Positions 1-64,000 of a DNA stretch of 64,000 nucleotides are shown here, in pieces. Source of the DNA: Hoeflea sp. (GTDB lineage Bacteria; Pseudomonadota; Alphaproteobacteria; Rhizobiales; Rhizobiaceae); NCBI RefSeq assembly GCF_002733955.1, contig NZ_NVXQ01000007.1, positions 492 to 64,491 on the forward strand. Reading direction: 5' to 3'. A program made the translations under genes and the position numbers. Position 1 is the first letter of the stretch; each line of letters opens with the position of its first letter. The notes under the pieces were generated by a model. That model was not told the origin of the DNA. It did not search any database and worked only from the letters and a program-made list of their open reading frames with translations.

Positions 1-393
1 ATGGGGGGCATGATTGACATCATCTACAAGGGTAGGAAGCTTCAGGGCGATGATTTCCGCACCGCAAGACAGGCCTGGGCTTTCAACGGCGTGGCCAATC
101 TGGCCGAGGAACCCTTTTTCGCGGCCCAGCAGGGCGAAACCATTGTCATTGAAACCGTAAACCGGACGGCCTGGGTTCATGCCATGCATGTCCATGGTCA
201 TCATTTCCAGATCCTCAACAGATCCGGATCTGTTGTTGATGAGGCAAAGCCATGGCGAGATACGTTTCTGATCGGGCCGGACCAGACGACCGAGATCGCT
301 TTCGTGGCCGACAATCCCGGCAAGTGGCTGTTGCATTGCCATATGCTTGAACATGCGGCAGCCGGCATGAATACCTGGTTTGAGGTTGGTTGA
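1..393 (+). CDS. Multicopper oxidase, C-terminal fragment
   Basis: This is the 3' end of a multicopper oxidase cut by the window edge. The last 130 residues form the C-terminal cupredoxin domain. They carry the copper-ligand segments HAMHVHGHHF (about residues 60-69) and HCHMLEHAAAGM (about 112-123), which supply type 1, 2 and 3 copper ligands including the Cys-His bridge. The reading frame is open at base 1, so the ATG there is probably internal. Substrate cannot be told from this fragment: laccase-like, copper-resistance (CopA) and bilirubin-oxidase-like enzymes share this ending. It is convergent with the GntR gene that follows. Confidence 0.85.
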   Translation: MGGMIDIIYKGRKLQGDDFRTARQAWAFNGVANLAEEPFFAAQQGETIVIETVNRTAWVHAMHVHGHHFQILNRSGSVVDEAKPWRDTFLIGPDQTTEIAFVADNPGKWLLHCHMLEHAAAGMNTWFEVG

Positions 394-490
394 TCCTGTT
401 TCGCTTGCAACGGAAGTTAGCGTGACCAGCGTCTCTGCGAGAACCTGTACTCATCACGGGGCGTGCTGACGCTGGGCTGTTGCGCCGCGG

Positions 491-1186
491 TCAGCTCGCC
501 AGGATCTCTGAGTAGAGCAGGGTCTGGTTGACGTGTTCGCGCATCATGGTTTCGGCGCGTTGGGCGTCGCGCTTGATGATGGCGTCGAGGATCAGCCGGT
601 GCTGGAGGTTTCCCAATCGCAGCCGCATGATCTCCTTTTGCTGGCGCTCATTGTTGTAGATGACGGTGCCGAGCTTGAGCATCGGCAGTTTTTCGAGCCG
701 GGTGAACACGAACCGGACATAGGTGTTGCCGCAATTATCCATGATGACTTCGTGAAAGCGGGTGTTCATCTCCTGGTACTCGGCGATCCTTTCCTCGGCG
801 GGGCGGTCGCTGTCGAGGATCGTGTCAATTGCATCGACGTACCCGGTGAGTTGGGCGATCACCTCGTCGCTGGCGCCGCGCTTTGCCATCACGCGTGCGC
901 CAAGGCCCTCGAGCACGCCACGGACCTCGAAGCCGTCGGCGATGTCCTCCATCTGAATGGCCTGGACGGTGAATCCGCGGCCGCTGCGCTTCTTGATCAG
1001 ACCCTCGACTTCCAGCGTCTTGAGCGCCAGCCGTGCAGGTGTGCGGGAGACATTGAGCATGGCTGCGACCTGGACTTCGCTGATCTTGTCGCCGGCCTTG
1101 AGCTTGTTGTCGATGATCATGCGGTGAAGCACCGCCAGTACCCGCTGATCAGATGTCTCCGTCACGCCTGGCTCATTCCCATCCAC
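491..1186 (-). CDS. GntR-family regulator, FCD (VanR-like) subfamily
   Basis: A 231-residue transcription regulator. An N-terminal winged helix-turn-helix (about residues 15-80, including SEVQVAAMLNVSRTPAR) is followed by an all-helical FCD effector domain whose histidines (RFHEVI, LQHRLI, MREHVN) probably bind a metal. The start is GTG at 1186, with AGGAGA five bases upstream. It diverges from the remnant aldehyde dehydrogenase and the decarboxylase/hydroxyacid dehydrogenase genes at 1867-5690, so it probably controls them. FCD regulators usually sense organic acids; the ligand is unknown. Confidence 0.85.
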   Translation of the reverse strand: MDGNEPGVTETSDQRVLAVLHRMIIDNKLKAGDKISEVQVAAMLNVSRTPARLALKTLEVEGLIKKRSGRGFTVQAIQMEDIADGFEVRGVLEGLGARVMAKRGASDEVIAQLTGYVDAIDTILDSDRPAEERIAEYQEMNTRFHEVIMDNCGNTYVRFVFTRLEKLPMLKLGTVIYNNERQQKEIMRLRLGNLQHRLILDAIIKRDAQRAETMMREHVNQTLLYSEILAS

Positions 1187-1268
1187 ATGTGTCTCCTCTT
1201 TCCGATCCCGATGAAGTGATGCATTTTTCGCGGCGCATTGCTAGTGGCGGGCCACAGCCGGCTGTTTG

Positions 1269-1338
1269 TGTATCCATAGATAGGCAAGTGGCGTTGTGCT
1301 GGAGGAAATGCCGAAAAGCGCCAGCAATTATGTATCCA
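1269..1338. promoter_or_regulatory. Repeated TGTATCCA, possible GntR operator pair
   Basis: The octamer TGTATCCA occurs at 1269-1276 and again at 1331-1338, in the region separating the GntR gene from the rightward genes. Its complement TGGATACA resembles half-sites of FCD-type GntR regulators. Only the repetition is seen; binding is inferred. Confidence 0.3.
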
Positions 1339-1408
1339 GAATGGCTTGACCAATTGAATCGCCGGTGCAACTGTCCGGGCATGCGGAAGGGGGGAGACAT
1401 TTCGGCAT

Positions 1409-1846
1409 ATGAGAGATTCGAGCAAGCTCGGTGCAGGCCAAGTTCTGGCCGAAGCGATTTGCCCGTTTGCCGGCGTGGCCGGCAGCCTCGGACTGGCGTT
1501 CATCGCAGTACGGGACGACGATAACAAGGATGCGGTCGCCAAAGGCGCGACGCCGTTCGCCGGCGGCGAAAGCGACAGCGCGATTTATCAGCCGACGGTT
1601 TTGACAAATGCGACCCAGGAGATGCGGATCTTCAAGGCGGAACCGTTTGGCCCGGTGAAAGCCATCTCTCGCTTCGGTACAGAGGACGAAGCGTTGGCGA
1701 GGGCGAACAACACCGAGCGCGAGGCGCAGATGCCATTCGGTGGCCTCAGCGGCTATGGTCGTTTTGGCGGCAGGGCGGCGATCTGCGAGCTTACCGATTT
1801 GTGCTGGATCACGATCGAAGGTCCGAACCAGCACTACCCGATCTGA
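1409..1846 (+). pseudogene. Decayed aldehyde dehydrogenase (vanillin/salicylaldehyde type)
   Basis: An open frame of 145 residues that only matches the C-terminal part of an aldehyde dehydrogenase. DAVAKGATPFAGG and MRIFKAEPFGPVKA match the region after the catalytic cysteine, and EAQMPFGGLSGYGRFGG plus LCWITI match the C-terminal end of aromatic-aldehyde dehydrogenases. About 45 residues that normally lie between these blocks are missing, and so are the cofactor domain and catalytic Cys, so it cannot be active. The first 30 or so residues match nothing I recognise. It is probably a deletion remnant of the enzyme that oxidised the aldehyde made by the decarboxylase just downstream. Confidence 0.75.
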
Positions 1847-1866
1847 TCGCGTTTCAGGAGTAGGAC

Positions 1867-3576
1867 ATGAGCCAGGACGACAGTCGCATCACGGCAGGCG
1901 GCGCCATTTTCACGAAGCTGAAGGCGCTGGGTGTGGATTATGTCTTCGCCAATTCCGGAACCGATTTTCCGCCGATTGTCGAAGGCCTGGTCGAGGCAGC
2001 GCAGAAGAACATCGAACTGCCCACGCCTATCGTCATTCCGCATGAACATGCGGCAATGGGGATGGCGATGGGGTATTACGAGATCTCCGGGCGTTGCCAG
2101 GCGGTGATGCTGCACACCAATGTCGGCCTTTCCAACGGAGCGACCGGCGCCATCAACGCGGCATGTGAACACGTGCCTGTGCTGATGATGTCCGGGCGCA
2201 CGCCGGTGACCGAGGAGACTCGCTTCGGGGCACGGACCGTTCCGATCGGCTGGGGCCAGGAAATGCGCGACCAGACCGCGCTGGTGCGCGAGGCGAGCAA
2301 ATGGGACTATGAGCTGAAGTTCCCCGAACAGATCTCGGGCGTGCTCGACCGGGCCTATGCGATTGCCAATTCGACACCGAAGGGCCCTGTCTATCTCTCG
2401 CTGCCGCGGGAGACGCTGTGCGAGGAAATTCCACGGGCGGGCACCAGTGACCCGAGCTCGATGCAGCCGGCGGGTATCGGCATCCTGGAAAAGGATATCC
2501 GGGCTGCCGCATCTGCGCTCGCTACAGCGAAACGCCCGCTGGTGATTGCCCAGCGCGGTGCCGGGGATGAAAGAAGCTATGCGCTGTTTGGCCAATGGGC
2601 CGAGGAATGGGGCATTCCGGTGTGTTCCTGGTGGGCGACGCATCTGGCGATCGATACGGATCATCCGTGTCATGTCGGAGAAAGCCCGAGTCCGTGGCTG
2701 GAAGAGGCCGACGTGGTGCTGGTGCTTGATTGTCTGGCGCCGTGGTGGCCCGACAAGCACAAGCTGCCGGATGATGCCTTTGTCATCAATATGGGCCCCG
2801 ATCCGCTGTTCAGCCGGTTCCCGATCCGCAATTTCCGCTCCAACCTGTCGATCGCCGGTGAGAGTTCGGACACGATTCCGGCGCTTGTGGCGGCGATGGC
2901 GGCGATTGGCGGAGATGAAGAGATGATTGCCGCGCGGCGGGCGCGGGTGGCGGAAAAATCCCAGGCCAACCGCGACAGGCTGGCGTCTGAAGCCGAGGCC
3001 TCGACCGCCAAGGGGATCACCAAGCAATGGGTCAGTGCCTGTCTCGGTGAAGAGCTGAAGGGCATGAAATCCACGGTCTATTCGGAGCTCGGGGTCAAGC
3101 TCGGCACACTTGAGCGCAAGGGCCACAATGCGTGGTTTCAGGAACCGCATTCGGGCGGTCTGGGATGGAGCTTTCCGGCGGCACTCGGCGGTCAGCTGGC
3201 GGATCGTGACCGGGTGATGGTGGCGACGATGGGGGACGGGTCCTACATCTTCTCCAATCCGACTGCCTGCCACCAGATTGCCGAGGCGCTGGGACTGCCG
3301 GTGCTGATCATCGTGCTCAACAACCGGGAATGGGGCGCGGTGCGCCAGTCGGTGGTGGGGACCTATCCCAATGGTTACGCAGCGCAGGCCAACGAGGTGC
3401 CGCTGACATCGCTCGACCCGACGCCGGATTTCGTGCGGGTGGCGGAGGCAAGCCGCGCCTGGGCGCGAAAGGTCGACCGGCCGGAGGATGTGCCGGGCGC
3501 CATCGCGGCGGCACTTGAGGTGATTTCGGATCGCAAACAGCACGCGCTCCTGGAAATCAGCATCCTGAAGGATTGA
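1867..3576 (+). CDS. Thiamine-pyrophosphate enzyme (2-oxoacid decarboxylase/acetolactate synthase family)
   Basis: A 569-residue TPP-dependent enzyme of the acetolactate synthase/benzoylformate decarboxylase superfamily. The catalytic glutamate is in HEHAAMGMA (Glu60). The C-terminal TPP/Mg motif runs from GDG (456-458) to NN (485-486). AGGAG precedes the ATG. It is followed four bases later by an FMN-dependent 2-hydroxyacid dehydrogenase. By analogy with mandelate degradation, the pair could oxidise a 2-hydroxyacid to a 2-oxoacid and decarboxylate it to an aldehyde. The substrate is unknown, and a carboligase role is also possible. Confidence 0.8.
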   Translation: MSQDDSRITAGGAIFTKLKALGVDYVFANSGTDFPPIVEGLVEAAQKNIELPTPIVIPHEHAAMGMAMGYYEISGRCQAVMLHTNVGLSNGATGAINAACEHVPVLMMSGRTPVTEETRFGARTVPIGWGQEMRDQTALVREASKWDYELKFPEQISGVLDRAYAIANSTPKGPVYLSLPRETLCEEIPRAGTSDPSSMQPAGIGILEKDIRAAASALATAKRPLVIAQRGAGDERSYALFGQWAEEWGIPVCSWWATHLAIDTDHPCHVGESPSPWLEEADVVLVLDCLAPWWPDKHKLPDDAFVINMGPDPLFSRFPIRNFRSNLSIAGESSDTIPALVAAMAAIGGDEEMIAARRARVAEKSQANRDRLASEAEASTAKGITKQWVSACLGEELKGMKSTVYSELGVKLGTLERKGHNAWFQEPHSGGLGWSFPAALGGQLADRDRVMVATMGDGSYIFSNPTACHQIAEALGLPVLIIVLNNREWGAVRQSVVGTYPNGYAAQANEVPLTSLDPTPDFVRVAEASRAWARKVDRPEDVPGAIAAALEVISDRKQHALLEISILKD

Positions 3577-3580
3577 ACCC

Positions 3581-4726
3581 GTGGCAGACCTGAGCGCGAC
3601 CTATCCGGCAGTCTCCGATTTGCGCCGGAAGGCACGCCGGCGTATCCCGCATTTCGCCTATGAATTCATGGATGCGGGAACCGGTCAGGATCACACATTC
3701 GCGCGCAACATCGCTGATCTGGAACGGGTGCAGCTGTCGCCGCGGGCGTTGCGAGGTCCGGTGGCGCGAGATCTGTCGACAGTGTTTCTGGGGCAGCGTT
3801 ACGATGCGCCATTCGGCATGGCGCCGGCGGGCGGGACCGGCATGATCTGGCCTGGCGGCGAGTGCATTCTGGCCGAGGTCGCGGCAACGTCAGGCGTGCC
3901 TTACACACTGGCCAGTGTTGCCACGCAGACGCCTGAAGTCATCGGGCCGATTGCGGACGGACGGGGCTGGTTCCAGTTCTACCCGATGGCCGACAAGGAG
4001 ATCCAGAAAGCCGTGCTGCGCCGTGCGCAGGAGGCGGGCTTTGAAAACCTTGTGGTGACGGTTGATGTTCCGAAGATGTCGCGGCGCGAGCGGCAGATGC
4101 GGGCCGGGTTCCAGATGCCGCCGCGGCTGACCCCGCGGATGGTGCTGCAGGCGCTGGCGAACCCGGGATGGACACGGGCGATGCTTCAGACCGGGCGCCC
4201 GGAACTTGCGACGCTGACGCCCTATTTTGCGCATGTCCCAGCTGCAGACAGGATGGCTGAAATCGGCAGGCAATTGCATCCCGAACCAGGCTGGGACGAA
4301 GTCGAGCGGATCCGAAAGGTCTGGCGCGGAAAGATCATCCTGAAAGGTATCATGCACCGTGACGATGCGGTGATGGCGCTGGACAAGGGCGCTGACGCGA
4401 TCTGGGTGTCCAACCATGGCGGGCGGCAGCTCGACGCAGCGCCGTCGGCGATATCGGTGTTGCCAGGTATCCGAGCCGCCGTGGGCAATGACGCGGCGAT
4501 CATTTTCGACAGCGGTGTCCGGTCCGGCCTCGATATTGCCCGCGCAATAGCCAGCGGGGCGGATTTTGTCATGCTCGGGCGGCCGTTTCTCTACGCGCTG
4601 GCCGCAGGTGGCAAGGACACCGTGCAGCTGTGCGTGCGCATTCTCAGCGATGAACTTGAAAACGTCATGGCGCAGGTCGGGGCACAATACCCGGCAGACT
4701 TGCCGCTGGCGCTGGTCAGGACCTGA
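3581..4726 (+). CDS. FMN-dependent alpha-hydroxy-acid dehydrogenase/oxidase
   Basis: A 381-residue TIM-barrel flavoenzyme of the lactate/glycolate/mandelate dehydrogenase family. It contains the active-site segment SNHGGRQLD (catalytic His about 279, flavin/substrate Arg about 282), the FMN-phosphate segment FDSGVRSGLDIARA, and APAGGTGM near residue 90. The start is GTG, four bases after the TPP enzyme stop, so the two are co-translated. The expected reaction is oxidation of an L-2-hydroxyacid to a 2-oxoacid, with electrons passing to quinone or oxygen. The long central loop makes membrane association possible, but no clear membrane segment is seen. Confidence 0.85.
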   Translation: MADLSATYPAVSDLRRKARRRIPHFAYEFMDAGTGQDHTFARNIADLERVQLSPRALRGPVARDLSTVFLGQRYDAPFGMAPAGGTGMIWPGGECILAEVAATSGVPYTLASVATQTPEVIGPIADGRGWFQFYPMADKEIQKAVLRRAQEAGFENLVVTVDVPKMSRRERQMRAGFQMPPRLTPRMVLQALANPGWTRAMLQTGRPELATLTPYFAHVPAADRMAEIGRQLHPEPGWDEVERIRKVWRGKIILKGIMHRDDAVMALDKGADAIWVSNHGGRQLDAAPSAISVLPGIRAAVGNDAAIIFDSGVRSGLDIARAIASGADFVMLGRPFLYALAAGGKDTVQLCVRILSDELENVMAQVGAQYPADLPLALVRT

Positions 4727-4775
4727 ACGGACAGGTTATGAGTTTGCAGGCAATCAGGTTCAAAGGGGGCACTGC

Positions 4776-5690
4776 ATGAAGATCGCTATCTTGGGCGCCG
4801 GGGCACTGGGGTCGGTGATTGGCGGGTTGATGGCCGAGCAGGGCATCGATGTGTGCCTGCTTGATGTGAACCATGCCCATATTGATGCGATCAACACGTC
4901 GGGCCTGCAGCTCGACAGCCCGGAAGGGAGCCGGCGGATCGCGATTTCCGCCATGCGGCCGGAGCAATATCCCGGCGATGTCGAACTGATCATCCTGCTG
5001 ACCAAGATCTTTCACACCGAGGCGGCCCTGGCTGCGGTGCAGCCGGTCATAGACGCTGGCGCGCGGGTGCTCACCATCCAGAACGGCCTGGGCAATGCCG
5101 AGCGGGTGGCGCGGCGGGTTCCCGAGGCGCAGATCCTGATGGGATCAACGATGATCCCGGGCGGCTATCTCGGGCCGGGCCATGTCTCGTCGGCGGCGCA
5201 AAGCTGGACCGTGTTCAAGCCGATACTGGATGCCGAGATTGCCGAGGCCGAAGCCATCGCAAAAGTGCTGGCGCCGGTAGGATTCAGGTATTCGGCCGAT
5301 GCCGAGGCGCAGATCTGGCAGAAGGCGGCGTTCAACTGCGCCATGAATGCGACCTGTGGACTGATTGGCGCGCGGGTTGCTGCGATATCAGCCGACCCTC
5401 AGGGGAAGGGGCTGGTGCGGGCGATCGCGGATGAGGTCATTGCCGTGGCGCAGGCCAAGGGAGTGGCGGTCGAGCGGGACGCGGTCTATCAGCATCTGGA
5501 TGTCGCCTTGGCCGAACACACCGCGCACAAGCCATCGATGCTGCAGGATCTGGAAGCGGGCCGCGAAACGGAAATCGAGGCACTGTGCGGCGAGGTCGCC
5601 CGGCAGGCGGCTGCGCTGAAGCTACACGCGCCGCTGAACACGGCACTGGCTACGTTGATCGGCATGAAATCACGCGCCGCTTCTGCCTGA
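4776..5690 (+). CDS. Ketopantoate reductase family protein (ApbA/PanE-like)
   Basis: A 304-residue NAD(P)-dependent reductase of the 2-dehydropantoate 2-reductase family. The N-terminal Rossmann fold begins MKIAILGAGALGS. The C-terminal helical domain has the catalytic Lys in WQKAAFN and the substrate-binding segment HKPSMLQDLEAGRETEIEAL. The frame is open further upstream, but ATG 4776 is preceded by AAGGGGG at a good distance and starts the conserved fold. Because it sits with a hydroxyacid dehydrogenase and a decarboxylase, it may reduce a 2-oxoacid in that pathway rather than make pantoate. Confidence 0.8.
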   Translation: MKIAILGAGALGSVIGGLMAEQGIDVCLLDVNHAHIDAINTSGLQLDSPEGSRRIAISAMRPEQYPGDVELIILLTKIFHTEAALAAVQPVIDAGARVLTIQNGLGNAERVARRVPEAQILMGSTMIPGGYLGPGHVSSAAQSWTVFKPILDAEIAEAEAIAKVLAPVGFRYSADAEAQIWQKAAFNCAMNATCGLIGARVAAISADPQGKGLVRAIADEVIAVAQAKGVAVERDAVYQHLDVALAEHTAHKPSMLQDLEAGRETEIEALCGEVARQAAALKLHAPLNTALATLIGMKSRAASA

Positions 5691-5860
5691 CATAAAATAT
5701 ATTCTTTCAAAGCCTTATGCGCTGTGCGTCTTCTCGATGCGCGGTTGTTATGGCGTGTGATTACGGCAACGCGTCGGCCCCCATCCACGCGAAGATCCGA
5801 GGCCATGCGTGGTTGACCCAGAATGGATGTTTACAAAAATAATATAGTATGATTTTTTAG

Positions 5861-5884
5861 AAATCGGGCAGGAGCCCTGATTTT
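5861..5884 (+). promoter_or_regulatory. Hairpin just upstream of the ytfQ ribosome binding site
   Basis: AAATCGGGC (5861-5869) and GCCCTGATTT (5874-5883) form a nine-pair stem with one bulged T and an AGGA loop, followed by a short T run. It ends directly before the GGGAGG ribosome binding site of the sugar-binding protein gene. It could protect the 5' end of the mRNA or attenuate it. The preceding 200 bases are AT-rich with a possible promoter (TTGACC at 5813), but no convincing -10 can be fixed. Confidence 0.4.
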
Positions 5885-5895
5885 GGGAGGAAAAT

Positions 5896-6858
5896 ATGAT
5901 TTCGAAGAAAGCTCTAGTTGGGGCGGGTCTACTCGCGTCCATGCTTATGATGTCGTCGAGCGCTCTGGCGCAGACCGTCGGTTTTTCGCAGATCGGATCG
6001 GAGTCCGGTTGGCGGGCGGCCGAGACCACGCTGACGCTGCAGCAGGCCAAGGAGCGCGGCATTGATCTGAAATTTGCCGATGCGCAGCAGAAGCAGGAAA
6101 ACCAGATCAAGGCGCTGCGGTCGTTCATCGCCCAGGGCGTTGACGCGATCCTGATCGCCCCGGTGGTCGCCACCGGCTGGGATTCGGTGCTGGAGGAAGC
6201 CAAGGAAGCCGAAATTCCGGTGATCCTGCTCGACCGCATGGTGGATTCATCCGATGATCTCTACCTGACAGCTGTCGGGTCCGATCTTGTGCATGAGGGC
6301 AGTGTTGCCGGCCAATGGCTGGTCGACGAACTTGGCGGCAAGGATTGCAACGTGGTCGAGCTGCAGGGCACGACCGGTTCATCGCCGGCAATCGACCGCA
6401 AGAACGGCTTCGAGCAGGCGATCGAGGGACATGCGAACATCAAGCTGATCCGCAGCCAGACCGGTGACTTCACCCGCACCAAGGGCAAGGAAGTGATGGA
6501 AAGCTTCCTCAAGGCCGAGGACGGCGGCAAGAACATCTGTGCGCTCTACGCCCATAATGACGACATGGCCGTCGGTGCGATCCAGGCGATCAAGGAAGCC
6601 GGACTGAAGCCGGGTGAAGACATCCTGGTGGTCTCGATCGATGCCGTGCCGGATATCTTTCAGGCGATGGCAGCGGGCGAAGCCAATGCAACGGTTGAGC
6701 TGACCCCGAACATGGCCGGTCCGGCATTCGACGCGCTGGCCGCCTATATGAAGGACGGCACCATGCCGCCGAAATTCATACAGACGGAGTCCAAGCTCTA
6801 CACCCAGGCCGATGATCCGCAGGCCGTGTATGAGCAGAAGAAAGATCTCGGCTACTGA
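5896..6858 (+). CDS. ytfQ: Sugar ABC transporter periplasmic binding protein, YtfQ-like
   Basis: A 320-residue periplasmic binding protein with a Sec signal peptide (residues 1-25, ending SSALA-Q). The mature protein starts TVGFSQIGSESGWRAAET and contains QKQENQIKALRSF, APVVATGWD, VELQGTTGSSPAIDRK and AHNDDMAVGAIQAIKEAG. These are nearly the same as in E. coli YtfQ, the galactofuranose-binding protein, so a furanose-form sugar is the likely ligand. GGGAGG precedes the ATG. It heads an operon with the ATPase and two permeases, separated from them by a strong hairpin at 6871-6905. Confidence 0.9.
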   Translation: MISKKALVGAGLLASMLMMSSSALAQTVGFSQIGSESGWRAAETTLTLQQAKERGIDLKFADAQQKQENQIKALRSFIAQGVDAILIAPVVATGWDSVLEEAKEAEIPVILLDRMVDSSDDLYLTAVGSDLVHEGSVAGQWLVDELGGKDCNVVELQGTTGSSPAIDRKNGFEQAIEGHANIKLIRSQTGDFTRTKGKEVMESFLKAEDGGKNICALYAHNDDMAVGAIQAIKEAGLKPGEDILVVSIDAVPDIFQAMAAGEANATVELTPNMAGPAFDALAAYMKDGTMPPKFIQTESKLYTQADDPQAVYEQKKDLGY

Positions 6859-6870
6859 GATCGATCAGTC

Positions 6871-6905
6871 AAAGGTGGCCGGGGCCCGTCTCCGGCCGCC
6901 TTTTT
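6871..6905 (+). terminator. Rho-independent terminator/attenuator between ytfQ and ytfR
   Basis: AAAGGTGGCCGG (6871-6882) pairs with CCGGCCGCCTTT (6892-6903), giving 12 pairs including one T-G wobble, with a nine-base loop and a T run ending at 6905. It lies 12 bases after the binding protein stop. A partial terminator here would give more binding protein than membrane components. Confidence 0.85.
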
Positions 6906-6972
6906 GGCTTTGGACCCGCCGTGGCATAGTCTGCACACGGGGATGAGACATTATTCAAATCGGGAGGCCCGG

Positions 6973-8499
6973 ATGCCGCAGAGCGATGCCAGCCAGCCGC
7001 TTCTTCGCGCGCGAGGTGTGCGCAAGATCTTTCCGGGCACCATTGCCCTCGACGGGGTCGATTTTTCGCTTCAGGCCGGTGAAGTGCATGCGCTTCTCGG
7101 TGAGAATGGCGCTGGAAAATCAACGCTGATCAAATGCCTGACCGGGGCCTATCGGCGCGACGACGGCGACATTCTGCTTGAGGGCGCGAGCATCGATCCG
7201 AAGGGAACGCTTGATGCTCAGGCTTATGGCATCGGCACGGTCTACCAGGAAGTCAATCTGCTGCCCAATCTGAGCGTGGCCGAAAACCTGTCGCTGGGGC
7301 ATCAGCCCACGCGGTTCGGGATGATTTCAGGACGCCGCATGAATGCCGACGCGCGCGAGGTGCTGGCGCAATATGGTCTCGACATCGACGTGACGCGCAA
7401 TCTCGACAGCTATTCGGTGGCGGTGCAGCAGGTGATTGCGATTGCCCGCGCCGTGACGCTGTCGGGCAAGGTGCTTATTCTCGATGAACCCACGGCAAGC
7501 CTCGATTCTCATGAAGTAAAGATGCTGTTCGATGTGGTTCGCTCGCTCAAACAGCGCGGGCTGGGCATCGTGTTCATTTCGCATTTCCTCGACCAGATCT
7601 TCGAGATCTCCGACCGTCTGACCGTGTTGCGCAACGGGCAGCTGGTGGGCACCGAAGTGACGGCCGAGATAGATCGGGTCAAGCTCATCAACATGATGCT
7701 GGGGCGTGAACTGGAGCAGGAGGTGCGCTCGCATGGCAAGCACCATGCCGCTGCCGGCGAGCCACGGTTGAGCTTCACCGGCTTTGGTCGCAAGGGCAGT
7801 ATCGAGCCGTTTGATCTGTCGATCCATGCAGGTGAGGTGGTTGGTGTTGCTGGGCTTCTGGGGTCAGGCCGAACCGAAACCGCGGAAGTGCTGTTCGGTG
7901 TGGCCCAGCATGACAGCGGCGAGGCCCGGCAGGACGGAACGGTCCTGTCGCTGACGAACTCACGCCAGGCGATCAGTGCCGGGTTCGGCTTCTGCCCCGA
8001 AGACCGAAAGACCGATGGCGTGATTGCCGATCTCACCGTGCGCGAGAACATCGCGCTGGCGCTGCAGGCGGGGATTGGCTGGATGCGGCGGATTCCCGAC
8101 CGGGAGCAGAAGGCGATGGCGAATGACTACATCCGCAAGCTCGACATCCGCACACCGGACGCGGAGAAGCCGGTGGGGCTGCTGTCGGGCGGCAATCAGC
8201 AGAAGGTCATGCTGGCCCGCTGGCTGGTGACAAATCCGTCGTTTCTTATTCTCGACGAGCCGACACGCGGCATCGATGTCGGCGCTCATGCCGAGATCAT
8301 CCGGCTGATCGAGGAGCTTTGCGCACAGGGCATGTCGCTCTTGGTGATTTCATCCGAGCTTGATGAGCTTGTCGCCTACAGTCACCGGGTCATCGTCGTG
8401 CGCGACCGGCAGCATGTGGCCGAGCTGGCTGGCTACGAGATCACTACGGACAACATGGTTCGCGCCATCGCGGCGCCGGAAAGGGAGGCCGTCCATTGA
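6973..8499 (+). CDS. ytfR: Sugar ABC transporter ATP-binding protein, YtfR-like
   Basis: A 508-residue protein with two fused nucleotide-binding domains. Domain 1 has Walker A GENGAGKST (about residue 50) and Walker B ILDEPTASLD, with a weak signature SVAVQQVIAIARA. Domain 2 has the degenerate Walker A GLLGSGRTE, signature LSGGNQQKVMLARW and ILDEPTRGIDVGA, as is usual for ribose/galactofuranose importers. ATG 6973 follows GGGAGG; the frame is open upstream, but that part lies in the terminator region. The gene ends overlapping the TTG start of the permease. Confidence 0.9.
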   Translation: MPQSDASQPLLRARGVRKIFPGTIALDGVDFSLQAGEVHALLGENGAGKSTLIKCLTGAYRRDDGDILLEGASIDPKGTLDAQAYGIGTVYQEVNLLPNLSVAENLSLGHQPTRFGMISGRRMNADAREVLAQYGLDIDVTRNLDSYSVAVQQVIAIARAVTLSGKVLILDEPTASLDSHEVKMLFDVVRSLKQRGLGIVFISHFLDQIFEISDRLTVLRNGQLVGTEVTAEIDRVKLINMMLGRELEQEVRSHGKHHAAAGEPRLSFTGFGRKGSIEPFDLSIHAGEVVGVAGLLGSGRTETAEVLFGVAQHDSGEARQDGTVLSLTNSRQAISAGFGFCPEDRKTDGVIADLTVRENIALALQAGIGWMRRIPDREQKAMANDYIRKLDIRTPDAEKPVGLLSGGNQQKVMLARWLVTNPSFLILDEPTRGIDVGAHAEIIRLIEELCAQGMSLLVISSELDELVAYSHRVIVVRDRQHVAELAGYEITTDNMVRAIAAPEREAVH

Positions 8500-9524
8500 C
8501 CGGGCTCAAGCTGTTCTCGCGCAGGATTCTGCCGCAACTGGTGACGCTGGCGGTGGTCGTCGGGCTGATCTCGATCATGTTTCCGGGCTTCTTCGAGATT
8601 TCCATTGCTAATGGCCGGCTTTACGGAAGCCCGATCGACATTCTCAACCGTGGCGCACCGGTTGCCCTGCTGGCAATCGGCATGACGCTGGTGATCGCCA
8701 CGGGCGGGATCGATCTCTCCGTCGGGGCGGTGATGGCAATCTGCGGGGCGATGGCCGCCTGGGGCATCACCGAGGGCTATGGTCTGGGCCTGACGCTGTT
8801 GATGGCGCTGGCTGCGGGTCTTGCCTGCGGATTGTGGAACGGGCTGCTGGTGGCGGTGCTTGGCATCCAGCCGATCGTGGCGACGCTGATCCTGATGGTG
8901 GCGGGGCGCGGCATTGCGCAACTGATCACCGAAGGTGCGATCCTGACCTTCAATCATGAAGGCCTGATTTTCTTTGGCTCGGGATCGCTGTTTACAATCC
9001 CCACGCCGATCATCATCGCGATCGTGACCGGGGCGCTGGTGACACTGATTGTCCGCCGCTCGGCGCTCGGAATGCTGATCGAGGCGATCGGCATCAATCT
9101 GCGCGCCAGCACGCTTGCCGGCGTCAACACGCGGGTGCTGCTGATTGCGGTCTATATGGCGTCGGGATTGTGCGCCGCACTTGCCGGGGTCATCGCCGCG
9201 GCTGATATTCGGGGAGCGGATGCCAACAATGCCGGGCTGTGGCTCGAGCTTGATGCCATCCTCGCCGTGGTGATCGGCGGCACGTCGCTCTTGGGCGGGC
9301 GGTTCTCGCTCATTGCCTCGCTGATCGGCGCGCTGATCATTCAGGCGGTCAACACCGGCATCCTGCTGTCGGGCTTTCCGCCCGAATTCAACCTGATCAT
9401 CAAGGCGGGGATCATCCTGATCATCCTTGTTCTGCAATCGCCGACGATCCGCACTATGGTGATCTTCCTGTCGCCGGCGCCGGTCAGCCAAGCGGATACC
9501 GAGAAACAGGCGGTGAACCAATGA
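8496..9524 (+). CDS. ytfT: Sugar ABC transporter permease, YtfT-like
   Basis: A 342-residue inner-membrane permease of the RbsC/BPD_transp_2 family with about nine hydrophobic segments. It has the family motif IATGGIDLSVGAVMA (about residues 68-82) and AVVIGGTSLLGGRFS. The start is TTG at 8496, overlapping the YtfR stop by four bases and preceded by AAGGGAGG. It ends overlapping the next permease by four bases, so the importer genes are translationally coupled. It would form the channel with YjfF. Confidence 0.87.
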   Translation: MTGLKLFSRRILPQLVTLAVVVGLISIMFPGFFEISIANGRLYGSPIDILNRGAPVALLAIGMTLVIATGGIDLSVGAVMAICGAMAAWGITEGYGLGLTLLMALAAGLACGLWNGLLVAVLGIQPIVATLILMVAGRGIAQLITEGAILTFNHEGLIFFGSGSLFTIPTPIIIAIVTGALVTLIVRRSALGMLIEAIGINLRASTLAGVNTRVLLIAVYMASGLCAALAGVIAAADIRGADANNAGLWLELDAILAVVIGGTSLLGGRFSLIASLIGALIIQAVNTGILLSGFPPEFNLIIKAGIILIILVLQSPTIRTMVIFLSPAPVSQADTEKQAVNQ

Positions 9525-10492
9525 ATGCTCGTCTTCTGCCGCTGCTGGCGACGCTTGTCATCTTCCTCGTGGCCTATGCGATCTGTTACGCGCAATATCC
9601 GGCGATGCTGTCGACACGGGTGATCGGCAATCTTTTGACCGACAACGCCTTTCTCGGCATCGTTGCGGTGGGCATGACCTTCGTCATCATATCCGGCGGC
9701 ATCGACCTGTCGGTCGGGTCGGTAATCGCCTTTTCCGGCGTCTTCATTGCGGTGATGCTGCGCGACACCGGCCTGCATCCGGTCGTGGTGTTCGCGTTGC
9801 TGCTGACGCTGACCACGCTGTTTGGCGCGGCGATGGGTGGCGTGATCCATTTTCTCGAGATGCCGCCCTTCATCGTCACGCTTGCGGGCATGTTCCTGGC
9901 GCGCGGCATGGCCTATGTGCTGTCGATCGATTCGGTGCCGATCACGCACGAGTTCTACGAGGTTCTGCAGCGCAGCTACTGGCTCATGCCGGGCAAGGGC
10001 AGGCTGACGCTGATCGGTGGAATGATGCTGATTGTCTTCATTGCCGGAATCATGCTGGCGCATCGCACGCGCTTCGGCACCAATGTCTACGCGGTCGGCG
10101 GCGGGGTTCAGACCGCGCGGTTGATGGGCGTTCCGGTGGGCCGGACCACAGTCGGCATCTACGCGCTGTCGGGCTTTCTCGCCGGACTGGCCGGAATCGT
10201 GTTTTCGATCTACACGTCCGCCGGCTATTCGCTGGCGACGGTGGGTGTGGAGCTCGATGCCATCGCGGCGGTGGTGATCGGCGGCACATTGCTCACCGGC
10301 GGAAGCGGATTTGTCGCAGGAACATTGATCGGTGTTCTGATAATGGGTCTTATTCAAACCTACATCATCTTCGACGGCACATTGTCGAGCTGGTGGACCA
10401 AGATCCTGATCGGAATGCTTCTGTTCGCCTTCATCGTGCTGCAGAAGGGGCTGGTCTGGACGACAGGCAAGCGACGGATGGCCGGAGGATAG
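9521..10492 (+). CDS. yjfF: Sugar ABC transporter permease, YjfF-like
   Basis: A 323-residue second permease of the galactofuranose-type importer, again with many membrane segments and the motif ISGGIDLSVGSVIAFSG (about residues 58-74) and AAVVIGGTLLTGGSGFVAG. ATG 9521 overlaps the previous stop (ATGA). The residue pattern and gene order ytfQ-ytfR-ytfT-yjfF match the E. coli operon. The neighbouring uronate genes suggest it could bring in a sugar released from the same plant or algal polymers. Confidence 0.87.
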   Translation: MNARLLPLLATLVIFLVAYAICYAQYPAMLSTRVIGNLLTDNAFLGIVAVGMTFVIISGGIDLSVGSVIAFSGVFIAVMLRDTGLHPVVVFALLLTLTTLFGAAMGGVIHFLEMPPFIVTLAGMFLARGMAYVLSIDSVPITHEFYEVLQRSYWLMPGKGRLTLIGGMMLIVFIAGIMLAHRTRFGTNVYAVGGGVQTARLMGVPVGRTTVGIYALSGFLAGLAGIVFSIYTSAGYSLATVGVELDAIAAVVIGGTLLTGGSGFVAGTLIGVLIMGLIQTYIIFDGTLSSWWTKILIGMLLFAFIVLQKGLVWTTGKRRMAGG

Positions 10493-10511
10493 ACGGCCGG
10501 GGAGAGAATAT

Positions 10512-11231
10512 TTGCTCAGTACCAGCTTTTCCGAACGCGCCAACCGCAGCCAGCACTCGTTTGTTGTCAATGAACTTGGCAAGGAGATCGTGAGCGGGCT
10601 TTATCCGAGCGGGTCGCTGCTGCCGGGGGACGCGGAGCTGGTGGAAAAATTCGATGTCTCGCGCACCGTGCTGCGCGAGGCGATGAAGACGCTGACGGCA
10701 AAGGGCATGATCGTGCCCAAGGCCAGGATCGGAACCCGGATCACCGAGCGGGCGAACTGGAACCTGTTCGATGCCGATGTGCTGGTCTGGCATATCGAGA
10801 CCGGCGTTGACGTGACTTTTCTCAAGCACCTGACCGACATGCGCTTTGCGATCGAACCCTTTGCCGCGCGGCTGGCATCCCAGCGTGCCAGCAAGGACGA
10901 GATCGAGGGGCTTTACGCCCACGCCGAGGCGATGAGCAAGGCCGATTCCGACGAGAGCTTCGCGCTGGCCGATCTGAAGTTCCACCTCGCCCTGCACGCC
11001 GCATCGGGCAATCCGTTCATGCTGTCGGTCGGCAATCTGATCGAGGCAGCCCTTGTGACGAGCTTCAAGATGAGCTCGCCCTATGGCGAAACCGGAAGGC
11101 ATGTCGCCACGGCCAACAAGCACAGGCTGATTGTCGAGGCGATCGAGCGCAAGGACGGTGAAGCCGCCTCGGCCGCTATGGAGCAGGTGATCACCGACGG
11201 CTTCGAGAGAATATCCAACAAGCTGCTCTGA
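10512..11231 (+). CDS. GntR-family regulator, FadR/DgoR-like (FCD)
   Basis: A 239-residue regulator. The winged helix-turn-helix includes ELVEKFDVSRTVLREAMKTL (about residues 46-65), and the FCD ligand domain covers residues 95-230, with FHLALHAASGNPF and KHRLIVEAIERKD carrying probable metal ligands. The TTG start at 10512 lies 19 bases after the permease stop and follows GGGGAGAGA, so it is the last gene of the ytf-like operon and probably its regulator. It resembles DgoR-type regulators of sugar acids. It converges on kdgK. Confidence 0.82.
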   Translation: MLSTSFSERANRSQHSFVVNELGKEIVSGLYPSGSLLPGDAELVEKFDVSRTVLREAMKTLTAKGMIVPKARIGTRITERANWNLFDADVLVWHIETGVDVTFLKHLTDMRFAIEPFAARLASQRASKDEIEGLYAHAEAMSKADSDESFALADLKFHLALHAASGNPFMLSVGNLIEAALVTSFKMSSPYGETGRHVATANKHRLIVEAIERKDGEAASAAMEQVITDGFERISNKLL

Positions 11232-11253
11232 ACAGCTCGTCAGAGCTTGGGCC

Positions 11254-12150
11254 TTACAGTTTGATCAATGCGCCGCGTTCCGAGATTACGCGGGCAGCCA
11301 GCGTTGCGCCGGCGGCCATTGCGGCATTCTGATCTGCGGTGTCGAGATAGCTGGCAAGAAAGCCTGCATTGAAGCTGTCGCCTGCGGCCGTGGTGTCAAC
11401 GACGCTATCGACCCGGGTCGGGCTGAAACGGCTGATTTTTCCATCGGCAAGGCACAGGGCTTCATCCCCGGCATTCTTGACGACGACGGTGTTGACGCCG
11501 GCGCCGGCATAACGCCGCGCGGTGTCCTCTGTCGTCTGGTCGCCAAAGAAGGTGGCTTCATCGTCAAAGGAAGGCAGCACAATGTCGCTGTGCGCTGCTG
11601 CGGTCATGATGGCGTGCCGCATCGTGTCGGGGCTGTCCCACAGGCGCGGCCGCAGATTGGGGTCGAACACCACTGTGGCGCCCTTTTCCCGTGCGGCGGT
11701 GATGGCGTCGAACAGCGTGGATCGGCCGCAAAGGGACAGAATTGCCAGCGTGATGCCGGAGAAATAGATGACGTTGGCTGAGCCGAGGGCGGGTTCCAGC
11801 CGGGCAGGGTCATTGGCGAGCCGGCGTGCGGCGGAATCCGATCGCCAATAGGCAAAGCTGCGCTCGCCGTTTTCGAGCTGGATCATGTAGAGGCCGACGG
11901 TACAGCCTTCCAGATGCTGGATAAAGCGGGTGTTGATGCCGGCAGTTTCGATAAAGCCGACCATTTGCTCGGATATCACGTCCTCGCCGACGGCCGTGAG
12001 ATAGGCAATGTCCCAGTCCTGACCAAAGAGCTGGCGGGCATACCAGGCCGTGTTGAACGTATCGCCGGCATAGCCCAGGTGATAATCGCCCTGAGCTGTG
12101 GGCGCCATTTCGACCATGCATTCGCCGATCGAAAGAAATGTCTGCTTCAT
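11254..12150 (-). CDS. kdgK: 2-keto-3-deoxygluconate kinase (PfkB family)
   Basis: A 298-residue PfkB/ribokinase-fold sugar kinase that would phosphorylate 2-keto-3-deoxygluconate to KDPG. It begins with FLSIGECMVEM. FDPNLRPRLW (about 156-165) is typical of KDG kinases. The catalytic anion-hole/Asp motif DTTAAGDSFNAGFL is at about 251-264. The start codon overlaps the stop of the GntR gene (ATGA), so the two are one operon. It completes the uronate route on the opposite strand. No KDPG aldolase gene is in the window. Confidence 0.9.
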   Translation of the reverse strand: MKQTFLSIGECMVEMAPTAQGDYHLGYAGDTFNTAWYARQLFGQDWDIAYLTAVGEDVISEQMVGFIETAGINTRFIQHLEGCTVGLYMIQLENGERSFAYWRSDSAARRLANDPARLEPALGSANVIYFSGITLAILSLCGRSTLFDAITAAREKGATVVFDPNLRPRLWDSPDTMRHAIMTAAAHSDIVLPSFDDEATFFGDQTTEDTARRYAGAGVNTVVVKNAGDEALCLADGKISRFSPTRVDSVVDTTAAGDSFNAGFLASYLDTADQNAAMAAGATLAARVISERGALIKL

Positions 12151-12851
12151 GTGTCAGTCTCGTTGTCGAAGTAACGGCCGTGATCGGCGCGGATCCGGAC
12201 GATCTGTTCCTTGATCCGTGAAAGGTGAATCCGCATGTGGTGCATGGCGCGTTCCTCGTCTCGCGCCCGCATCGCGGCCATGACTTCAACATGGTCGTTG
12301 AAGGCGTCCTGAGAGGCAAAGGACAGCGACAGGAACCGCACGCGGTCCATGTGCGCCTTGTTTTCACGAATGATGTCCCAGGTAAAGCCGAGGCCGGCAC
12401 GTTCGCAGATTTCCTTGTGAAACTGGTCGTCCAGTCCGTGAAAGCTGACCGAATCCTTGTCCTTCACTGCCTTGCGCTGCTGCTCGATGACCTCGTCCAG
12501 GGCATCGAAATCTTCCGTTGTCAGCACGCGCGAGGCGGTGCGGACGGTTTCCGCCTCAAGCGCGTTTCGTACGAACCGGGCCTGGAGAACGCCGGTGGAG
12601 GAAATCTGCGACACCAGTGTCGCGCGCTGCGGCCGGATCGACAGGAAACCGAGCTTGGACAGACGGTAAAAGGCGTCCCTGACCGGCTGCCGCGAGACGC
12701 CGAAGGCCTTAGCCACCTCGACCTCCGACATCTTGGTCCCGGGCGGCAGCTGAAGCAGCAGGATCTGGTTGTGCAAGGTGTCGAATACGGTGTCAGCCAC
12801 GGAGGGACGGTTCAAAGGTTCCAGGGCCCGCAAGGGGGACGGTACGGACAT
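12147..12851 (-). CDS. GntR-family regulator of uronate genes (FCD)
   Basis: A 234-residue regulator with an N-terminal winged helix (VAKAFGVSRQPVRDAFYRLS) and an FCD domain (FHKEICERAG, MHHMRIHLS). I start it at ATG 12851, preceded by CGGAG; the frame stays open to 12887, but that codon lies inside the operator. It is co-transcribed with kdgK and diverges from the uxaC operon. A palindrome sits in the uxaC promoter, so it is probably the UxuR/ExuR/KdgR-like repressor of the region, relieved by a uronate intermediate. Confidence 0.87.
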   Translation of the reverse strand: MSVPSPLRALEPLNRPSVADTVFDTLHNQILLLQLPPGTKMSEVEVAKAFGVSRQPVRDAFYRLSKLGFLSIRPQRATLVSQISSTGVLQARFVRNALEAETVRTASRVLTTEDFDALDEVIEQQRKAVKDKDSVSFHGLDDQFHKEICERAGLGFTWDIIRENKAHMDRVRFLSLSFASQDAFNDHVEVMAAMRARDEERAMHHMRIHLSRIKEQIVRIRADHGRYFDNETDT

Positions 12852-12863
12852 GCGTTCACTCCG

Positions 12864-12892
12864 TTGACTTGATATGCATACTAGCATATTAC
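12864..12892 (+). promoter_or_regulatory. uxaC operon promoter with embedded GntR operator
   Basis: TTGACT (12864-12869) and TATTAC (12887-12892) are 17 bases apart, a good sigma-70 promoter reading toward uxaC. Between them lies the perfect inverted repeat ATATGC (12872-12877) / GCATAT (12884-12889) with a six-base spacer. This is the most likely operator for the divergent GntR regulator, where binding would block RNA polymerase. Confidence 0.7.
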
Positions 12893-12947
12893 ATTACTAG
12901 ATTGATTGAAAGGCCTCGTCCTAAGTGGGCCGTGTGGGAGGATTAGG

Positions 12948-14354
12948 GTGACAATGTTGATCCCTGACAGGTTGTTTCCGGTAGATCCGCAGACGCGCGG
13001 AATCGCGCGGGAACTCTATCAGACAGTTGCTGATAAGCCGATCATCTCTCCCCACGGACATACCGATCCGCGCTGGTATGCAGAAAATCAGCCGTTTTCC
13101 GATCCCGCGCAACTGTTCATCACGCCTGACCATTACGTCTTCCGCATGCTGTTCTCGCAGGGCATCAGCCTCGAGAGCCTCGGTGTGCCGCGGGTTGATG
13201 GCGGGCCGACCGAAACCGATGGCCGCAAGATCTGGCGGCTGTTTGCCGAGAACTATCATGTGTTTCGCGGGACACCCTCGCGGCTGTGGCTGGAGCATGC
13301 CTTTGAGGATGTGTTCGGCATGACCACGCCGGTGTCCGCTGCGACGGCGGACGAGACCTATGATCATATTGCCGAGTGCCTGACGAAGCCGGAATTCCTG
13401 CCGCGGGCGTTGTTCGAGCGGTTCAATATCGAGGCGATCGCCACCACCGAGAGCCCGCTCGATGACCTGCGCTGGCACCGGATGATCCGTGACAGCGGCT
13501 GGAAGGGCAAGGTCGTGACAGCCTACCGTCCGGATGCGGTCGTCGATCCGGAATTCGACGGCTTTGCCGAAAATGTCGCGCAGCTTGGCCAGTTGACCGG
13601 CGAAGATACCTCGACCTGGGAGGGCTATCTGCAAGCCCACCGCGTGCGGCGGACCTATTTCAAGGAATTCGGGGCGACCTCATCGGATCACGGCCATCCG
13701 ACGGCGCGCACCGAGAACCTGTCGACCGGTGAGGCGGCTGCGCTGTTTGCCAAGGCGCTCAAGGGCGCCTGCACCGCCGACGAGGCCGATGCCTTCCGCG
13801 GGCACATGCTGACCGAAATGGCGCGCATGAGCCTTGAGGACGGGCTGGTGCTGCAGATCCATCCGGGCAGCTACCGCAATCATTCCGGCCCGATCATGTC
13901 GGCGTTCGGGCGCGACAAGGGGTTCGATATTCCGACCCGGACCGACTATGTCCGCGCGCTCAAGCCGCTCCTGGATGCGGTCGGTCTCGAGAAGGATCTC
14001 TCGATCATCGTCTTCACGCTGGACGAGACCAGCTATGCGCGTGAGCTGGCGCCGCTGGCGGGCGCCTATCCGGCGCTCAAAATCGGGCCGGCCTGGTGGT
14101 TTTACGACAGCCCCGAAGGCATGCGCCGTTTCCGCGAAATGACGACGGAAACCGCCGGCTTCTACAACACCGTGGGCTTCAACGACGACACCCGCGCTTT
14201 CTGTTCCATCCCGGCCCGGCACGACGTGGCGCGGCGGGTGGATTGTGGATTTCTCGCAACGTTGGTCGCCACCGGGCGGCTATCGGAGGGGGATGCTTAT
14301 GAGGTCGCCAATGACCTTGCATATCGGCTTGCCAAGCAAGCTTATCGGCTCTGA
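12948..14354 (+). CDS. uxaC: Glucuronate isomerase
   Basis: A 468-residue uronate isomerase of the amidohydrolase fold, converting D-glucuronate to D-fructuronate (and galacturonate to tagaturonate). Recognisable parts are [11 protein letters not shown] (metal His pair), [36 protein letters not shown] and [19 protein letters not shown] 12948 is six bases after GGGAGG; ATG 12954 is an alternative two codons later. It is the first gene of the uronate operon, directly downstream of the GntR-controlled promoter. Confidence 0.92.
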
Positions 14355-14374
14355 GAGCCATTTCTGGGAGGAGA

Positions 14375-15361
14375 ATGACCATGAAACTTATGAAAACCCT
14401 GACCGGCGCCCTGCTGGCAACCGCAGCCATGGCGATGACCGCCACAGCCTGTGAAACCACACTGAAATCATCCGACACCCATCCGGACGGCTATCCGACG
14501 GTTGAAGCCGTCAAGCACATGGGCAAGCTTCTGGAAGAGCGCACCGATGGCCGCATCTGCGTCGAGGTGTTCCATTCCGCGCAGCTCGGCCAGGAAAAGG
14601 ACACGATCGAGCAGACCAAGTTTGGCGTGATCGATCTCAATCGTGTCTCGATGGGCCCGTTCAACAACCTCGTCGAGGAAACCAAGGTCGTCTCGCTGCC
14701 TTACGTCTTCAAGGGCGTTGATCACATGCACCGGGTCATGGACGGCCCGATCGGCGAGGACATCCTCAAGGCATTCGAACCGCATGGCTATGTCGGCCTG
14801 GCGTTTTACGATGGCGGCTCGCGCAGCTTCTACAACAAGGTCAAGCCGATCAAGTCGATCGAAGACCTCGAGGGCATGAAGGTCCGCGTCATGCAGTCCG
14901 ACATCTTCGTCGACATGATGTCCGCGCTTGGCGCCAATGCGACGCCGTTGCCCTATGGTGAAGTCTACTCGGCGATCCAGACCGGCGTCATCGACGGCGC
15001 CGAGAACAACTGGCCGTCGTTTGAATCCTCGGGCCACTACGAGGTCGCAGGCTACTATACGCTGGACGAGCATCTGATCGTGCCGGAAGTGCTGGTCATG
15101 TCAAAGGCATCCTGGGACAAGCTTTCGGCCGAGGATCAGGCCGCTGTCCGCCAGGCGGCCAAGGACTCCGTCCCGGTCATGCGTGACATGTGGGTGGCGC
15201 GTGAAAAGGCATCCGAGGAAAAGGTGCGTGCAGCGGGTGTCGAAGTCATCAACGAGATCGACAAGGAGCCGTTCATGGCAGCAATGGACAGCGTCTACGA
15301 AAAGCACGTCACCTCCGACAAGCTGAAGGATCTGGTTGCCCGTATCCGCGCGACCGACTGA
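14375..15361 (+). CDS. dctP: TRAP transporter substrate-binding protein (DctP family)
   Basis: A 328-residue periplasmic binding protein with a signal peptide (about 1-25, [20 protein letters not shown]). It has the DctP-family landmarks [20 protein letters not shown], the ligand-carboxylate arginine in MKVRVMQSD and [19 protein letters not shown]. With the DctQ and DctM genes it forms a tripartite ATP-independent transporter driven by a sodium gradient. Its position between uxaC and kdgF-kduI indicates uronates or unsaturated uronate monomers or oligomers as ligand. The symbol is the family name; rhizobial KDG-cluster TRAPs carry varied names. Confidence 0.88.
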
Positions 15362-15373
15362 TCTGATCTTGAA

Positions 15374-15400
15374 GACCATGGCGGATTGTCCGCCATGGTC
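15374..15400 (+). other. Perfect 12-bp hairpin between dctP and dctQ
   Basis: GACCATGGCGGA (15374-15385) and TCCGCCATGGTC (15389-15400) are exact complements with a three-base loop. No T run follows, so it is not a standard terminator. It probably stabilises the 3' end of the dctP message after cleavage, raising binding protein over permease. Confidence 0.75.
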
Positions 15401-15420
15401 GCTTGCTTCCGGGGGGTAAG

Positions 15421-15945
15421 GTGCAGGACATAATGAAATCCGTCGCGTGGGCCTTGCGCCATGTCGCGCGCCTTGCGCTCTGGCTGGCGGCCGCGGGGCT
15501 CATCCTGATGACCGTCTTCATCACGGCCCAGGTCATTGCCCGCTACATCTTCAACGATTCACTGGTCTGGAGTGAACCTGCGGCTGTCATCCTGATGGGC
15601 TGGTTCATCTTTCTGGGCGCCGCCGTGGGCATCCGGGAAGGCTATCATCTGAGCTTCGATGTCCTGCTCTATTTCCTGCCGGAGAAGGCAAAGCTCTGGC
15701 TTTACAGCATCTCCGACCTGGTGGTGGTCGGCTTCGGCACAGGGATGCTCTGGTTCGGCTCCCAGCTGGCGCTTTCGGCCTGGGACGTGAAGCTGCCTTC
15801 GCTGGGGATCTCCGGTGCCTACGACTTCCTGCCGATCGTCGGCGGTGGCGTGCTGGTCATCCTTTTCTCGCTGGAACGGCTCGCGCGCAGGGCTGCCGGA
15901 ATGCCCACCGCCCGTTTCGGCGAAACCGACCCCTTGGAAGATTGA
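15421..15945 (+). CDS. dctQ: TRAP transporter small permease (DctQ family)
   Basis: A 174-residue inner-membrane protein with four hydrophobic helices, and the DctQ signature around NDSLVWSEPAAVILMGWFIF and GIREGYHLSFD. The start is uncertain: GTG 15421 follows a GGGGGG run, while ATG 15433 has CAGGA before it. It links the binding protein to the large permease and lies between dctP and dctM, three bases from the latter. Confidence 0.87.
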   Translation: MQDIMKSVAWALRHVARLALWLAAAGLILMTVFITAQVIARYIFNDSLVWSEPAAVILMGWFIFLGAAVGIREGYHLSFDVLLYFLPEKAKLWLYSISDLVVVGFGTGMLWFGSQLALSAWDVKLPSLGISGAYDFLPIVGGGVLVILFSLERLARRAAGMPTARFGETDPLED

Positions 15946-15948
15946 AAA

Positions 15949-17229
15949 ATGGAAGTCTGGGTTCTCTTCGGAACATTTGTGTTCCTGCTCCTGATCGGCA
16001 CGCCGGTGGCCTTCTGCCTCGGCGTGGCGTCATTTGCGACCGTCCTCTATATCGGCCTGCCGCCGGTGGTGGTGTTCCAGCAACTGAATTCCGGGGTCTC
16101 GGTGTTCGCGCTGATGGCCATCCCGTTCTTCATCTTTGCCGGGGAACTGATGGTGCGCGGGGACATTGCGCGGCGGCTTGTGGCGCTTGCCGGGGCCATG
16201 GTCGGGCACATGCGCGGCGGCCTGGGGCAGGTCAACATCACCGCTTCGGTGCTGTTTGGCGGCATCTCCGGCTCGGCCGCAGCCGATGCGACCGCGATTG
16301 GTGGCCTGATGATCCCGCAGATGCGGGAAAAGGGCTACAGCGTCGAGTATGGCGTCAACGTGACCGTGGTCTCCTCGATCATCGCACTGATGCTGCCGCC
16401 GTCACACAACATGATCATCTACTCGATTTCCGCCGGTGGCCGGCTGTCGATCGCGGATCTCTTCACAGCCGGCATCATCCCCGGCCTTCTGCTCGCGGTC
16501 TCCTTGATGATCACTGCCTGGTTTGTGGCCAGGAAGGCCGGCTATCCGACCGAGACGTTTCCCGGCTGGGCCATGCTGGGCGCGATCTTCTTCAACGCGA
16601 TTCCCGGCATTCTGCTCATCGTCATCATCTTCGGCGGCGTTCGGTCCGGCATCTTCACCGCTTCCGAAAGCTCCTGCATCGCGGCGGTCTATGCGCTGCT
16701 TGTCACGACGCTCGCCTACCGCACCATGAAATGGTCCAGCTTTGTCGAGGCGACAAAGGCTGCCGTTCGCACCACCGCCATGGTGCTTCTGGTGATCGGT
16801 TGCGCGGCATCCTTCGGCTGGCTGCTCGCCTTCCTTCGTATCCCGGCCGAGCTTGTGGAGCTGATGAAGGCGGTTTCGAACAACCCGATCCTCATCCTGC
16901 TGATGATCAATCTGGTCCTGCTGATGCTCGGCACCTTCATGGACATGTCGCCGCTGATCGTGATTACCACGCCGATCTTCCTGCCGGTGGCAACGGCGTT
17001 CGGTGTCGATCCTGTGCATTTCGGCGTCATCCTGGTGCTCAATCTGGGTATCGGGCTGTGCACGCCTCCGGTCGGGACGGTTCTGTTCGTTGGCTGCGCC
17101 GTGGGCCGGATTTCGGTCTGGGACGCGATCCGGACGATCTGGCCTTTCTACGGGGCCGCGGTCTTCACGCTGCTGCTCGTCACCTACATCCCGTCGCTGT
17201 CACTCTGGCTCCCATCCCTGTTTCGTTGA
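15949..17229 (+). CDS. dctM: TRAP transporter large permease (DctM family)
   Basis: A 426-residue integral membrane protein with about 12 hydrophobic segments and the DctM motifs FFIFAGELMVRGDIARRL, GGISGSAAADATAIGGLMIP (about residues 104-123) and TPPVGTVLFVGCAVG near the C-terminus. It forms the ion-coupled translocation channel of the TRAP system. The start ATG is three bases after the DctQ stop. A parallel frame of similar length (15942-17240) has no such motifs and is discarded. Confidence 0.9.
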   Translation: MEVWVLFGTFVFLLLIGTPVAFCLGVASFATVLYIGLPPVVVFQQLNSGVSVFALMAIPFFIFAGELMVRGDIARRLVALAGAMVGHMRGGLGQVNITASVLFGGISGSAAADATAIGGLMIPQMREKGYSVEYGVNVTVVSSIIALMLPPSHNMIIYSISAGGRLSIADLFTAGIIPGLLLAVSLMITAWFVARKAGYPTETFPGWAMLGAIFFNAIPGILLIVIIFGGVRSGIFTASESSCIAAVYALLVTTLAYRTMKWSSFVEATKAAVRTTAMVLLVIGCAASFGWLLAFLRIPAELVELMKAVSNNPILILLMINLVLLMLGTFMDMSPLIVITTPIFLPVATAFGVDPVHFGVILVLNLGIGLCTPPVGTVLFVGCAVGRISVWDAIRTIWPFYGAAVFTLLLVTYIPSLSLWLPSLFR

Positions 17230-17236
17230 GGTTCCC

Positions 17237-17563
17237 ATGATCAAGCATTTTCCCGAAGTCCAGGCCGATCCCGGCGTCAAGCGGCAGGTCCTGAGCGACA
17301 GCCCGGAGCTGATGGTTGTGGCCTTCCGGTTTCAGGCCGAAGGCGCCGAAGGCAAGCTGCACAACCACCCGCATATCCAGTCGACATACGTCGAATCCGG
17401 ACGCTTCGTGTTCTCGGTTGATGGGAAAAGTTTCGAAGTGTCGCCGGGAGACAGTTTCGTCATTCCGTCCAATGCGGTGCACGGCTGCAAGTGCCTTGAG
17501 CCGGGAACCCTGATCGACACGTTTGCGCCCCGGCGCGATGATTTTCTGACGCCCAACCCTTGA
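17237..17563 (+). CDS. kdgF: Cupin protein KdgF, unsaturated uronate linearisation
   Basis: A 108-residue single-domain cupin. Metal ligands are in HNHPHIQSTYVESG (about residues 42-55) and the second cupin motif PGDSFVIPSNAVHGC (about 69-83). KdgF proteins open 4,5-unsaturated galacturonate/glucuronate monomers to the linear keto form used by KduI, and the size and position directly before kduI fit this. ATG 17237 is preceded by GAGG. Start and spacing place it seven bases after dctM. Confidence 0.82.
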   Translation: MIKHFPEVQADPGVKRQVLSDSPELMVVAFRFQAEGAEGKLHNHPHIQSTYVESGRFVFSVDGKSFEVSPGDSFVIPSNAVHGCKCLEPGTLIDTFAPRRDDFLTPNP

Positions 17564-17576
17564 AGGGAGACTTTTC

Positions 17577-18401
17577 ATGCTGACCGTTGAAACACGTCAC
17601 GCAATTGATCCGGCCACCGCCAAAGGCCTCGACACCGCGGGACTGCGTTCGCATTTCCATGCCAGCGGGATTTTTGCCGATGGCGAAATAAGGCTCGTCT
17701 ACACCCATTACGACCGGTTGATCCTGGGCGGAGCGGTGCCGGGCACGGGCAAGTTGACGCTGGACCAGGTCAAGGAATGCGGCACCGCCTCGATCCTCGA
17801 CCGGCGCGAGATGGGTATCCTGAACATCGGCGACAGCGGCACGGTTTCTGCAGGCGGCACCGATTACACGGTCAACAAGGGCGACGTGCTCTATCTCGGC
17901 ATGGGCTCCGGTCCGGTGACTTTCTCCGGGCCTGGCAGGTTCTACATCCTGTCGGCGCCGGCGCACCGGAGCTGCCCGAGCAAGCTGATCCGCATCGAAG
18001 ACGCGCGGCGGGTGGAAATGGGCTCCGCCGAGACGTCAAATGAGCGCGTCATCCTGCAGTTCCTGCACCCGGAAGTCGCCGACAGCTGCCAGCTGTTGAT
18101 GGGCTACACCCAGTTTGCTTCGGGCTCGGTGTGGAACACGATGCCCGCGCACCTGCATGACAGGCGGATGGAAGCCTATCTCTATTTCGAGCTCGGGCCG
18201 GAACAGCGGGTGTTCCACATCATGGGCCAGCCGGATGAAACCCGTCATATCGTGATGGCCAACGAGGAAGCGGTGATCTCGCCGCCCTGGTCGATCCATT
18301 GCGGCGCAGGCACCGGCGCCTATACATTCTGCTGGGCGATGGCCGGCGACAATGTGGATTTCACCGACATGGACATGGTGGCGATGGGAGATCTGCGGTG
18401 A
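17577..18401 (+). CDS. kduI: 5-dehydro-4-deoxy-D-glucuronate isomerase
   Basis: A 274-residue bicupin isomerase converting 5-keto-4-deoxyuronate to 2,5-diketo-3-deoxygluconate. The zinc ligands are in MPAHLHDRRMEAYLYFEL (His, His, Glu) and SIHCGAGT (His near the C-terminus). Length equals that of E. coli KduI (278). AAGGGAGA precedes ATG 17577. Its stop overlaps the GTG start of kduD by four bases. Confidence 0.95.
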   Translation: MLTVETRHAIDPATAKGLDTAGLRSHFHASGIFADGEIRLVYTHYDRLILGGAVPGTGKLTLDQVKECGTASILDRREMGILNIGDSGTVSAGGTDYTVNKGDVLYLGMGSGPVTFSGPGRFYILSAPAHRSCPSKLIRIEDARRVEMGSAETSNERVILQFLHPEVADSCQLLMGYTQFASGSVWNTMPAHLHDRRMEAYLYFELGPEQRVFHIMGQPDETRHIVMANEEAVISPPWSIHCGAGTGAYTFCWAMAGDNVDFTDMDMVAMGDLR

Positions 18402-19126
18402 GCCCATTTTCGCTCGCCGGCAAGACCGCGCTGGTGACCGGTGCCAATACGGGCATCGGTCAGGCGATTGCACTGGCCATGGGCCGGGCAGGGGCACGCG
18501 TCGTCTGCGCAGGGCGCCAATCCTGCGCTGAGACCGTCAGCCAGATCGCCGACGCGCGCGAACTTATCCTCGATTTTGCCGATCCGATGGCCGCGCGGGA
18601 CGTTTTCGCGGAAGATGCCATCGACATTCTGGTCAACAATGCCGGCATCATCCGGCGCAATGATGCCGTCGACTTCACCGAGAGTGACTGGGACGATGTG
18701 CTGGATGTGAACCTGAAGGCAGTGTTTTTTACCTGTCAGGCTTTCGGGAAGGCGATCATGGAGCGCGGTGGGACGGGTTCCATCGTCAACATCGCTTCGC
18801 TGCTGTCGCTGCAGGGCGGGATCCGGGTTCCATCCTACACGGCGTCCAAGCACGGCGTGGCCGGCATCACCAAGCTGCTGGCAAACGAGTGGGCGGCAAA
18901 GGGCATCAACGTCAATGCCATCGCGCCGGGCTATATCGCCACCAACAACACTGCGGACCTGATCAAGGACGAGGCCCGCAACAAGGCAATCCTCGAACGG
19001 ATCCCCGCCGGGCGCTGGGGCGAGCCGGAAGACATCGGCGAGACGGCGGTGTTCCTGGCCTCGCCGGCCGCAAAATACATCCATGGTGCAATCCTCAATG
19101 TCGATGGAGGCTGGCTTGCCCGCTGA
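18398..19126 (+). CDS. kduD: 2-dehydro-3-deoxy-D-gluconate 5-dehydrogenase (SDR)
   Basis: A 242-residue classical short-chain dehydrogenase that reduces 2,5-diketo-3-deoxygluconate to KDG. It has the NAD motif TGANTGIGQA (about residues 16-25), NNAGI, the active-site Ser in NIASLLSLQGG and YTASKHG (Tyr/Lys). The GTG start overlaps the KduI stop (GTGA), the classic kduI-kduD arrangement. Because of its position the assignment is firmer than for most SDRs. Confidence 0.9.
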   Translation: MSPFSLAGKTALVTGANTGIGQAIALAMGRAGARVVCAGRQSCAETVSQIADARELILDFADPMAARDVFAEDAIDILVNNAGIIRRNDAVDFTESDWDDVLDVNLKAVFFTCQAFGKAIMERGGTGSIVNIASLLSLQGGIRVPSYTASKHGVAGITKLLANEWAAKGINVNAIAPGYIATNNTADLIKDEARNKAILERIPAGRWGEPEDIGETAVFLASPAAKYIHGAILNVDGGWLAR

Positions 19127-20564
19127 CGAGCAAAGGCTTGGCCGGTCCGGGGCAGCAAGGCCGGATGCCGGGATCGTGCATCTCGGTCTCGGTGCCTTTT
19201 ACCGGGCCTTCGGCGCGGTGTATGTGGAAGATGCCGTCCGGATTTCCGGCGGTGACTGGGGCATCATCGGCGTCAGCCTGCAGAGCCCGGGAACGCGGGA
19301 CAGGCTTGCGCCGCAGGATTTCGTCTACACGGTGGTGACGCAAAATCCCGATGGCGGCGAAACCTTCCGCAAGGTCGAGATTGTTCAGGAAGTTCTCGTC
19401 GCTCCGGAAGATCCGGAAGCCGTGCTCAGCGCCATGTCCGATCCGGCAATCCGGATCGTCACCCTGACGGTGACCGAGAAGGGCTATTGTCACGATCCAG
19501 CGACCGGGGCACTGAACTTCGATCACCCCGACATCATTCATGATCTGGAGGCGGCATTGCCGCGATCTGCCCCGGGCTTTCTGGTGCGGGCGCTTGAGCG
19601 CCGCCGGGACGCGGGGCACCCGCCTTTCACCGTGCTGACCTGTGACAATCTTCCCGAGAACGGCAAGCTGGTTCGCCGGGCGGTGCTGGATCTCGCGCGT
19701 AAATTCGATCCGGCGCTTGCCGACTGGATTGCATCGGACGGCCGGTTTCCCTCAACGATGGTCGACCGGATTACACCGGCGACGAAACCCGAAGATATCG
19801 ACCGGCTGGCGCAGAAGATCGGCTACCGGGACGAAGCGCCGGTGCTGTGCGAACCGTTCCGGCAATGGGTCGTCGAGGATGATTTCGTCCCGGCCTATGG
19901 CGCGGAGGCGCGGCCGGATCTGGCTGGCGCGGGCGCCGAGATGGTTGCCGACGTCACGCCGTACGAGAACATGAAGCTGAGGATGCTCAACGGCACCCAT
20001 TCCTCGCTTGCTTATCTTGGTTATCTCGCAGGCCACGAAACCATTGCCGAAACCGTGGGCGACCCGGTGTTTGCCGGCTACGTCAAGCGGCTGTGGCGGG
20101 ATGAGATCATCCCCTCCTTCACGGCGCCCGAGGGTGTTGACCTCGCGGCTTATGCGGACGCGCTGTTCGAGCGCTATTCCAACCCGGTGATCCGCCATCG
20201 CACCTGGCAGATCGCCATGGATGGTAGCCAGAAACTGCCGCAGCGGATCCTGGCAACGATCGCCGACAATCTGGCGGCCGGGCGCGAGTGTCCGGGACTG
20301 GTGCTCGCTGTCGCCGGCTGGATGCGCTATGTCGGCGGCCTTGACGAAAAGGGACAGCCGATCGAGGTCAGGGATCCGCTGGCGGACAAGCTGCGTGCGC
20401 TGTCTGATGCGGCCGGCGCGACCGAGCAGAAGGTTGCTGGCTTGCTTGGAGTGCGCGAGGTTTTCAGCGCGCGCCTGGCTGCCGATATCTCTACCCCGGT
20501 CACTGCGGCTTACGGGCAGTTGAGCGCGCTGGGGGCGCGCAAAGCGATCGAGGACATGCTGTGA
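19116..20564 (+). CDS. uxuB: D-mannonate oxidoreductase (fructuronate reductase)
   Basis: A 482-residue mannitol-dehydrogenase-family protein that interconverts D-fructuronate and D-mannonate with NAD(H). It begins with the Rossmann region IVHLGLGAFYRAF. TVTEKGYCHD, TCDNLPENGKLVRRAVL, FPSTMVDRITPAT and the C-terminal-domain segment KLRMLNGTHSSLAYLGYLAG (Lys and His catalytic) are standard. TTG 19116 has GGAGG five bases upstream and overlaps kduD by 11 bases; ATG 19104 is an alternative. It is coupled to uxuA downstream. Confidence 0.9.
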   Translation: MPADEQRLGRSGAARPDAGIVHLGLGAFYRAFGAVYVEDAVRISGGDWGIIGVSLQSPGTRDRLAPQDFVYTVVTQNPDGGETFRKVEIVQEVLVAPEDPEAVLSAMSDPAIRIVTLTVTEKGYCHDPATGALNFDHPDIIHDLEAALPRSAPGFLVRALERRRDAGHPPFTVLTCDNLPENGKLVRRAVLDLARKFDPALADWIASDGRFPSTMVDRITPATKPEDIDRLAQKIGYRDEAPVLCEPFRQWVVEDDFVPAYGAEARPDLAGAGAEMVADVTPYENMKLRMLNGTHSSLAYLGYLAGHETIAETVGDPVFAGYVKRLWRDEIIPSFTAPEGVDLAAYADALFERYSNPVIRHRTWQIAMDGSQKLPQRILATIADNLAAGRECPGLVLAVAGWMRYVGGLDEKGQPIEVRDPLADKLRALSDAAGATEQKVAGLLGVREVFSARLAADISTPVTAAYGQLSALGARKAIEDML

Positions 20565-21748
20565 GAGAAAGCTGGCGCTGGTACGGACCGCTCGACAAGA
20601 TTTCACTTACGGAAGTGGCCCAGACAGGGGCCACGGGCATTGTGACGGCCTTGCACGAGGTGCCCTATGGCGAGGTCTGGAGCCGTGAGGCGATCGCAGC
20701 GCGGAAAGCCGAGATAAAGTCTGCAGGTTTTGACTGGGTGGTGGTCGAAAGCCTGCCGATCCATGAGCGGATCAAGCGCAACGAAGGCGACCTGAGCGCG
20801 CTGTTTGCGAATTACAGGCAGTCGATGGCCAATCTGGCGGCCGAGGGGCTGCATACGATCTGCTACAATTTCATGCCCTTGCTGGACTGGACCCGGACCG
20901 ATCTGGCGGCTCCGGTCGCTCGTGGCGGCAGCTGTCTGCGGTTTTCGGCGCCGAAAATGGCGGCGCTTGAAATTTTCATGATCGGACGCGACGCGGCGCG
21001 GGAAGACTATCTGCCTGAGGTCATCGCACAGGCCGAAAGCTGGTTTCAGGCGTCATCGGATGATGACCGTGCGGAGCTGATGCATTCGGTGATGGCCGGG
21101 CTGCCGGGGGCCTATGACCGCTATGATGCTCAGGGACTGAAAGCCGCGCTGACGCTGTATGACGGGATAGACCGGGCGGCGTTGCGGCAGCATCTGCGCC
21201 GCTTTCTCGAAGAGGTGGTTCCGACGGCCGAAGAGCTCGGCATGCGCTTTTGCGTGCATCCGGACGACCCGCCGCGCGATATTCTGGGCCTGCCGCGGAT
21301 TGTCTCGGATGTCGACGATATCGCCTGGCTGCTGGATGCGGTCGACAGCCGGGCAAACGGCCTGACGCTGTGCGCGGGATCACTCGGCGCTAATCCAAAC
21401 AACGATGTTCCGGCGATTGCGCGGCGCTTCGCCGACAGGATCCATTTTGCCCATCTGCGCAATGTCCGGAAGGATGCGGACGGTTCTTTCGAAGAGGCGG
21501 CGCATCTCACCGGCGATACCGACATGGTCGACCTTGTGGCGGCCTTGCTCGAAGAAGAAGGCCGCCGCCGCGAGGCCGGGAGAGCTGACAGCGAGATCCC
21601 GTTCCGGCCTGATCACGGCCACGACCTGCTCGACGATGCCGGCCGCAACACCCATCCCGGCTATCCGTTGATCGGACGGATGCGCGGCCTGGCCGAATTG
21701 CGCGGCGTCATTGCCGGCCTGTCTCATGGCGGCAATATGGGCGGCTGA
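20561..21748 (+). CDS. uxuA: Mannonate dehydratase
   Basis: A 395-residue TIM-barrel dehydratase forming 2-keto-3-deoxygluconate from D-mannonate. It starts MRESWRWYGPLDKISLTEVA, and has MRFCVHPDDPPRDILGLPRI and FRPDHGHDLLDD, characteristic of UxuA metal-binding and active-site regions. The GTG start overlaps the UxuB stop by four bases. It ends the operon that began with uxaC. The UxaC-UxuB-UxuA set is the glucuronate branch; no UxaA/UxaB for galacturonate is in the window. Confidence 0.93.
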   Translation: MRESWRWYGPLDKISLTEVAQTGATGIVTALHEVPYGEVWSREAIAARKAEIKSAGFDWVVVESLPIHERIKRNEGDLSALFANYRQSMANLAAEGLHTICYNFMPLLDWTRTDLAAPVARGGSCLRFSAPKMAALEIFMIGRDAAREDYLPEVIAQAESWFQASSDDDRAELMHSVMAGLPGAYDRYDAQGLKAALTLYDGIDRAALRQHLRRFLEEVVPTAEELGMRFCVHPDDPPRDILGLPRIVSDVDDIAWLLDAVDSRANGLTLCAGSLGANPNNDVPAIARRFADRIHFAHLRNVRKDADGSFEEAAHLTGDTDMVDLVAALLEEEGRRREAGRADSEIPFRPDHGHDLLDDAGRNTHPGYPLIGRMRGLAELRGVIAGLSHGGNMGG

Positions 21749-21809
21749 CTGGGGCTGGCCGAGAGCTAAGCCGGCCTGTCGTGATGCCGCGCCGGTTTTG
21801 GCCCCGGGA

Positions 21810-22280
21810 TCAGCTGCGCAGTTCGATCATCCCGGTTTCCTTGACCGATTCCATCACCGCGAAGGAGTGGGTTTGCATGACCGAGGGCAGCTGGCTGATG
21901 CGCTCGCCCAGCAATTCCCGAAACTCGGTGATGTCGCGGGTGCGGACCTTCAGCATGTAATCGAACGGGCCGGCAATCATCAGGCAGCTTTGCACTTGCG
22001 GGATCCGCCTGACCGCGCGGTTGAAGTCCTCAAGCGAGCTGTCGCTGGTCTTGGACAGGTTTACATGCACAATCATGACGTGGCCCATGTCAACCTCGAC
22101 GGGATCGATGGTGGCGCTGTAGCCGGTGATCACACCCTCTCGTTCGAGCCGCTTGACCCGCTCGGAGCAGGGGGTTTTGGTAAGATGCACCCTTTCGGCA
22201 AGGTCAACGATCGACATGCGGCCATGGGCCTGGAGCTCGTTCAGAATGCGCTTGTCAACTGGGTCCAAATTCCTTCTCAT
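21810..22280 (-). CDS. Lrp/AsnC-family transcriptional regulator
   Basis: A 156-residue regulator with an N-terminal helix-turn-helix (LDPVDKRILNELQAHGRMS through TKTPCSERVKRLEREGVI) and a C-terminal RAM ligand domain (MIAGPFDYMLKVRTRD). It diverges from the stress protein and amino acid symporter genes, so an amino acid is the likely effector and the symporter a likely target. The spacer 22281-22499 is AT-rich, as Lrp sites often are, and holds the palindrome GACTAGTC at 22352-22359. Confidence 0.88.
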   Translation of the reverse strand: MRRNLDPVDKRILNELQAHGRMSIVDLAERVHLTKTPCSERVKRLEREGVITGYSATIDPVEVDMGHVMIVHVNLSKTSDSSLEDFNRAVRRIPQVQSCLMIAGPFDYMLKVRTRDITEFRELLGERISQLPSVMQTHSFAVMESVKETGMIELRS

Positions 22281-22499
22281 CCAGTCTTTTTTCCTTGCAT
22301 TTCCTGTTTTTTGGCCGATAGTTTTGAATATAGACCAATAAAAGGTCCAAGGACTAGTCTTTTCGACTAAAGTTATTGTGCGGGGTTACCCGGACTGCAT
22401 TCGTGTTTCGGTGCCGGATTTTGTTGATTTTTTTGAGTTTGTCGAAGTCTGTTTCCGGCAACGGGCATGTTTCTGAAAACAATAAGAGAGGGACTTGAA

Positions 22500-22937
22500 A
22501 TGACGACTAAACTGGTTGTTGGCCTGGATGGCCACGGTTCGGGCGAGCGCGCCCTGGCCTATGCGGAGCGGCTGGCCAAGCTCATCGGGAATTGCGAACT
22601 GATGATCGTCTATGTGGTGGAGTGGTCGCCCTATTCGTTCCAGACGGCCGAAGAGAACGCGCAGCGCCACAAGCGCCGCGAAGAAGAGATTTCAACCGCA
22701 ACGCAGCGGGTCATCGATCCGGCGGTGGCCAAGGTCAAATCCTCGGGGATCACGGCAACGGGCAAGGTCCGTCACGGCGACGTCGCATCGATCCTGATAG
22801 CCGTGGCGGAAGAAGAGAAGGCTGAACAGATCATCGTTGCCCGGTCGTCGGAAGGCGGATTTGCCAAGCGGATCTTCGGCAGCGCGACCTCCAACCTTGT
22901 CATGCACGCATCCGTGCCTGTGACTGTCGTCAACTAA
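22500..22937 (+). CDS. Universal stress protein (UspA family)
   Basis: A 145-residue alpha/beta protein with the Usp fold: it starts TKLVVGLDGHGSGERAL and ends VMHASVPVTVV. The ATP-binding loop is atypical: RSSEGGFAKRIFGSAT keeps the final GS but lacks the usual first glycine pattern, so nucleotide binding is doubtful. ATG 22500 has GAGAGGGA before it; the frame extends upstream without a better start. It lies 10 bases before the symporter gene and is probably co-transcribed. Confidence 0.82.
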   Translation: MTTKLVVGLDGHGSGERALAYAERLAKLIGNCELMIVYVVEWSPYSFQTAEENAQRHKRREEEISTATQRVIDPAVAKVKSSGITATGKVRHGDVASILIAVAEEEKAEQIIVARSSEGGFAKRIFGSATSNLVMHASVPVTVVN

Positions 22938-22947
22938 GGGGGCTATC

Positions 22948-24501
22948 ATGACATTTCTCAAAACATTGATGCTGTCGGCCATTGCCACGACAGGTTTCGG
23001 CACGATGGCCTCGGCGCAGGAAGCCATGACCATCGACCAGCAGGTCAACGAGGCCTTTGCCGCCGCCACGGGTCCGTTTGTTAGCCTGATCTTCGCGCCG
23101 ATCCCCGGCACCAGCTTTCCCTGGATCGTGATGTGGCTGGTGATCGCGGCCTCGATTTTCACGATCTATTTCGGCTTCGTGCAGTTCCGCTTCTTCGGCC
23201 ATGCCATCGGACTGGTGAAAGGCGATTATTCCGATCCCAATGATGCCGGCGAGGTGAGCCATTTCCAGGCGCTTGCGACTGCGCTCTCGGGCACGGTGGG
23301 GCTCGGCAATATTGCCGGCGTGGCCGTTGCCGTGGGTATCGGCGGGCCCGGCGCGACATTCTGGATGATCCTTGCCGGGCTGCTCGGCATGGCGTCGAAA
23401 TTCACCGAATGTACGCTCGGGGTGAAATACCGCAACGAGTATGAGGACGGCACGGTTTCGGGCGGCCCGATGTACTACATCTCCAAGGGCTTCAAGGAGC
23501 TGGGACTGCCCGGCGGCAAGTTCCTGGCGATCATGTTCTCGATCTTCTGTATTCTCGGTGCGCTCGGCGGCGGCAACATGTTCCAGGCCAACCAGGCGCA
23601 TGCCCAGATCTCCGGCATTGTCGGCGACTATCCGGGCTGGATCACAGGCATCATCTTTGCAGCCGTCGTCTTTGCGGTGATTGTCGGCGGCATCAAGTCG
23701 ATCGCCCATGTGACCGAGAAAGTGGTGCCGTTCATGGGCATTCTCTATGTCGGTGCGGCGCTTGTCATCCTGCTCGTGAACTACGACAAGATCGGCTGGG
23801 CCTTTGGCCAGATCTTCGCCGGTGCGTTTACCGGACTTGGTGTGGCAGGCGGCTTTGTCGGTGCGTTGATCCAGGGCTTCAAACGGGCGGCGTTTTCCAA
23901 CGAAGCCGGTGTTGGCTCCGCGGCAATCGCCCACTCGGCGGTGAGGACCAAGGAACCGATCACCGAGGGTTTCGTGTCGCTGCTCGAGCCGCTGATCGAT
24001 ACGGTCGTGATCTGCACGATGACCGCTCTGGTGATCACCATTTCGCAGCAGTTGATCGTTGATCCTGTGACCGGGCTCTACACGCTCAATGAAGCAGGCT
24101 CCGCGATTGCCACAGTCAATGATGTCAGCGGTGTCGCCCTGACCTCGGCGGCATTCGGGTCGGCCATCGGCTGGTTCCCCTATGTGCTGGCGATCGCGGT
24201 GGTGCTGTTTGCCTTCTCGACGATGATCTCGTGGTCCTATTATGGGCTGAAGAGCTGGACCTATCTGTTCGGCGAAGGCAAGAACTCGGAGCTGACCTTC
24301 AAGATCATCTTCTGCGTCTTCATCGTCATCGGAGCGGCGGCCAGCCTCGGGCCGGTCATCGATTTCTCCGATGCGGCGATCTTCGCCATGGCTGTGGTCA
24401 ACATCTTCTGCCTCTACTTCCTGATGGGGCTGGTGAAAAAGGAGCTGCATTCCTACGCCAGTCGTCTCCAGAGCGGCGAGATCCGGAAGTTCAAGCACTA
24501 G
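22948..24501 (+). CDS. Sodium:alanine/glycine symporter (AGCS family)
   Basis: A 517-residue membrane transporter with a cleavable-looking hydrophobic N-terminus (1-23, ending MASAQ) followed by about 11 membrane segments. Family motifs are ALSGTVGLGNIAGVAVAV (about residues 111-128), SGGPMYYI, GALGGGNMFQANQ and FKRAAFSNEAGVGSAAIAHS. It takes up alanine, glycine or a related amino acid with sodium. A strong terminator follows at 24550-24583. Control by the divergent Lrp regulator is likely. Confidence 0.9.
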   Translation: MTFLKTLMLSAIATTGFGTMASAQEAMTIDQQVNEAFAAATGPFVSLIFAPIPGTSFPWIVMWLVIAASIFTIYFGFVQFRFFGHAIGLVKGDYSDPNDAGEVSHFQALATALSGTVGLGNIAGVAVAVGIGGPGATFWMILAGLLGMASKFTECTLGVKYRNEYEDGTVSGGPMYYISKGFKELGLPGGKFLAIMFSIFCILGALGGGNMFQANQAHAQISGIVGDYPGWITGIIFAAVVFAVIVGGIKSIAHVTEKVVPFMGILYVGAALVILLVNYDKIGWAFGQIFAGAFTGLGVAGGFVGALIQGFKRAAFSNEAGVGSAAIAHSAVRTKEPITEGFVSLLEPLIDTVVICTMTALVITISQQLIVDPVTGLYTLNEAGSAIATVNDVSGVALTSAAFGSAIGWFPYVLAIAVVLFAFSTMISWSYYGLKSWTYLFGEGKNSELTFKIIFCVFIVIGAAASLGPVIDFSDAAIFAMAVVNIFCLYFLMGLVKKELHSYASRLQSGEIRKFKH

Positions 24502-24549
24502 GCTTGATCGGGAAAACAAGATGGGCGTGGCAACGCGCCCATCCGGCAG

Positions 24550-24583
24550 ACGGCGTCAGCGCGAAAGCACTGGCGCCGTTTTC
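24550..24583 (+). terminator. Rho-independent terminator after the symporter gene
   Basis: ACGGCGTCAGCGC (24550-24562) pairs with GCACTGGCGCCGT (24567-24579), with one mismatch and one wobble, closing a GAAA tetraloop and followed by TTTT. A second inverted repeat, GATGGGCG/CGCCCATC at 24520-24543, lies just before it. Confidence 0.88.
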
Positions 24584-24668
24584 ATTACCAGAGTTTAACT
24601 TGGAATGGTTCGCTCCGAGGACTAAGCCGGAACTGGCCTGGGAGCCCGAACCAACAAGGATAACACCC

Positions 24669-25256
24669 GTGAGACGCCTCTTTTCCTCCCCTTACCTGTT
24701 CTGGGCTTTGCTTGCCCTGCCGGCTGTGCCAATGCTGATCTCGCTCACCTCGGACCCGGGTGCCGCAGAAAACCTGCTGCATCCCAGTGGCGAATTTTCC
24801 GCCCGCTTCATGATCATCGCGATGATGATCACGCCCTTGCGGATGATCTTTCCGAAGGCCGGCTGGCTGAATTTCCTGATGCGGCGGCGGCGTGCGCTTG
24901 GTGTGGCTGCGTTTTTGTATGCGGCTCTGCATCTGGTTCTGTATGTCCTCGACGAGGGCGCGCTGGCGCCGATGCTGGCCGAGTTCACGGAACTTGGGAT
25001 CTGGACTGGCTGGCTGGCGTTTGCCATCTTCGTGCCGCTTGGCCTGACCAGCAACGCCGCATCGCAGCGCTGGCTACTGGCGGGGTGGAAAACGCTGCAG
25101 CGGTTTGTCTATCCCGCCGCGGTTCTGACATTGGTGCACTGGATTTTCGTCAACAACAATCTCGGGCAGGCGCTGGTGAACTTCCTGCCGCTGGCCGGAC
25201 TGGAGGCCTGGCGGATCTGGAAGATCAATACCGGTCGGCAAACCGCAGCCGCGTGA
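24669..25256 (+). CDS. Haem-binding membrane protein, ferric-reductase-like (MsrQ/YedZ type)
   Basis: A 195-residue inner-membrane protein with about six helices of the ferric reductase-like transmembrane domain. Haem-ligand histidines are expected in AALHLVLYV (about residue 83) and TLVHWIF (about 154). GTG 24669 follows AAGGA; upstream codons fall in the terminator. MsrQ passes electrons to the periplasmic methionine sulfoxide reductase MsrP, but no msrP is adjacent, so the partner is unknown. It converges with the LysR gene. Confidence 0.72.
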   Translation: MRRLFSSPYLFWALLALPAVPMLISLTSDPGAAENLLHPSGEFSARFMIIAMMITPLRMIFPKAGWLNFLMRRRRALGVAAFLYAALHLVLYVLDEGALAPMLAEFTELGIWTGWLAFAIFVPLGLTSNAASQRWLLAGWKTLQRFVYPAAVLTLVHWIFVNNNLGQALVNFLPLAGLEAWRIWKINTGRQTAAA

Positions 25257-25305
25257 AGCATTCTAACGGGAAGAGGTCATGCGCCTGAGCAGGCCGTAAG
25301 CTTGC

Positions 25306-26157
25306 TCAGGTTCCCGACAGTTGTTTTCGGACGCTGTCGAGCAGGCGTCGGTGGATGTGTGAATGACGGTTGCGCAGATGCATGGCCACATAGACCGACT
25401 GGGGGATGCTGGGGGCATCCTCGATGTATCTGAACTGGCCGGTGGCGACCATTTCCTGAGCGGAATCCTCAAGCACGTAAGCCGTGCCGCCAAGCTCCGA
25501 CAGCAGGCCGCAGACGGTGATGTTCTGGCCGCTCGACAAGGGTGCCTCGGCAAGCTTGGCCACCACTTGCCGGTGAACCTTGTCAAAGGCCGGGGAGTAA
25601 TTGGTGAAGATATAGCTTTGCGGCTCGATGTCGGCGATGCGGTCGACTCTCGAGCTGATCATCCGGTAGGCCAGTTCGCCGATGAGTTCGTGGTGCAGAT
25701 CGGGCAGGTTTTTCGGCGTGAACATGATCGACAGGTCGATCTCGCCGGCCAGAAGGTCGATGCTCATCTGGGTGGAGAAGTCCAGATCAATGTAGAACGA
25801 CGCGTCGGGCAGCACCTTGCGGAAACCGGCAACCCAGTCGGCAATATGGCTGGAGGCAAGATCATGCTGAATGCCGATGCGCATCGATTCCGAAAAATTG
25901 CCGGTGTTCTGAACCGAGCGGCGGGCTTCGGTCCATTGATGGCGCAGGGTGCGGGCGTGATCGAGCAGGCGGTAGCCGGCGTGGGTCGGTTCGGTTCCGG
26001 CGCGGCTGCGGGTGAAGAGCTTGCGCCCGAGCGAGGCTTCAAGTGCTGTTATGCGGCCGGATACTGTTGATTGGGTCAGGCTCAGGCGTTCGGCTGTCCG
26101 GTTGAAGCTCTTCGTCTCCATCAGATCGAGGAAGGTTTCAAGGTGCTCGATTTGCAT
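25306..26157 (-). CDS. LysR-family transcriptional regulator
   Basis: A 283-residue LysR regulator. The N-terminal helix-turn-helix covers residues 1-60 (FLDLMETKSFNRTAERLSLT, then STVSGRITALE), with a LysR substrate-binding domain behind it. ATG 26157 has GGGAG at a good distance; a start ten codons earlier is possible. It diverges from the two dehydrogenase genes at 26289-31180, with a perfect palindrome between. It is the likely activator of the methylated-amine cluster. Confidence 0.87.
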   Translation of the reverse strand: MQIEHLETFLDLMETKSFNRTAERLSLTQSTVSGRITALEASLGRKLFTRSRAGTEPTHAGYRLLDHARTLRHQWTEARRSVQNTGNFSESMRIGIQHDLASSHIADWVAGFRKVLPDASFYIDLDFSTQMSIDLLAGEIDLSIMFTPKNLPDLHHELIGELAYRMISSRVDRIADIEPQSYIFTNYSPAFDKVHRQVVAKLAEAPLSSGQNITVCGLLSELGGTAYVLEDSAQEMVATGQFRYIEDAPSIPQSVYVAMHLRNRHSHIHRRLLDSVRKQLSGT

Positions 26158-26189
26158 GGGCAGCTCCCGGAAATTGCTGCCTTGCACCC

Positions 26190-26208
26190 TAATCGGATTT
26201 TCCGATTA
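26190..26208. promoter_or_regulatory. Perfect palindrome, LysR binding site
   Basis: TAATCGGA (26190-26197) and TCCGATTA (26201-26208) are exact inverted repeats around TTT and include the T-N11-A LysR pattern. The site is 33 bases before the LysR start and 81 before the dehydrogenase start, the usual place for LysR autoregulation and activation of a divergent operon. Confidence 0.72.
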
Positions 26209-26288
26209 ATAAAGCGGTTTCGGCACAATTGCGCATCGCCAGAACCGGTCTGATACTCGCTCCAACCATCGATTTGCAGGAGACTGGT

Positions 26289-28736
26289 GTGAGTGAGATT
26301 GCGGGGCATGCGCGGGTAGTCATCATCGGTGGAGGCGTGGTCGGTGTCTCGGCGCTCTATCATCTGGCCCAGGCCGGATGGACCGATTGCGTGCTTCTGG
26401 AAAAGAACGAGCTGACGGCCGGCTCGACCTGGCATGCGGCGGGCAATGTGCCGACCTTCTCGTCGTCCTGGTCGATCATGAACATGCAGCGCTATTCGAC
26501 CGAGCTCTACCGCGGACTGGCCGCCGCGGTTGATTACCCGATGAATTACCACGTCACCGGATCGATCCGGCTGGGGCATTTAAAGGAGCGGTTGCAGGAG
26601 TTTCAGCGGGTGGCCGGGATGGGCCGCTACCAGGGCATGGAGCTCGAGATACTGGCGCCGGACGAGATCAAGTCGCGCTATCCCTTTGCCGAGACCCATG
26701 ATCTGACCGGCGCGCTCTACGATCCTTATGACGGCGACATCGATCCGGCGCAGCTGACCCAGGCGCTGGCCAAGGGCGCGCGCGATCTCGGCGCCAAGAT
26801 CTACCGCTTCTGCCCGGTCACCGGTGTCCGCCGCGAGAACGACGAATGGGTGATCACGACCGCTAAGGGCGAGATCCGCTGCGAATATGTGGTCAATGCG
26901 GCCGGATACTACGCCCGTGAGGTGGGCAAGATGTTTGGCCGCGACATGCCGATGATGGTGATGAGCCATCAATACATGCTGTTTGACGAGGTCCCCGAGG
27001 TCGAAGCCTGGAGCAGGGAGAATGGCAAGAAGCTGCCGCTGCTGCGCGATGTCGACAGCTCCTATTATCTCAGGCAGGAGAAGAACGGCTTCAATCTCGG
27101 CCCCTATGAGCGCAACTGCAAGGCGCACTGGATCACGCCCGACGATCCGATGCCGGAAGATTTCTCGTTCCAGCTTTATCCGGACGATCTCGAGCGGCTG
27201 GAATGGTACATCAACGACGCGGTCGAACGGGTGCCGCTGTTGGGCACTGCCGGCCTGACCAAAAACATCAACGGTCCGATCCCCTACACACCGGACGGCA
27301 ATCCGCTGATCGGGCCGATGCCGGGTGTGCCCAATGCATTCGAGGCCTGTGTCTTCACCTTCGGCATCTGCCAGGGCGGCGGCGCGGGCAAGGTTCTGGC
27401 GGAATGGGTGATGGAAGGCGAGACCGAGTGGGACATGTGGGCGTGCGACCCGCGCCGCTTTACCGGGTTCTGCAATCAGGATTACGCGATCGCCAAGGGC
27501 ATGGAAGTCTATGGCCATGAATATGGCATGCATTTCCCGCACCACGCCTGGCCCGCGGGGCGCAACAAGAAGCTGTCGCCGGTGCATGACCGGATCGCGG
27601 CGCTGGGCGCGCAGTTTGGCGCTTACAATGGCTGGGAGCGGGCCAACTGGTATGCGCGGCCCGGCGATGACACAAGCGAAGAGGCGACGCAGACCTGGAG
27701 CCGCGAAGGCTCGTGGTTCGAGGCCGTGCGCGACGAATGCCTGGCGGTGCGCGACGCAGCCGGCATTCTCGATCTGCCTGGGTTCTCACGCTTCAAGGTA
27801 CAGGGACCGGGTGCGCGCGCCTGGCTCAACACGTTGATCACCGGCATGGCGCCGAAGCCGGGGCGGATCGGTCTGGGCTATTTCGCCGACGCCAAGGGCC
27901 GGATCGTCACCGAGATGTCGTTGATGGCGCTGGATGAAGATTTCTTCTTCCTGATCACCGCGGCGACAGCGCAATGGCATGATTTCGAATGGCTGACAAA
28001 GCATCTGTCGGAGGGGTCCGGGATTGCGATCGAGGACGTCACCGAGGCGTTTTCCTGCCAGATCCTGACCGGTCCGAAATCGCGCGAGATCCTGTCGGGT
28101 ATCACCGACGCAGATTTGAGTAAGCCCTGGCTAACGCATCAGTCGGCGCAGGTTGACGGGATCTGGTGCCAGCTGGTGCGGGTGTCCTTTGCCGGTGAGC
28201 TCGGCTGGGAAATCCATTCCAAGATCGAAGACACGCCGAAGATCTTTGATGCCGTGATGAAGGCGGGCGCGCCGCTCGGGCTCAGGCCGTTCGGCATGTT
28301 CGCGCTTAATTCGCTGCGGCTCGAGAAAGGCTACCGGGCCTGGAAGGGCGATTTGTCGACCGATTACTCCATCCTCGAGGGCGGCCTTGAGCGGTTCGTG
28401 AAATGGGACAAGCCGGATTTCCTCGGCAAGCAAGCGCTGGAGGAAGAAAGGCAACGGGGCAACAACCGGCGCTTCGTCACGCTGACCGTGGAGGCCGGCG
28501 ACTGCGATGCGCCGTATATGTCGACGATCTGGCAAAATGGCGAGGTTGTCGGTGAAACCACCTCCGGCGGCTGGGGACACCGGATCGGCAAGTCGATCGC
28601 GCTGGGCATGGTCTGGACACACCTCGCCGTGCCCGGAACACGGCTTGAGGTCGAGATCTTCGGCGAACGTTATCCTGCCACGGTGCAAGCCGACGAACCG
28701 CTCTGGGATCCGAAGAACGAAAGACTGCGGGCATGA
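26289..28736 (+). CDS. Dimethylglycine/sarcosine dehydrogenase-like flavoprotein fused to a GcvT folate domain (copy 1)
   Basis: An 815-residue two-part enzyme. Residues 1-420 form a DAO-type FAD domain (VVIIGGGVVGVSALYHLA) with His49 in LTAGSTWHAAG, the histidine that binds FAD covalently in dimethylglycine and sarcosine dehydrogenases. Residues 430-815 form the GcvT/aminomethyltransferase domain, which takes the methyl group as methylene-tetrahydrofolate. GTG 26289 is preceded by AGGAGA. It overlaps the second copy by four bases. The reaction would be oxidative N-demethylation of a secondary or tertiary amine; the substrate is unproven. Confidence 0.85.
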   Translation: MSEIAGHARVVIIGGGVVGVSALYHLAQAGWTDCVLLEKNELTAGSTWHAAGNVPTFSSSWSIMNMQRYSTELYRGLAAAVDYPMNYHVTGSIRLGHLKERLQEFQRVAGMGRYQGMELEILAPDEIKSRYPFAETHDLTGALYDPYDGDIDPAQLTQALAKGARDLGAKIYRFCPVTGVRRENDEWVITTAKGEIRCEYVVNAAGYYAREVGKMFGRDMPMMVMSHQYMLFDEVPEVEAWSRENGKKLPLLRDVDSSYYLRQEKNGFNLGPYERNCKAHWITPDDPMPEDFSFQLYPDDLERLEWYINDAVERVPLLGTAGLTKNINGPIPYTPDGNPLIGPMPGVPNAFEACVFTFGICQGGGAGKVLAEWVMEGETEWDMWACDPRRFTGFCNQDYAIAKGMEVYGHEYGMHFPHHAWPAGRNKKLSPVHDRIAALGAQFGAYNGWERANWYARPGDDTSEEATQTWSREGSWFEAVRDECLAVRDAAGILDLPGFSRFKVQGPGARAWLNTLITGMAPKPGRIGLGYFADAKGRIVTEMSLMALDEDFFFLITAATAQWHDFEWLTKHLSEGSGIAIEDVTEAFSCQILTGPKSREILSGITDADLSKPWLTHQSAQVDGIWCQLVRVSFAGELGWEIHSKIEDTPKIFDAVMKAGAPLGLRPFGMFALNSLRLEKGYRAWKGDLSTDYSILEGGLERFVKWDKPDFLGKQALEEERQRGNNRRFVTLTVEAGDCDAPYMSTIWQNGEVVGETTSGGWGHRIGKSIALGMVWTHLAVPGTRLEVEIFGERYPATVQADEPLWDPKNERLRA

Positions 28737-31180
28737 GCAAGCCGGTTCCGGAAAAAGCCCGCGTTGTCATCGTCGGTGGCGGTGTGTCGGGCTGCTCGGT
28801 GGCCTATCATCTGGCCAAGCTCGGCTGGCGCGACATCGTGCTCTTGGAACGCAAGCAACTGACCTGCGGCACCACCTGGCATGCGGCTGGTCTGATCGGG
28901 CAGTTGCGGGCGTCGATCAACATGACGCGTCTGGCGAAATACTCGGCTGACCTCTACGTCAAGCTTGAGGAAGAAACCGGTGTCGCCACCGGCATGCGCC
29001 AATGCGGCTCGATCACCGTGGCGCTGACCGAGGCGCGCAAGGAAGAGATCTACCGGCAGGCTTCGCTGGCCCGCGCCTTCGACGTTGATGTTCAGGAGGT
29101 CGGGCCCGAAGAGGTGCTCGCGATGTATCCGCATCTCAACATCTCCGACGTCAAGGCGGCGGTGCATCTGCCGCTCGACGGTCAGTGCGACCCCGCCAAC
29201 ATCGCCATGGCGCTGGCCAAGGGCGCGCGGATAAACGGGGCGCAAATCATCGAAGGCGTCAAGGTCACGGCGATCACAAGCGCCGACGGCCGCGTGACCG
29301 GGGTTGACTGGCAGCAGGGCGAAGAGACCGGTTCGATTGCAGCCGACATGGTGGTCAATTGCGGCGGCATGTGGGGACGTGATCTCGCCGCGCAATCGGG
29401 TGTGACGCTGCCGTTGCATGCCTGCGAGCATTTCTACATCGTTACCGAGGCGATCAAGGATCTGCCGCGGCTGCCGGTGCTTCGGGTGCCGGACGAGTGC
29501 GCCTATTACAAGGAAGATGCGGGCAAGATGCTGCTTGGCGCCTTCGAGCCGGTGGCCAAGCCATGGGGCATGAACGGGATATCCGAGGATTTCTGCTTCG
29601 ATCAGCTGCCGGAGGATTTCGACCATTTCGAGCCGATCCTCGAGCAGGCGGTCAACCGGGTGCCGTTGCTCGCCAGCGCCGGCATTCACACCTTCTTCAA
29701 CGGGCCGGAAAGCTTCACGCCGGACGACAGCTATTATCTCGGCGAGGCACCGGAAATCAAAGGCTACTGGGTCGCGGCCGGCTACAATTCGATCGGCATC
29801 GTGTCCTCGGGCGGGGCCGGTTTTGCGCTGGCGCAATGGATGAATGACGGCGAGCCGCCGTTCGATCTGTGGGATGTCGATATACGCCGGGCGCAGCCGT
29901 TCCAGAAGAACCGGCATTATCTGCGCGAGCGGGTGACCGAAACGCTCGGCCTGCTTTATGCCGACCACTTCCCCTATCGGCAGAAGGCCACCGCGCGCGG
30001 CATTCGCCGGTCGCCGATCCATGAGCAGCTCAAGGCACATGGCGCGGTGTTTGGCGAAATGGCCGGCTGGGAGCGCGCCAACTGGTTCGCCGATGACGGC
30101 CAGGAGCGGGAATATCACTATTCCTGGAAGCGGCAGAACTGGTTCGACAACCAGAAGCGCGAACACACAGCGGTGCGCGAGGCGGCCGGGCTGTTCGACA
30201 TGACCTCCTTCGGCAAGATCCGGGTCGAGGGCCGGGATGCGCTGGCGTTCCTGCAGCGGCTCTGCGCCAACGAGATGAGTGTCGAGCCGGGGCGGATTGT
30301 CTACACCCAGATGCTCAACCGGCGCGGCGGCATCGAGAGCGACCTGACCGTGACACAGCTGTCGGACACGGCATTCCTGCTGATCGTGCCGGGCTTCACC
30401 CTGCAGCGCGATCTGGCCTGGTTGCGGCGTCACCTGGGTGACGAGTTCGTCGTCATCACGGATGTCACCGCGGGGGAATCGGTGCTGTGCCTGATGGGCC
30501 CCAACGCCCGCGATGTGCTGCAGGCGGTGAGCCCGAATGATTTCTCCAACGAGGCGCATCCGTTCGGGATGGCGCGGGAAATCGAGATCGGCATGGGGCT
30601 CGCCCGGGCCCACCGCGTTACCTATGTCGGCGAGCTCGGCTGGGAACTCTATGTGTCGTCCGACCAGACCGCGCATGTGTTCGAGACGCTGATGCAGGCG
30701 GGAGCGGATCACGGGCTCAAGCTCTGTGGTCTGCACACGCTTGATTCCTGCCGCATCGAAAAAGCCTTCCGGCATTTCGGCCATGACATCACCGACGAGG
30801 ATCACGTGCTCGAAGCCGGTCTCGGCTTTGCGGTGAAGACCAAGAAGGGCGAGTTCATCGGCCGCGACGCGGTGCTTGCCAAGCGCGAGGAAGGTCTGTC
30901 GCGCCGGCTGGTGCAGTTCCAGCTCAAGGACCCTGAACCGCTGCTGTTTCACAATGAAGTGGTGGTGCGCGATGGAGAGATCGTCTCGATCATCACGTCC
31001 GGCAATTACGGCCATCATCTCGGCGGGGCCATCGGTCTCGGCTACGTGCCTTGCAAGGGTGAAAGCGCCGAAGAGGTGCTTGCCTCAACTTATGAAATCG
31101 AGATTGCCGGGGAGCGTCATGCCGCGATTGCGTCCCTCAAGCCGCTTTACGACCCCGGCTCGCTCCGCGTCCGGATGTGA
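28733..31180 (+). CDS. Dimethylglycine/sarcosine dehydrogenase-like flavoprotein fused to a GcvT folate domain (copy 2)
   Basis: An 815-residue paralogue of the preceding gene with the same layout. The FAD motif is VVIVGGGVSGCSVAYHLA, the covalent-FAD histidine is His50 in CGTTWHAAGL, and the C-terminal GcvT domain spans about 430-815 (HRVTYVGELGWELYVSS). Many residues differ between the copies, so they diverged long ago and may act on successive substrates, for example dimethyl then monomethyl amine. ATG 28733 overlaps the upstream stop (ATGA). The MttB-family gene follows after 33 bases. Confidence 0.87.
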   Translation: MSKPVPEKARVVIVGGGVSGCSVAYHLAKLGWRDIVLLERKQLTCGTTWHAAGLIGQLRASINMTRLAKYSADLYVKLEEETGVATGMRQCGSITVALTEARKEEIYRQASLARAFDVDVQEVGPEEVLAMYPHLNISDVKAAVHLPLDGQCDPANIAMALAKGARINGAQIIEGVKVTAITSADGRVTGVDWQQGEETGSIAADMVVNCGGMWGRDLAAQSGVTLPLHACEHFYIVTEAIKDLPRLPVLRVPDECAYYKEDAGKMLLGAFEPVAKPWGMNGISEDFCFDQLPEDFDHFEPILEQAVNRVPLLASAGIHTFFNGPESFTPDDSYYLGEAPEIKGYWVAAGYNSIGIVSSGGAGFALAQWMNDGEPPFDLWDVDIRRAQPFQKNRHYLRERVTETLGLLYADHFPYRQKATARGIRRSPIHEQLKAHGAVFGEMAGWERANWFADDGQEREYHYSWKRQNWFDNQKREHTAVREAAGLFDMTSFGKIRVEGRDALAFLQRLCANEMSVEPGRIVYTQMLNRRGGIESDLTVTQLSDTAFLLIVPGFTLQRDLAWLRRHLGDEFVVITDVTAGESVLCLMGPNARDVLQAVSPNDFSNEAHPFGMAREIEIGMGLARAHRVTYVGELGWELYVSSDQTAHVFETLMQAGADHGLKLCGLHTLDSCRIEKAFRHFGHDITDEDHVLEAGLGFAVKTKKGEFIGRDAVLAKREEGLSRRLVQFQLKDPEPLLFHNEVVVRDGEIVSIITSGNYGHHLGGAIGLGYVPCKGESAEEVLASTYEIEIAGERHAAIASLKPLYDPGSLRVRM

Positions 31181-31213
31181 CTTGAAATCTGCTTCGGATC
31201 AATGGAGACCTAG

Positions 31214-32788
31214 ATGGACATCGCAAGTGAAACCAATGCCGCAATCGAGTCTCCGCCCGTTGAAAAGGTGAACCGGCGGTCTGGTGGCCGCGCCAACCGG
31301 GTCCTGGTCCGGACCTCGCCGCTGGCGGACAATCTGAGGCCCATTCGCGCAGGCATGAGCGGCGGGCAATATTCGCCGCTCACCGATGCCAATGTATTGC
31401 GTATCCATCAAGCAGCACTTGATGCGCTGGAAACCATCGGTCTATCGCAGGCGCCCCCATCCGGTGTGGAAATCTTGACCGGCGCAGGTGCAATTCTGGG
31501 CGATGATGGCCGCATCCGGTTTCCACGCGCTCTGGTCGAGGACATGCTGGCGCTGGCCTGCAAGGATGTGGTGCTGTTCGGCCGCGATCCCAAGCATGAT
31601 CTCGACCTGTCGGGCACAAGGGTTCATTATGGTACTGCGGGTGCCGCTGTGCATGTGGTCGATGTGGAAAACCGCACCTACCGCGAATCCACCGCGCAGG
31701 ATCTCTATGACGCGGCGCGGATCACCCATGCGCTCGACAATGTCCATTTTTTCCAGCGCGCGATGGTCTGCCGTGATGTGGTCGACAATTTTGAGATGGA
31801 CATCAACACCATCTATGCCTGCTGCGCCGGCACCACCAAGCATGTCGGCACCAGCTTTTCCGACCCGTCGCACTTCGAGGGATGCCTCGAGCTTCTGCAC
31901 TTGATCGCCGGTGGCGAGGCCAACTGGCGCGCCCGGCCGTTTGTCTCCAATTCCAACTGTTTCGTGGTTCCTCCGATGAAATTCGCCGAGGAAAGCTGCA
32001 TCACCATGGAAAAATGCGTCCGTGCCGGCATGCCGGTGTTGCTGCTCTCTGCAGGGCAGGCGGGCGCCACAGCGCCTGCGCCGCTGGCTACCGCGATCGT
32101 GCAGGCGGTGGCCGAGTGTCTGGCAGGTGTGGTTTACGTCAACGCCATGGCGCCGGGGCATCCGGCAGTGTTCGGCACCTGGCCGTTTGTATCTGACCTG
32201 AGAACCGGTGCGATGTCGGGCGGCTCGGGCGAGCAGGCATTGCTGTCGGCCGGGTGTGCGCAGATGCACCGGTTTTATGGTCTTCCTGGCGGGGCGGCTG
32301 CGGGAATTGCCGACGCAAAACTGCCAGACATGCAGGCGGGATGGGAGCAGGCGATCTCCAACACCATGGCGGGCCTGAGCGGTCTCAACATGGTCTATGA
32401 GGCGGTCGGCATGCATGCCTCCCTGCTCGGATTCTGCATGGAATCGCTGGTGCTGGGCGACGATCTTCTGGGGCAGGTGCTGCGTTGCGTGCGCGGTATC
32501 GACGTGACCGAGGACAGCGTCAGCATCGAAGCCATGCGCGAAGTCTGCCTTGAAGGACCCGGCCATTATCTCGGTCATCCGCAGACACTCGGCGTGATGC
32601 AGACCGAATATGTCTATCCGGCAGTAGCAGACCGGACCAGCCCAAAAGAATGGGCGGAAATCGGCAAGCCGGACCTTGTTCAAAAGGCGATTGCGCGCAA
32701 GAACCGTATCCTGGCCGAGTCGACCGCGCCGCAGCTTGACCCGGCGGTCGATGCTGCGATCCGGGCGGCATTCAATATCCATGTCTAG
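31214..32788 (+). CDS. Trimethylamine methyltransferase (MttB) family protein, non-pyrrolysine
   Basis: A 524-residue TIM-barrel methyltransferase of the MttB superfamily, recognised by MRPI-like N-terminus (LRPIRAGMSGGQYSPLT), CAGTTKHVGTSFSDP, SAGQAGATAPAPLATAIVQA, GLPGGAAAGIADAKLPDMQ and LEGPGHYLGHPQT. There is no internal in-frame stop, so it lacks pyrrolysine like MtgB (glycine betaine), MtpB (proline betaine) and MtcB (carnitine). Those pass a methyl group to a corrinoid protein; none is encoded here. The gene context suggests removal of the first methyl of a quaternary amine. Confidence 0.85.
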   Translation: MDIASETNAAIESPPVEKVNRRSGGRANRVLVRTSPLADNLRPIRAGMSGGQYSPLTDANVLRIHQAALDALETIGLSQAPPSGVEILTGAGAILGDDGRIRFPRALVEDMLALACKDVVLFGRDPKHDLDLSGTRVHYGTAGAAVHVVDVENRTYRESTAQDLYDAARITHALDNVHFFQRAMVCRDVVDNFEMDINTIYACCAGTTKHVGTSFSDPSHFEGCLELLHLIAGGEANWRARPFVSNSNCFVVPPMKFAEESCITMEKCVRAGMPVLLLSAGQAGATAPAPLATAIVQAVAECLAGVVYVNAMAPGHPAVFGTWPFVSDLRTGAMSGGSGEQALLSAGCAQMHRFYGLPGGAAAGIADAKLPDMQAGWEQAISNTMAGLSGLNMVYEAVGMHASLLGFCMESLVLGDDLLGQVLRCVRGIDVTEDSVSIEAMREVCLEGPGHYLGHPQTLGVMQTEYVYPAVADRTSPKEWAEIGKPDLVQKAIARKNRILAESTAPQLDPAVDAAIRAAFNIHV

Positions 32789-32798
32789 GGACTGAACC

Positions 32799-34235
32799 AT
32801 GACCATCGAGCAGAATATCGGGCGCTTTTATATCAACGGGGCCTGGGTCGATCCCGCTGCGGGCGGATCGTTTGCCGATGTCATCAATCCGGCCACCGAG
32901 GAGAGTGTCGCGAAGGTGGCGCTCGGCTCGAAAGCCGATGCGGAAAAGGCCATCGCTGCAGCAAGGGCGGCTTTTCCCGGTTTCAGCGCCTGGAGTGCCG
33001 CCGACCGGCTGGTGCTGCTGGGCCGCATTCGAGATGTCTATGAAGCCCGGATGGATGAGATTGCCGAGGCGATCAGTACCGAGATGGGAGCGCCGCTGGC
33101 AATGGCGAAATCCGATCAGGCGTGGTCGGGGCTGGGCCATATCGAAGCGACGATGACGGCGCTCGAGAGTTTTGTCTTCGAGGAGAAACGCGGGTCGACG
33201 CTGATTGTGCATGAGGCCATTGGCGTCGCCGGCCTGATCACGCCGTGGAACTGGCCGATGAACCAGATCGCCTGCAAGGTGGCTCCGGCTCTGGCGGCAG
33301 GCTGCACGGTGGTGCTCAAGCCGAGCGAGATCGCGCCGCTGAGCGGCATTCTGTTTGCCGAGATCCTCGACGAGGCAGGCGTTCCGCCAGGCGTGTTCAA
33401 CCTGGTCAATGGCGACGGGCCGGGCGTCGGGCAGGTGCTTTCCAGCCATCCCGACATCGACATCGTCTCGTTCACCGGATCGACCCGTGCCGGCATTCTG
33501 GTGGCGAAATCCGCGGCCGATACGGTCAAGCGGGTGGCGCAGGAACTGGGCGGCAAGTCGCCGAACATCATTCTGGCGGATGCTGATCTCGCCTCTGCTG
33601 TGGCCGCCGGCGTCGAGGGCTGTTTCGGCAACAGCGGCCAGTCCTGCGATGCGCCGACGCGCATGCTGGTGCCGCGCGACTGGCACGAGGACGCGCTGGC
33701 GATCGCGAAGGAGACCGCGGAAAAGCTGGTGACCGGCGATCCGCGGGATCCGTCGACCGATCTCGGACCGGTGATCAGCCAGGTTCAGTATGACAAGATA
33801 CAAGGCCTGATCGCATCGGGCATTCAGGATGGCGCGGTGCTGGTGACCGGCGGCCGCGACCGGCCCGAGGGACTGGCTCATGGCTACTATGTCAAGCCGA
33901 CGGTGTTTGGCGGTGTGACGCCGGAGATGCGGATCGCGCGCGAAGAGATTTTCGGGCCCGTGCTCGCAATCATGCCTTACGACAGCGAAGAGCAGGCGGT
34001 CGAAATCGCCAATGACACGGTTTATGGGCTGGCGGCCTACGTCCAGTCGGGAGAGCTTGAGCATGCGCGCAGGATTGCGCGGCAGCTGCGCGCCGGGCAG
34101 GTGCATATCAACTCTCCCGACTGGGACCTGTTCGCGCCGTTTGGCGGCTACAAGCAATCGGGCAATGGCCGTGAATATGCCGACTGGGGCATGCGCGACT
34201 ATCTCGAAACCAAGGCGCTGATCGGCCACGGCTGA
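32799..34235 (+). CDS. NAD(P)-dependent aldehyde dehydrogenase
   Basis: A 478-residue aldehyde dehydrogenase with the full family set: ITPWNWPMNQIACK (about 147-160), SFTGSTRAG, the general base Glu in VAQELGGKSPNII, the catalytic Cys283 in GNSGQSCDAP, and the C-terminal FGGYKQSGNGRE. It begins 10 bases after mttB and belongs to the same operon. It may oxidise an aldehyde left after deamination or demethylation of the amine, possibly formaldehyde-derived or a semialdehyde. Length is normal and no lesion is seen. Confidence 0.88.
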   Translation: MTIEQNIGRFYINGAWVDPAAGGSFADVINPATEESVAKVALGSKADAEKAIAAARAAFPGFSAWSAADRLVLLGRIRDVYEARMDEIAEAISTEMGAPLAMAKSDQAWSGLGHIEATMTALESFVFEEKRGSTLIVHEAIGVAGLITPWNWPMNQIACKVAPALAAGCTVVLKPSEIAPLSGILFAEILDEAGVPPGVFNLVNGDGPGVGQVLSSHPDIDIVSFTGSTRAGILVAKSAADTVKRVAQELGGKSPNIILADADLASAVAAGVEGCFGNSGQSCDAPTRMLVPRDWHEDALAIAKETAEKLVTGDPRDPSTDLGPVISQVQYDKIQGLIASGIQDGAVLVTGGRDRPEGLAHGYYVKPTVFGGVTPEMRIAREEIFGPVLAIMPYDSEEQAVEIANDTVYGLAAYVQSGELEHARRIARQLRAGQVHINSPDWDLFAPFGGYKQSGNGREYADWGMRDYLETKALIGHG

Positions 34236-34280
34236 TCTATCGGCGTACTACGTTCAACACACACTTTCGGACACATCATC

Positions 34281-35180
34281 ATGCGTTATGGATTTATCGG
34301 GCTGGGCAATCTCGGCGGCCATCTGGCTGCAAGCCTGCTCAAGGCAGGCTTCGAAGTCACGGTCAACGACCTCGATCCGTCGCTTGGCAAGCGTCATGTC
34401 GACATGGGCGGGGCTTGGGCTGCGACGCCGGCTGACCTAGCGCGCGATTGCGACGCCATCGTCACCTGTCTGCCGTCGCCGGCTGTTTCGGAAAAGGTTC
34501 TCGGGGAGGTGCTGACCACGGCGAAATCCGGCGCCACCTGGATCGAGATGTCGACGCTCGGCCGGGACGAGATCCTGCGGCTTGGAAAGGTCGCCGCCGA
34601 AAAGGGTGTGCGCACCATGGAGCTGCCGGTGACCGGTGGCGTGCATCTGGCGGCGCAAGGCCAGATCACCATGCTGGCGGGCGGCGACAAGGACCTGTTC
34701 GACCTGCACCTGCCGGCGCTGCAGGCGATGGGAAACCAGATCTTTCACATGGGGCCGCTCGGCAATTCCTCGATCATCAAGGTGATCACCAACATGCTGG
34801 CCTTCATTCATCTCAAGGCCTGCGGCGAGGCGCTGATGCTCGCCAAGCGCGGTGGCCTCGACCTCGGCCAGGCCTGGGCGGCGATCAAGGCATCGTCGGG
34901 CAATTCCTTTGTGCACGAGACCGAGGGCGCATTGATCCTGAACGGCTCCTACGACGTTGCCTTCAACATCGACCTGGCGCTCAAGGATCTCGGCTTTGCG
35001 ATGGAATTCGGGCGTGAATTCGGCGTGCCGCTGGAGCTGGCTTCGATGACCGAGCAGACCTATGTCGAAGCCAAGGCGGCTTACGGCGGAGATGCGGAGT
35101 CGCCGATGATCGCCAAGCTGCTCGAAGACCGTCTCGGCACCGACCTGCGCGCGCCCGGCTTCCCCGCCAAGCTTGAATAA
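34281..35180 (+). CDS. NAD(P)-dependent beta-hydroxyacid dehydrogenase (3-hydroxyisobutyrate dehydrogenase family)
   Basis: A 299-residue two-domain dehydrogenase. The Rossmann motif is GFIGLGNLGGHLAASLLKAG, the substrate motif is LPVTGGVHLAAQGQ, and the catalytic Lys is in SSIIKVITNMLAF (about 172). Family members act on 3-hydroxyisobutyrate, tartronate semialdehyde, 6-phosphogluconate or glyoxylate-type substrates. It is the last gene of the amine cluster, 45 bases after the ALDH. A six-pair inverted repeat, GGCAGG/CCTGCC (35185-35203), follows but lacks a T run. Confidence 0.85.
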   Translation: MRYGFIGLGNLGGHLAASLLKAGFEVTVNDLDPSLGKRHVDMGGAWAATPADLARDCDAIVTCLPSPAVSEKVLGEVLTTAKSGATWIEMSTLGRDEILRLGKVAAEKGVRTMELPVTGGVHLAAQGQITMLAGGDKDLFDLHLPALQAMGNQIFHMGPLGNSSIIKVITNMLAFIHLKACGEALMLAKRGGLDLGQAWAAIKASSGNSFVHETEGALILNGSYDVAFNIDLALKDLGFAMEFGREFGVPLELASMTEQTYVEAKAAYGGDAESPMIAKLLEDRLGTDLRAPGFPAKLE

Positions 35181-35247
35181 TCCGGGCAGGATCGACGCCT
35201 GCCTCCTGACTGACCAGTCCGGCTGACTGACGTGGATCAATAGCTTC

Positions 35248-35303
35248 TGACGCCGCCTGATGCATAATAGCTTGGCCATACCGGCCAGCCAGGAGGCGTC
35301 ATG
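35248..35303 (+). promoter_or_regulatory. Ribosome-binding-site-sequestering stem before the site-2 protease gene
   Basis: TGACGCCGCCTG (35248-35259) can pair with CAGGAGGCGTCA (35290-35301): 11 Watson-Crick pairs and one G-A mismatch. The right arm contains the whole ribosome binding site AGGAGG (35291-35296) and the first base of the start codon. The 30-base loop holds a second hairpin, TGGCC/GGCCA. Such a leader should keep translation off until melted or rearranged. Confidence 0.65.
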
Positions 35304-36446
35304 TTCAAGAATGCGGTGCAACTGTTCGAGATTTTCGGCTTCAAGCTGAAGGTCGACCCAAGCTGGCTGCTGATCGCAGCACTGATCGTGTGGAGCCTGT
35401 CGACATCCTATTTTCCGCAGGCACTGCCGGGCGGAACGGCGACGTTCTACACGGTGCTCGGCATCATCGCGATGCTGGGCATGTTCGCGTCGCTGATCCT
35501 GCACGAGCTTTCGCACTCGCTGGTGGCGCGGTCCTTTGGGCTCAAGGTGGGCGGGATCACGCTGTTCATCTTCGGCGGCGTGGCCGAGCTCGAGGAAGAG
35601 CCGCATGACCCGAAATCCGAATTCCTGATTGCGATTGCCGGCCCGTTGATGAGCTTCGCGCTGGCGGCACTGTTTTACGTCGCCTCCAGCATGGCGTCAG
35701 GCGGCACGGTGCCCAGCCTCACCGGTGCGGTTTTCGGCTATCTGGCGCTGATCAACCTTGTGCTGGCGCTGTTCAACATGATCCCGGCGTTTCCGCTTGA
35801 TGGCGGCCGGATGCTCAGAGCGGTGATCTGGGGTGTGACCCAGGATCTGTTGCGGGCCACGAAGATCGCCAGCCGCCTCGGCAGCGCCTTTGGGCTTTTT
35901 CTCATGCTGACGGGCGCTTTCGCGGTCTTTGCCGGCGGCGGGATTGGCGGGTTCTGGCAGATCCTGATCGGCTTCTTCATCCTCAATGCATCAAACGGCA
36001 GCTATCAGAACCTGCTGGTCAAATCCGCACTGCGCGGCAAGACAGCGGCTAGCCTGATGAGTGATCAGGTGCATACGGTGGATGCGGACACGTCGGTTGC
36101 GGATCTCGTTGACAATATCATGCTCCGCCATGGCGTGAGCTTCGTGCCTGTTGTCGCAGGCGATGTGCTGATCGGATATGCCGATACCGCAGCCGTGCGG
36201 TCGATCGACAAGGCGAACTGGCCGTCAATGCCCGTGGCTGACATCATGCAGGCGGTGAGGGCTGATCACACGGTTGCGCCGGACGCGCCGCTCAATGCGG
36301 TATTCAAGCGCATGGCTTCCAGCTCGCGGCGCAAGCTGATGGTAGTGGAAGGGCAACGCCTGGTGGGGGTGATCTCACTGTCCGATCTCATGCATCATCT
36401 GGCGGTGGAGCAGGAAATCGGGACGAGGTTTTCGTCCGAAGACTGA
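35301..36446 (+). CDS. Site-2 protease family zinc metalloprotease with CBS domains
   Basis: A 381-residue membrane metalloprotease (peptidase M50). The zinc motif is HELSH (about residues 69-73) in a membrane helix, and the third ligand is in NMIPAFPLDGGRMLRA (about 160-172). About six membrane segments occupy residues 1-240. Two CBS domains (about 250-305 and 315-375) form the cytosolic C-terminus and may sense adenine nucleotides. Site-2 proteases cleave membrane-bound anti-sigma factors or signal proteins; the target is unknown. It stands alone, and its ribosome binding site is hidden in a stem. Confidence 0.88.
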   Translation: MFKNAVQLFEIFGFKLKVDPSWLLIAALIVWSLSTSYFPQALPGGTATFYTVLGIIAMLGMFASLILHELSHSLVARSFGLKVGGITLFIFGGVAELEEEPHDPKSEFLIAIAGPLMSFALAALFYVASSMASGGTVPSLTGAVFGYLALINLVLALFNMIPAFPLDGGRMLRAVIWGVTQDLLRATKIASRLGSAFGLFLMLTGAFAVFAGGGIGGFWQILIGFFILNASNGSYQNLLVKSALRGKTAASLMSDQVHTVDADTSVADLVDNIMLRHGVSFVPVVAGDVLIGYADTAAVRSIDKANWPSMPVADIMQAVRADHTVAPDAPLNAVFKRMASSSRRKLMVVEGQRLVGVISLSDLMHHLAVEQEIGTRFSSED

Positions 36447-36511
36447 GAAGCCTGCTCTCAAGCCTCTTGTCTAGCCTCAAGCTTCGGGTGGATCGACCGG
36501 AGGCTCATGGC

Positions 36512-37186
36512 TTACCCCAGCTCGGTGAGCAAGCGGTCGCGGTGTGTCAGCAGGGCGGTGGTCGCGAGATCGGTGTCGAGCGCATGCATGGCGACGACAC
36601 CGATACAGGCTTCTGTCCCCAGACTATCGCGGCCGGCGCGGGCGAGCGGTGCTGCGACGCCGATTGCACCTTCCTGCAATTGTCCATGCGTGAGCGCAAA
36701 GCCGTTTCGTCTGGCTGTTTGCAGATCCTCTGAATCGCCGGGTCGCGGCGGCCTTTGCATGGCAATGGCAAGGCCTGCGGCGCCCCTGGTCACCGGGTGC
36801 CTGCTGCCGACACGGTAGGAGACTTTCAGCAAGGGTGTTTCAGGTTCGGCAACCTCGATGGCGACGCATTCGTCGCCCTGGCCGATGCACAGGAACGCGG
36901 TTCCGCCGCTGGCTTCCGCCAGCGAACGCAGCAGCGGGATGGCCTTGGCCCGCAGCTGTGGCTGATAGCGGTCGCTGAGTGCTACGATGCCGCCTCCGAT
37001 CTGGATGCGGCCTTCGGTGTCGCGGATGACCAGCAGATGCTCTTCGAGCGTTGCCACCAGACGGTAGGCAATGGCCCGGTGGACGCCAAGGGTTTGCGCG
37101 ATATCGGCGATCTGAAGGCCGGATGGCGACCGGGCGACGAGTTCCAGAACCTGGATGCCACGGGACAGGGTTTGCAGGGTGCTCAT
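36512..37186 (-). CDS. IclR-family transcriptional regulator
   Basis: A 224-residue IclR regulator. The N-terminal winged helix-turn-helix (VLELVARSPSGLQIADIAQT, then LGVHRAIAYRLVATLEEH) is at residues 14-60 and the effector domain follows (SLAEASGGTAFLCIGQGDE, GSRHPVTRGAAGLAI). It diverges from the P450 gene with an 83-base gap, so it most likely controls that oxygenase in response to an aromatic or other small organic acid. The ATG is at 37186. Confidence 0.87.
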   Translation of the reverse strand: MSTLQTLSRGIQVLELVARSPSGLQIADIAQTLGVHRAIAYRLVATLEEHLLVIRDTEGRIQIGGGIVALSDRYQPQLRAKAIPLLRSLAEASGGTAFLCIGQGDECVAIEVAEPETPLLKVSYRVGSRHPVTRGAAGLAIAMQRPPRPGDSEDLQTARRNGFALTHGQLQEGAIGVAAPLARAGRDSLGTEACIGVVAMHALDTDLATTALLTHRDRLLTELG

Positions 37187-37211
37187 TGAAAGTCCGGGTT
37201 TTCGAGGTTTG

Positions 37212-37241
37212 TTGACCGCACACGGATAGCCGCGTTACATT
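37212..37241 (+). promoter_or_regulatory. Probable promoter of the P450 gene
   Basis: TTGACC (37212-37217) and TACATT (37236-37241) are 18 bases apart and read toward the P450. Just downstream, at 37249-37264, ATATTGTGCGATAT is a near-palindrome that could be the IclR site. Both are inferred from pattern only. Confidence 0.45.
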
Positions 37242-37269
37242 TATAGAACATATTGTGCGATATTGGTAA

Positions 37270-39627
37270 ATGGGGTGGAGCATGCCGGACCAGCAACCAC
37301 GGAGCAAAGACGATCAGCAGGCGTCTCCGGCCTGCCCGGTCCATGCAAATGCAGGGGCAGGGGGATGTCCGGTTTCGGCGCAAGCGAAGGCGTTTGATCC
37401 GTTTTCCGCGGAATATCTGGCCAATCCTGCCGAGGCGCTTAAATGGTCACGGGATCAGGAGCCGGTGTTTTACAACCCGGAGCTCGGCTACTGGGTGGTC
37501 AGCCGCTACGAGGACGTCAAGGCGGTGTTCCGGGACAATGTCACCTTCTCGCCGTCCATCGCGCTGGAGCGGGTGGTGCCGCCCAGCGAAAAGGCGATGG
37601 AGACCCTCAAGCGCTACAAGTACCAGCTCAACCGCACCCTGGTGAACGAGGATGAGCCGGCACATATGGAGCGGCGGCGGGTGCTGATGGAGCATTTCCT
37701 GCCCGGAAATCTCGCCGCCAAGGAAGACATGATCCGCCAGCTGACCCGCGAGAAGGTTGATGCCTTTGTCGACAGCGGCCGGGTCGACCTGGTTGAGGCG
37801 ATGTTCTGGGAAATCCCGCTGACGGTGGCGCTACATTTTCTAGGGGTGCCGAAGGAGGACATGGAAGCGCTGAAGGAGTTCTCCGTCGCCCACACGGTCA
37901 ACACCTGGGGCAAGCCCTCGCCGGAGCAGCAGGTCAAGGTGGCCGATGCCGTCGGCCGGTTCTGGCAATATGCCGGCGGGGTGCTCGACAAGATGCGCAA
38001 GGAACCCGATGGCACGGGATGGATGCACCACGCCATCCGCATGAACGCGGAACTGCCGGAGGTGGTGACCAGCTCCTACCTGCACTCGATGATGATGGCG
38101 ATCATCGTGGCAGGCCACGAAACCACCACACTGGCGAGCACAAACGCGCTAAAACTGTTGCTGTCGAACCGCGTCGTCTGGAACCGGATCTGCAAGGATC
38201 CCGAACTGATCCCCAACGCCGTGGAAGAGTGTCTGCGGCTTGAAGGCTCGGTGGCGGCCTGGCGCAGGCGCGCCACCCGGGATACCGAGATTGCCGGTGT
38301 CGCGATCCCGGCGGAGGCCAAGCTTCTGATCGTCAGCGCCTCGGCCAATCATGATTCCCGGCATTTCGAGAATGGCGATTTTCTCGACATCTACCGCGAC
38401 AACGCGGCGGAGCATCTGACCTTCGGCTATGGCAGCCACCAGTGCATGGGCAAGAATTTCGCCCGGCTGGAAATGCGGATCTTCATCGAGGAACTGACCC
38501 GGCGGCTGCCGCATATGCGGCTGGCGGAGGATCAGGCCTTCACCTATCTGCCCAATCTCGCTTTCCGTGGTCCGGAAAAGCTGATCGTGGAGTGGGACCC
38601 GGCAGACAATCCGGAGCGGGCCGACCCTTCGATCGTGAACCGGAGCGTCTCGTTTCCCGTCGGCGCGCCGTCCGGCAAGGACATCGCCCGGACCGTGCGC
38701 GTTGCCGAAATTTCCGAGGCAGCTGCCGGCGTCAAGACAGTGCGCCTGGAAGATCCGGACGGCCTGCCGTTGCCGGCCTGGACGCCCGGTGCACATGTCG
38801 ATCTTCTGGTGGGCGATTTCTCGCGCAAATACTCTCTGTGCGGCAATCCGTCGGACCCGGATTACACCATCGCGGTGTTGCGGGAGGAAGACGGGCGCGG
38901 CGGGTCGCGATTCATCCATGATCAGCTTTCCCCCGGTCAGCTCATCCGGCTGCGCGGGCCGAAGAACTACTTCCGGCTTGAGCAAGATGCTGCCCGTCAT
39001 GTGCTGATCGCCGGCGGCATCGGCATTACACCGATCATCGCCATGGCAGACCATCTCAGGCAGCTCGATCGCGATTACGTGGTTCACTATTGCGGCCGGT
39101 CGCGTGCCGCCATGGCCTTTGCCGCGCGGTTGCAGCGGGATCATGGAGACCGTGCGGTGCTGCATGTGTCCGAGGAGGGCAACCGCGCGGATCTTGCGGC
39201 CATCATTGCGGATTGCAGCACAGATGGTGCGCGGGTTCACGCCTGCGGCCCCGCACGGCTGCTCGAGGCGCTGGACGGGCTTTGCGTTAATCTGCCTGAA
39301 GGCATGCTGCGCACGGAAGTGTTTTCAACTGATGGCTCGGGAGCATTGCAGGCGGGTGATGCGGCCTTCGATGTTGAGCTCGAGGATTCCGATCTCAGCC
39401 TGACAGTGTCTGCCGGCCAGACATTGCTGGATGTCGTGCGCGCCGCAGGAATCGATGTGCCGAGCGACTGCGAGGAGGGATTGTGCGGCAGTTGCGAGGT
39501 GCGGGTGCTGGAAGGCGAGGTCGATCATCGCGACCGGGTGCTGACGTCTGCGGAACGCGCGCAAGGCGGGCGGATGATGGCCTGTTGCTCGCGCGCTGCC
39601 GGACAGAGGCTGCGTCTGGCGCTGTGA
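37270..39627 (+). CDS. Self-sufficient cytochrome P450 (CYP116B type), P450-FMN-2Fe2S fusion
   Basis: A 785-residue fusion. Residues 1-450 are a P450: AGHETTT in the I helix (about 281-287), ECLR as ExxR (about 321), and haem Cys392 in FGYGSHQCMGKN. Residues 460-690 are an FMN/NAD(P)H reductase of phthalate dioxygenase reductase type (RKYSLCGN, GGIGITPII). Residues 695-785 are a plant-type 2Fe-2S domain with Cys734, Cys739, Cys742 and Cys772. This order defines CYP116B enzymes such as P450RhF, which need no separate redox partners. Natural substrates of the family are poorly known. ATG 37282 is an alternative start. Confidence 0.92.
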   Translation: MGWSMPDQQPRSKDDQQASPACPVHANAGAGGCPVSAQAKAFDPFSAEYLANPAEALKWSRDQEPVFYNPELGYWVVSRYEDVKAVFRDNVTFSPSIALERVVPPSEKAMETLKRYKYQLNRTLVNEDEPAHMERRRVLMEHFLPGNLAAKEDMIRQLTREKVDAFVDSGRVDLVEAMFWEIPLTVALHFLGVPKEDMEALKEFSVAHTVNTWGKPSPEQQVKVADAVGRFWQYAGGVLDKMRKEPDGTGWMHHAIRMNAELPEVVTSSYLHSMMMAIIVAGHETTTLASTNALKLLLSNRVVWNRICKDPELIPNAVEECLRLEGSVAAWRRRATRDTEIAGVAIPAEAKLLIVSASANHDSRHFENGDFLDIYRDNAAEHLTFGYGSHQCMGKNFARLEMRIFIEELTRRLPHMRLAEDQAFTYLPNLAFRGPEKLIVEWDPADNPERADPSIVNRSVSFPVGAPSGKDIARTVRVAEISEAAAGVKTVRLEDPDGLPLPAWTPGAHVDLLVGDFSRKYSLCGNPSDPDYTIAVLREEDGRGGSRFIHDQLSPGQLIRLRGPKNYFRLEQDAARHVLIAGGIGITPIIAMADHLRQLDRDYVVHYCGRSRAAMAFAARLQRDHGDRAVLHVSEEGNRADLAAIIADCSTDGARVHACGPARLLEALDGLCVNLPEGMLRTEVFSTDGSGALQAGDAAFDVELEDSDLSLTVSAGQTLLDVVRAAGIDVPSDCEEGLCGSCEVRVLEGEVDHRDRVLTSAERAQGGRMMACCSRAAGQRLRLAL

Positions 39628-39713
39628 TCTGCTTCACGATGTTGCCTGCGGCGCGTGGCCAGACTATCAGGGGATGAACGCGCGAAACCAGCCAGGCCGA
39701 AGCGGACCGGTGC

Positions 39714-40724
39714 ATGCCCAAACTGATGATTGTCACCGATGCCTGGCGACCGCAGATCAACGGCGTGGTCCGGTCGATTGAAAACCTGGTGCGGGAACTC
39801 GAACAGATGGGCGTCGAAATCGATGTCCTGTCGCCGGCGGAGTTCCGGACCGTTCCCTTGCCCGGCTATCCCGAGATCCGGCTTGCTCTTGCCACTCCGG
39901 GACGCGTTGCGCGGCGCATCGCAGCGTCGGATCCGGACTTCATCCAGATTGCCACCGAAGGGCCGCTGGGGCTGCTTGGCCGGCGGGCGGCGCTGAAGCG
40001 CAACGGATTCACGTCAAGCTATCACACGCGATTTCCCGAATATGTCTCGGCCCGGTATCCGGTTCCCGAAAGCTGGCTCTACCGCTTCATGCGCTGGTTC
40101 CACAATGCCGGGCGCGGCTGCATGGTGGCAACGCCGAGCCTGCGCGCCGAGCTCGAGGCCAAGGGTTTCACCAATCTGCATATCTGGTCGCGGGGCGTGG
40201 ACACCAAGCAGTTCCATCCCGATTATGCTGCGCCGCTGGAGCTGCCGGGGCCGGTCTTCCTGCATGTCGGTCGCATGGCGGTGGAAAAGAACGTCGAAGC
40301 ATTCCTCGCAATGGATCTGCCCGGCAGCAAGCTTGTCGTCGGTGACGGTCCGATGCTCGAGGATTTCAGGTCGCGTTATCCTGCTGTCACCTTCACCGGC
40401 GCCAGATCAGGTGCGGAACTGGCAGCGCTTTACGCCATGGGCGATGTGTTCGTGTTTCCCTCGTTGACCGACACGTTTGGTCTGGTGGTGCTCGAAGCGC
40501 TGGCATCCGGCGTGCCGGTTGCGGCTTACCCTGTGTCCGGACCCAGGGACATTATCGGCGACAGCGCCGCCGGGGTTGTTGACAGGGACCTGCGGAAGGC
40601 GGCGCTCGCCTGTCTCGATCTTTCCGCCGGGGATGCGCGCGCCCGGGCGCTGGAATTCTCCTGGCAGGCCTGTGCCCGGCAATTCCTGCAAGCAACCTTC
40701 GATGCTTACGGCATCTCTGACTGA
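39714..40724 (+). CDS. Glycosyltransferase family 4 (GT-B), lipid glycosyltransferase-like
   Basis: A 336-residue GT-B enzyme. The N-terminal acceptor domain begins LMIVTDAWRPQINGVVRSIE, and the C-terminal nucleotide-sugar domain holds FLHVGRMAVEKNVEAFL and the EX7E-type motif FPSLTDTFGLVVLEALASG (about 243-261). It resembles the SqdX/MgtA branch that glycosylates diacylglycerol or mannosylates lipids; some Agrobacterium members make glucuronosyl diacylglycerol. The donor cannot be read from sequence. It lies alone between the P450 and the GGDEF-EAL gene. Confidence 0.8.
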   Translation: MPKLMIVTDAWRPQINGVVRSIENLVRELEQMGVEIDVLSPAEFRTVPLPGYPEIRLALATPGRVARRIAASDPDFIQIATEGPLGLLGRRAALKRNGFTSSYHTRFPEYVSARYPVPESWLYRFMRWFHNAGRGCMVATPSLRAELEAKGFTNLHIWSRGVDTKQFHPDYAAPLELPGPVFLHVGRMAVEKNVEAFLAMDLPGSKLVVGDGPMLEDFRSRYPAVTFTGARSGAELAALYAMGDVFVFPSLTDTFGLVVLEALASGVPVAAYPVSGPRDIIGDSAAGVVDRDLRKAALACLDLSAGDARARALEFSWQACARQFLQATFDAYGISD

Positions 40725-40747
40725 GTGGCGTGCCGGCCGGATTTTTC

Positions 40748-40763
40748 AACGATTGCAATCGTT
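40748..40763. promoter_or_regulatory. 16-bp perfect palindrome after the glycosyltransferase
   Basis: AACGATTGCAATCGTT is a perfect 16-base palindrome 24 bases past the glycosyltransferase stop. It may be an operator for the downstream GGDEF-EAL gene or the stem of a weak terminator, since TGTTTGC follows. Confidence 0.45.
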
Positions 40764-40771
40764 TGTTTGCT

Positions 40772-40903
40772 ATCCGTTAACACGCTTGGGCTAGTTTGAG
40801 ACAGCGCATGAAGCGACAATACATTTTTGAAGAGGCCACTAGCCCGTCGTTCTCTGTGAAGCGTTCGCTTGGTTATTCGTGCCCATGATATTTGTTAACG
40901 GAT
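40772..40903. repeat. Nested inverted repeats upstream of the GGDEF-EAL gene
   Basis: An outer 11-base pair, ATCCGTTAACA (40772-40782) and TGTTAACGGAT (40893-40903), encloses an inner 8-base pair, GGGCTAGT (40788-40795) and ACTAGCCC (40838-40845), and a small AAGC/GCTT hairpin (40859-40870). The 132-base block could be a structured RNA, a small non-autonomous element, or paired regulator sites. It matches no RNA family I know. The 253-base gap holds nothing else. Confidence 0.5.
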
Positions 40904-40978
40904 TTTGAGTTTGCCTGGTAAGCGAGGCCCCATCGGGGTGCTTCATCGGGCAAAAGCCTGGCAGCGGGGCAGGGTATT

Positions 40979-42556
40979 ATGCGGAAGCAAGTGCGGAACA
41001 GGTGGCTTGATTGGGGCGCAGAGTTTAGCTTTTCGGTGATTTTTCTGAGCCTTCTGGCTCTCGGACTGGGTTTTAGCCAGTTCTTCGACACAAACGATCC
41101 GGATGCCTACATAAATTCGAAATTTGCCGATGTGGCGCTTGTGGGCGGGCTGGCGATCGTCATCCTGCTGCTGGTCTTTTCTCTGGTGGATGTGAAGAAA
41201 AGACTGCGGTCCCTCAACCGTGATTACGGCCGTCTTGCCGCCGATACCAAGCGTGACGTTCTTACGGGCGCGCTGAACCGTGAGACGTTTGTATCGACAG
41301 CCAAGTCGGCCCTTGCCACTCATGGCAAGAAGAAGTTTTTCGCGCTGTTTCTGATCGATGTCGACCACTTCAAGCAAATCAACGACACCTATGGCCATCC
41401 GGCCGGAGACTCGGTGCTGGTGTTTGTTGCCGAGCAGCTTAGGCTGCATTTTCCCGGCGCCAGTGTGGGACGTTTGGGCGGCGACGAGTTTGCGGTGCTG
41501 ATCGAACATTCCGACCCGATAACCGGAAAATGGGCAAAGGGCCTGTGTGCCGAGTTTGCCGCAGGATTGGCCCAGAAGGTCAATCTGGGAACACAACGCT
41601 TGACCGTCTCGGCTTCGATCGGAATTGCCCTTGCGCCGTTTCATGGCCGGACCTGGAGCTCCCTTTTTACCAATGCCGACATGGCTCTCTATGCGTCGAA
41701 GAAAGGCGGCAAGGCCTGCTCGACGCTGTTTCAGGAAGAGATGCTGACCGATATCCGCAACGAGAAGGCTCTGGTGCGCGAATTGCGGGCAGCGATCCTC
41801 TTGCGGCACCTGCGGGTTGCTTATCAGCCGATTGTCGATGCTGATGGTCAGCTGGTTGCTTTCGAAGCATTGCTGCGCTGGCGGCATGCGCTTCGCGGCG
41901 TCATTCCGCCGGACGTGTTCATCCCGGTGGCCGAGCGAGCCCTGATGATCGGCGAGATTGGCAATTACGTGCTGCGACAGGTCTGTGAGGACCTTGCCGA
42001 GCTGCCGGACGTGGCGGTCAACATAAACCTGTCGGCCAACCAGATTTCAATGCCGGACCTCAAACAGAAACTGCTTGATATCCTCGCGCAAACCCAGACC
42101 GAGCCAAGACGTGTGGTGCTTGAGATTACCGAGAGCGCCTCGCTGGCGGCAAACAAGCGCATCGCCGGCCAGATCTCGGCACTGCAGGATGTGGGTTTCA
42201 AGATTGCACTTGATGACTTCGGCATGGGTTATTCCGAATTCAACCAGTTGCGGGCACTCCCCTATGACGTGATCAAGATCGACAAGAGCTATATCTGTGC
42301 TCTGGGCACCGACCACGTGACGGATGTGTTTGTCAGTGCAGTGGTGGAAATCGCCAGGCGCTCGGGCAAGTTCGTGGTTGCTGAAGGCATTGAAACCAAG
42401 GACGATCTGTTGCGTGCCAGCGCTGCCGGATGCGATCGCTTTCAGGGCTATTATTTCGGGAAGCCGGTGTTTCTTGAAGACATTCCGGCCTCCCGCCTGG
42501 ACTACAATCCGCAGACCGCGGACGAGGCTGAACAAGCGGTTGCCAAGCAGGCCTGA
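40979..42556 (+). CDS. Membrane GGDEF-EAL protein, cyclic di-GMP turnover
   Basis: A 525-residue protein with two N-terminal membrane helices (about 15-35 and 50-68). A GGDEF diguanylate cyclase domain covers about 85-255 with an intact GGDEF motif, and an EAL phosphodiesterase domain covers about 270-510. The EAL domain keeps FEALLRW, NINLSANQ, LEITES, LDDFGMGYS, IKIDKSYI, AEGIET and FQGYYFGKP, so both halves look active. There is no RxxD inhibitory site before GGDEF. No sensor domain is evident. Confidence 0.9.
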   Translation: MRKQVRNRWLDWGAEFSFSVIFLSLLALGLGFSQFFDTNDPDAYINSKFADVALVGGLAIVILLLVFSLVDVKKRLRSLNRDYGRLAADTKRDVLTGALNRETFVSTAKSALATHGKKKFFALFLIDVDHFKQINDTYGHPAGDSVLVFVAEQLRLHFPGASVGRLGGDEFAVLIEHSDPITGKWAKGLCAEFAAGLAQKVNLGTQRLTVSASIGIALAPFHGRTWSSLFTNADMALYASKKGGKACSTLFQEEMLTDIRNEKALVRELRAAILLRHLRVAYQPIVDADGQLVAFEALLRWRHALRGVIPPDVFIPVAERALMIGEIGNYVLRQVCEDLAELPDVAVNINLSANQISMPDLKQKLLDILAQTQTEPRRVVLEITESASLAANKRIAGQISALQDVGFKIALDDFGMGYSEFNQLRALPYDVIKIDKSYICALGTDHVTDVFVSAVVEIARRSGKFVVAEGIETKDDLLRASAAGCDRFQGYYFGKPVFLEDIPASRLDYNPQTADEAEQAVAKQA

Positions 42557-42756
42557 TCTGCTGCTCGCGCTGCGGGCCTGTCGCCGAGGGCTGGTTTCAT
42601 CGAGTGTGGTGGGGGCGATATGGTGATGGCGATTGCCGTCGGGGCGCTTTTGCCATGAAACCAATTGCCCGCGTCATGCATTGGGGTGGCGTTCGATGCG
42701 GCTGATTTTGCCTGGTTGAGCAGAACGGCACGGTAACAGGACAGGAGTCGAGAACC

Positions 42757-43788
42757 ATGCAGACAGTTGGCTGGCGGGCTCCCCTGATCACCTATGCCAT
42801 TGCGGTCCTCGGCGCCGGGCTGATGCTGGTGCTGTCGTTTCCTGCTCCGTTCCTGACCGGACCTGCCCTGGCCGTCACGCTGGCGGGACTGGCAGGGGTC
42901 AAGACCGAAGCGTTTCCGACGCGATTGCGCGATGCGGTTTTCGTGATTCTGGGGCTGACCATCGGACAAGGGGTTACGCCGGACGTGCTGGGGGCGATGC
43001 AGGCCTGGCCGATAACACTCGCGGCGCTGGCCGGCAGTCTTTTCGCCATCATCCTGCTTACTCCGTCCATCCTGGTGAAGTTCTGGTCGATGGACGCCTC
43101 CACGGCCTTCCTTTCGTCGGCCCCGGGGCATCTGAGTTATGTGCTGGGCCTCAGCGAAGGCGCAAAAGCCGATCTCAAGACGGTCAGCATCGTGCAGTCG
43201 ATCCGCGTTCTGGCACTGACCTTGCTGGTGCCTGTTGCGGTGACCCTGTCGGGTCAGCTTCCCGAAATCGCTCCGGAGGTCCCGGACGAAACGGCTGTAT
43301 TGCCGCTTCTGGCAATGATCGTCTGCGCCGGTCTGGCCGGATATATACTGCAGCGGCTTCGTTTGCCTGCGGCCTATCTGATCGGCGGGATGCTCATTTC
43401 TGTCGTGGCGCATGTGACCGGGCTGGTCAGCGGGGTCATGAACTACTGGCTGGCGGCAGCCGCCTTTGTGGCACTGGGCGCGCTGATCGGCTCGCGCTTT
43501 TCCGGTGTCAGCTGGGCGCAGTTGCGGCGGGCTTTCAGCGCCGGGATCTTCGTGACGGTGTTCGGGGTGGTGCTGGCGGGCGCGTTTGCCGTCTTGGCAC
43601 ATTGGCTCACGGGGATGGATCTGATCGCAGTGCTGATCGCCTTCGCACCCGGCGGACTTGAAACCATGGCGGCGATGTCCGTCGTGCTGGGGATCGATCC
43701 GACCTTCGTCGCCAGCCATCACGTCGCGCGGTTGCTGATGCTTACCGTCATCGTGCCGATTTTCGTTTTGCGCGGCCGCCGCGACTGA
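42757..43788 (+). CDS. AbrB-family membrane protein (duplicated transmembrane type)
   Basis: A 343-residue hydrophobic protein with about ten membrane segments in two related halves, matching the AbrB/'ammonia monooxygenase'-labelled family (PF05145). Typical repeats are LTGPALAVTLAG, VILGLTIGQGV and SSAPGHLSYVLGLSEG in the first half, with PAAYLIGGMLISV and FAPGGLETMAAMSVVLG in the second. The function is unknown; it is not an ammonia monooxygenase. ATG 42757 is preceded by AGGACAGGAG. The upstream gap 42557-42756 has a nine-base inverted repeat, TGGTTTCAT (42592) and ATGAAACCA (42655). Confidence 0.82.
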   Translation: MQTVGWRAPLITYAIAVLGAGLMLVLSFPAPFLTGPALAVTLAGLAGVKTEAFPTRLRDAVFVILGLTIGQGVTPDVLGAMQAWPITLAALAGSLFAIILLTPSILVKFWSMDASTAFLSSAPGHLSYVLGLSEGAKADLKTVSIVQSIRVLALTLLVPVAVTLSGQLPEIAPEVPDETAVLPLLAMIVCAGLAGYILQRLRLPAAYLIGGMLISVVAHVTGLVSGVMNYWLAAAAFVALGALIGSRFSGVSWAQLRRAFSAGIFVTVFGVVLAGAFAVLAHWLTGMDLIAVLIAFAPGGLETMAAMSVVLGIDPTFVASHHVARLLMLTVIVPIFVLRGRRD

Positions 43789-43886
43789 TCTTGGAGCGTG
43801 CCGCTTTTTAGAGCGCGAGCCATTTTATTGCGTTGCCGGCTGCATTATGTGAAGGGTGTCTGAAACGACAAACTGCGGAGTGCATT

Positions 43887-45050
43887 GTGAGCGTGACCAA
43901 AGAAGAGGTTCTGGCCAAGTTGAAATCGGTCAAGGGACCGGATCTCGAAGGCAATATCGTTGACCTAGGGCTGGTTTCCGAAATCTTCATCGCCGACGGC
44001 AAGGTCTATTTCTCGCTGACGGTCCCCGCCGCCCGCGCGCAGGAACTCGAGCCGCTGCGGGAAGCCGCCGAGCGCGCGACCAAGACGGTTCCCGGCGTAC
44101 AGGGCGCCATGGTGGCGCTGACGGCGAGCAAGGAACCTGGTTCAACGCCTCCGCCGCCCCGGCCCGCAGCACAGCCTGCCGCACATTCGCACGCCCCGGC
44201 GAAACCTGCTCAGCCGGGACAGCCGCAGGGCAAGCCGAAGACCGATGTGCCGGGGATTGCAACGATCATCGCGGTGGCCTCGGGCAAGGGCGGTGTCGGC
44301 AAGTCGACCACCTCGGTCAATCTGGCGCTCGGGCTGCAGGCAACGGGCCTCAAGGTCGGGGTTCTGGATGCGGATATCTATGGCCCGTCAATGCCGCGGC
44401 TGCTGGGCATTTCCGGCCGTCCCGAGCAACTTGAGGGACGCGTGCTCAAGCCGATGGAAAATTTCGGCCTGAAGGTCATGTCGATGGGCTTTCTCGTCGA
44501 TGAAGACACGGCGATGATCTGGCGCGGCCCGATGGTGATTTCGGCGCTCAACCAGATGCTGCGCGAAGTGGCCTGGGGCGAGCTCGACGTTCTCGTCGTC
44601 GACATGCCGCCCGGCACGGGCGACGCTCAGTTGACGATGGCGCAGAATGTGCCGCTGGCAGGCGCCGTCATCGTGTCGACGCCGCAGGACCTGGCGCTGA
44701 TCGATGCCCGCAAGGGGCTCAACATGTTCAACAAGGTCAATGTGCCGGTGTTGGGCATTGTCGAGAACATGAGCTATTTCATCTGTCCCGATTGCGGTGG
44801 GCGGCATGACATCTTCGGTCATGGCGGCGCCCGCGACGAAGCGGACCGCATCGGCGTTCCGTTTCTGGGCGAGGTGCCGCTGGCAATGCCGATCCGCGAG
44901 ACCTCCGATGCAGGACGCCCGGTTGTGGCAACAGCCGCTGACGGTCCGCATGCCAAGGTCTATCTCGAGATTGCCGCCAAGGTGCGCGCGCGGCTGGAAG
45001 AGCTTGCCGGCGACGGCGAGCGGGCGATGCCCGATATCGTCTTCGAATAG
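43887..45050 (+). CDS. apbC: Mrp/NBP35-family ATPase, iron-sulfur cluster carrier
   Basis: A 387-residue protein. An N-terminal MIP18/DUF59 domain (1-95) is joined by a Pro/Ala linker to a deviant Walker ATPase domain: SGKGGVGKST (about 133-142), DADIYGPSMPRLLG, VVDMPPGTGD. The cluster-binding CxxC is in FICPDCGG (about 296-303). It loads or transfers Fe-S clusters to apoproteins. GTG 43887 has GGAG six bases upstream; the frame is open earlier without a good site. Confidence 0.92.
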   Translation: MSVTKEEVLAKLKSVKGPDLEGNIVDLGLVSEIFIADGKVYFSLTVPAARAQELEPLREAAERATKTVPGVQGAMVALTASKEPGSTPPPPRPAAQPAAHSHAPAKPAQPGQPQGKPKTDVPGIATIIAVASGKGGVGKSTTSVNLALGLQATGLKVGVLDADIYGPSMPRLLGISGRPEQLEGRVLKPMENFGLKVMSMGFLVDEDTAMIWRGPMVISALNQMLREVAWGELDVLVVDMPPGTGDAQLTMAQNVPLAGAVIVSTPQDLALIDARKGLNMFNKVNVPVLGIVENMSYFICPDCGGRHDIFGHGGARDEADRIGVPFLGEVPLAMPIRETSDAGRPVVATAADGPHAKVYLEIAAKVRARLEELAGDGERAMPDIVFE

Positions 45051-45089
45051 GCCGATCGGGAGCCGGCGTTGATCAGGACTTGATGCGGA

Positions 45090-46271
45090 TCACACCTCTG
45101 CGCTGAGCCTGGCGAACATCGCCAGAAGCGGCTGATCGATTGTATCGGTTTGCGGCTCGTGCTGCGACGAGGTGCAGACGATCGCAGTGCTGGTGTCGGG
45201 ATCGCAATAGAGAAACTGGCCATGGATGCCGGCGGCCAGGAAGGCATTCGACTTGGCCCCGACCTGATACCAGTTGTTGCGGTAGCGACCGGTTGCGAGA
45301 AAATCCGCCTGGGTTCCACGGGCCCAGACATCTTCATCGCCCCCTGTCTGCATGTCGGCAATCCAGCGCTGCGAGACGATCCGGTTGCCATTGGCGCATC
45401 CGCCATCGATCAGCATCTGTCCCAGCGCCAGGAGATCATGCGGCCTGCAGGAGACACCGCCGGCGGTGCGGGGCGCGCCCTCGGGATCGACCGTGATGAA
45501 GGCATCGGCTGAGGCGCCGAGCGGTTGCCAGAGCAGGCGCGAGCAGAGGTCCGGGAAACGCTCGCCCGAGACGCGCTCGAGCACGATGCCGAGCATGTCG
45601 GAGTTGGGCGAGAGATAACAATGGTCGGTGCCGTGCGGTCCCTCGGCCTTTTTCAGGCTGCACAGGAATGACAACATGGCTTCGTCCTCGCCCTTGCCGG
45701 AAGGCGGGTTCCAGGACATGGCGCGGCGGTAGCGGGCGTAGTCTTCCTCAGACAGGTAGGATTCGTCGAAATCCAGGCTGACGCGCATGTCGAGCAGATG
45801 CTGCACCGTGGCGTCGGCATAGGCACTGTTGCGCGCTTCAGGCACCAGATCGCCAACCGGGGTTTCGGGGTCGAGCAGTCCCTGGTCCTGCAAGATGCCT
45901 GCGATCAGCGCGGTGATGGACTTGGAAATCGAGAAAATCAGATGCGGGTCGGAACGGTCGACATTTTCGGCATGCCACTCGGCTATGATCCTGCCGTTTT
46001 TGGAGAGCAGAAAACTGTCGGCCTGGCTTTGGGCCAGCAGCTCGGCAACAGTGGTTCTCGCGCCAGCCGCAGCGGGTCGGGCCAGCAGATCGGGGTTCTC
46101 GACGGCGGCCGGCAGCGGGGCAGGATGCGCGGTGTGAATGCGGGCCGAGCGCACCATTTCCGCCACATTCCGGAAGCTCCAGAAGCTGTAGGGGCGGGTG
46201 CGCCAGTTGGCCAGTGAGATGGTCTCGCGCGGAAAACCATTCATTTCCTCGAATTTCGTCGCCTTGGCCAT
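45090..46271 (-). CDS. Serine hydrolase of the beta-lactamase/6-aminohexanoate-dimer hydrolase family
   Basis: A 393-residue hydrolase with the SxxK nucleophile in FSISKSITALIAG (about residue 120), a YxxxN-type element in CYLSPNSDMLG, and a C-terminal GIHGQFLYCDPD motif, as in NylB-like and class C beta-lactamase-fold esterases. No signal peptide is seen, so it is probably cytoplasmic. ATG 46271 is used; the frame extends ten codons to a TTG. It converges with apbC and diverges from rirA. Substrate is unknown. Confidence 0.8.
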   Translation of the reverse strand: MAKATKFEEMNGFPRETISLANWRTRPYSFWSFRNVAEMVRSARIHTAHPAPLPAAVENPDLLARPAAAGARTTVAELLAQSQADSFLLSKNGRIIAEWHAENVDRSDPHLIFSISKSITALIAGILQDQGLLDPETPVGDLVPEARNSAYADATVQHLLDMRVSLDFDESYLSEEDYARYRRAMSWNPPSGKGEDEAMLSFLCSLKKAEGPHGTDHCYLSPNSDMLGIVLERVSGERFPDLCSRLLWQPLGASADAFITVDPEGAPRTAGGVSCRPHDLLALGQMLIDGGCANGNRIVSQRWIADMQTGGDEDVWARGTQADFLATGRYRNNWYQVGAKSNAFLAAGIHGQFLYCDPDTSTAIVCTSSQHEPQTDTIDQPLLAMFARLSAEV

Positions 46272-46337
46272 GGTTTTTCTCGATTTGGATCTGCTGCGCA
46301 AAGTGCGCGAAAAACTTGAATGAAAGGGTTTCCTTTT

Positions 46338-46354
46338 TCTGGAAGCATTCTAAA
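46338..46354. promoter_or_regulatory. Irr-type iron control element upstream of rirA
   Basis: TCTGGAA-GCA-TTCTAAA matches the rhizobial Irr box TTTAGAA-N3-TTCTAAA at 12 of 14 specified bases, with one half perfect. It lies 50 bases before the rirA start. In Agrobacterium, Irr represses rirA under low iron, so this site is expected in this place. Confidence 0.6.
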
Positions 46355-46403
46355 CTATCAGCTCTTGCGAATGGAAGCGCAGCATCAGGTCCGGAGCCAA
46401 AAA

Positions 46404-46862
46404 ATGCGGTTAACACGCCAAACCAATTACGCAGTGCGGATACTGATGTATTGCGCCGCCAATGACGCGCCATTGAGCCGTATCGGCGACATTGCCAAGG
46501 CCTATTCCGTCTCCGAACTGTTCCTGTTCAAGATCCTGCAGCCGCTGACAAAGTCCGGACTGGTCGAATCGGTGCGTGGACGCAATGGCGGAATTCGGCT
46601 CGGCCGGGATGCCGCCGAGATCTCCCTGCTCGATGTGGTCAAGGTGACGGAAGACAACTTTGCCATGGCGGAATGCTTCGAGAACGACGCGACCGAATGC
46701 CCTCTGGTGGATTCCTGCGGTCTGAACGCCGCACTGAGAAAGGCGCTTGGAGCCTTCTTCGAGGTGCTGTCGACCTATTCGATCGAGGATCTGGTCAAGT
46801 CGCGCCCCTCGATCAACTTCCTGCTCGGCCTTGAAGAGCATTCGGCAGTGCCAGCGGCCTGA
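46404..46862 (+). CDS. rirA: Rrf2-family iron-responsive regulator RirA
   Basis: A 152-residue regulator that matches rhizobial RirA almost throughout: MRLTRQTNYAVRILMYCAAN, YSVSELFLFKILQPL, VESVRGRNGGIRL and VKVTEDNFAMAECF. The three cluster cysteines are in AECFENDATECPLVDSC (about residues 91, 99 and 105), which bind a 4Fe-4S cluster that senses iron. RirA represses iron uptake genes when iron is sufficient. ATG 46404 follows GGAG at eight bases. It is a good marker for Hyphomicrobiales. Confidence 0.93.
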   Translation: MRLTRQTNYAVRILMYCAANDAPLSRIGDIAKAYSVSELFLFKILQPLTKSGLVESVRGRNGGIRLGRDAAEISLLDVVKVTEDNFAMAECFENDATECPLVDSCGLNAALRKALGAFFEVLSTYSIEDLVKSRPSINFLLGLEEHSAVPAA

Positions 46863-46999
46863 TTCCAGAACCAGTCAGGATGGGTGACCGTATTCCGGGA
46901 GCAAAGTTTCCGCGGGGGGCTTCTCACAGCCCGGCTGTCGCGGTCAGCCCAGACGGTCAACTTCATATCGGACAGCATCTCGCTTGCATGGCTTGGCAG

Positions 47000-47018
47000 G
47001 CTAATTTAAACGATTAGC
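47000..47018. promoter_or_regulatory. Inverted repeat, possible alpha-glucosidase operator
   Basis: GCTAAT (47000-47005) and ATTAGC (47013-47018) are perfect inverted repeats around a seven-base spacer, 48 bases before the alpha-glucosidase start. It could be the site of a sugar-responsive repressor. The rest of the 200-base gap shows nothing distinct. Confidence 0.45.
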
Positions 47019-47065
47019 ATGGCACTTCGCCTGAGGACGCATCCTTCCCGACAACGGAGCGAGCC

Positions 47066-48718
47066 GTGAGCATGACACAATCCTCCGACTGGTGGCGCGG
47101 CTGCGTCATCTACCAGGTCTACCCGCGGTCCTTCCAGGATACGTCCGGCGACGGTATCGGCGACATCCGCGGCATCATTCAAAGACTTGATCATATCGCT
47201 TCGCTGGGTGTGGATGCGATCTGGCTGTCGCCGTTCTTCAAGTCTCCGATGGCCGATTTCGGCTATGATGTCTCAGACTATTGCGATGTCGATCCGATGT
47301 TTGGCACGCTGTCGGATTTCGACGAGCTGATCGAGCTGGCGCACGCCAAGGGGCTCAAGATCATCATCGACCAGGTGATCTCGCATTCATCCGACCAGCA
47401 TCCCTGGTTCAAGGAAAGCCGGTCAAGCAGGGATAATCCCAAGGCCGACTGGTATATCTGGGCCGATCCGAAGCCCGATGGCACCGCGCCCAACAACTGG
47501 TTGTCGATCTTCGGCGGCCCGGCCTGGGAATGGGACACGGTGCGGCGGCAGTACTACATGCACAATTTCCTCGCCTCGCAGCCGGATCTGAATTTTCACA
47601 ATCCCGATGTGCAGAACGCGATACTGGACACGGTACGGTTCTGGCTCGACCGGGGCGTCGACGGGTTCCGGCTCGACACGGTGAACTTCTACGTCCACGA
47701 CAAACAGCTGCGGGACAACCCGGCGCTGTCGCTGTCGACCGAAGACGGCAACTTCATGGGCGTGGATGCGCCCGACACCAATCCTTACGGTTTCCAGGAC
47801 CATCTCTACGACAAGTCTCAGCCCGAGAATATCGTCTTCCTGCAGCGGCTCAGAGCGCTGCTCAACGAGTACGAGGGCCGCGCGACCGTCGGCGAAGTGG
47901 GCGATGGCCGCCGCTCGCTCAAGACCGTGGCCGCCTACACCAATGGCGGCGACAAGTTGCACATGTGCTACACGTTCGACATGCTCAGCGGCGAGTTCTC
48001 GGCCGAACACTTCCGCCGCAGCATTGCCAATTTCCAGTCGGTTGTGCAGGACGGCTGGGTCTGCTGGGCCTTTTCCAACCATGACGTCGAGCGGCACGTG
48101 TCGCGCTGGAAGCGCCACGGGGATGACGTAGAGCATCTGGCGCGTTTCGCCATCACCCTGCTGTCCTCATTCCGTGGGTCGATCTGCCTGTATCAGGGCG
48201 AGGAACTGGGGCTGGAAGAAGCCGATATCGCGTTCGAGGATCTGGTCGATCCCTACGGCATTCGTTTCTGGCCGGCCTACAAGGGCAGGGATGGCTGCCG
48301 CACGCCGATGGTCTGGGAGAAGGACGCGGCGCATGCCGGTTTTTCCGCTGCGCCGCGGACATGGCTTCCTGTTCCCGAAAGCCACCTGCGGCACGCGGTC
48401 GATCAGCAGGACCATCGCAGCGGCTCAATGCTGAGCCACTACCGCCAGACCCTGGCCTTCCGGAAATCCCATCCGAGCCTCGTTGACGGGGAGATGAATT
48501 TTCTCGACACCAATGGCGAGCTGCTGGCCTTCATCCGGGGGGAAGGGCACGAACGCTTCCTGTTCGTCTTCAACCTGGACCGCCAGCCGGTCGAATGGAC
48601 CCCGCCGTCGGATCTGTCGATTGTCGAAGCGATCCGTCTGCCCGGCTTTGCTGCTGGCCATGAAGCCGACGCCATCATGCTGTCGGGGCTGGATGTGTTT
48701 TGCGCCCGGCTTGGCTGA
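47066..48718 (+). CDS. Alpha-glucosidase (GH13 family)
   Basis: A 550-residue glycoside hydrolase family 13 enzyme of the oligo-1,6-glucosidase/alpha-glucosidase group. It starts WWRGCVIYQVYPRSFQDTSG and has DQVISHSSDQHPWF. The nucleophile Asp is in GFRLDTVNFY (about residue 208), the acid Glu in VGEVGDG (about 274) and the transition-state Asp in AFSNHDVERH (about 335). GTG 47066 is six bases after GGAG; ATG 47072 is an alternative. It hydrolyses maltose- or sucrose-type sugars in the cytoplasm. The aglEFGK transporter usually nearby in rhizobia is absent here. Confidence 0.9.
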   Translation: MSMTQSSDWWRGCVIYQVYPRSFQDTSGDGIGDIRGIIQRLDHIASLGVDAIWLSPFFKSPMADFGYDVSDYCDVDPMFGTLSDFDELIELAHAKGLKIIIDQVISHSSDQHPWFKESRSSRDNPKADWYIWADPKPDGTAPNNWLSIFGGPAWEWDTVRRQYYMHNFLASQPDLNFHNPDVQNAILDTVRFWLDRGVDGFRLDTVNFYVHDKQLRDNPALSLSTEDGNFMGVDAPDTNPYGFQDHLYDKSQPENIVFLQRLRALLNEYEGRATVGEVGDGRRSLKTVAAYTNGGDKLHMCYTFDMLSGEFSAEHFRRSIANFQSVVQDGWVCWAFSNHDVERHVSRWKRHGDDVEHLARFAITLLSSFRGSICLYQGEELGLEEADIAFEDLVDPYGIRFWPAYKGRDGCRTPMVWEKDAAHAGFSAAPRTWLPVPESHLRHAVDQQDHRSGSMLSHYRQTLAFRKSHPSLVDGEMNFLDTNGELLAFIRGEGHERFLFVFNLDRQPVEWTPPSDLSIVEAIRLPGFAAGHEADAIMLSGLDVFCARLG

Positions 48719-48720
48719 GC

Positions 48721-50421
48721 TTACGGATCGATGATCTCGAAGGCGTCGACATCGATCATGCCACGGTCGGAGATCTTGAGATGCGGGATCACCGGCAGCG
48801 GCAGGAAGGCCAGTTGCAGGAACGGCTCGTCGAGCGTGCCGCCCAGCGCCTTGGCCGCCTTGCGCAGCGGGATCAGGGTTTCGCGGACATGCTCGTAGGG
48901 CTGGTCGCTCATCAGGCCCGCCACCGGCAATGCGATTTCCGCCACCACCTTGCCGTTGTCTGCCACAACGAAACCGCCGCGGATCTCGCTCAGCCGGTTG
49001 GCCGCGACAGCCATGTCGGCTTCTGAGGCACCCACCACGCAGATATTGTGGCTGTCATGGCCGACGGTCGAGGCGATGGCGCCGCGCTTGAGGCCAAAGC
49101 CTTGCACGAAGCCTGTGGCGATGTTGCCATTCTTGCCGTGGCGCTCGATCACCGCGATCTTGAGGATGTCGCGGCTCGGATCAATCTGCTTCTCGCCATT
49201 GTCGATCGCCAGATCAAGATCGCGGCGCTCGGTGATGATCTTGCCGGGAACGATGCCGATCACAGGGGTCTGGCTGCGGTTCTTGCGCACGGTGAAGGAG
49301 CCTGCCTCGACCTTTGGCGCGTGGACACTGTCGGTGCCGACCAGCTCGGTGTGCTCGCGGGTGGCGAACAGCTCATCGGTGACGCGGCGGCCGGCGGAAA
49401 ACACCATCTGCGCATTGCAGTCCTCAAGGCTGTCGAGCACCACCAGGTCGGCGCGCCAGCCCGGTGCCACAAGGCCGCGATCGCGCAAGCCAAAGGCGCG
49501 GGCAGCCGAGATCGAGGCGGCGCGGTAGATCGCCAGCGGATCGACGCCCTTCGCAATCGCGTGGCGGATCATGTAATCGAGATGGCCGTGCTCGGCGATA
49601 TCGAGCGGATTGCGGTCGTCGGTGCACAGCGCCAGGAACGGTGAATTGCGCTCGGTGATGATCGGGATCAGCGCGTCGAGATCGCGGCTGACCGAGCCTT
49701 CGCGCACCAGCACATGCATGCCCTTCGACATTTTCTCCAGCGCTTCCTCGGGCGTGGTCGATTCATGCTCGGTGCTGATGCCGGCGGCGAGGTAACCGTT
49801 GAGGCCCAGGCCGCGCAGCAAGGGGGCGTGGCCGTCGATATGGCCGCCCTGAAAGGCCTCCAGCTTGGCCATGCAGGCGGGGTCCTTGGCGAGCACGCCG
49901 GGGAAATTCATGAACTCGGCGAGGCCGATGACCTGGGGATGGTCGCGGAACGGCAGCAGATCTTCAATGTCGAGCTTCGCGCCTGCGGTCTCGAGATGGG
50001 TGGCTGGCACGCAGCTTGAGAGTTGGACCCGGATATCCATGATGGTCTGCTCGGAGCAATCGAGAAAATAGCGGATGCCGGTGGCGCCGATGACATTGGC
50101 AATTTCGTGCGGGTCGCAGATCGCCGTGGTGATGCCGCGCGGCAGGACGCAGCGGTCGAATTCATGCGGCGTGACGAGCGAACTCTCGATGTGCAGATGT
50201 GTGTCGATGAAGCCGGGAACGACGATTCTGCCGGAGATGTCGATCTCCTCAAGGCCTTGATAGCTCTCCAGCGTGCCGACGATGCGGTCGCCGCAGATGG
50301 CAATGTCGCCTTCGCGCAGCTCGCCGGTGGTCAGATCAAACAGCTTGCCGCCTTTGAGCACAATGTCGGCAGGCTTGCGGCCCGTGCCCTGATCAATCAT
50401 GTCGGCAAGTCTGTCAGTCAT
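48721..50421 (-). CDS. ade: Adenine deaminase
   Basis: A 566-residue amidohydrolase-superfamily adenine deaminase converting adenine to hypoxanthine and ammonia. The metal motif is [20 protein letters not shown] (about residues 79-98), with [28 protein letters not shown] and the C-terminal domain [13 protein letters not shown]. Length fits the family. ATG 50421 has GGAG five bases upstream. It lies downstream of the nucleobase transporter/pyrimidine operon but is separated by a terminator at 50453-50482, so it has its own promoter. Confidence 0.93.
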
Positions 50422-50452
50422 GGGAGCTCCGTGTCGTTGTGCCTTGCGAATC

Positions 50453-50482
50453 AAAAACCGGCCGGCATTTCTGCCGACCGGT
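50453..50482 (-). terminator. Rho-independent terminator of the pyrimidine/ABC operon
   Basis: On the minus strand, ACCGGTCGGCA and TGCCGGCCGGT (50457-50482) form an 11-pair stem with one wobble and a GAAA loop, followed by five T. It lies 22 bases after the substrate-binding protein stop and ends the leftward operon. Confidence 0.9.
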
Positions 50483-50504
50483 CGAGTTTACCCGAAAAGG
50501 GTGA

Positions 50505-51497
50505 TTACATGGACTTCATCTTGTCGGTGACGACAGAGGTCCAGGCACCTTCCGGCTCCTTGGTGATGACCGGGTCGGAGCCACCCTGGAGTAGCGTGTC
50601 GACGGTGCGCCGGTAGTCGGCTTCGTCGAGCGTACCGTCGGTGCCGGCGGTCAGCTTGGCGATTTCGCCCATCATGCGCTTCTGGTGCTTTTCTGTCTGG
50701 GCACCGCTGGCGTCATTCTCGAGAACGATCTCGGCGGCTTCGTCAGGGTTTTCCTCGGCCCATTTCCAGCCTTCCATCGAGGCTTTGACGAAGCGGGCGA
50801 GCTTGTCGACCATTTCCGGGTCTTCAAGGCTCGACTCAAGCACGTAAAGGCCGTCCTCAAGCGTTGCCACGCCTTCATCTTCATACTTGAAGGTGACCAG
50901 GTCGTCGGCGGAAATGCCGGCGTCGAGCACCTGCCAGTATTCATTGTAGGTCATGGTCGAGACGCAGTCGGCCTGCTTCTGGATCAGCGGATCGACGTTG
51001 AAGCCCTGCTTGAGAACCTCGACACCGTCTTCGCCGCCCTGGGTCGGAATGCCCAGCGTGCTCATCCACGACAGGAACGGATATTCATTGCCGAAGAACC
51101 AGACGCCCAGGGTCTTGCCCTTGAAATCGTCGGGGGAGGTGATGCCGGTTTCCTTGAGGCAGGTCAGCATCATTCCCGAAGCCTTGAAAGGCTGAGCGAT
51201 GTTGACCAATGCCACACCCTTTTCACGGCTGGCGAGTGCCGAAGGCATCCAGTCGACGATGACATCAGCACCACCACCGGCGATGACCTGTGGAGGCGCG
51301 ATGTCAGGACCGCCGGGCTTGATTTCGACATCGAGACCGGCCGCCTCGTACATGCCCTTGTCCTTGGCGACATAGTAGCCGGCAAACTGTGCCTGGGTCA
51401 CCCATTTGAGCTGCAGCGTCAGCTTGTCGGCTGCAAGCGCCGATCCGGCCATCAGCGAAAGTGCCAGCCCCATTGTGATTGAGATCGTCTTTTTCAT
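50505..51497 (-). CDS. ABC transporter substrate-binding protein (NMT1/THI5-like)
   Basis: A 330-residue periplasmic protein with a signal peptide (1-22, MKKTISITMGLALSLMAGSALA) and an NMT1-type solute-binding fold: LQLKWVTQAQFAGYYVAKDK (about 29-48), GPDIAPPQVIAGGGADV and GVWFFGNEYPFLSWM. Proteins of this kind bind pyrimidine-like, sulfonate or flavin ligands. Its place at the end of the dihydropyrimidinase operon suggests pyrimidines, dihydropyrimidines or hydantoins. It is the last gene before the terminator. Confidence 0.85.
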   Translation of the reverse strand: MKKTISITMGLALSLMAGSALAADKLTLQLKWVTQAQFAGYYVAKDKGMYEAAGLDVEIKPGGPDIAPPQVIAGGGADVIVDWMPSALASREKGVALVNIAQPFKASGMMLTCLKETGITSPDDFKGKTLGVWFFGNEYPFLSWMSTLGIPTQGGEDGVEVLKQGFNVDPLIQKQADCVSTMTYNEYWQVLDAGISADDLVTFKYEDEGVATLEDGLYVLESSLEDPEMVDKLARFVKASMEGWKWAEENPDEAAEIVLENDASGAQTEKHQKRMMGEIAKLTAGTDGTLDEADYRRTVDTLLQGGSDPVITKEPEGAWTSVVTDKMKSM

Positions 51498-51528
51498 GCC
51501 ATTCTCCTCTGGTTATGGCTCCATCTTG

Positions 51529-52398
51529 TTATGAACCGGCTCTGCGCCGGTAGGACGGATGCCAGAAAGTTACGGCCCTTTCCGCGAGCGCAATCAGCCC
51601 GTAGGAAAGTGACCCGGCCAGTGCCGCGACAAAAATCGTGGCCCAGACCATATCCACATTCATGCGCCCGACTTCGGTGGAGATCCGGAAGCCCATGCCG
51701 ACGATCGGGGTGCCGAAGAACTCCGCAACAATGGCCCCGATAAGCGCCAGAGTCGAGTTGATCTTGAGTGCATTGAATATGAAAGGCATAGCGGCGGGAA
51801 GCCGCAGTTTGAACAGGGTCTGCCAGCGCGACGCGGCATAGGTGCGCATCAGGTCGCGCTCCATCGAGCCGGTTGCGGCGAGACCCGCGACGGTGTTGAC
51901 CAGCATCGGGAAGAAGGTCATCACGACGACGACGGCGGCCTTGGACTGCCAGTCGAAGCCGAACCACATCACCATGATGGGTGCGACACCGACGATCGGC
52001 AGAGCCGCGACCAGATTGCCGACCGGGATCACGCCCTTGCGCAGGAACGGGCTGCGGTCCACCAGGATTGCGGTGACGAAGCCGATGCCGCAGCCCATCA
52101 CGTAACCGGCGATTACCGCATTGAGATAGGTCTGCTGGAAATCCGCCCAGAGAATGTGGGTGGAACTCAGGATCCGGCCCCAGATCATCGACGGGGCCGG
52201 CAGCAGCACGCTCGGCACGTTGAAGCCGCGCGTCACCCCTTCCCAGAGCGCAATCAGCGCGGCGCCGAAGAGCACCGGAATGAGGATGTTGATCAGCTGG
52301 GCAAGCGTGGCGCTTTTCGGTTTGAGCCGGGCGAGCCAGACATTGGCCGCCCAGGCGGCGAGCCAGAAGACAACAGCGGTCAAAAAGGGCCCGTTCAT
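51529..52398 (-). CDS. ABC transporter permease (SsuC/TauC type)
   Basis: A 289-residue inner-membrane permease with about seven helices. The BPD_transp_1 coupling motif lies in MERDLMRTYAASRWQTLFKL and LPAAMPFIFNALKI (about 186-220). Its start overlaps the stop of the other permease gene by four bases. Together the two permeases probably form a heterodimeric channel for the NMT1-type importer. Confidence 0.87.
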   Translation of the reverse strand: MNGPFLTAVVFWLAAWAANVWLARLKPKSATLAQLINILIPVLFGAALIALWEGVTRGFNVPSVLLPAPSMIWGRILSSTHILWADFQQTYLNAVIAGYVMGCGIGFVTAILVDRSPFLRKGVIPVGNLVAALPIVGVAPIMVMWFGFDWQSKAAVVVVMTFFPMLVNTVAGLAATGSMERDLMRTYAASRWQTLFKLRLPAAMPFIFNALKINSTLALIGAIVAEFFGTPIVGMGFRISTEVGRMNVDMVWATIFVAALAGSLSYGLIALAERAVTFWHPSYRRRAGS

Positions 52399-53282
52399 GC
52401 CGGTTTTACTCCCATGCGCCGGTTGACCCGGGCTCCGATGATATCAACTGTCATGACCAGAAGTCCTGCAAGGGCTGCCGCCATCAGCAGCGCCGACCAG
52501 ATCTGCACGGTCTGGCCGTAATAGGATCCGGCGAGAAGCCTTGCGCCAAGGCCGGCGACGGCACCGGTCGGCAATTCGCCGACGATCGCGCCGACCAGCG
52601 CAATGGAAATGGCAACCTTCATCGAGGTGACAAGAAACGGCACGGCGGCCGGCAGCCGGAGTTTCCAGAAGGTCTGGGACGCGGACGCCGAATAGGTGCG
52701 CATCAGGTCGAGATGCATGACTTCCGGCGAGCGCAGACCTTTGGTCATGCCGACAGCGATGGGAAAGAAGGAGAGATACATCGAGATCGTCGCTTTCGGC
52801 AGCAGCCCGGAGATACCGACCGCATTGAGCACCACGATGATCATCGGTGCGATCGCCAGGATGGGGATCGTCTGCGAGGTGATGATCCAGGGCATCAGCG
52901 AGCGGTCAAGGGTCTGGAAATGGACGATGCCGACGGCCAGCGCGACGCCAAGCACCGTACCCATCAGGAAGCCGAGCAGGGTCGAGGACAGCGTGATCCA
53001 GGAATGATAGACCAGGCTGCGCTTGGAGGTGATCTTCTTGCCGATGGTGGTGTCCCAGAGTTCGGCAAAGACCTGGTGCGGCGCCGGCAGCACCGGGCGT
53101 TCCTGAGCCATGGTGCGCGGCAGAATTTCCGAAAAGCTGATCGTGGTTTTGGCACGTTCGGCCTGGTCGCGCTCAAACGGCGCGTTGAGGAAGACGGCTG
53201 TGGCGTACCAGATCGCAATGATGGCCAGCACCACCGTGCCGATCGGCAGAATCTTGTCCCTGAAGAGGCTGCTGTCACTCAT
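52395..53282 (-). CDS. ABC transporter permease (SsuC/TauC type), second subunit
   Basis: A 295-residue permease related to its neighbour, with one N-terminal and about six core helices. The EAA-like loop is in LDLMRTYSASASQTFWKLRL (about 193-212). A large periplasmic segment follows the first helix. ATG 53282 has GGAGG six bases upstream and overlaps the stop of the acetyltransferase gene (ATGA). It overlaps the next permease in the same way, so the transporter genes are tightly coupled. Confidence 0.87.
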   Translation of the reverse strand: MSDSSLFRDKILPIGTVVLAIIAIWYATAVFLNAPFERDQAERAKTTISFSEILPRTMAQERPVLPAPHQVFAELWDTTIGKKITSKRSLVYHSWITLSSTLLGFLMGTVLGVALAVGIVHFQTLDRSLMPWIITSQTIPILAIAPMIIVVLNAVGISGLLPKATISMYLSFFPIAVGMTKGLRSPEVMHLDLMRTYSASASQTFWKLRLPAAVPFLVTSMKVAISIALVGAIVGELPTGAVAGLGARLLAGSYYGQTVQIWSALLMAAALAGLLVMTVDIIGARVNRRMGVKPA

Positions 53283-53764
53283 GCCGCACCTCCGGGCCAG
53301 CGCAGCCACAGCGTCGGGATGCCCTCCTCGGTGGCAGTGTCGCGACGGGTGAAATCCTCATGGAAGCCCTCGCGTTGATAAAAGCGCAGCGCGTCGGTGT
53401 TGCGTTCGAACACGGTGAGCTCGAGGCCGCCCGGATGTGCCGCCTTGGCCGCGCCGAGCAGCATCTTGCCAACACCCTTGCCGCGCGCCTCGGGGCGCAG
53501 ATAGAGCGCCGGGACAAAGCCGTCATCGCTCATCGAGAGATAACCAAGGATCTTGCCATCTTCTTCCGCCACGAACAGCGTGCGGGCGTCCAGCAGGGCC
53601 GGAACGAACAGCGCCTCGACAGCCGCGTGATCAATCGTGCGCGGAAGCCAGTCCGTGGCGTCGATATAGTCATTGATGATGGCCGCGCAGACCGGCAGGT
53701 CGGCGGTGGTGGCGTAGAGGAGCAACAGCGCGCTGTCCTGTCGTGGTCTCGGCGCGCTATTCAT
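53279..53764 (-). CDS. GNAT-family N-acetyltransferase
   Basis: A 161-residue acetyltransferase with the GNAT acetyl-CoA motif LYLRPEARGKGVGKMLLGAA (about 91-110) and FERNTDALRFYQREGF. It lies between the ATPase and permease genes of the importer, overlapping the ATPase by eight bases and the permease by four, so it is a true member of the operon. The substrate is unknown; a nucleobase-derived amine or a housekeeping target are both possible. Confidence 0.85.
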   Translation of the reverse strand: MNSAPRPRQDSALLLLYATTADLPVCAAIINDYIDATDWLPRTIDHAAVEALFVPALLDARTLFVAEEDGKILGYLSMSDDGFVPALYLRPEARGKGVGKMLLGAAKAAHPGGLELTVFERNTDALRFYQREGFHEDFTRRDTATEEGIPTLWLRWPGGAA

Positions 53765-54542
53765 CGTAGCTGTGCCCCGCTTTCAGCCCCTCACGCACCT
53801 GGTGCGCGATTCTGAGGAATTCCGGGCTTTCGCGAATGTCGAGCGGCCGGTCGGTGCCCAGTTCGCTGCAGTCGATGATCTCGTGAATGCGGCCCGGGCG
53901 CGGGCTCATGACCACGATCTTGGTCGACAGAAACACCGCTTCCGGGATCGAGTGGGTGACGAAGACCACGGTCTTTTTCGTCTTGGCCCAAAGCTTGAGC
54001 AATTGTTCGTTCAGGTGATCGCGGACGATCTCGTCGAGCGCGCCGAAGGGCTCGTCCATCAAGAGCATCTGCGGCTCGACAGCAAGCGCGCGGGCAATAG
54101 AGGCGCGCTGCTGCATGCCGCCGGAAAGCTGCCACGGAAACTTCTTCTCGAAACCGGCCAGATTGACCAGTTCCAGATTGCTCTTGATGCGGCTGGCGCG
54201 GGTGGCGCTGTCGAGCCCCATGACTTCGAGCGGCAGCGAGATGTTGTCCTCGATGGTGCGCCAGGGCAGAAGTGCCGCCTGCTGGAACACATAGCCATAG
54301 GCACGGGCGAGGCGGGCCTGTTCGGGCGTCATGCCGTTGATCGACACCGTGCCACCGGTGGGCTTTTCCAGATCGGCAATCACTCGGAGAAGCGTGGTCT
54401 TGCCGCAGCCGGAAGGACCGATCAGCGAGACGAATTCGCCTTCGGCGATATCCAGCGTGATGTCCTTGAGGGCATGCACCGGACCGTCATTGGTCTCGAA
54501 GGTGAGGCCCAGATTTTGGGCAGAAATAACTGTCTCAGGCAT
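53757..54542 (-). CDS. ABC transporter ATP-binding protein (SsuB/TauB type)
   Basis: A 261-residue ATPase: Walker A GPSGCGKTT (about residues 42-50), Q-loop VFQQAALLPW, signature LSGGMQQRASIARA (about 141-154), Walker B MLLMDEPFGALDE and switch His in VFVTHSIPEAV. It energises import through the two permeases. It lies downstream of the dihydropyrimidinase gene after a 93-base gap holding an eight-pair hairpin at 54596-54625. Confidence 0.9.
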   Translation of the reverse strand: MPETVISAQNLGLTFETNDGPVHALKDITLDIAEGEFVSLIGPSGCGKTTLLRVIADLEKPTGGTVSINGMTPEQARLARAYGYVFQQAALLPWRTIEDNISLPLEVMGLDSATRASRIKSNLELVNLAGFEKKFPWQLSGGMQQRASIARALAVEPQMLLMDEPFGALDEIVRDHLNEQLLKLWAKTKKTVVFVTHSIPEAVFLSTKIVVMSPRPGRIHEIIDCSELGTDRPLDIRESPEFLRIAHQVREGLKAGHSYDE

Positions 54543-54595
54543 GGGTTGCTGCTTTTTGTTTCATTGTGTTCCCCAGGCGTTCAAATTTGGTCGGC

Positions 54596-54625
54596 CTTGC
54601 CAGCACCATCGTTGATACTGGCAAG
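54596..54625 (-). other. Hairpin between hydA and the ABC importer genes
   Basis: CTTGCCAG (54596-54603) and CTGGCAAG (54618-54625) are perfect complements around a 14-base loop that itself contains ATC/GAT. No T run follows on the minus strand. It may be an RNA processing or stability site separating catabolic and transport genes. Confidence 0.5.
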
Positions 54626-54635
54626 TCCCATGCCA

Positions 54636-56093
54636 TCATACCCCGGTCGCGGGGATGCCGGTGCGTTCGACCTTGCGTGGGGAGGAGACTTCCTTCCAGG
54701 TCGACAGCGCCTTGTTGGTCGGCGTCACCGGCTCGCGCTTGACGAATTCGCCGTGGCCTTCCTGCGGCTTGACCTCGCCATCGTCGACGGCGACGCGTCC
54801 ACGGGTCAGGGTGTAGCGCGGCAGGCCCTTGACGTGCTTGCCTTCAAAGACATTGTAGTCGATCGCCGACTGCTGGGTGCTGGCGGAAATGGTCTTGGAC
54901 TTTTCCGGGTCCCAGACCACCAGGTCGGCATCGGCGCCGACCAGCACCGCGCCCTTTTTCGGGTAGCAGTTGAGGATCTTTGCGATGTTGGTCGAGGTGA
55001 CGGCGACGAACTCGTTCATGGTCAGTCGGCCGGTGGCGACGCCATAGGTCCAGAGCATCGGCATCCGGTCTTCCAACCCGCCGGTGCCGTTGGGGATCTT
55101 GGTGAAATCGCCCACACCGAAGCGCTTCTGCTCCGTGGAAAACGCGCAATGGTCGGTGGCGACCACCTGCAGCGATCCTGCGGACAGTCCGGCCCAGAGC
55201 GAATCCTGATGCATCTTGTTGCGGAAGGGCGGGCTCATCACCCGGCGGGCGGCATGGTCCCAGTCGGGATGGGCGTATTCGCTCTCGTCCAGTGTGAGAT
55301 GCTGGATCAGCGGCTCGCCCCAGACGCGCATGCCCTTCTGGCGGGCGCGGCGGATGGCTTCGTGGCTCTGCTCGCAGGAGGTGTGCACCACATAGAGCGG
55401 GGTGCCGGCCATGTCGGCGATCATGATGGCGCGGTTGGTGGCCTCGCCTTCAACCTCTGCAGGGCGCGAATAGGCGTGGGCCTCGGGGCCATTGTTGCCC
55501 TCGGCGAGAAGCTTGGCCTGCAATTGCGCCACCACGTCGCCGTTTTCGGCGTGGACCATGGCAATACCGCCGAGTTCGCCAACGCGGGAGAACGAGGAAT
55601 ACATCTCGTCATCATCGACCATCAGCGCACCCTTGTAGGCCATGAAGTGCTTGAAGGTGGTGATGCCCTTGTCCTTGACCACGGTCTCCATCTCGTTGAA
55701 CACCTGCTCGCCCCACCAGGTGATCGCCATGTGGAAGGAGTAGTCGCAATGGGCGCGGGTCGACTTGTTGTCCCACATGGTGATCGCCTCGAGCAGCGAC
55801 TGTCCGGGGGCGGGCAGGGCGAAATCGATCACCATGGTGGTGCCGCCCGAAAGTGCTGCGCGGGTGCCGCTTTCGAAATCATCGGTCGAATAGGTGCCCA
55901 TGAACGGCATTTCGAGATGGGTGTGCGGATCAATGCCGCCGGGCATGACATAGCAGCCGGTGGCATCGAGCGACTTGTCGCCGACGAGGTTCGGGCCGAT
56001 GGCGGTGATGACGCCACCCTCGATCATCACATCCGCCTTGTAGGTGAGATCTGCGGTGACGATGGTGCCGTTCTTGATGACGGTGGTGCTCAT
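54636..56093 (-). CDS. hydA: Dihydropyrimidinase (D-hydantoinase)
   Basis: A 485-residue amidohydrolase that opens dihydrouracil/dihydrothymine (and hydantoins) to N-carbamoyl-beta-amino acids. It has the metal motif GGIDPHTHLEMPF (about 56-68), FKHFMAYKGALMVDDDEM with the carboxylated lysine (about 152), VHAENGD, VVHTSCEQSHEAI and VVATDHCAFS. ATG 56093 follows AGGA; the long upstream extension of the frame has no family similarity. The class II aldolase gene lies upstream in the same direction. Confidence 0.93.
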   Translation of the reverse strand: MSTTVIKNGTIVTADLTYKADVMIEGGVITAIGPNLVGDKSLDATGCYVMPGGIDPHTHLEMPFMGTYSTDDFESGTRAALSGGTTMVIDFALPAPGQSLLEAITMWDNKSTRAHCDYSFHMAITWWGEQVFNEMETVVKDKGITTFKHFMAYKGALMVDDDEMYSSFSRVGELGGIAMVHAENGDVVAQLQAKLLAEGNNGPEAHAYSRPAEVEGEATNRAIMIADMAGTPLYVVHTSCEQSHEAIRRARQKGMRVWGEPLIQHLTLDESEYAHPDWDHAARRVMSPPFRNKMHQDSLWAGLSAGSLQVVATDHCAFSTEQKRFGVGDFTKIPNGTGGLEDRMPMLWTYGVATGRLTMNEFVAVTSTNIAKILNCYPKKGAVLVGADADLVVWDPEKSKTISASTQQSAIDYNVFEGKHVKGLPRYTLTRGRVAVDDGEVKPQEGHGEFVKREPVTPTNKALSTWKEVSSPRKVERTGIPATGV

Positions 56094-56167
56094 GATGCAC
56101 GTCCTCTTGCTGTTCCAGTTTGGTTTGATCAGCCGTCTTGGCGCGGCCTTTTCAAAGATCTGATGGT

Positions 56168-56929
56168 CTAGTCGGCATAGCCGGGGTTTTCCCGGTCGAG
56201 CACATGTTTCATTTCCTCGAAATGCGAGAATTCGGCGTCCTTGTAGACTTCCCATTCGCGAGCCACGGATTCGGCCAGGTCATCGCTCATCACGTTGAGC
56301 GGCTGGCCGGTCGAGTAAGCCAGCACCATGGTCCGGGCGGCGCGCTCGAGATGGTACATGGCGTCAAAGGCTTCGGCGACCGTGCGGGCCACGGTGGTTA
56401 CGCCGTGATTGGCCATCATGACGTTGGAATAATTGCCGATGGAAGCGGCGATGCGCTCGCCTTCGGCCTCGTCATTGGCTATGCCGCCGAAACTCATGTC
56501 CATCGCCAGCCGGTTGAAGAACCGGGCGGTGGTCTGGTCGATCGGCTTGATCGAGGGATCTTCCAGTCCGGCAAGGGCGGTGGCGTGCGGCGGGTGCAGA
56601 TGCAGCGCCACCCGGGCATGCGGCACCCGGCGATGAATGGCGCCATGGATCGACCAGGCCGACGGATCGGGCGCATCGGGCCGGTTCATGGTTTCGGGGT
56701 CATCCGCGTCGATGAGGAGCAGTTCACTGGCCTTGGCGCGGGAGAAATGTTTCCAACGCGGGTTCATCAAGAACTTCTTGCCGTCCGGAGAAACCGCGGC
56801 GGAGAAATGGTTGGCGACACCTTCGTGCCAGTCGTAATAGGCCGCCAGTCGGAGCGCGGCCGCGAGGTCTATGCGAAGTTGGCTCTCGTCGCTGCTCGCA
56901 AGCGGCAGGACGTTGGCTGATGTGGTCAT
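56168..56929 (-). CDS. Class II aldolase/adducin family protein
   Basis: A 253-residue zinc-aldolase-fold protein with N-terminal EGVANHFSAAV and zinc ligands in ALHLHPPHATALAG (about 108-121) and VMMANHGVTTVA (about 169-180). Family members are aldolases, dehydratases or demethylases such as fuculose-phosphate aldolase. No step of reductive pyrimidine catabolism needs one, yet it lies between hydA and the carbamoyl hydrolase. The function here is unknown. Confidence 0.85.
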   Translation of the reverse strand: MTTSANVLPLASSDESQLRIDLAAALRLAAYYDWHEGVANHFSAAVSPDGKKFLMNPRWKHFSRAKASELLLIDADDPETMNRPDAPDPSAWSIHGAIHRRVPHARVALHLHPPHATALAGLEDPSIKPIDQTTARFFNRLAMDMSFGGIANDEAEGERIAASIGNYSNVMMANHGVTTVARTVAEAFDAMYHLERAARTMVLAYSTGQPLNVMSDDLAESVAREWEVYKDAEFSHFEEMKHVLDRENPGYAD

Positions 56930-56959
56930 GGCGCTAACTCCGTCTGCTGTTCAACGGTC

Positions 56960-56997
56960 CCCCTCCCCCTGGAGGGGAGGGGCTAGGGGTGGGGGGC
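56960..56997 (+). repeat. GC-rich palindromic repeat, copy 1
   Basis: A perfect hairpin, CCCCTCCCC (56960-56968) and GGGGAGGGG (56974-56982) with a five-base loop, followed by a G-rich tail ending at 56997. The 35 bases from 56963 match copy 2 in inverted orientation at 30 positions. It borders the DUF559 gene. Confidence 0.8.
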
Positions 56998-57004
56998 ACA
57001 CTGA

Positions 57005-57373
57005 TCATTTCATCAGCCCCAGTTCATTCAGTATTTTCTCGATGCAGGCATCAAAGGACCCTGCCAGTTCGCCGGTATTGAACCGGATCACGCTGTAGCC
57101 GGCTTCTGCCAACCACGCATCGCGCTTCTTGTCCCGGCTTGTTCCCGCCGGGGTGAAATGATGCTCTCCGTCCACCTCTATGACAAGCCTGACTGAGTGG
57201 ATGGCGAAGTCTGCAACATAGGGGCCTATCGGTGTCTGCCTGCGGACGTGGAGTCCGTAGAGTTTCCTGAAGTCCTTCAAGGCCTGCCAAAGCCGCTTTT
57301 GACCATCGGTCATGGTCCGGCGAAGCTGGCGCGCCCGCAACAGGGCCCCGGGTGAATTCAAGCTTGGTGACAC
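57005..57373 (-). CDS. DUF559 (Vsr-like) endonuclease-domain protein
   Basis: A 122-residue protein of the DUF559 family, related to very-short-patch repair and restriction-like nucleases. It shows RARQLRRTMTDGQKRLWQAL, RRQTPIGPYVADFAIHS, the catalytic-type LVIEVDGEHH (about residues 70-79) and YSVIRFNTGELAGSFDACI. GTG 57373 places it just inside the repeat; ATG 57442 would add 23 residues encoded by the repeat (including PPSPWRGG) and overlap the pydC stop; ATG 57313 would cut into the domain. The biochemical role of DUF559 is not established. Confidence 0.78.
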   Translation of the reverse strand: MSPSLNSPGALLRARQLRRTMTDGQKRLWQALKDFRKLYGLHVRRQTPIGPYVADFAIHSVRLVIEVDGEHHFTPAGTSRDKKRDAWLAEAGYSVIRFNTGELAGSFDACIEKILNELGLMK

Positions 57374-57379
57374 AATGAG

Positions 57380-57416
57380 CCCCCCACCCTCGATCCCTCC
57401 CCTCCAGGGGGAGGGA
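57380..57416 (-). repeat. GC-rich palindromic repeat, copy 2 (inverted)
   Basis: CCCTCCCC (57396-57403) and GGGGAGGG (57409-57416) form a perfect hairpin with a five-base loop, flanked by GCCCCCCACCC from 57380. Its reverse complement matches copy 1 over 35 bases with five mismatches grouped in the middle. Confidence 0.8.
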
Positions 57417-57441
57417 GGGTTGCTCGGTGCACCTGGCACCA

Positions 57442-58692
57442 TCACTCCACCACCCCGGCCGTCTCGACCACCGCATGCATGAGCACGTCGCAGCCGGCGC
57501 CAGCCCATTCCTTGGTGATTTCCTCGGCTTCGTTGTGGCTCAGCCCGTCCACACAGGGGCACATGACCATGGCGGTGGGGGCGACGCGGTTGATCCAGCA
57601 GGCATCGTGACCAGCACCGGAAATGATGTCCATGTGCGAATAGCCGAGCCGTTCGGCGGCATCGCGGATCGCCTTGACGCAAGTATGGTCGAATTCCGGC
57701 GGGTCGAACTGGCCGACGATCTCGGCCTCGAAGCTGACGCCGAGTGCATCGCAGAGTTTCGGCGCTTCTTCCATCAGCCGGTCGACCATGCCGTTGAGCG
57801 TATCGAGTTCATGGCTGCGGAAATCGATGGTGAAGACCACCTTGCCCGGAATGATGTTGCGGGAATTGGGATAGACGTCGATATGGCCGATCGCGCCGAC
57901 CGCGTTCGGCGCATTGTCCATTGCGATCTGGTGCACCAGCTCGGTGATCTGGGCCAGGCCGCGACCGGCATTCAGCCGCATCGACATCGGCGTCGATCCG
58001 GTGTGGCTTTCCTTGCCGGTGACAGTGCATTGCACCCAGCGCAGGCCCTGGCCGTGGGTGACGACGCCAATGTCCTTGCCCTTGGCCTCGAGGATCGGGC
58101 CCTGCTCGATGTGCAGCTCGAACAGCGCATGCATCTTGCGGGCTCCCACCTCCTCGTCGCCCTTCCAGCCGATGCGCTCGAGCTCGTCGCCGAAGCGCTT
58201 GCCCTTGGCGTCGACCTTGTCATAGGCCCAGTCCTGGGTGTGGACGCCGGCAAACACGCCTGATGCCAGCATGGCCGGGGCAAAGCGGGTGCCTTCCTCG
58301 TTGGTCCAGTTGACCACGACGATTGGGTGTTTGGTCTTGATGTCGAGATCATTCAGCGTCCGGACCAGTTCGAGACCTGCGAGCACGCCGAGCACGCCGT
58401 CATATTTGCCCCCGGTCGGCTGGGTGTCGAGGTGGGACCCCACATAGACCGGCAGCGCATCGGGGTCGGTGCCGGGGCGGGTCATGAACATGTTGCCCAT
58501 GGTGTCGACGCCCATCGACATGCCGGCCTGTTCGCACCATTTGCGGAACAGATGCCGGCCTTCTCCGTCTTCGTCGGTCAGCGTCTGGCGGTTGTTGCCG
58601 CCGGCGACGCCGGGCCCGATCTTGGCCATCTCCATGAGCGAGTCCCACAGCCTGTCGGCGTTGATGCGAAGGTTGGCGGCGGGTGCGGACAT
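57442..58692 (-). CDS. pydC: N-carbamoyl-beta-alanine amidohydrolase (M20 zinc hydrolase)
   Basis: A 416-residue M20-family amidohydrolase releasing ammonia and CO2 from N-carbamoyl-beta-alanine to give beta-alanine. Metal and substrate motifs are VGSHLDTQPTGGKYDG (about 84-99), NWTNEEGTRFAPAM, LHIEQGPILE, ISGAGHDACW and DGLSHNEAEE. It lies between mmsA and hydA in one operon and fits the third step of reductive pyrimidine breakdown. Allantoate or L-carbamoylase activity is the main alternative. Confidence 0.88.
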   Translation of the reverse strand: MSAPAANLRINADRLWDSLMEMAKIGPGVAGGNNRQTLTDEDGEGRHLFRKWCEQAGMSMGVDTMGNMFMTRPGTDPDALPVYVGSHLDTQPTGGKYDGVLGVLAGLELVRTLNDLDIKTKHPIVVVNWTNEEGTRFAPAMLASGVFAGVHTQDWAYDKVDAKGKRFGDELERIGWKGDEEVGARKMHALFELHIEQGPILEAKGKDIGVVTHGQGLRWVQCTVTGKESHTGSTPMSMRLNAGRGLAQITELVHQIAMDNAPNAVGAIGHIDVYPNSRNIIPGKVVFTIDFRSHELDTLNGMVDRLMEEAPKLCDALGVSFEAEIVGQFDPPEFDHTCVKAIRDAAERLGYSHMDIISGAGHDACWINRVAPTAMVMCPCVDGLSHNEAEEITKEWAGAGCDVLMHAVVETAGVVE

Positions 58693-58767
58693 GGTCGGTT
58701 CCTCTGATGTTTTTGCGGTTCTCAGGCCGTCCCGGGCCTGGCCGGGACGGTGGTTCTCAACTCCCGG

Positions 58768-60258
58768 TCAGCTCGGGAACGTAAACACGGCGCCGGACTT
58801 GATGCCGTTGGGCCAGCGCGAGGTGATGGTCTTCAGGCGGGTGTAGAAGCGGACGCCTTCCGGGCCGTAGATCGAGTGATCGCCGAACAGCGAGCGCTTC
58901 CAGCCGCCGAAGGAGTGGTAGGCGACCGGCACCGGGATCGGCACGTTGACGCCGACCATGCCGACCTCAATGGAATCGGAGAAGGCGCGGGCGGCGTCAC
59001 CGTCGCGGGTGAAGATCGCGGTGCCGTTGCCGTATTCGTGGTCGTTGATCATCTTGACGGCGTCGTCGAAAGTGCCGGCGCGGACAACCGAAAGAACAGG
59101 TCCGAAGATCTCTTCCTTGTAGATGGTCATGTCGGTGGTGACGCGGTCAAACAGCGTGCCGCCGACAAAATAGCCGTCCTCATAGCCCTGCAGCGAGAAG
59201 CCGCGGCCGTCGACAATCAGCTCGGCGCCTTCGCTGACGCCCTGGTCGATGTAACCCAGCACCTTTTCCTGGTGCATCTTGGTGACCACGGGACCCATTT
59301 CGGCGGTGTCGTCGGTGGCCGGGCCGATCTTCAGCGCCTCGACGCGGGGCTTGAGTTTTTCCACCAGCGCATCGGCGGTCTTTTCGCCCACGGGGACGGC
59401 GACAGAGATTGCCATGCAGCGCTCGCCGGCGGAGCCATAGCCCGCGCCCATCAGCGCGTCGGCTGCCTGGTCCATGTCGGCGTCGGGCATGATCACCATG
59501 TGGTTCTTGGCGCCGCCCAGGGCCTGCACGCGCTTGCCGTTGGCGGTGCCGCGCGAATAGACATATTCGGCGATCGGGGTGGAGCCGACGAAGCTGATCG
59601 CCTTGACGTCGGGATGGTCGAGCAGCGTGTCGACGGCGAGCTTGTCGCCGTGGATGACGTTGAGCACGCCTTCGGGGAAACCGGCTTCCTGGAACAGTTT
59701 CCAGGCCAGCATCGGTGCGGACGGATCACGCTCGGAGGGCTTCAAGACAAAGGTGTTTCCACAGGCAATGGCGATGGGGTACATCCACATCGGCACCATG
59801 GCCGGGAAGTTGAACGGGGTGATGCCGGCGACCACGCCCAGTGGCTGGCGGTCGGCGATGGAATCAACGCCCGGTCCGACATTGCGGGAGAAATCGCCCT
59901 TGAGCAGGTTGGGGATGCCGCAGGCGAATTCGACCACCTCGATGCCGCGGGTGACTTCGCCCAGTGCGTCGTCATGGGTCTTGCCGTGTTCACGCGAGAT
60001 CTCGCGGGCGATGTCGGCGGCGTGGCGGTCGAGCAGTTCCTTGAACTTGAACATGAAGCGGGCGCGCTTCAAGGGTGGCATGGCGCCCCAGGCCGGTTGC
60101 GCCGCCTTGGCATTGGCGACAGCCGCGTTGATTTCCTCGACGGTCGACAGCGGAAGTTCGGCGATCTGCTCGCCGGTTGCCGGGTTGAAGACCGGGGAGC
60201 GGCGATCCGAGCCGGACACGGTGAGTTTGCCGCCAACGGCGTTTTCAATGATCTGCAT
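58768..60258 (-). CDS. mmsA: CoA-acylating (methyl)malonate-semialdehyde dehydrogenase
   Basis: A 496-residue aldehyde dehydrogenase of the MmsA/IolA type. ITPFNFPAMVPMWMYPIAIA, SFVGSTPIAEYVYSRG, the catalytic Cys in GSAGERCMAISVAV (about 284) and the absence of the usual general-base Glu segment (here ALGGAKNHMV) mark the CoA-dependent class. In this operon it would turn malonate semialdehyde (from beta-alanine) into acetyl-CoA, and methylmalonate semialdehyde (from thymine) into propionyl-CoA. Only two bases separate it from the aminotransferase gene. Confidence 0.92.
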   Translation of the reverse strand: MQIIENAVGGKLTVSGSDRRSPVFNPATGEQIAELPLSTVEEINAAVANAKAAQPAWGAMPPLKRARFMFKFKELLDRHAADIAREISREHGKTHDDALGEVTRGIEVVEFACGIPNLLKGDFSRNVGPGVDSIADRQPLGVVAGITPFNFPAMVPMWMYPIAIACGNTFVLKPSERDPSAPMLAWKLFQEAGFPEGVLNVIHGDKLAVDTLLDHPDVKAISFVGSTPIAEYVYSRGTANGKRVQALGGAKNHMVIMPDADMDQAADALMGAGYGSAGERCMAISVAVPVGEKTADALVEKLKPRVEALKIGPATDDTAEMGPVVTKMHQEKVLGYIDQGVSEGAELIVDGRGFSLQGYEDGYFVGGTLFDRVTTDMTIYKEEIFGPVLSVVRAGTFDDAVKMINDHEYGNGTAIFTRDGDAARAFSDSIEVGMVGVNVPIPVPVAYHSFGGWKRSLFGDHSIYGPEGVRFYTRLKTITSRWPNGIKSGAVFTFPS

Positions 60259-60260
60259 GG

Positions 60261-61589
60261 TCAGGCGACCCCTTTGAGTACTTTGCGCAGTTTCTCGAAC
60301 AGTTCGTCGATCTGCTCTTTGGAGATGATCAAGGGCGGTGACAGCGCGATAATGTCGCCCGTGGTGCGGATCAGCAAGCCGTCATCATAGGCCTTGAGGA
60401 AGGCGGAGAAGGCGCGCTTGGTCGGCTCGCCGACAATCGGGTCGAGCTCGATGGCGCCGATCAGGCCAGTGTTGCGGATGTCGATGACATGCGGGCAGTC
60501 TTTCAACGAATGCAGCTGCTCCTCCCAGTAAGGCGCGATTTCGGCGGCGCGGGTCAGCAGGCCTTCTTCCTTGTAGGTGTCGAGCGTGGCAAGGGCTGCG
60601 GCCGAGGCGATCGGGCTGCCCGAGTAGGTGTAGCCGTGGAAGAACTCGATCATGTGCTCGGGGCCCTGCATGAAGGCATCGTGGATTTCCGAGGTCACAA
60701 ACACCGCCCCCATCGGGATGACGCCGTTGGTCAGTCCCTTGGCGGATGTGATCATGTCGGGCATGACATCGTAGTGCTGGGCGGCAAAGGGTGAGCCAAG
60801 CCGGCCGAAGCCTGTGATGACCTCGTCGAAGATGAGCAGGATGCCATGCTTGGTGCAGATCTCGCGCAGTTTCTTGAGGTAGCCCTTTGGCGGGATCAGC
60901 ACGCCGGTGGAACCTGCGACAGGCTCGACGATGACTGCGGCAATGGTGGAGGCGTCGTGCAGGGTGACGATGCGCTCGAGTTCGGAGGCGATGTCACCGC
61001 CGTGCTCGGGCTGTCCCTTGGTAAACGCGTTCTGGGCGGGCAGATGCGTGTGCGGCATGTGGTCGACGCCGGTCAGCAAGGTGCCGAACATCTTGCGGTT
61101 GGTGACGATGCCGCCAACCGAGATGCCGCCGAAATTGACACCGTGATAGCCGCGCTCGCGACCGATCAGACGGGAGCGGGAGCCGTCGCCCTTTACCCGG
61201 TGATAGGCGAGCGCCACCTTGAGCGCGGTCTCGACCGACTCGGAGCCCGAGTTGGTAAACAGCACGTGGTTCATGCCGTCAGGCGCAATGTCGACCAGCC
61301 TGTTGGCGAGTTCGAACGCCTTGGGATGGCCCATCTGGAAGGCCGGGGCGTAATCCAGTTCGCCTGCCTGCTGGGCGATCGCCTCGGTGATCTTCGGGCG
61401 GCAGTGCCCGGCATTGACGCACCACAGGCCGGCGGTGCCATCAAGGATCTGGCGGCCGTCGGAGGCGGTGAAATGCATGTCCTTGGCGCCAACAAGCATG
61501 CGCGGGTTCTGCTTGAACTGGCGGTTGGCCGTGAACGGCATCCAGAAGGCGCGCAGATCGTTGGGGGTGGTGTTGAGCCGGTTTGACAT
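60261..61589 (-). CDS. Beta-alanine:pyruvate (omega-amino acid) aminotransferase
   Basis: A 442-residue class III PLP aminotransferase. It starts LNTTPNDLRAFWMPFTANRQ and has LWCVNAGHCRP, FTNSGSESVETALKVALAYH, LIFDEVITGFGRLG and the PLP lysine in ITSAKGLTNGVIPMG (about 288). These are typical of beta-alanine:pyruvate aminotransferase, giving malonate semialdehyde. ATG 61589 is used, with AGGAGG upstream; the frame runs on to 61802 without support. It is the first gene of the leftward operon and diverges from rutR. Confidence 0.9.
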   Translation of the reverse strand: MSNRLNTTPNDLRAFWMPFTANRQFKQNPRMLVGAKDMHFTASDGRQILDGTAGLWCVNAGHCRPKITEAIAQQAGELDYAPAFQMGHPKAFELANRLVDIAPDGMNHVLFTNSGSESVETALKVALAYHRVKGDGSRSRLIGRERGYHGVNFGGISVGGIVTNRKMFGTLLTGVDHMPHTHLPAQNAFTKGQPEHGGDIASELERIVTLHDASTIAAVIVEPVAGSTGVLIPPKGYLKKLREICTKHGILLIFDEVITGFGRLGSPFAAQHYDVMPDMITSAKGLTNGVIPMGAVFVTSEIHDAFMQGPEHMIEFFHGYTYSGSPIASAAALATLDTYKEEGLLTRAAEIAPYWEEQLHSLKDCPHVIDIRNTGLIGAIELDPIVGEPTKRAFSAFLKAYDDGLLIRTTGDIIALSPPLIISKEQIDELFEKLRKVLKGVA

Positions 61590-61685
61590 GGCTGGTGCGC
61601 CTCCTGACGCAATGAGTTCCCGATCGTTGGTCAATAGCCCTTTTTTTAGGCTTTTTTTTCGCACATCGGCGGAAGGACGAAAATA

Positions 61686-61729
61686 TTGACTGTTTGATAA
61701 AACTCTAGCAGGGTCAATACTCCGGTCAA
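61686..61729. promoter_or_regulatory. Probable RutR operator region
   Basis: TTGACTGTTTGATAAA (61686-61701) matches the RutR site TTGACCANNTGGTCAA at 10 of 14 specified bases. GGTCAA half-sites follow at 61712-61717 and 61724-61729, with another at 61629-61634. They lie between the divergent aminotransferase and rutR genes. Two T tracts (61641-61647, 61652-61659) lie nearer the operon start. Confidence 0.5.
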
Positions 61730-61807
61730 GGCAAATTCCGCCATGTCCGCAACAGCTTTGTCGAGACGGATTGCGGCTGATCAAGGGAATGACATGGAGC
61801 ACACAAC

Positions 61808-62479
61808 TTGAAGGCTAGAGCGACGGAAACCCAGCGCAAGACCCGCATCCAGATGGAGAACGAGGAACGGATCCTCGATGCGGCGCTGGAGGAGTTTTCC
61901 GCGCATGGCTTTCGTGGCGCCACCATCGACCGGATCGCCGAGCATGCCGGCATGTCAAAGCCCAATCTCTTGTATTACTTCCGCCGCAAGCAGGACATGT
62001 ATGAAGCGCTGATCGCGCGTCTGCTTGAAACCTGGCTGGAGCCGTTGAAGGAGCTTGATGCGTCCGGCGACCCTTTGCCGGAACTGCAATCCTACATTCG
62101 CCGCAAGCTTGAAATGGCCCGTGACTTCCCGCGCGAGAGCCGGCTTTTTGCCAACGAAATCCTGCAGGGCGCCCCGCGCATCAAGCGCTTACTCGAAAGC
62201 GAGCTCAAGCCCCTGGTGGATGAGAAGGTCGAGGTCTTGCGCGGCTGGATGAAAGACGGGCAGATCAACCCGGTTGATGCCCGCCACCTGATCTTCTCGA
62301 TCTGGTCAACCACGCAGCATTACGCCGATTTCGATACGCAGGTGCAGGTGATCCTGGGGCCGGACCGGGGATCGGAAGGCCGTTTCGAGGACGCCGCGCG
62401 CTATCTCGAAACCCTGTTTCTCGATGGGCTGCGGCCTCAGACAAGCAAAAGAGATACGCCGCGCGTGCGTACCCCTTGA
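61808..62479 (+). CDS. rutR: TetR-family pyrimidine regulator RutR
   Basis: A 223-residue TetR-type repressor closely similar to E. coli RutR: FSAHGFRGATIDRIAEHAGM, SKPNLLYYFRRKQDMYEALI, IRRKLEMARDFPRESRLFANE and HLIFSIWSTTQHYADFDTQV. RutR binds uracil or thymine, which releases it from DNA. TTG 61808 has GGAG eight bases upstream; ATG 61856 would cut into the lead segment. It diverges from, and should repress, the pyrimidine-degradation operon. Confidence 0.92.
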   Translation: MKARATETQRKTRIQMENEERILDAALEEFSAHGFRGATIDRIAEHAGMSKPNLLYYFRRKQDMYEALIARLLETWLEPLKELDASGDPLPELQSYIRRKLEMARDFPRESRLFANEILQGAPRIKRLLESELKPLVDEKVEVLRGWMKDGQINPVDARHLIFSIWSTTQHYADFDTQVQVILGPDRGSEGRFEDAARYLETLFLDGLRPQTSKRDTPRVRTP

Positions 62480-62491
62480 GCTTGCGGGTCG

Positions 62492-63250
62492 TCAGCTGAT
62501 CAGGCCGACGGCGCGACGGCCTTCCTCGGTTTTCAGCGAGAAATCATCACCGTCATGGGCGCGGCCGGCATCGGTCGCCAGCCAGGCGATCGCCTCGCCG
62601 ACCCATTCGGGGGAGATATGCTGTGACCAGTTGAGCTGGCTGACGGGATTGATGCCGGAGTCCTTGATCGACCGCTGCATGTCGGTGGCCACGGTTCCGG
62701 GCGACAGGCCGACCACCCGGACGTTGTCGTCAATGCTTTCCCGGTGCGCATTGCGGGTCAGCGACAGGACAGCGGCCTTGGTGGCGCAATAATGGCTCCA
62801 GCCTTCCAGTGCAGCAACGGCCGCGCCGGAGGAGATATTGATGATGACGCCGCCGCCCTGCTTTTTCATCACCGGAATCGCGGCGCGCAGACCGTGGTAG
62901 ACGCCCTTCAGATTGACATCGACAACCTGATCCCAGGCATCAGGATCGGAGTCCTCGATGCGGGCAATCGGGTCGATCAGGCCAGCATTGTTGACCAGAA
63001 TGTCGAGGCTGCCAAAACGGGAGATAGCCTTGGCGACGGCCGCGTCGACATCGCTGTAGCGGGCCACGTCGCAGGCGACAGCCAGCGCCTTGTCGCCGAT
63101 TTCCGCGGCGATCCGCTCGCAATCGGATGTCGACCGGGCTGCCAGCACGACGTTCGCGCCGTATCCGGCCAGGATGCGGCTTGCTGCTTCGCCAATGCCG
63201 CGGCTGGCGCCCGTGATCAGGGCTGACTTGCCGGTAAGGTCAATGCTCAT
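62492..63250 (-). CDS. Short-chain dehydrogenase/reductase
   Basis: A 252-residue classical SDR with TGASRGIGEAASRIL (about 14-28), NNAGLIDPIA, the active-site Ser in NISSGAAVAAL and YCATKAAVLSL (Tyr/Lys). ATG 63250 is preceded by AAGGAT. The substrate is unknown. It converges with rutR and diverges from arsC; neither neighbour clearly indicates its role. Variation in the C-terminal region gives no further clue. Confidence 0.87.
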   Translation of the reverse strand: MSIDLTGKSALITGASRGIGEAASRILAGYGANVVLAARSTSDCERIAAEIGDKALAVACDVARYSDVDAAVAKAISRFGSLDILVNNAGLIDPIARIEDSDPDAWDQVVDVNLKGVYHGLRAAIPVMKKQGGGVIINISSGAAVAALEGWSHYCATKAAVLSLTRNAHRESIDDNVRVVGLSPGTVATDMQRSIKDSGINPVSQLNWSQHISPEWVGEAIAWLATDAGRAHDGDDFSLKTEEGRRAVGLIS

Positions 63251-63406
63251 TGGGTAATCCTTCGTCTCGGGAGCTTTCAACCACCGATAGCGCAGGATTT
63301 TGCAATGGCCAAGCGGGGGAGCAGCAAAGGTCTCCCAATTTGGCGTTCTCCAAAGCAGGTCACGGGAGCAGGGAAAAGCCAGGGGAGCACTCCTCTCATC
63401 CTATTA

Positions 63407-63427
63407 ATCAAGAAATCTTGATATAAC
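63407..63427 (+). promoter_or_regulatory. ArsR-type operator overlapping the arsC promoter
   Basis: ATCAAG (63407-63412) and CTTGAT (63417-63422) form a perfect inverted repeat around AAAT, matching the ATCAAG half-sites used by ArsR repressors. A likely -10, TATAAC (63422-63427), overlaps its right end. The remaining part of the 240-base gap shows nothing else. Confidence 0.65.
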
Positions 63428-63490
63428 GCTGGCATTGCGTGCAGGCATGCGCTAAGCGGGGCAAAAGACGCAAGGGCGAAGGAGCCGATC

Positions 63491-63895
63491 ATGAGCATTG
63501 TCATTCATCACAACCCCGGATGCGGGACGTCGCGGAACGTGCTGGAGATCATCCGGGCGTTTGCAGAAGAGCCGGTGGTCGTCGAATATCTGGAAACCGG
63601 CTGGACACGTCCGCAGCTGCAGGCGCTGTTTGCGGCCGCCGACCTGACGCCGCGCGCAGCTCTGCGGGTGACGAAATCGCCGGCCGAAGAGCTGGGCCTC
63701 ACCGATCCGTCCGTCAGCGATGAAGCCATTCTCGATGCGATGCTTAAGCATCCGGTGCTGGTCAACCGGCCGATTGTTTGCACACCGAAGGGCGTGGCCC
63801 TGTGCCGACCTTCGGAAGCCGTGTTTGCGCTTCTCGATGTTGCCTCCGGCACGCGCTACACCAAGGAAGACGGCGAGGTGATTGTCGCACCATGA
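63491..63895 (+). CDS. arsC: Arsenate reductase (glutaredoxin-dependent type)
   Basis: A 134-residue ArsC reducing arsenate to arsenite with glutathione/glutaredoxin. The active-site Cys is in HHNPGCGTSRNVLEII (Cys11), and the substrate arginines lie in RVTKSPAEEL and VNRPIVCTPKGVALCRPSE. AAGGAG precedes the ATG. It overlaps arsH by four bases. No arsR or arsenite exporter is inside the window; these may lie downstream. Confidence 0.93.
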   Translation: MSIVIHHNPGCGTSRNVLEIIRAFAEEPVVVEYLETGWTRPQLQALFAAADLTPRAALRVTKSPAEELGLTDPSVSDEAILDAMLKHPVLVNRPIVCTPKGVALCRPSEAVFALLDVASGTRYTKEDGEVIVAP

Positions 63896-64000
63896 TGAAG
63901 GACATGCCCAATATCGAACCGGGCAGTTTCTTGCGTCCGGACATTGAAAAGCTGGCCTTGCCCGGCGAGCCCGGTCACCCGCCGCGGGTGCTGATGCTCT
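63892..64000 (+). CDS. arsH: ArsH NADPH-dependent FMN reductase, N-terminal fragment
   Basis: The first 36 codons of a gene cut by the window end. ATG 63892 overlaps the arsC stop (ATGA). The visible residues, including IEPGSFLRPDIEKLALPG and HPPRVLML, match the variable N-terminus of ArsH just before its flavodoxin core. ArsH oxidises trivalent methyl- and aryl-arsenicals. The arsC-arsH pairing supports the call despite the short length. Confidence 0.7.
   Translation, partial: MMKDMPNIEPGSFLRPDIEKLALPGEPGHPPRVLML

Follow-up and report, generated by a model that had tools for sequence, protein, structure and literature searches.

The locus analysed here raises the question of whether a small gene enclosed by two inverted hairpin repeats is a peculiarity of one genome or one copy of a more general mobile system, and, if the latter, what its gene and its repeats do for each other. 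The window, as the whole 64 kb stretch of DNA that was analysed is called below, carries this arrangement once, between two host genes (Table 1). A preliminary description made from the sequence alone had taken the gene and its repeats for a possible undescribed mobile unit and had pointed to REP sequences and their RAYT transposases as a parallel.

Table 1. Features of the unit in the window and of the genes on either side (positions in the window; PIT, potential intrastrand triplex motif)
Feature	Position	Strand	Remarks
Whole unit, PIT - DUF559 gene - PIT	56960..57418	.	in the spacer that separates the M20 family stop codon from the aldolase gene start
PIT module preceding the gene	57380..57415	-	hairpin CCCTCCCCCTGGAGGGGAGGG, then third strand GAGGGTGGGGGG toward the gene
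DUF559 (Vsr-like) nuclease gene, nuclease by prediction	57005..57373	-	probable GTG start (judged by eye), 122 aa
Inverted PIT module following the gene	56961..56996	+	hairpin CCCTCCCCCTGGAGGGGAGGGG, then third strand AGGGGTGGGGGG toward the gene
Upstream host gene, peptidase M20 family (pydC of the preliminary description)	57442..58692	-	its end lies 23-26 nt from the unit
Downstream host gene, class II aldolase	56168..56929	-	served to find the same junction in relatives

The inverted arms (56961-57003 and 57373-57415) are 43 nt each, with 84% complementarity and a spacing of 369 nt, and by eye the two repeats agree at about 31 of 36 positions, so that the earlier count of 30 shared bases in 35 held. 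Their 19-nt palindromic core (56962-56980 and 57396-57414) does not differ between the copies and, with up to 3 mismatches allowed, has just these 2 matches in the window; shuffled controls gave a mean of 0.18 matches, and two matches were reached in 2 of 100 shuffles. The flank inverted-repeat score of the locus was 22, the 99th percentile and maximum for 863 other ORFs of the fetched loci being 13 and 26. No terminator-like site was found in the window unit, and a search for known RNA families gave one match there, far below its threshold. Unusual hairpin stability as a hallmark of the repeats was not supported by folding energies, since the window hairpins folded no better than dinucleotide shuffles (z of -0.17 and -0.54).

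The enclosed ORF matched DUF559 in Pfam (PF04480, E 9e-28), as had been claimed; MTES_1575 also matched, below the cut-off. Judged by eye, translation probably starts at the GTG at 57373, which is kept in the window genome (G000) and in the relatives G009, G010 and G016. With this start and the gene end at 57005-57007, 8 and 6 nt separate the gene from the repeats. The preliminary description had also noted that the repeat can be read as protein (PPSPWRGG) from the pydC stop. The ATG needed for this overlaps the pydC stop in G000, G010 and G016 and is ATA in G009 (by eye). Because the ATG is absent in G009 and the GTG is kept in all four genomes, the peptide reading is not conserved and is probably unused.

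The DUF559 family is large, and functional assignments within it are very few. A model of the window protein (pLDDT 90.4, pTM 0.84) was compared with known folds using Foldseek. The best match was a Neisseria protein, 3hrl (E 2e-5), which was also the sole sequence match of the window protein among solved structures. The catalytic domain of the homing nuclease I-Bth0305I (3r3p, E 1.8e-3) stood at rank 3, and the Vsr structures 1vsr (E 3e-3) and 1cw0 matched as well, 1vsr, 1cw0 and 3r3p together spanning E 1.8e-3 to 4.8e-3. The TIGR00632 vsr profile gave only a weak match (E 0.052). Residues D55, E66, D68 and H72 were invariant in 48 aligned family members. By its fold and its conserved acidic/histidine site the window protein is thus predicted, on the strength of a model, to be a Vsr-like PD-(D/E)XK nuclease; that it cuts DNA is inferred. 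A transposase of the RAYT type, Y1/HUH (IS200/IS605-like), was ruled out by the Pfam DUF559 match and the Vsr-like fold. As a separate observation, rank 2 was taken by a mitochondrial ribosome protein of Toxoplasma (E 3e-4), and a Vsr-like fold is common to several such proteins (ranks 2, 4 and 7).

The window genome contains 3 DUF559 genes, and in 3 of 3 the nearest hairpin lies within 100 nt of the domain, in one of two layouts: hairpins flanking both sides, or an inverted pair before the gene. The reading of the unit as a one-off curiosity of this window was dropped because repeats were found at all three genes. In a wider survey, a pyrimidine-purine hairpin was counted if it lay within 300 nt upstream or 220 nt downstream of a DUF559 domain. 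Among relatives, hairpins were found at 72 of 79 domains vs 43 of 839 other ORFs of the same loci (80 DUF559 matches in 61 genomes, one at a contig start in G038 being left out). The phylum set gave 59 of 62 vs 31 of 239 and a set of named loci 77 of 80 vs 32 of 280, and the share of other ORFs with a hairpin was 5-13% across the three sets. Hairpins on both sides occurred at 36 domains in the relatives, 36 in the phylum set and 58 in the named set, with 3, 4 and 0 among the respective controls. The phylum domains, drawn from a capped set of matches, mostly from its upper part, and spread over genomes, are not a random sample; the named set comprised the best 80 of 535 confirmed loci, picked by two conserved peptide patterns. 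The scope of the survey excludes phyla such as Actinomycetota.

A first strict regular expression had found 59 of the 79 domains in relatives, variants being missed, and a stem-8 detector gave 105 of 141 DUF559 domains vs 66 of 1075 control ORFs; a wide alignment was judged too variable for a genome scan. Hairpin density was 3.45 per kb in the 300 nt upstream and 0.01-0.08 per kb at 2-9 kb. A motif-free inverted-repeat score exceeded the control 99th percentile at 58 of 77 scored domains vs 1.6% of control ORFs. Three of the seven domains in relatives that lacked a hairpin sit in open frames of 932-1099 aa; the length of an open frame is not that of a protein, and some hairpin-bearing domains also lie in long frames. 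A further 12 named loci were drawn from 40 of 44 matching plasmid-collection records and 2 phage records, 11 of them from the plasmid collection (three on chromosome-sized records) and one from a phage contig. With a permissive pattern and no control, 11 of the 12 had hairpins within 260 nt, including loci of Synechocystis, Picosynechococcus, Pseudanabaena, Deinococcus and Neisseria.

Hairpin and DUF559 counts per genome were correlated (rho 0.66, 37 genomes), with a median of 23 hairpins in the 24 genomes that have DUF559 and 1 in the 13 that do not; DUF559 matches numbered up to 10 per genome. Three of the 13 genomes without DUF559 were hairpin-rich (20, 64 and 83). The last two of these, G037 and G041, may hold orphan repeats or repeats with another partner protein. 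In the window genome 4 of 19 distinct hairpin sites adjoin a DUF559 gene (by eye), most sites lying elsewhere. The orientation of neighboring genes around the units did not differ from control. The association of DUF559 with the repeats was strong in the window genome, in its relatives, in the phylum and beyond, with hairpins also present away from DUF559, and the original observation was right and far more general than the window.

Escherichia coli K-12 has a case of its own. The gene ycjD is annotated as DUF559, and a PIT that is one of the 23 E. coli K-12 motifs lies at 1351204-1351239, 168 nt past the end of ycjD; a decayed PIT overlaps the ycjD stop codon (by eye). One place covering at least 80% of the ycjD stretch was found in 3362 of 5426 E. 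coli genomes and none in 2064 of 5426; in one strain of the latter group, different genes stand upstream of fabI. A Nissle-derived strain could not be used as a clean ycjD empty site because its neighborhood upstream of fabI differs. In the K-12 locus (L336, 5041-5828) a partial duplicate of the ycjD 3' end was seen between ycjD and the PIT. Two further settings were recorded in passing. In Candidatus Binatia and Nitrospira MAGs, two distant groups, DUF559-PIT units stand directly behind or in the end of an HsdS-like gene that reads as a type I specificity subunit (L261 and L268, by eye). On plasmids of Synechocystis sp. B12 (L338 and L341, about 1683-5090), DUF559 genes with hairpins adjoin gene parts annotated as DUF1156 and as BREX PglX methyltransferase, an arrangement that looks like insertion into such genes.

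By eye, the 5' arm of each window repeat is pyrimidine and the 3' arm purine, and a G-rich stretch comes next on the side of the gene. By this architecture, a hairpin with a G-rich third strand, the repeats belong to the known orphan class of potential intrastrand triplex motifs (PIT, TM); triplex formation itself is inferred. The motif has been described in E. coli and more than 260 genomes (Holder et al. 2015, PMC4666352). The name box C appears in the same paper and belongs to what we take to be the same element. For the E. coli motif a triplex was shown in vitro, and no stable triplex was found in double-stranded DNA or in vivo (PMC4666352). Holder et al. found no mobility function around the motifs and left their mechanism and origin unexplained, and no associated gene is named in the abstract or discussion of that paper. 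The preliminary interpretation as a mobile unit was supported, with corrections: the repeat is of a known class, which the preliminary description had not recognised, and mobility is inferred only.

Both window modules had a similarity of 0.88 to the closest of 11 E. coli TM motifs (11 of the 23 were used, and 4 of 334 modules were left out), and 229 of 330 modules reached at least 0.85. The scoring is permissive, 120 shuffled modules giving a median of 0.71 and a maximum of 0.86. Gamma-proteobacterial modules beside DUF559 (Dyella L273, Pseudomonas L281 and L306, Microbulbifer L265) scored 0.89-0.92 against the E. coli motifs. If the triplex shape is important, the tag should mirror the purine arm whatever the sequence of the stem. 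Near 221 DUF559 domains 334 modules were found, 29 of which were excluded from the third-strand count because the tail or the arm was short or the arm had no A. Within 70 nt, 196 of the 305 usable modules carried a full mirror of their purine arm, A being accepted opposite A or T. Permuting the arms among modules gave a mean of 55.8 (sd 6.1, maximum 73, 200 rounds), and shuffling the tails gave 2.8. Examples of stem and third strand are GGGAGAAGG with GGATGAGGG, GGGGAGAGG with GGTGAGGGG, GGGGAGGGG with GGGGTGGGG and GGGGGAGA with AGAGGGGG, and the rule was also obeyed by stems other than CCCTCTCCC. The third strand thus co-varies with the stem as its mirror image. The modules are not independent, because types are common to related loci.

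These data bear on the possibility that the repeats are host elements (terminators, RNA stabilisers or sites of instability) near which DUF559 genes insert or survive without any functional recognition. In its favour, PIT-like hairpins occur without DUF559 in some genomes, most sites in the window genome lie away from DUF559, and repeats of this type in Enterobacter sp. 638 have been suggested to be terminators (PMC2869309). However, framing on both sides, mirror co-variation and the matching of repeats to protein subfamilies (below) would not be expected of passive neighbours, the window unit lacks a terminator-like site, and an earlier study cited by Holder et al. (PMC4666352) found PIT motifs without promoter or terminator activity. 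We consider this explanation unlikely.

Whether the repeat type follows the protein type was assessed with DUF559 genes that have a sister gene in the same genome. The most similar DUF559 protein encoded in another genome, where the flanks are not homologous, served as reference for each, and the repeat of this reference was compared with the gene's own repeat and with the sister's; a win means that the own repeat was the closer one. With wide windows, the own repeat won in 27 of 34 cases at a protein similarity of at least 0.55 (14.0 expected) and in 14 of 15 at 0.65 or more (6.6 expected); thresholds of 0.50 and 0.60 gave 28 of 36 (15.0 expected) and 21 of 24 (9.8 expected). A first run with narrow windows and no threshold had been weaker, with 39 wins, 2 ties and 17 losses in 58 cases (about 22.8 wins expected); its Mantel correlation of 0.142 exceeded that of free permutations (maximum 0.103) but not the within-genome maximum of 0.151. 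Before the second run the windows were widened, loci were added, a similarity threshold and inverse matches were introduced, and near-equal sister genes were excluded. The runs kept 130 of 141 and 204 of 221 domains; those dropped were short fragments, 3 domains within long open frames and loci close to a contig end. The pairs are not independent, as one reference locus can serve several tests. A correspondence between repeat and protein similarity at unrelated sites is present in these data; that related DUF559 proteins carry related repeats as a rule is likely, on evidence that is good and not final.

According to another explanation, DUF559 proteins perform Vsr-like mismatch repair for solitary cytosine methyltransferases, as proposed for VsrA of Caulobacter, and the repeats are incidental. 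The Vsr-like fold speaks for it, with no more than the weak TIGR00632 match from the profile, as does the link between the DUF559 protein VsrA and the methyltransferase ScmA (Matthey et al., PMC12907096). It leaves unexplained the framing by PITs, the presence of several DUF559 copies per genome and the matching of repeats to proteins, and as a general account we regard it as very unlikely. A host repair role like that proposed for Caulobacter VsrA remains possible for some DUF559 members.

The limits of the unit were examined by aligning pairs of units whose surroundings are not homologous. Many of these alignments stop within the gene. The test counts only those ends that extend to a hairpin, and of these 91 of 108 on the left and 98 of 124 on the right lay within 10 nt of its outer edge, and in 26 of 35 ordered pairs both ends lay within 12 nt of it, so that homology reaching the repeats mostly ends at the outer PIT edges. 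Two copies in G256, about 5.7 kb apart, share 86% identity over 589 nt, the left end lying 21 nt beyond the hairpin, and units with unrelated flanks were found in distant groups (L262, L263 and L276). These limits show the unit and not its mode of movement, because the unit is the only conserved stretch between unrelated neighbours.

Of the 18 genomes in the genus, 14 had a readable junction of pydC and the aldolase gene (13 through a pattern and G002 by eye); in G003, G004, G008 and G012 it was not located. DUF559 was present at 5 of the 14 junctions, all with hairpins, the unit being of the window's type in G000, G009, G010 and G016 and of another type in G014. Of the nine junctions without DUF559, that of G011 retains the remnant of a PIT, that of G005 has a single short palindrome resembling a PIT, and seven have no hairpin marked (G007, G013 and G002, with almost no spacer, and G001, G006, G015 and G017). 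The unit thus varies between presence and absence. The preliminary description would have been refuted by DUF559 genes standing here without repeats in all related strains, or by repeats scattered with no association to DUF559; neither outcome occurred. In G001, G005, G006 and G011 (L145, L146, L147 and L139) the spacer that contains the DUF559 unit in the window is taken up by a small ORF, whose translation begins with MSPAT, MSPAA or MSPST (by eye). At the next junction, between the aldolase gene and hydA, two further cassette types were seen by eye, differing between relatives; in G001 and G004 one type apparently lies within the PIT remains of the other, and G008 has two inverted PITs about 120 nt apart, too close to hold the gene.

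Gene-less pairs of PITs also exist. The window genome has three inverted PIT pairs, one beside the C10 DUF559 gene and the others bare, and all have nearly identical 37-nt ends and a variable middle. At the first bare-pair site, viewed in 16 of 18 genomes (all except G004 and G007), the element is present in G000, G009 and G001; the pair in G003 belongs to a different type, and G011 has just one hairpin. At the second (11 of 18 genomes matched) G000 and G016 carry it, and the copy in G009 has an internal deletion. At the site orthologous to G000:C2:127.5k, where G000 and G016 carry the PIT pair, G011 and G002 (L372 and L376) have a different inverted element with ends like GGGGACAGTTTACTTT. 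No target-site duplication or exact empty site was seen by eye at the two bare-pair sites and the two operon junctions, the sequences having diverged; filled and empty junctions differ also beside the unit, so the limits are inexact. Mobility is accordingly an inference from the present/absent patterns and the limits of homology, without data on movement or cleavage.

The main rival to an independently mobile repeat system is a homing-type cassette, in which DUF559 would be a free-standing homing nuclease that cuts PITs or unit-free sites, with the PITs serving as homology arms for gene conversion; bare PIT pairs would then be deletion derivatives or by-products and not an independently mobile population. 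Most predictions are common to both readings. The match to the I-Bth0305I catalytic domain favours homing, as do the apparent nesting of one cassette in a PIT of the other type at the aldolase-hydA junction of G001 and G004, the different cassette types at the same junction in different relatives (both by eye), the inverted PITs of G008, between which a gene would not fit, and the lack of any target duplication seen. On the other hand, homing alone fails to explain bare PIT pairs at sites where most viewable relatives show no PIT pair, and units with unrelated flanks in distant groups also speak against it. It remains a possible explanation.

The parallel with REP/REPIN-RAYT systems, whose features were taken from PMC3116915 and PMC3733652, held in anatomy: a single gene is framed by or adjoins its own subfamily-specific repeats, and there are gene-less pairs. 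In both, palindromic repeats are tagged on one side, form inverted pairs with variable middles, and occur elsewhere singly and paired. REPIN-like doublets, with conserved ends and a variable middle and also away from the gene, are represented by the three pairs of the window genome, and the match of repeat family to partner protein family was seen in the second cognate run (27 of 34 and 14 of 15) and more weakly in the first. The partner, however, is a Vsr-like DUF559 nuclease here and a Y1/HUH transposase there, and in place of GTAG the tag here is G-rich and mirrors the purine arm; no GTAG was seen by eye in the two window modules. REP/REPIN sequences usually exceed 100 copies per genome; the window genome has 24 loose matches, and by such loose counts copy numbers seem mostly lower (0-151 per genome in 37 genomes, above 100 in 3). 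With PIT/TM/box C elements (PMC4666352) the repeats share their architecture, the difference being the nuclease partner proposed here; with Vsr and I-Bth0305I the protein shares its predicted fold and differs in being encoded by a stand-alone gene, often in several copies, framed by PITs. CGTC-tagged REPs are alpha-proteobacterial palindromes said to lack a dedicated transposase (PMC3733652), and their stems and CGTC tag are unlike the repeats found here. A CGTC-like palindrome was seen by eye near one DUF559 gene (L321); DUF559 as a partner of these REPs is no more than an idea.

We favour, with moderate confidence, the reading that the unit in the window is one member of a widespread selfish repeat system resembling REP/RAYT, whose sole protein is the Vsr-like nuclease DUF559 and whose ends are PITs; cleavage and spread are inferred. 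DUF559 would recognise its own PIT, which is probably folded at that point and either single-stranded or exposed by replication; this step is proposed because of the association, the co-variation and the subfamily match. It would then nick or cut this PIT, and host repair would copy the unit or a bare PIT pair elsewhere, older PITs sometimes serving as the target. We do not suppose that DUF559 carries out the integration itself, since no Vsr-like nuclease is known to join DNA. A bolder version, for and against which we find the case evenly balanced, gives DUF559 proteins throughout the bacteria the role of dedicated enzyme for the PIT/TM triplex repeats. The system would then be a counterpart of RAYT-REPIN that evolved independently, with a Vsr-like nuclease reading a three-stranded fold and spreading its own gene together with gene-less pairs.

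A link between DUF559 and these repeats was absent from the titles and abstract starts searched in the open-licence literature, which is no proof of absence because only open-licence papers were covered. The pairing of gene and repeat recurs in many bacteria, which suggests the DUF559 nuclease as the so far unidentified partner of repeats with no explained origin. Such a link would give a testable role to both the family and the repeats, and the question of why PITs exist and move would become a biochemical one with a named enzyme. No repeat-spreading systems of this class other than RAYTs are known to us; if the proposal is true, a second, unrelated kind of enzyme joins the class. The instability of PITs may then be driven by an enzyme and not be a passive effect of DNA shape, and the bolder reading, if true, would explain the genome instability reported at PIT/TM repeats.
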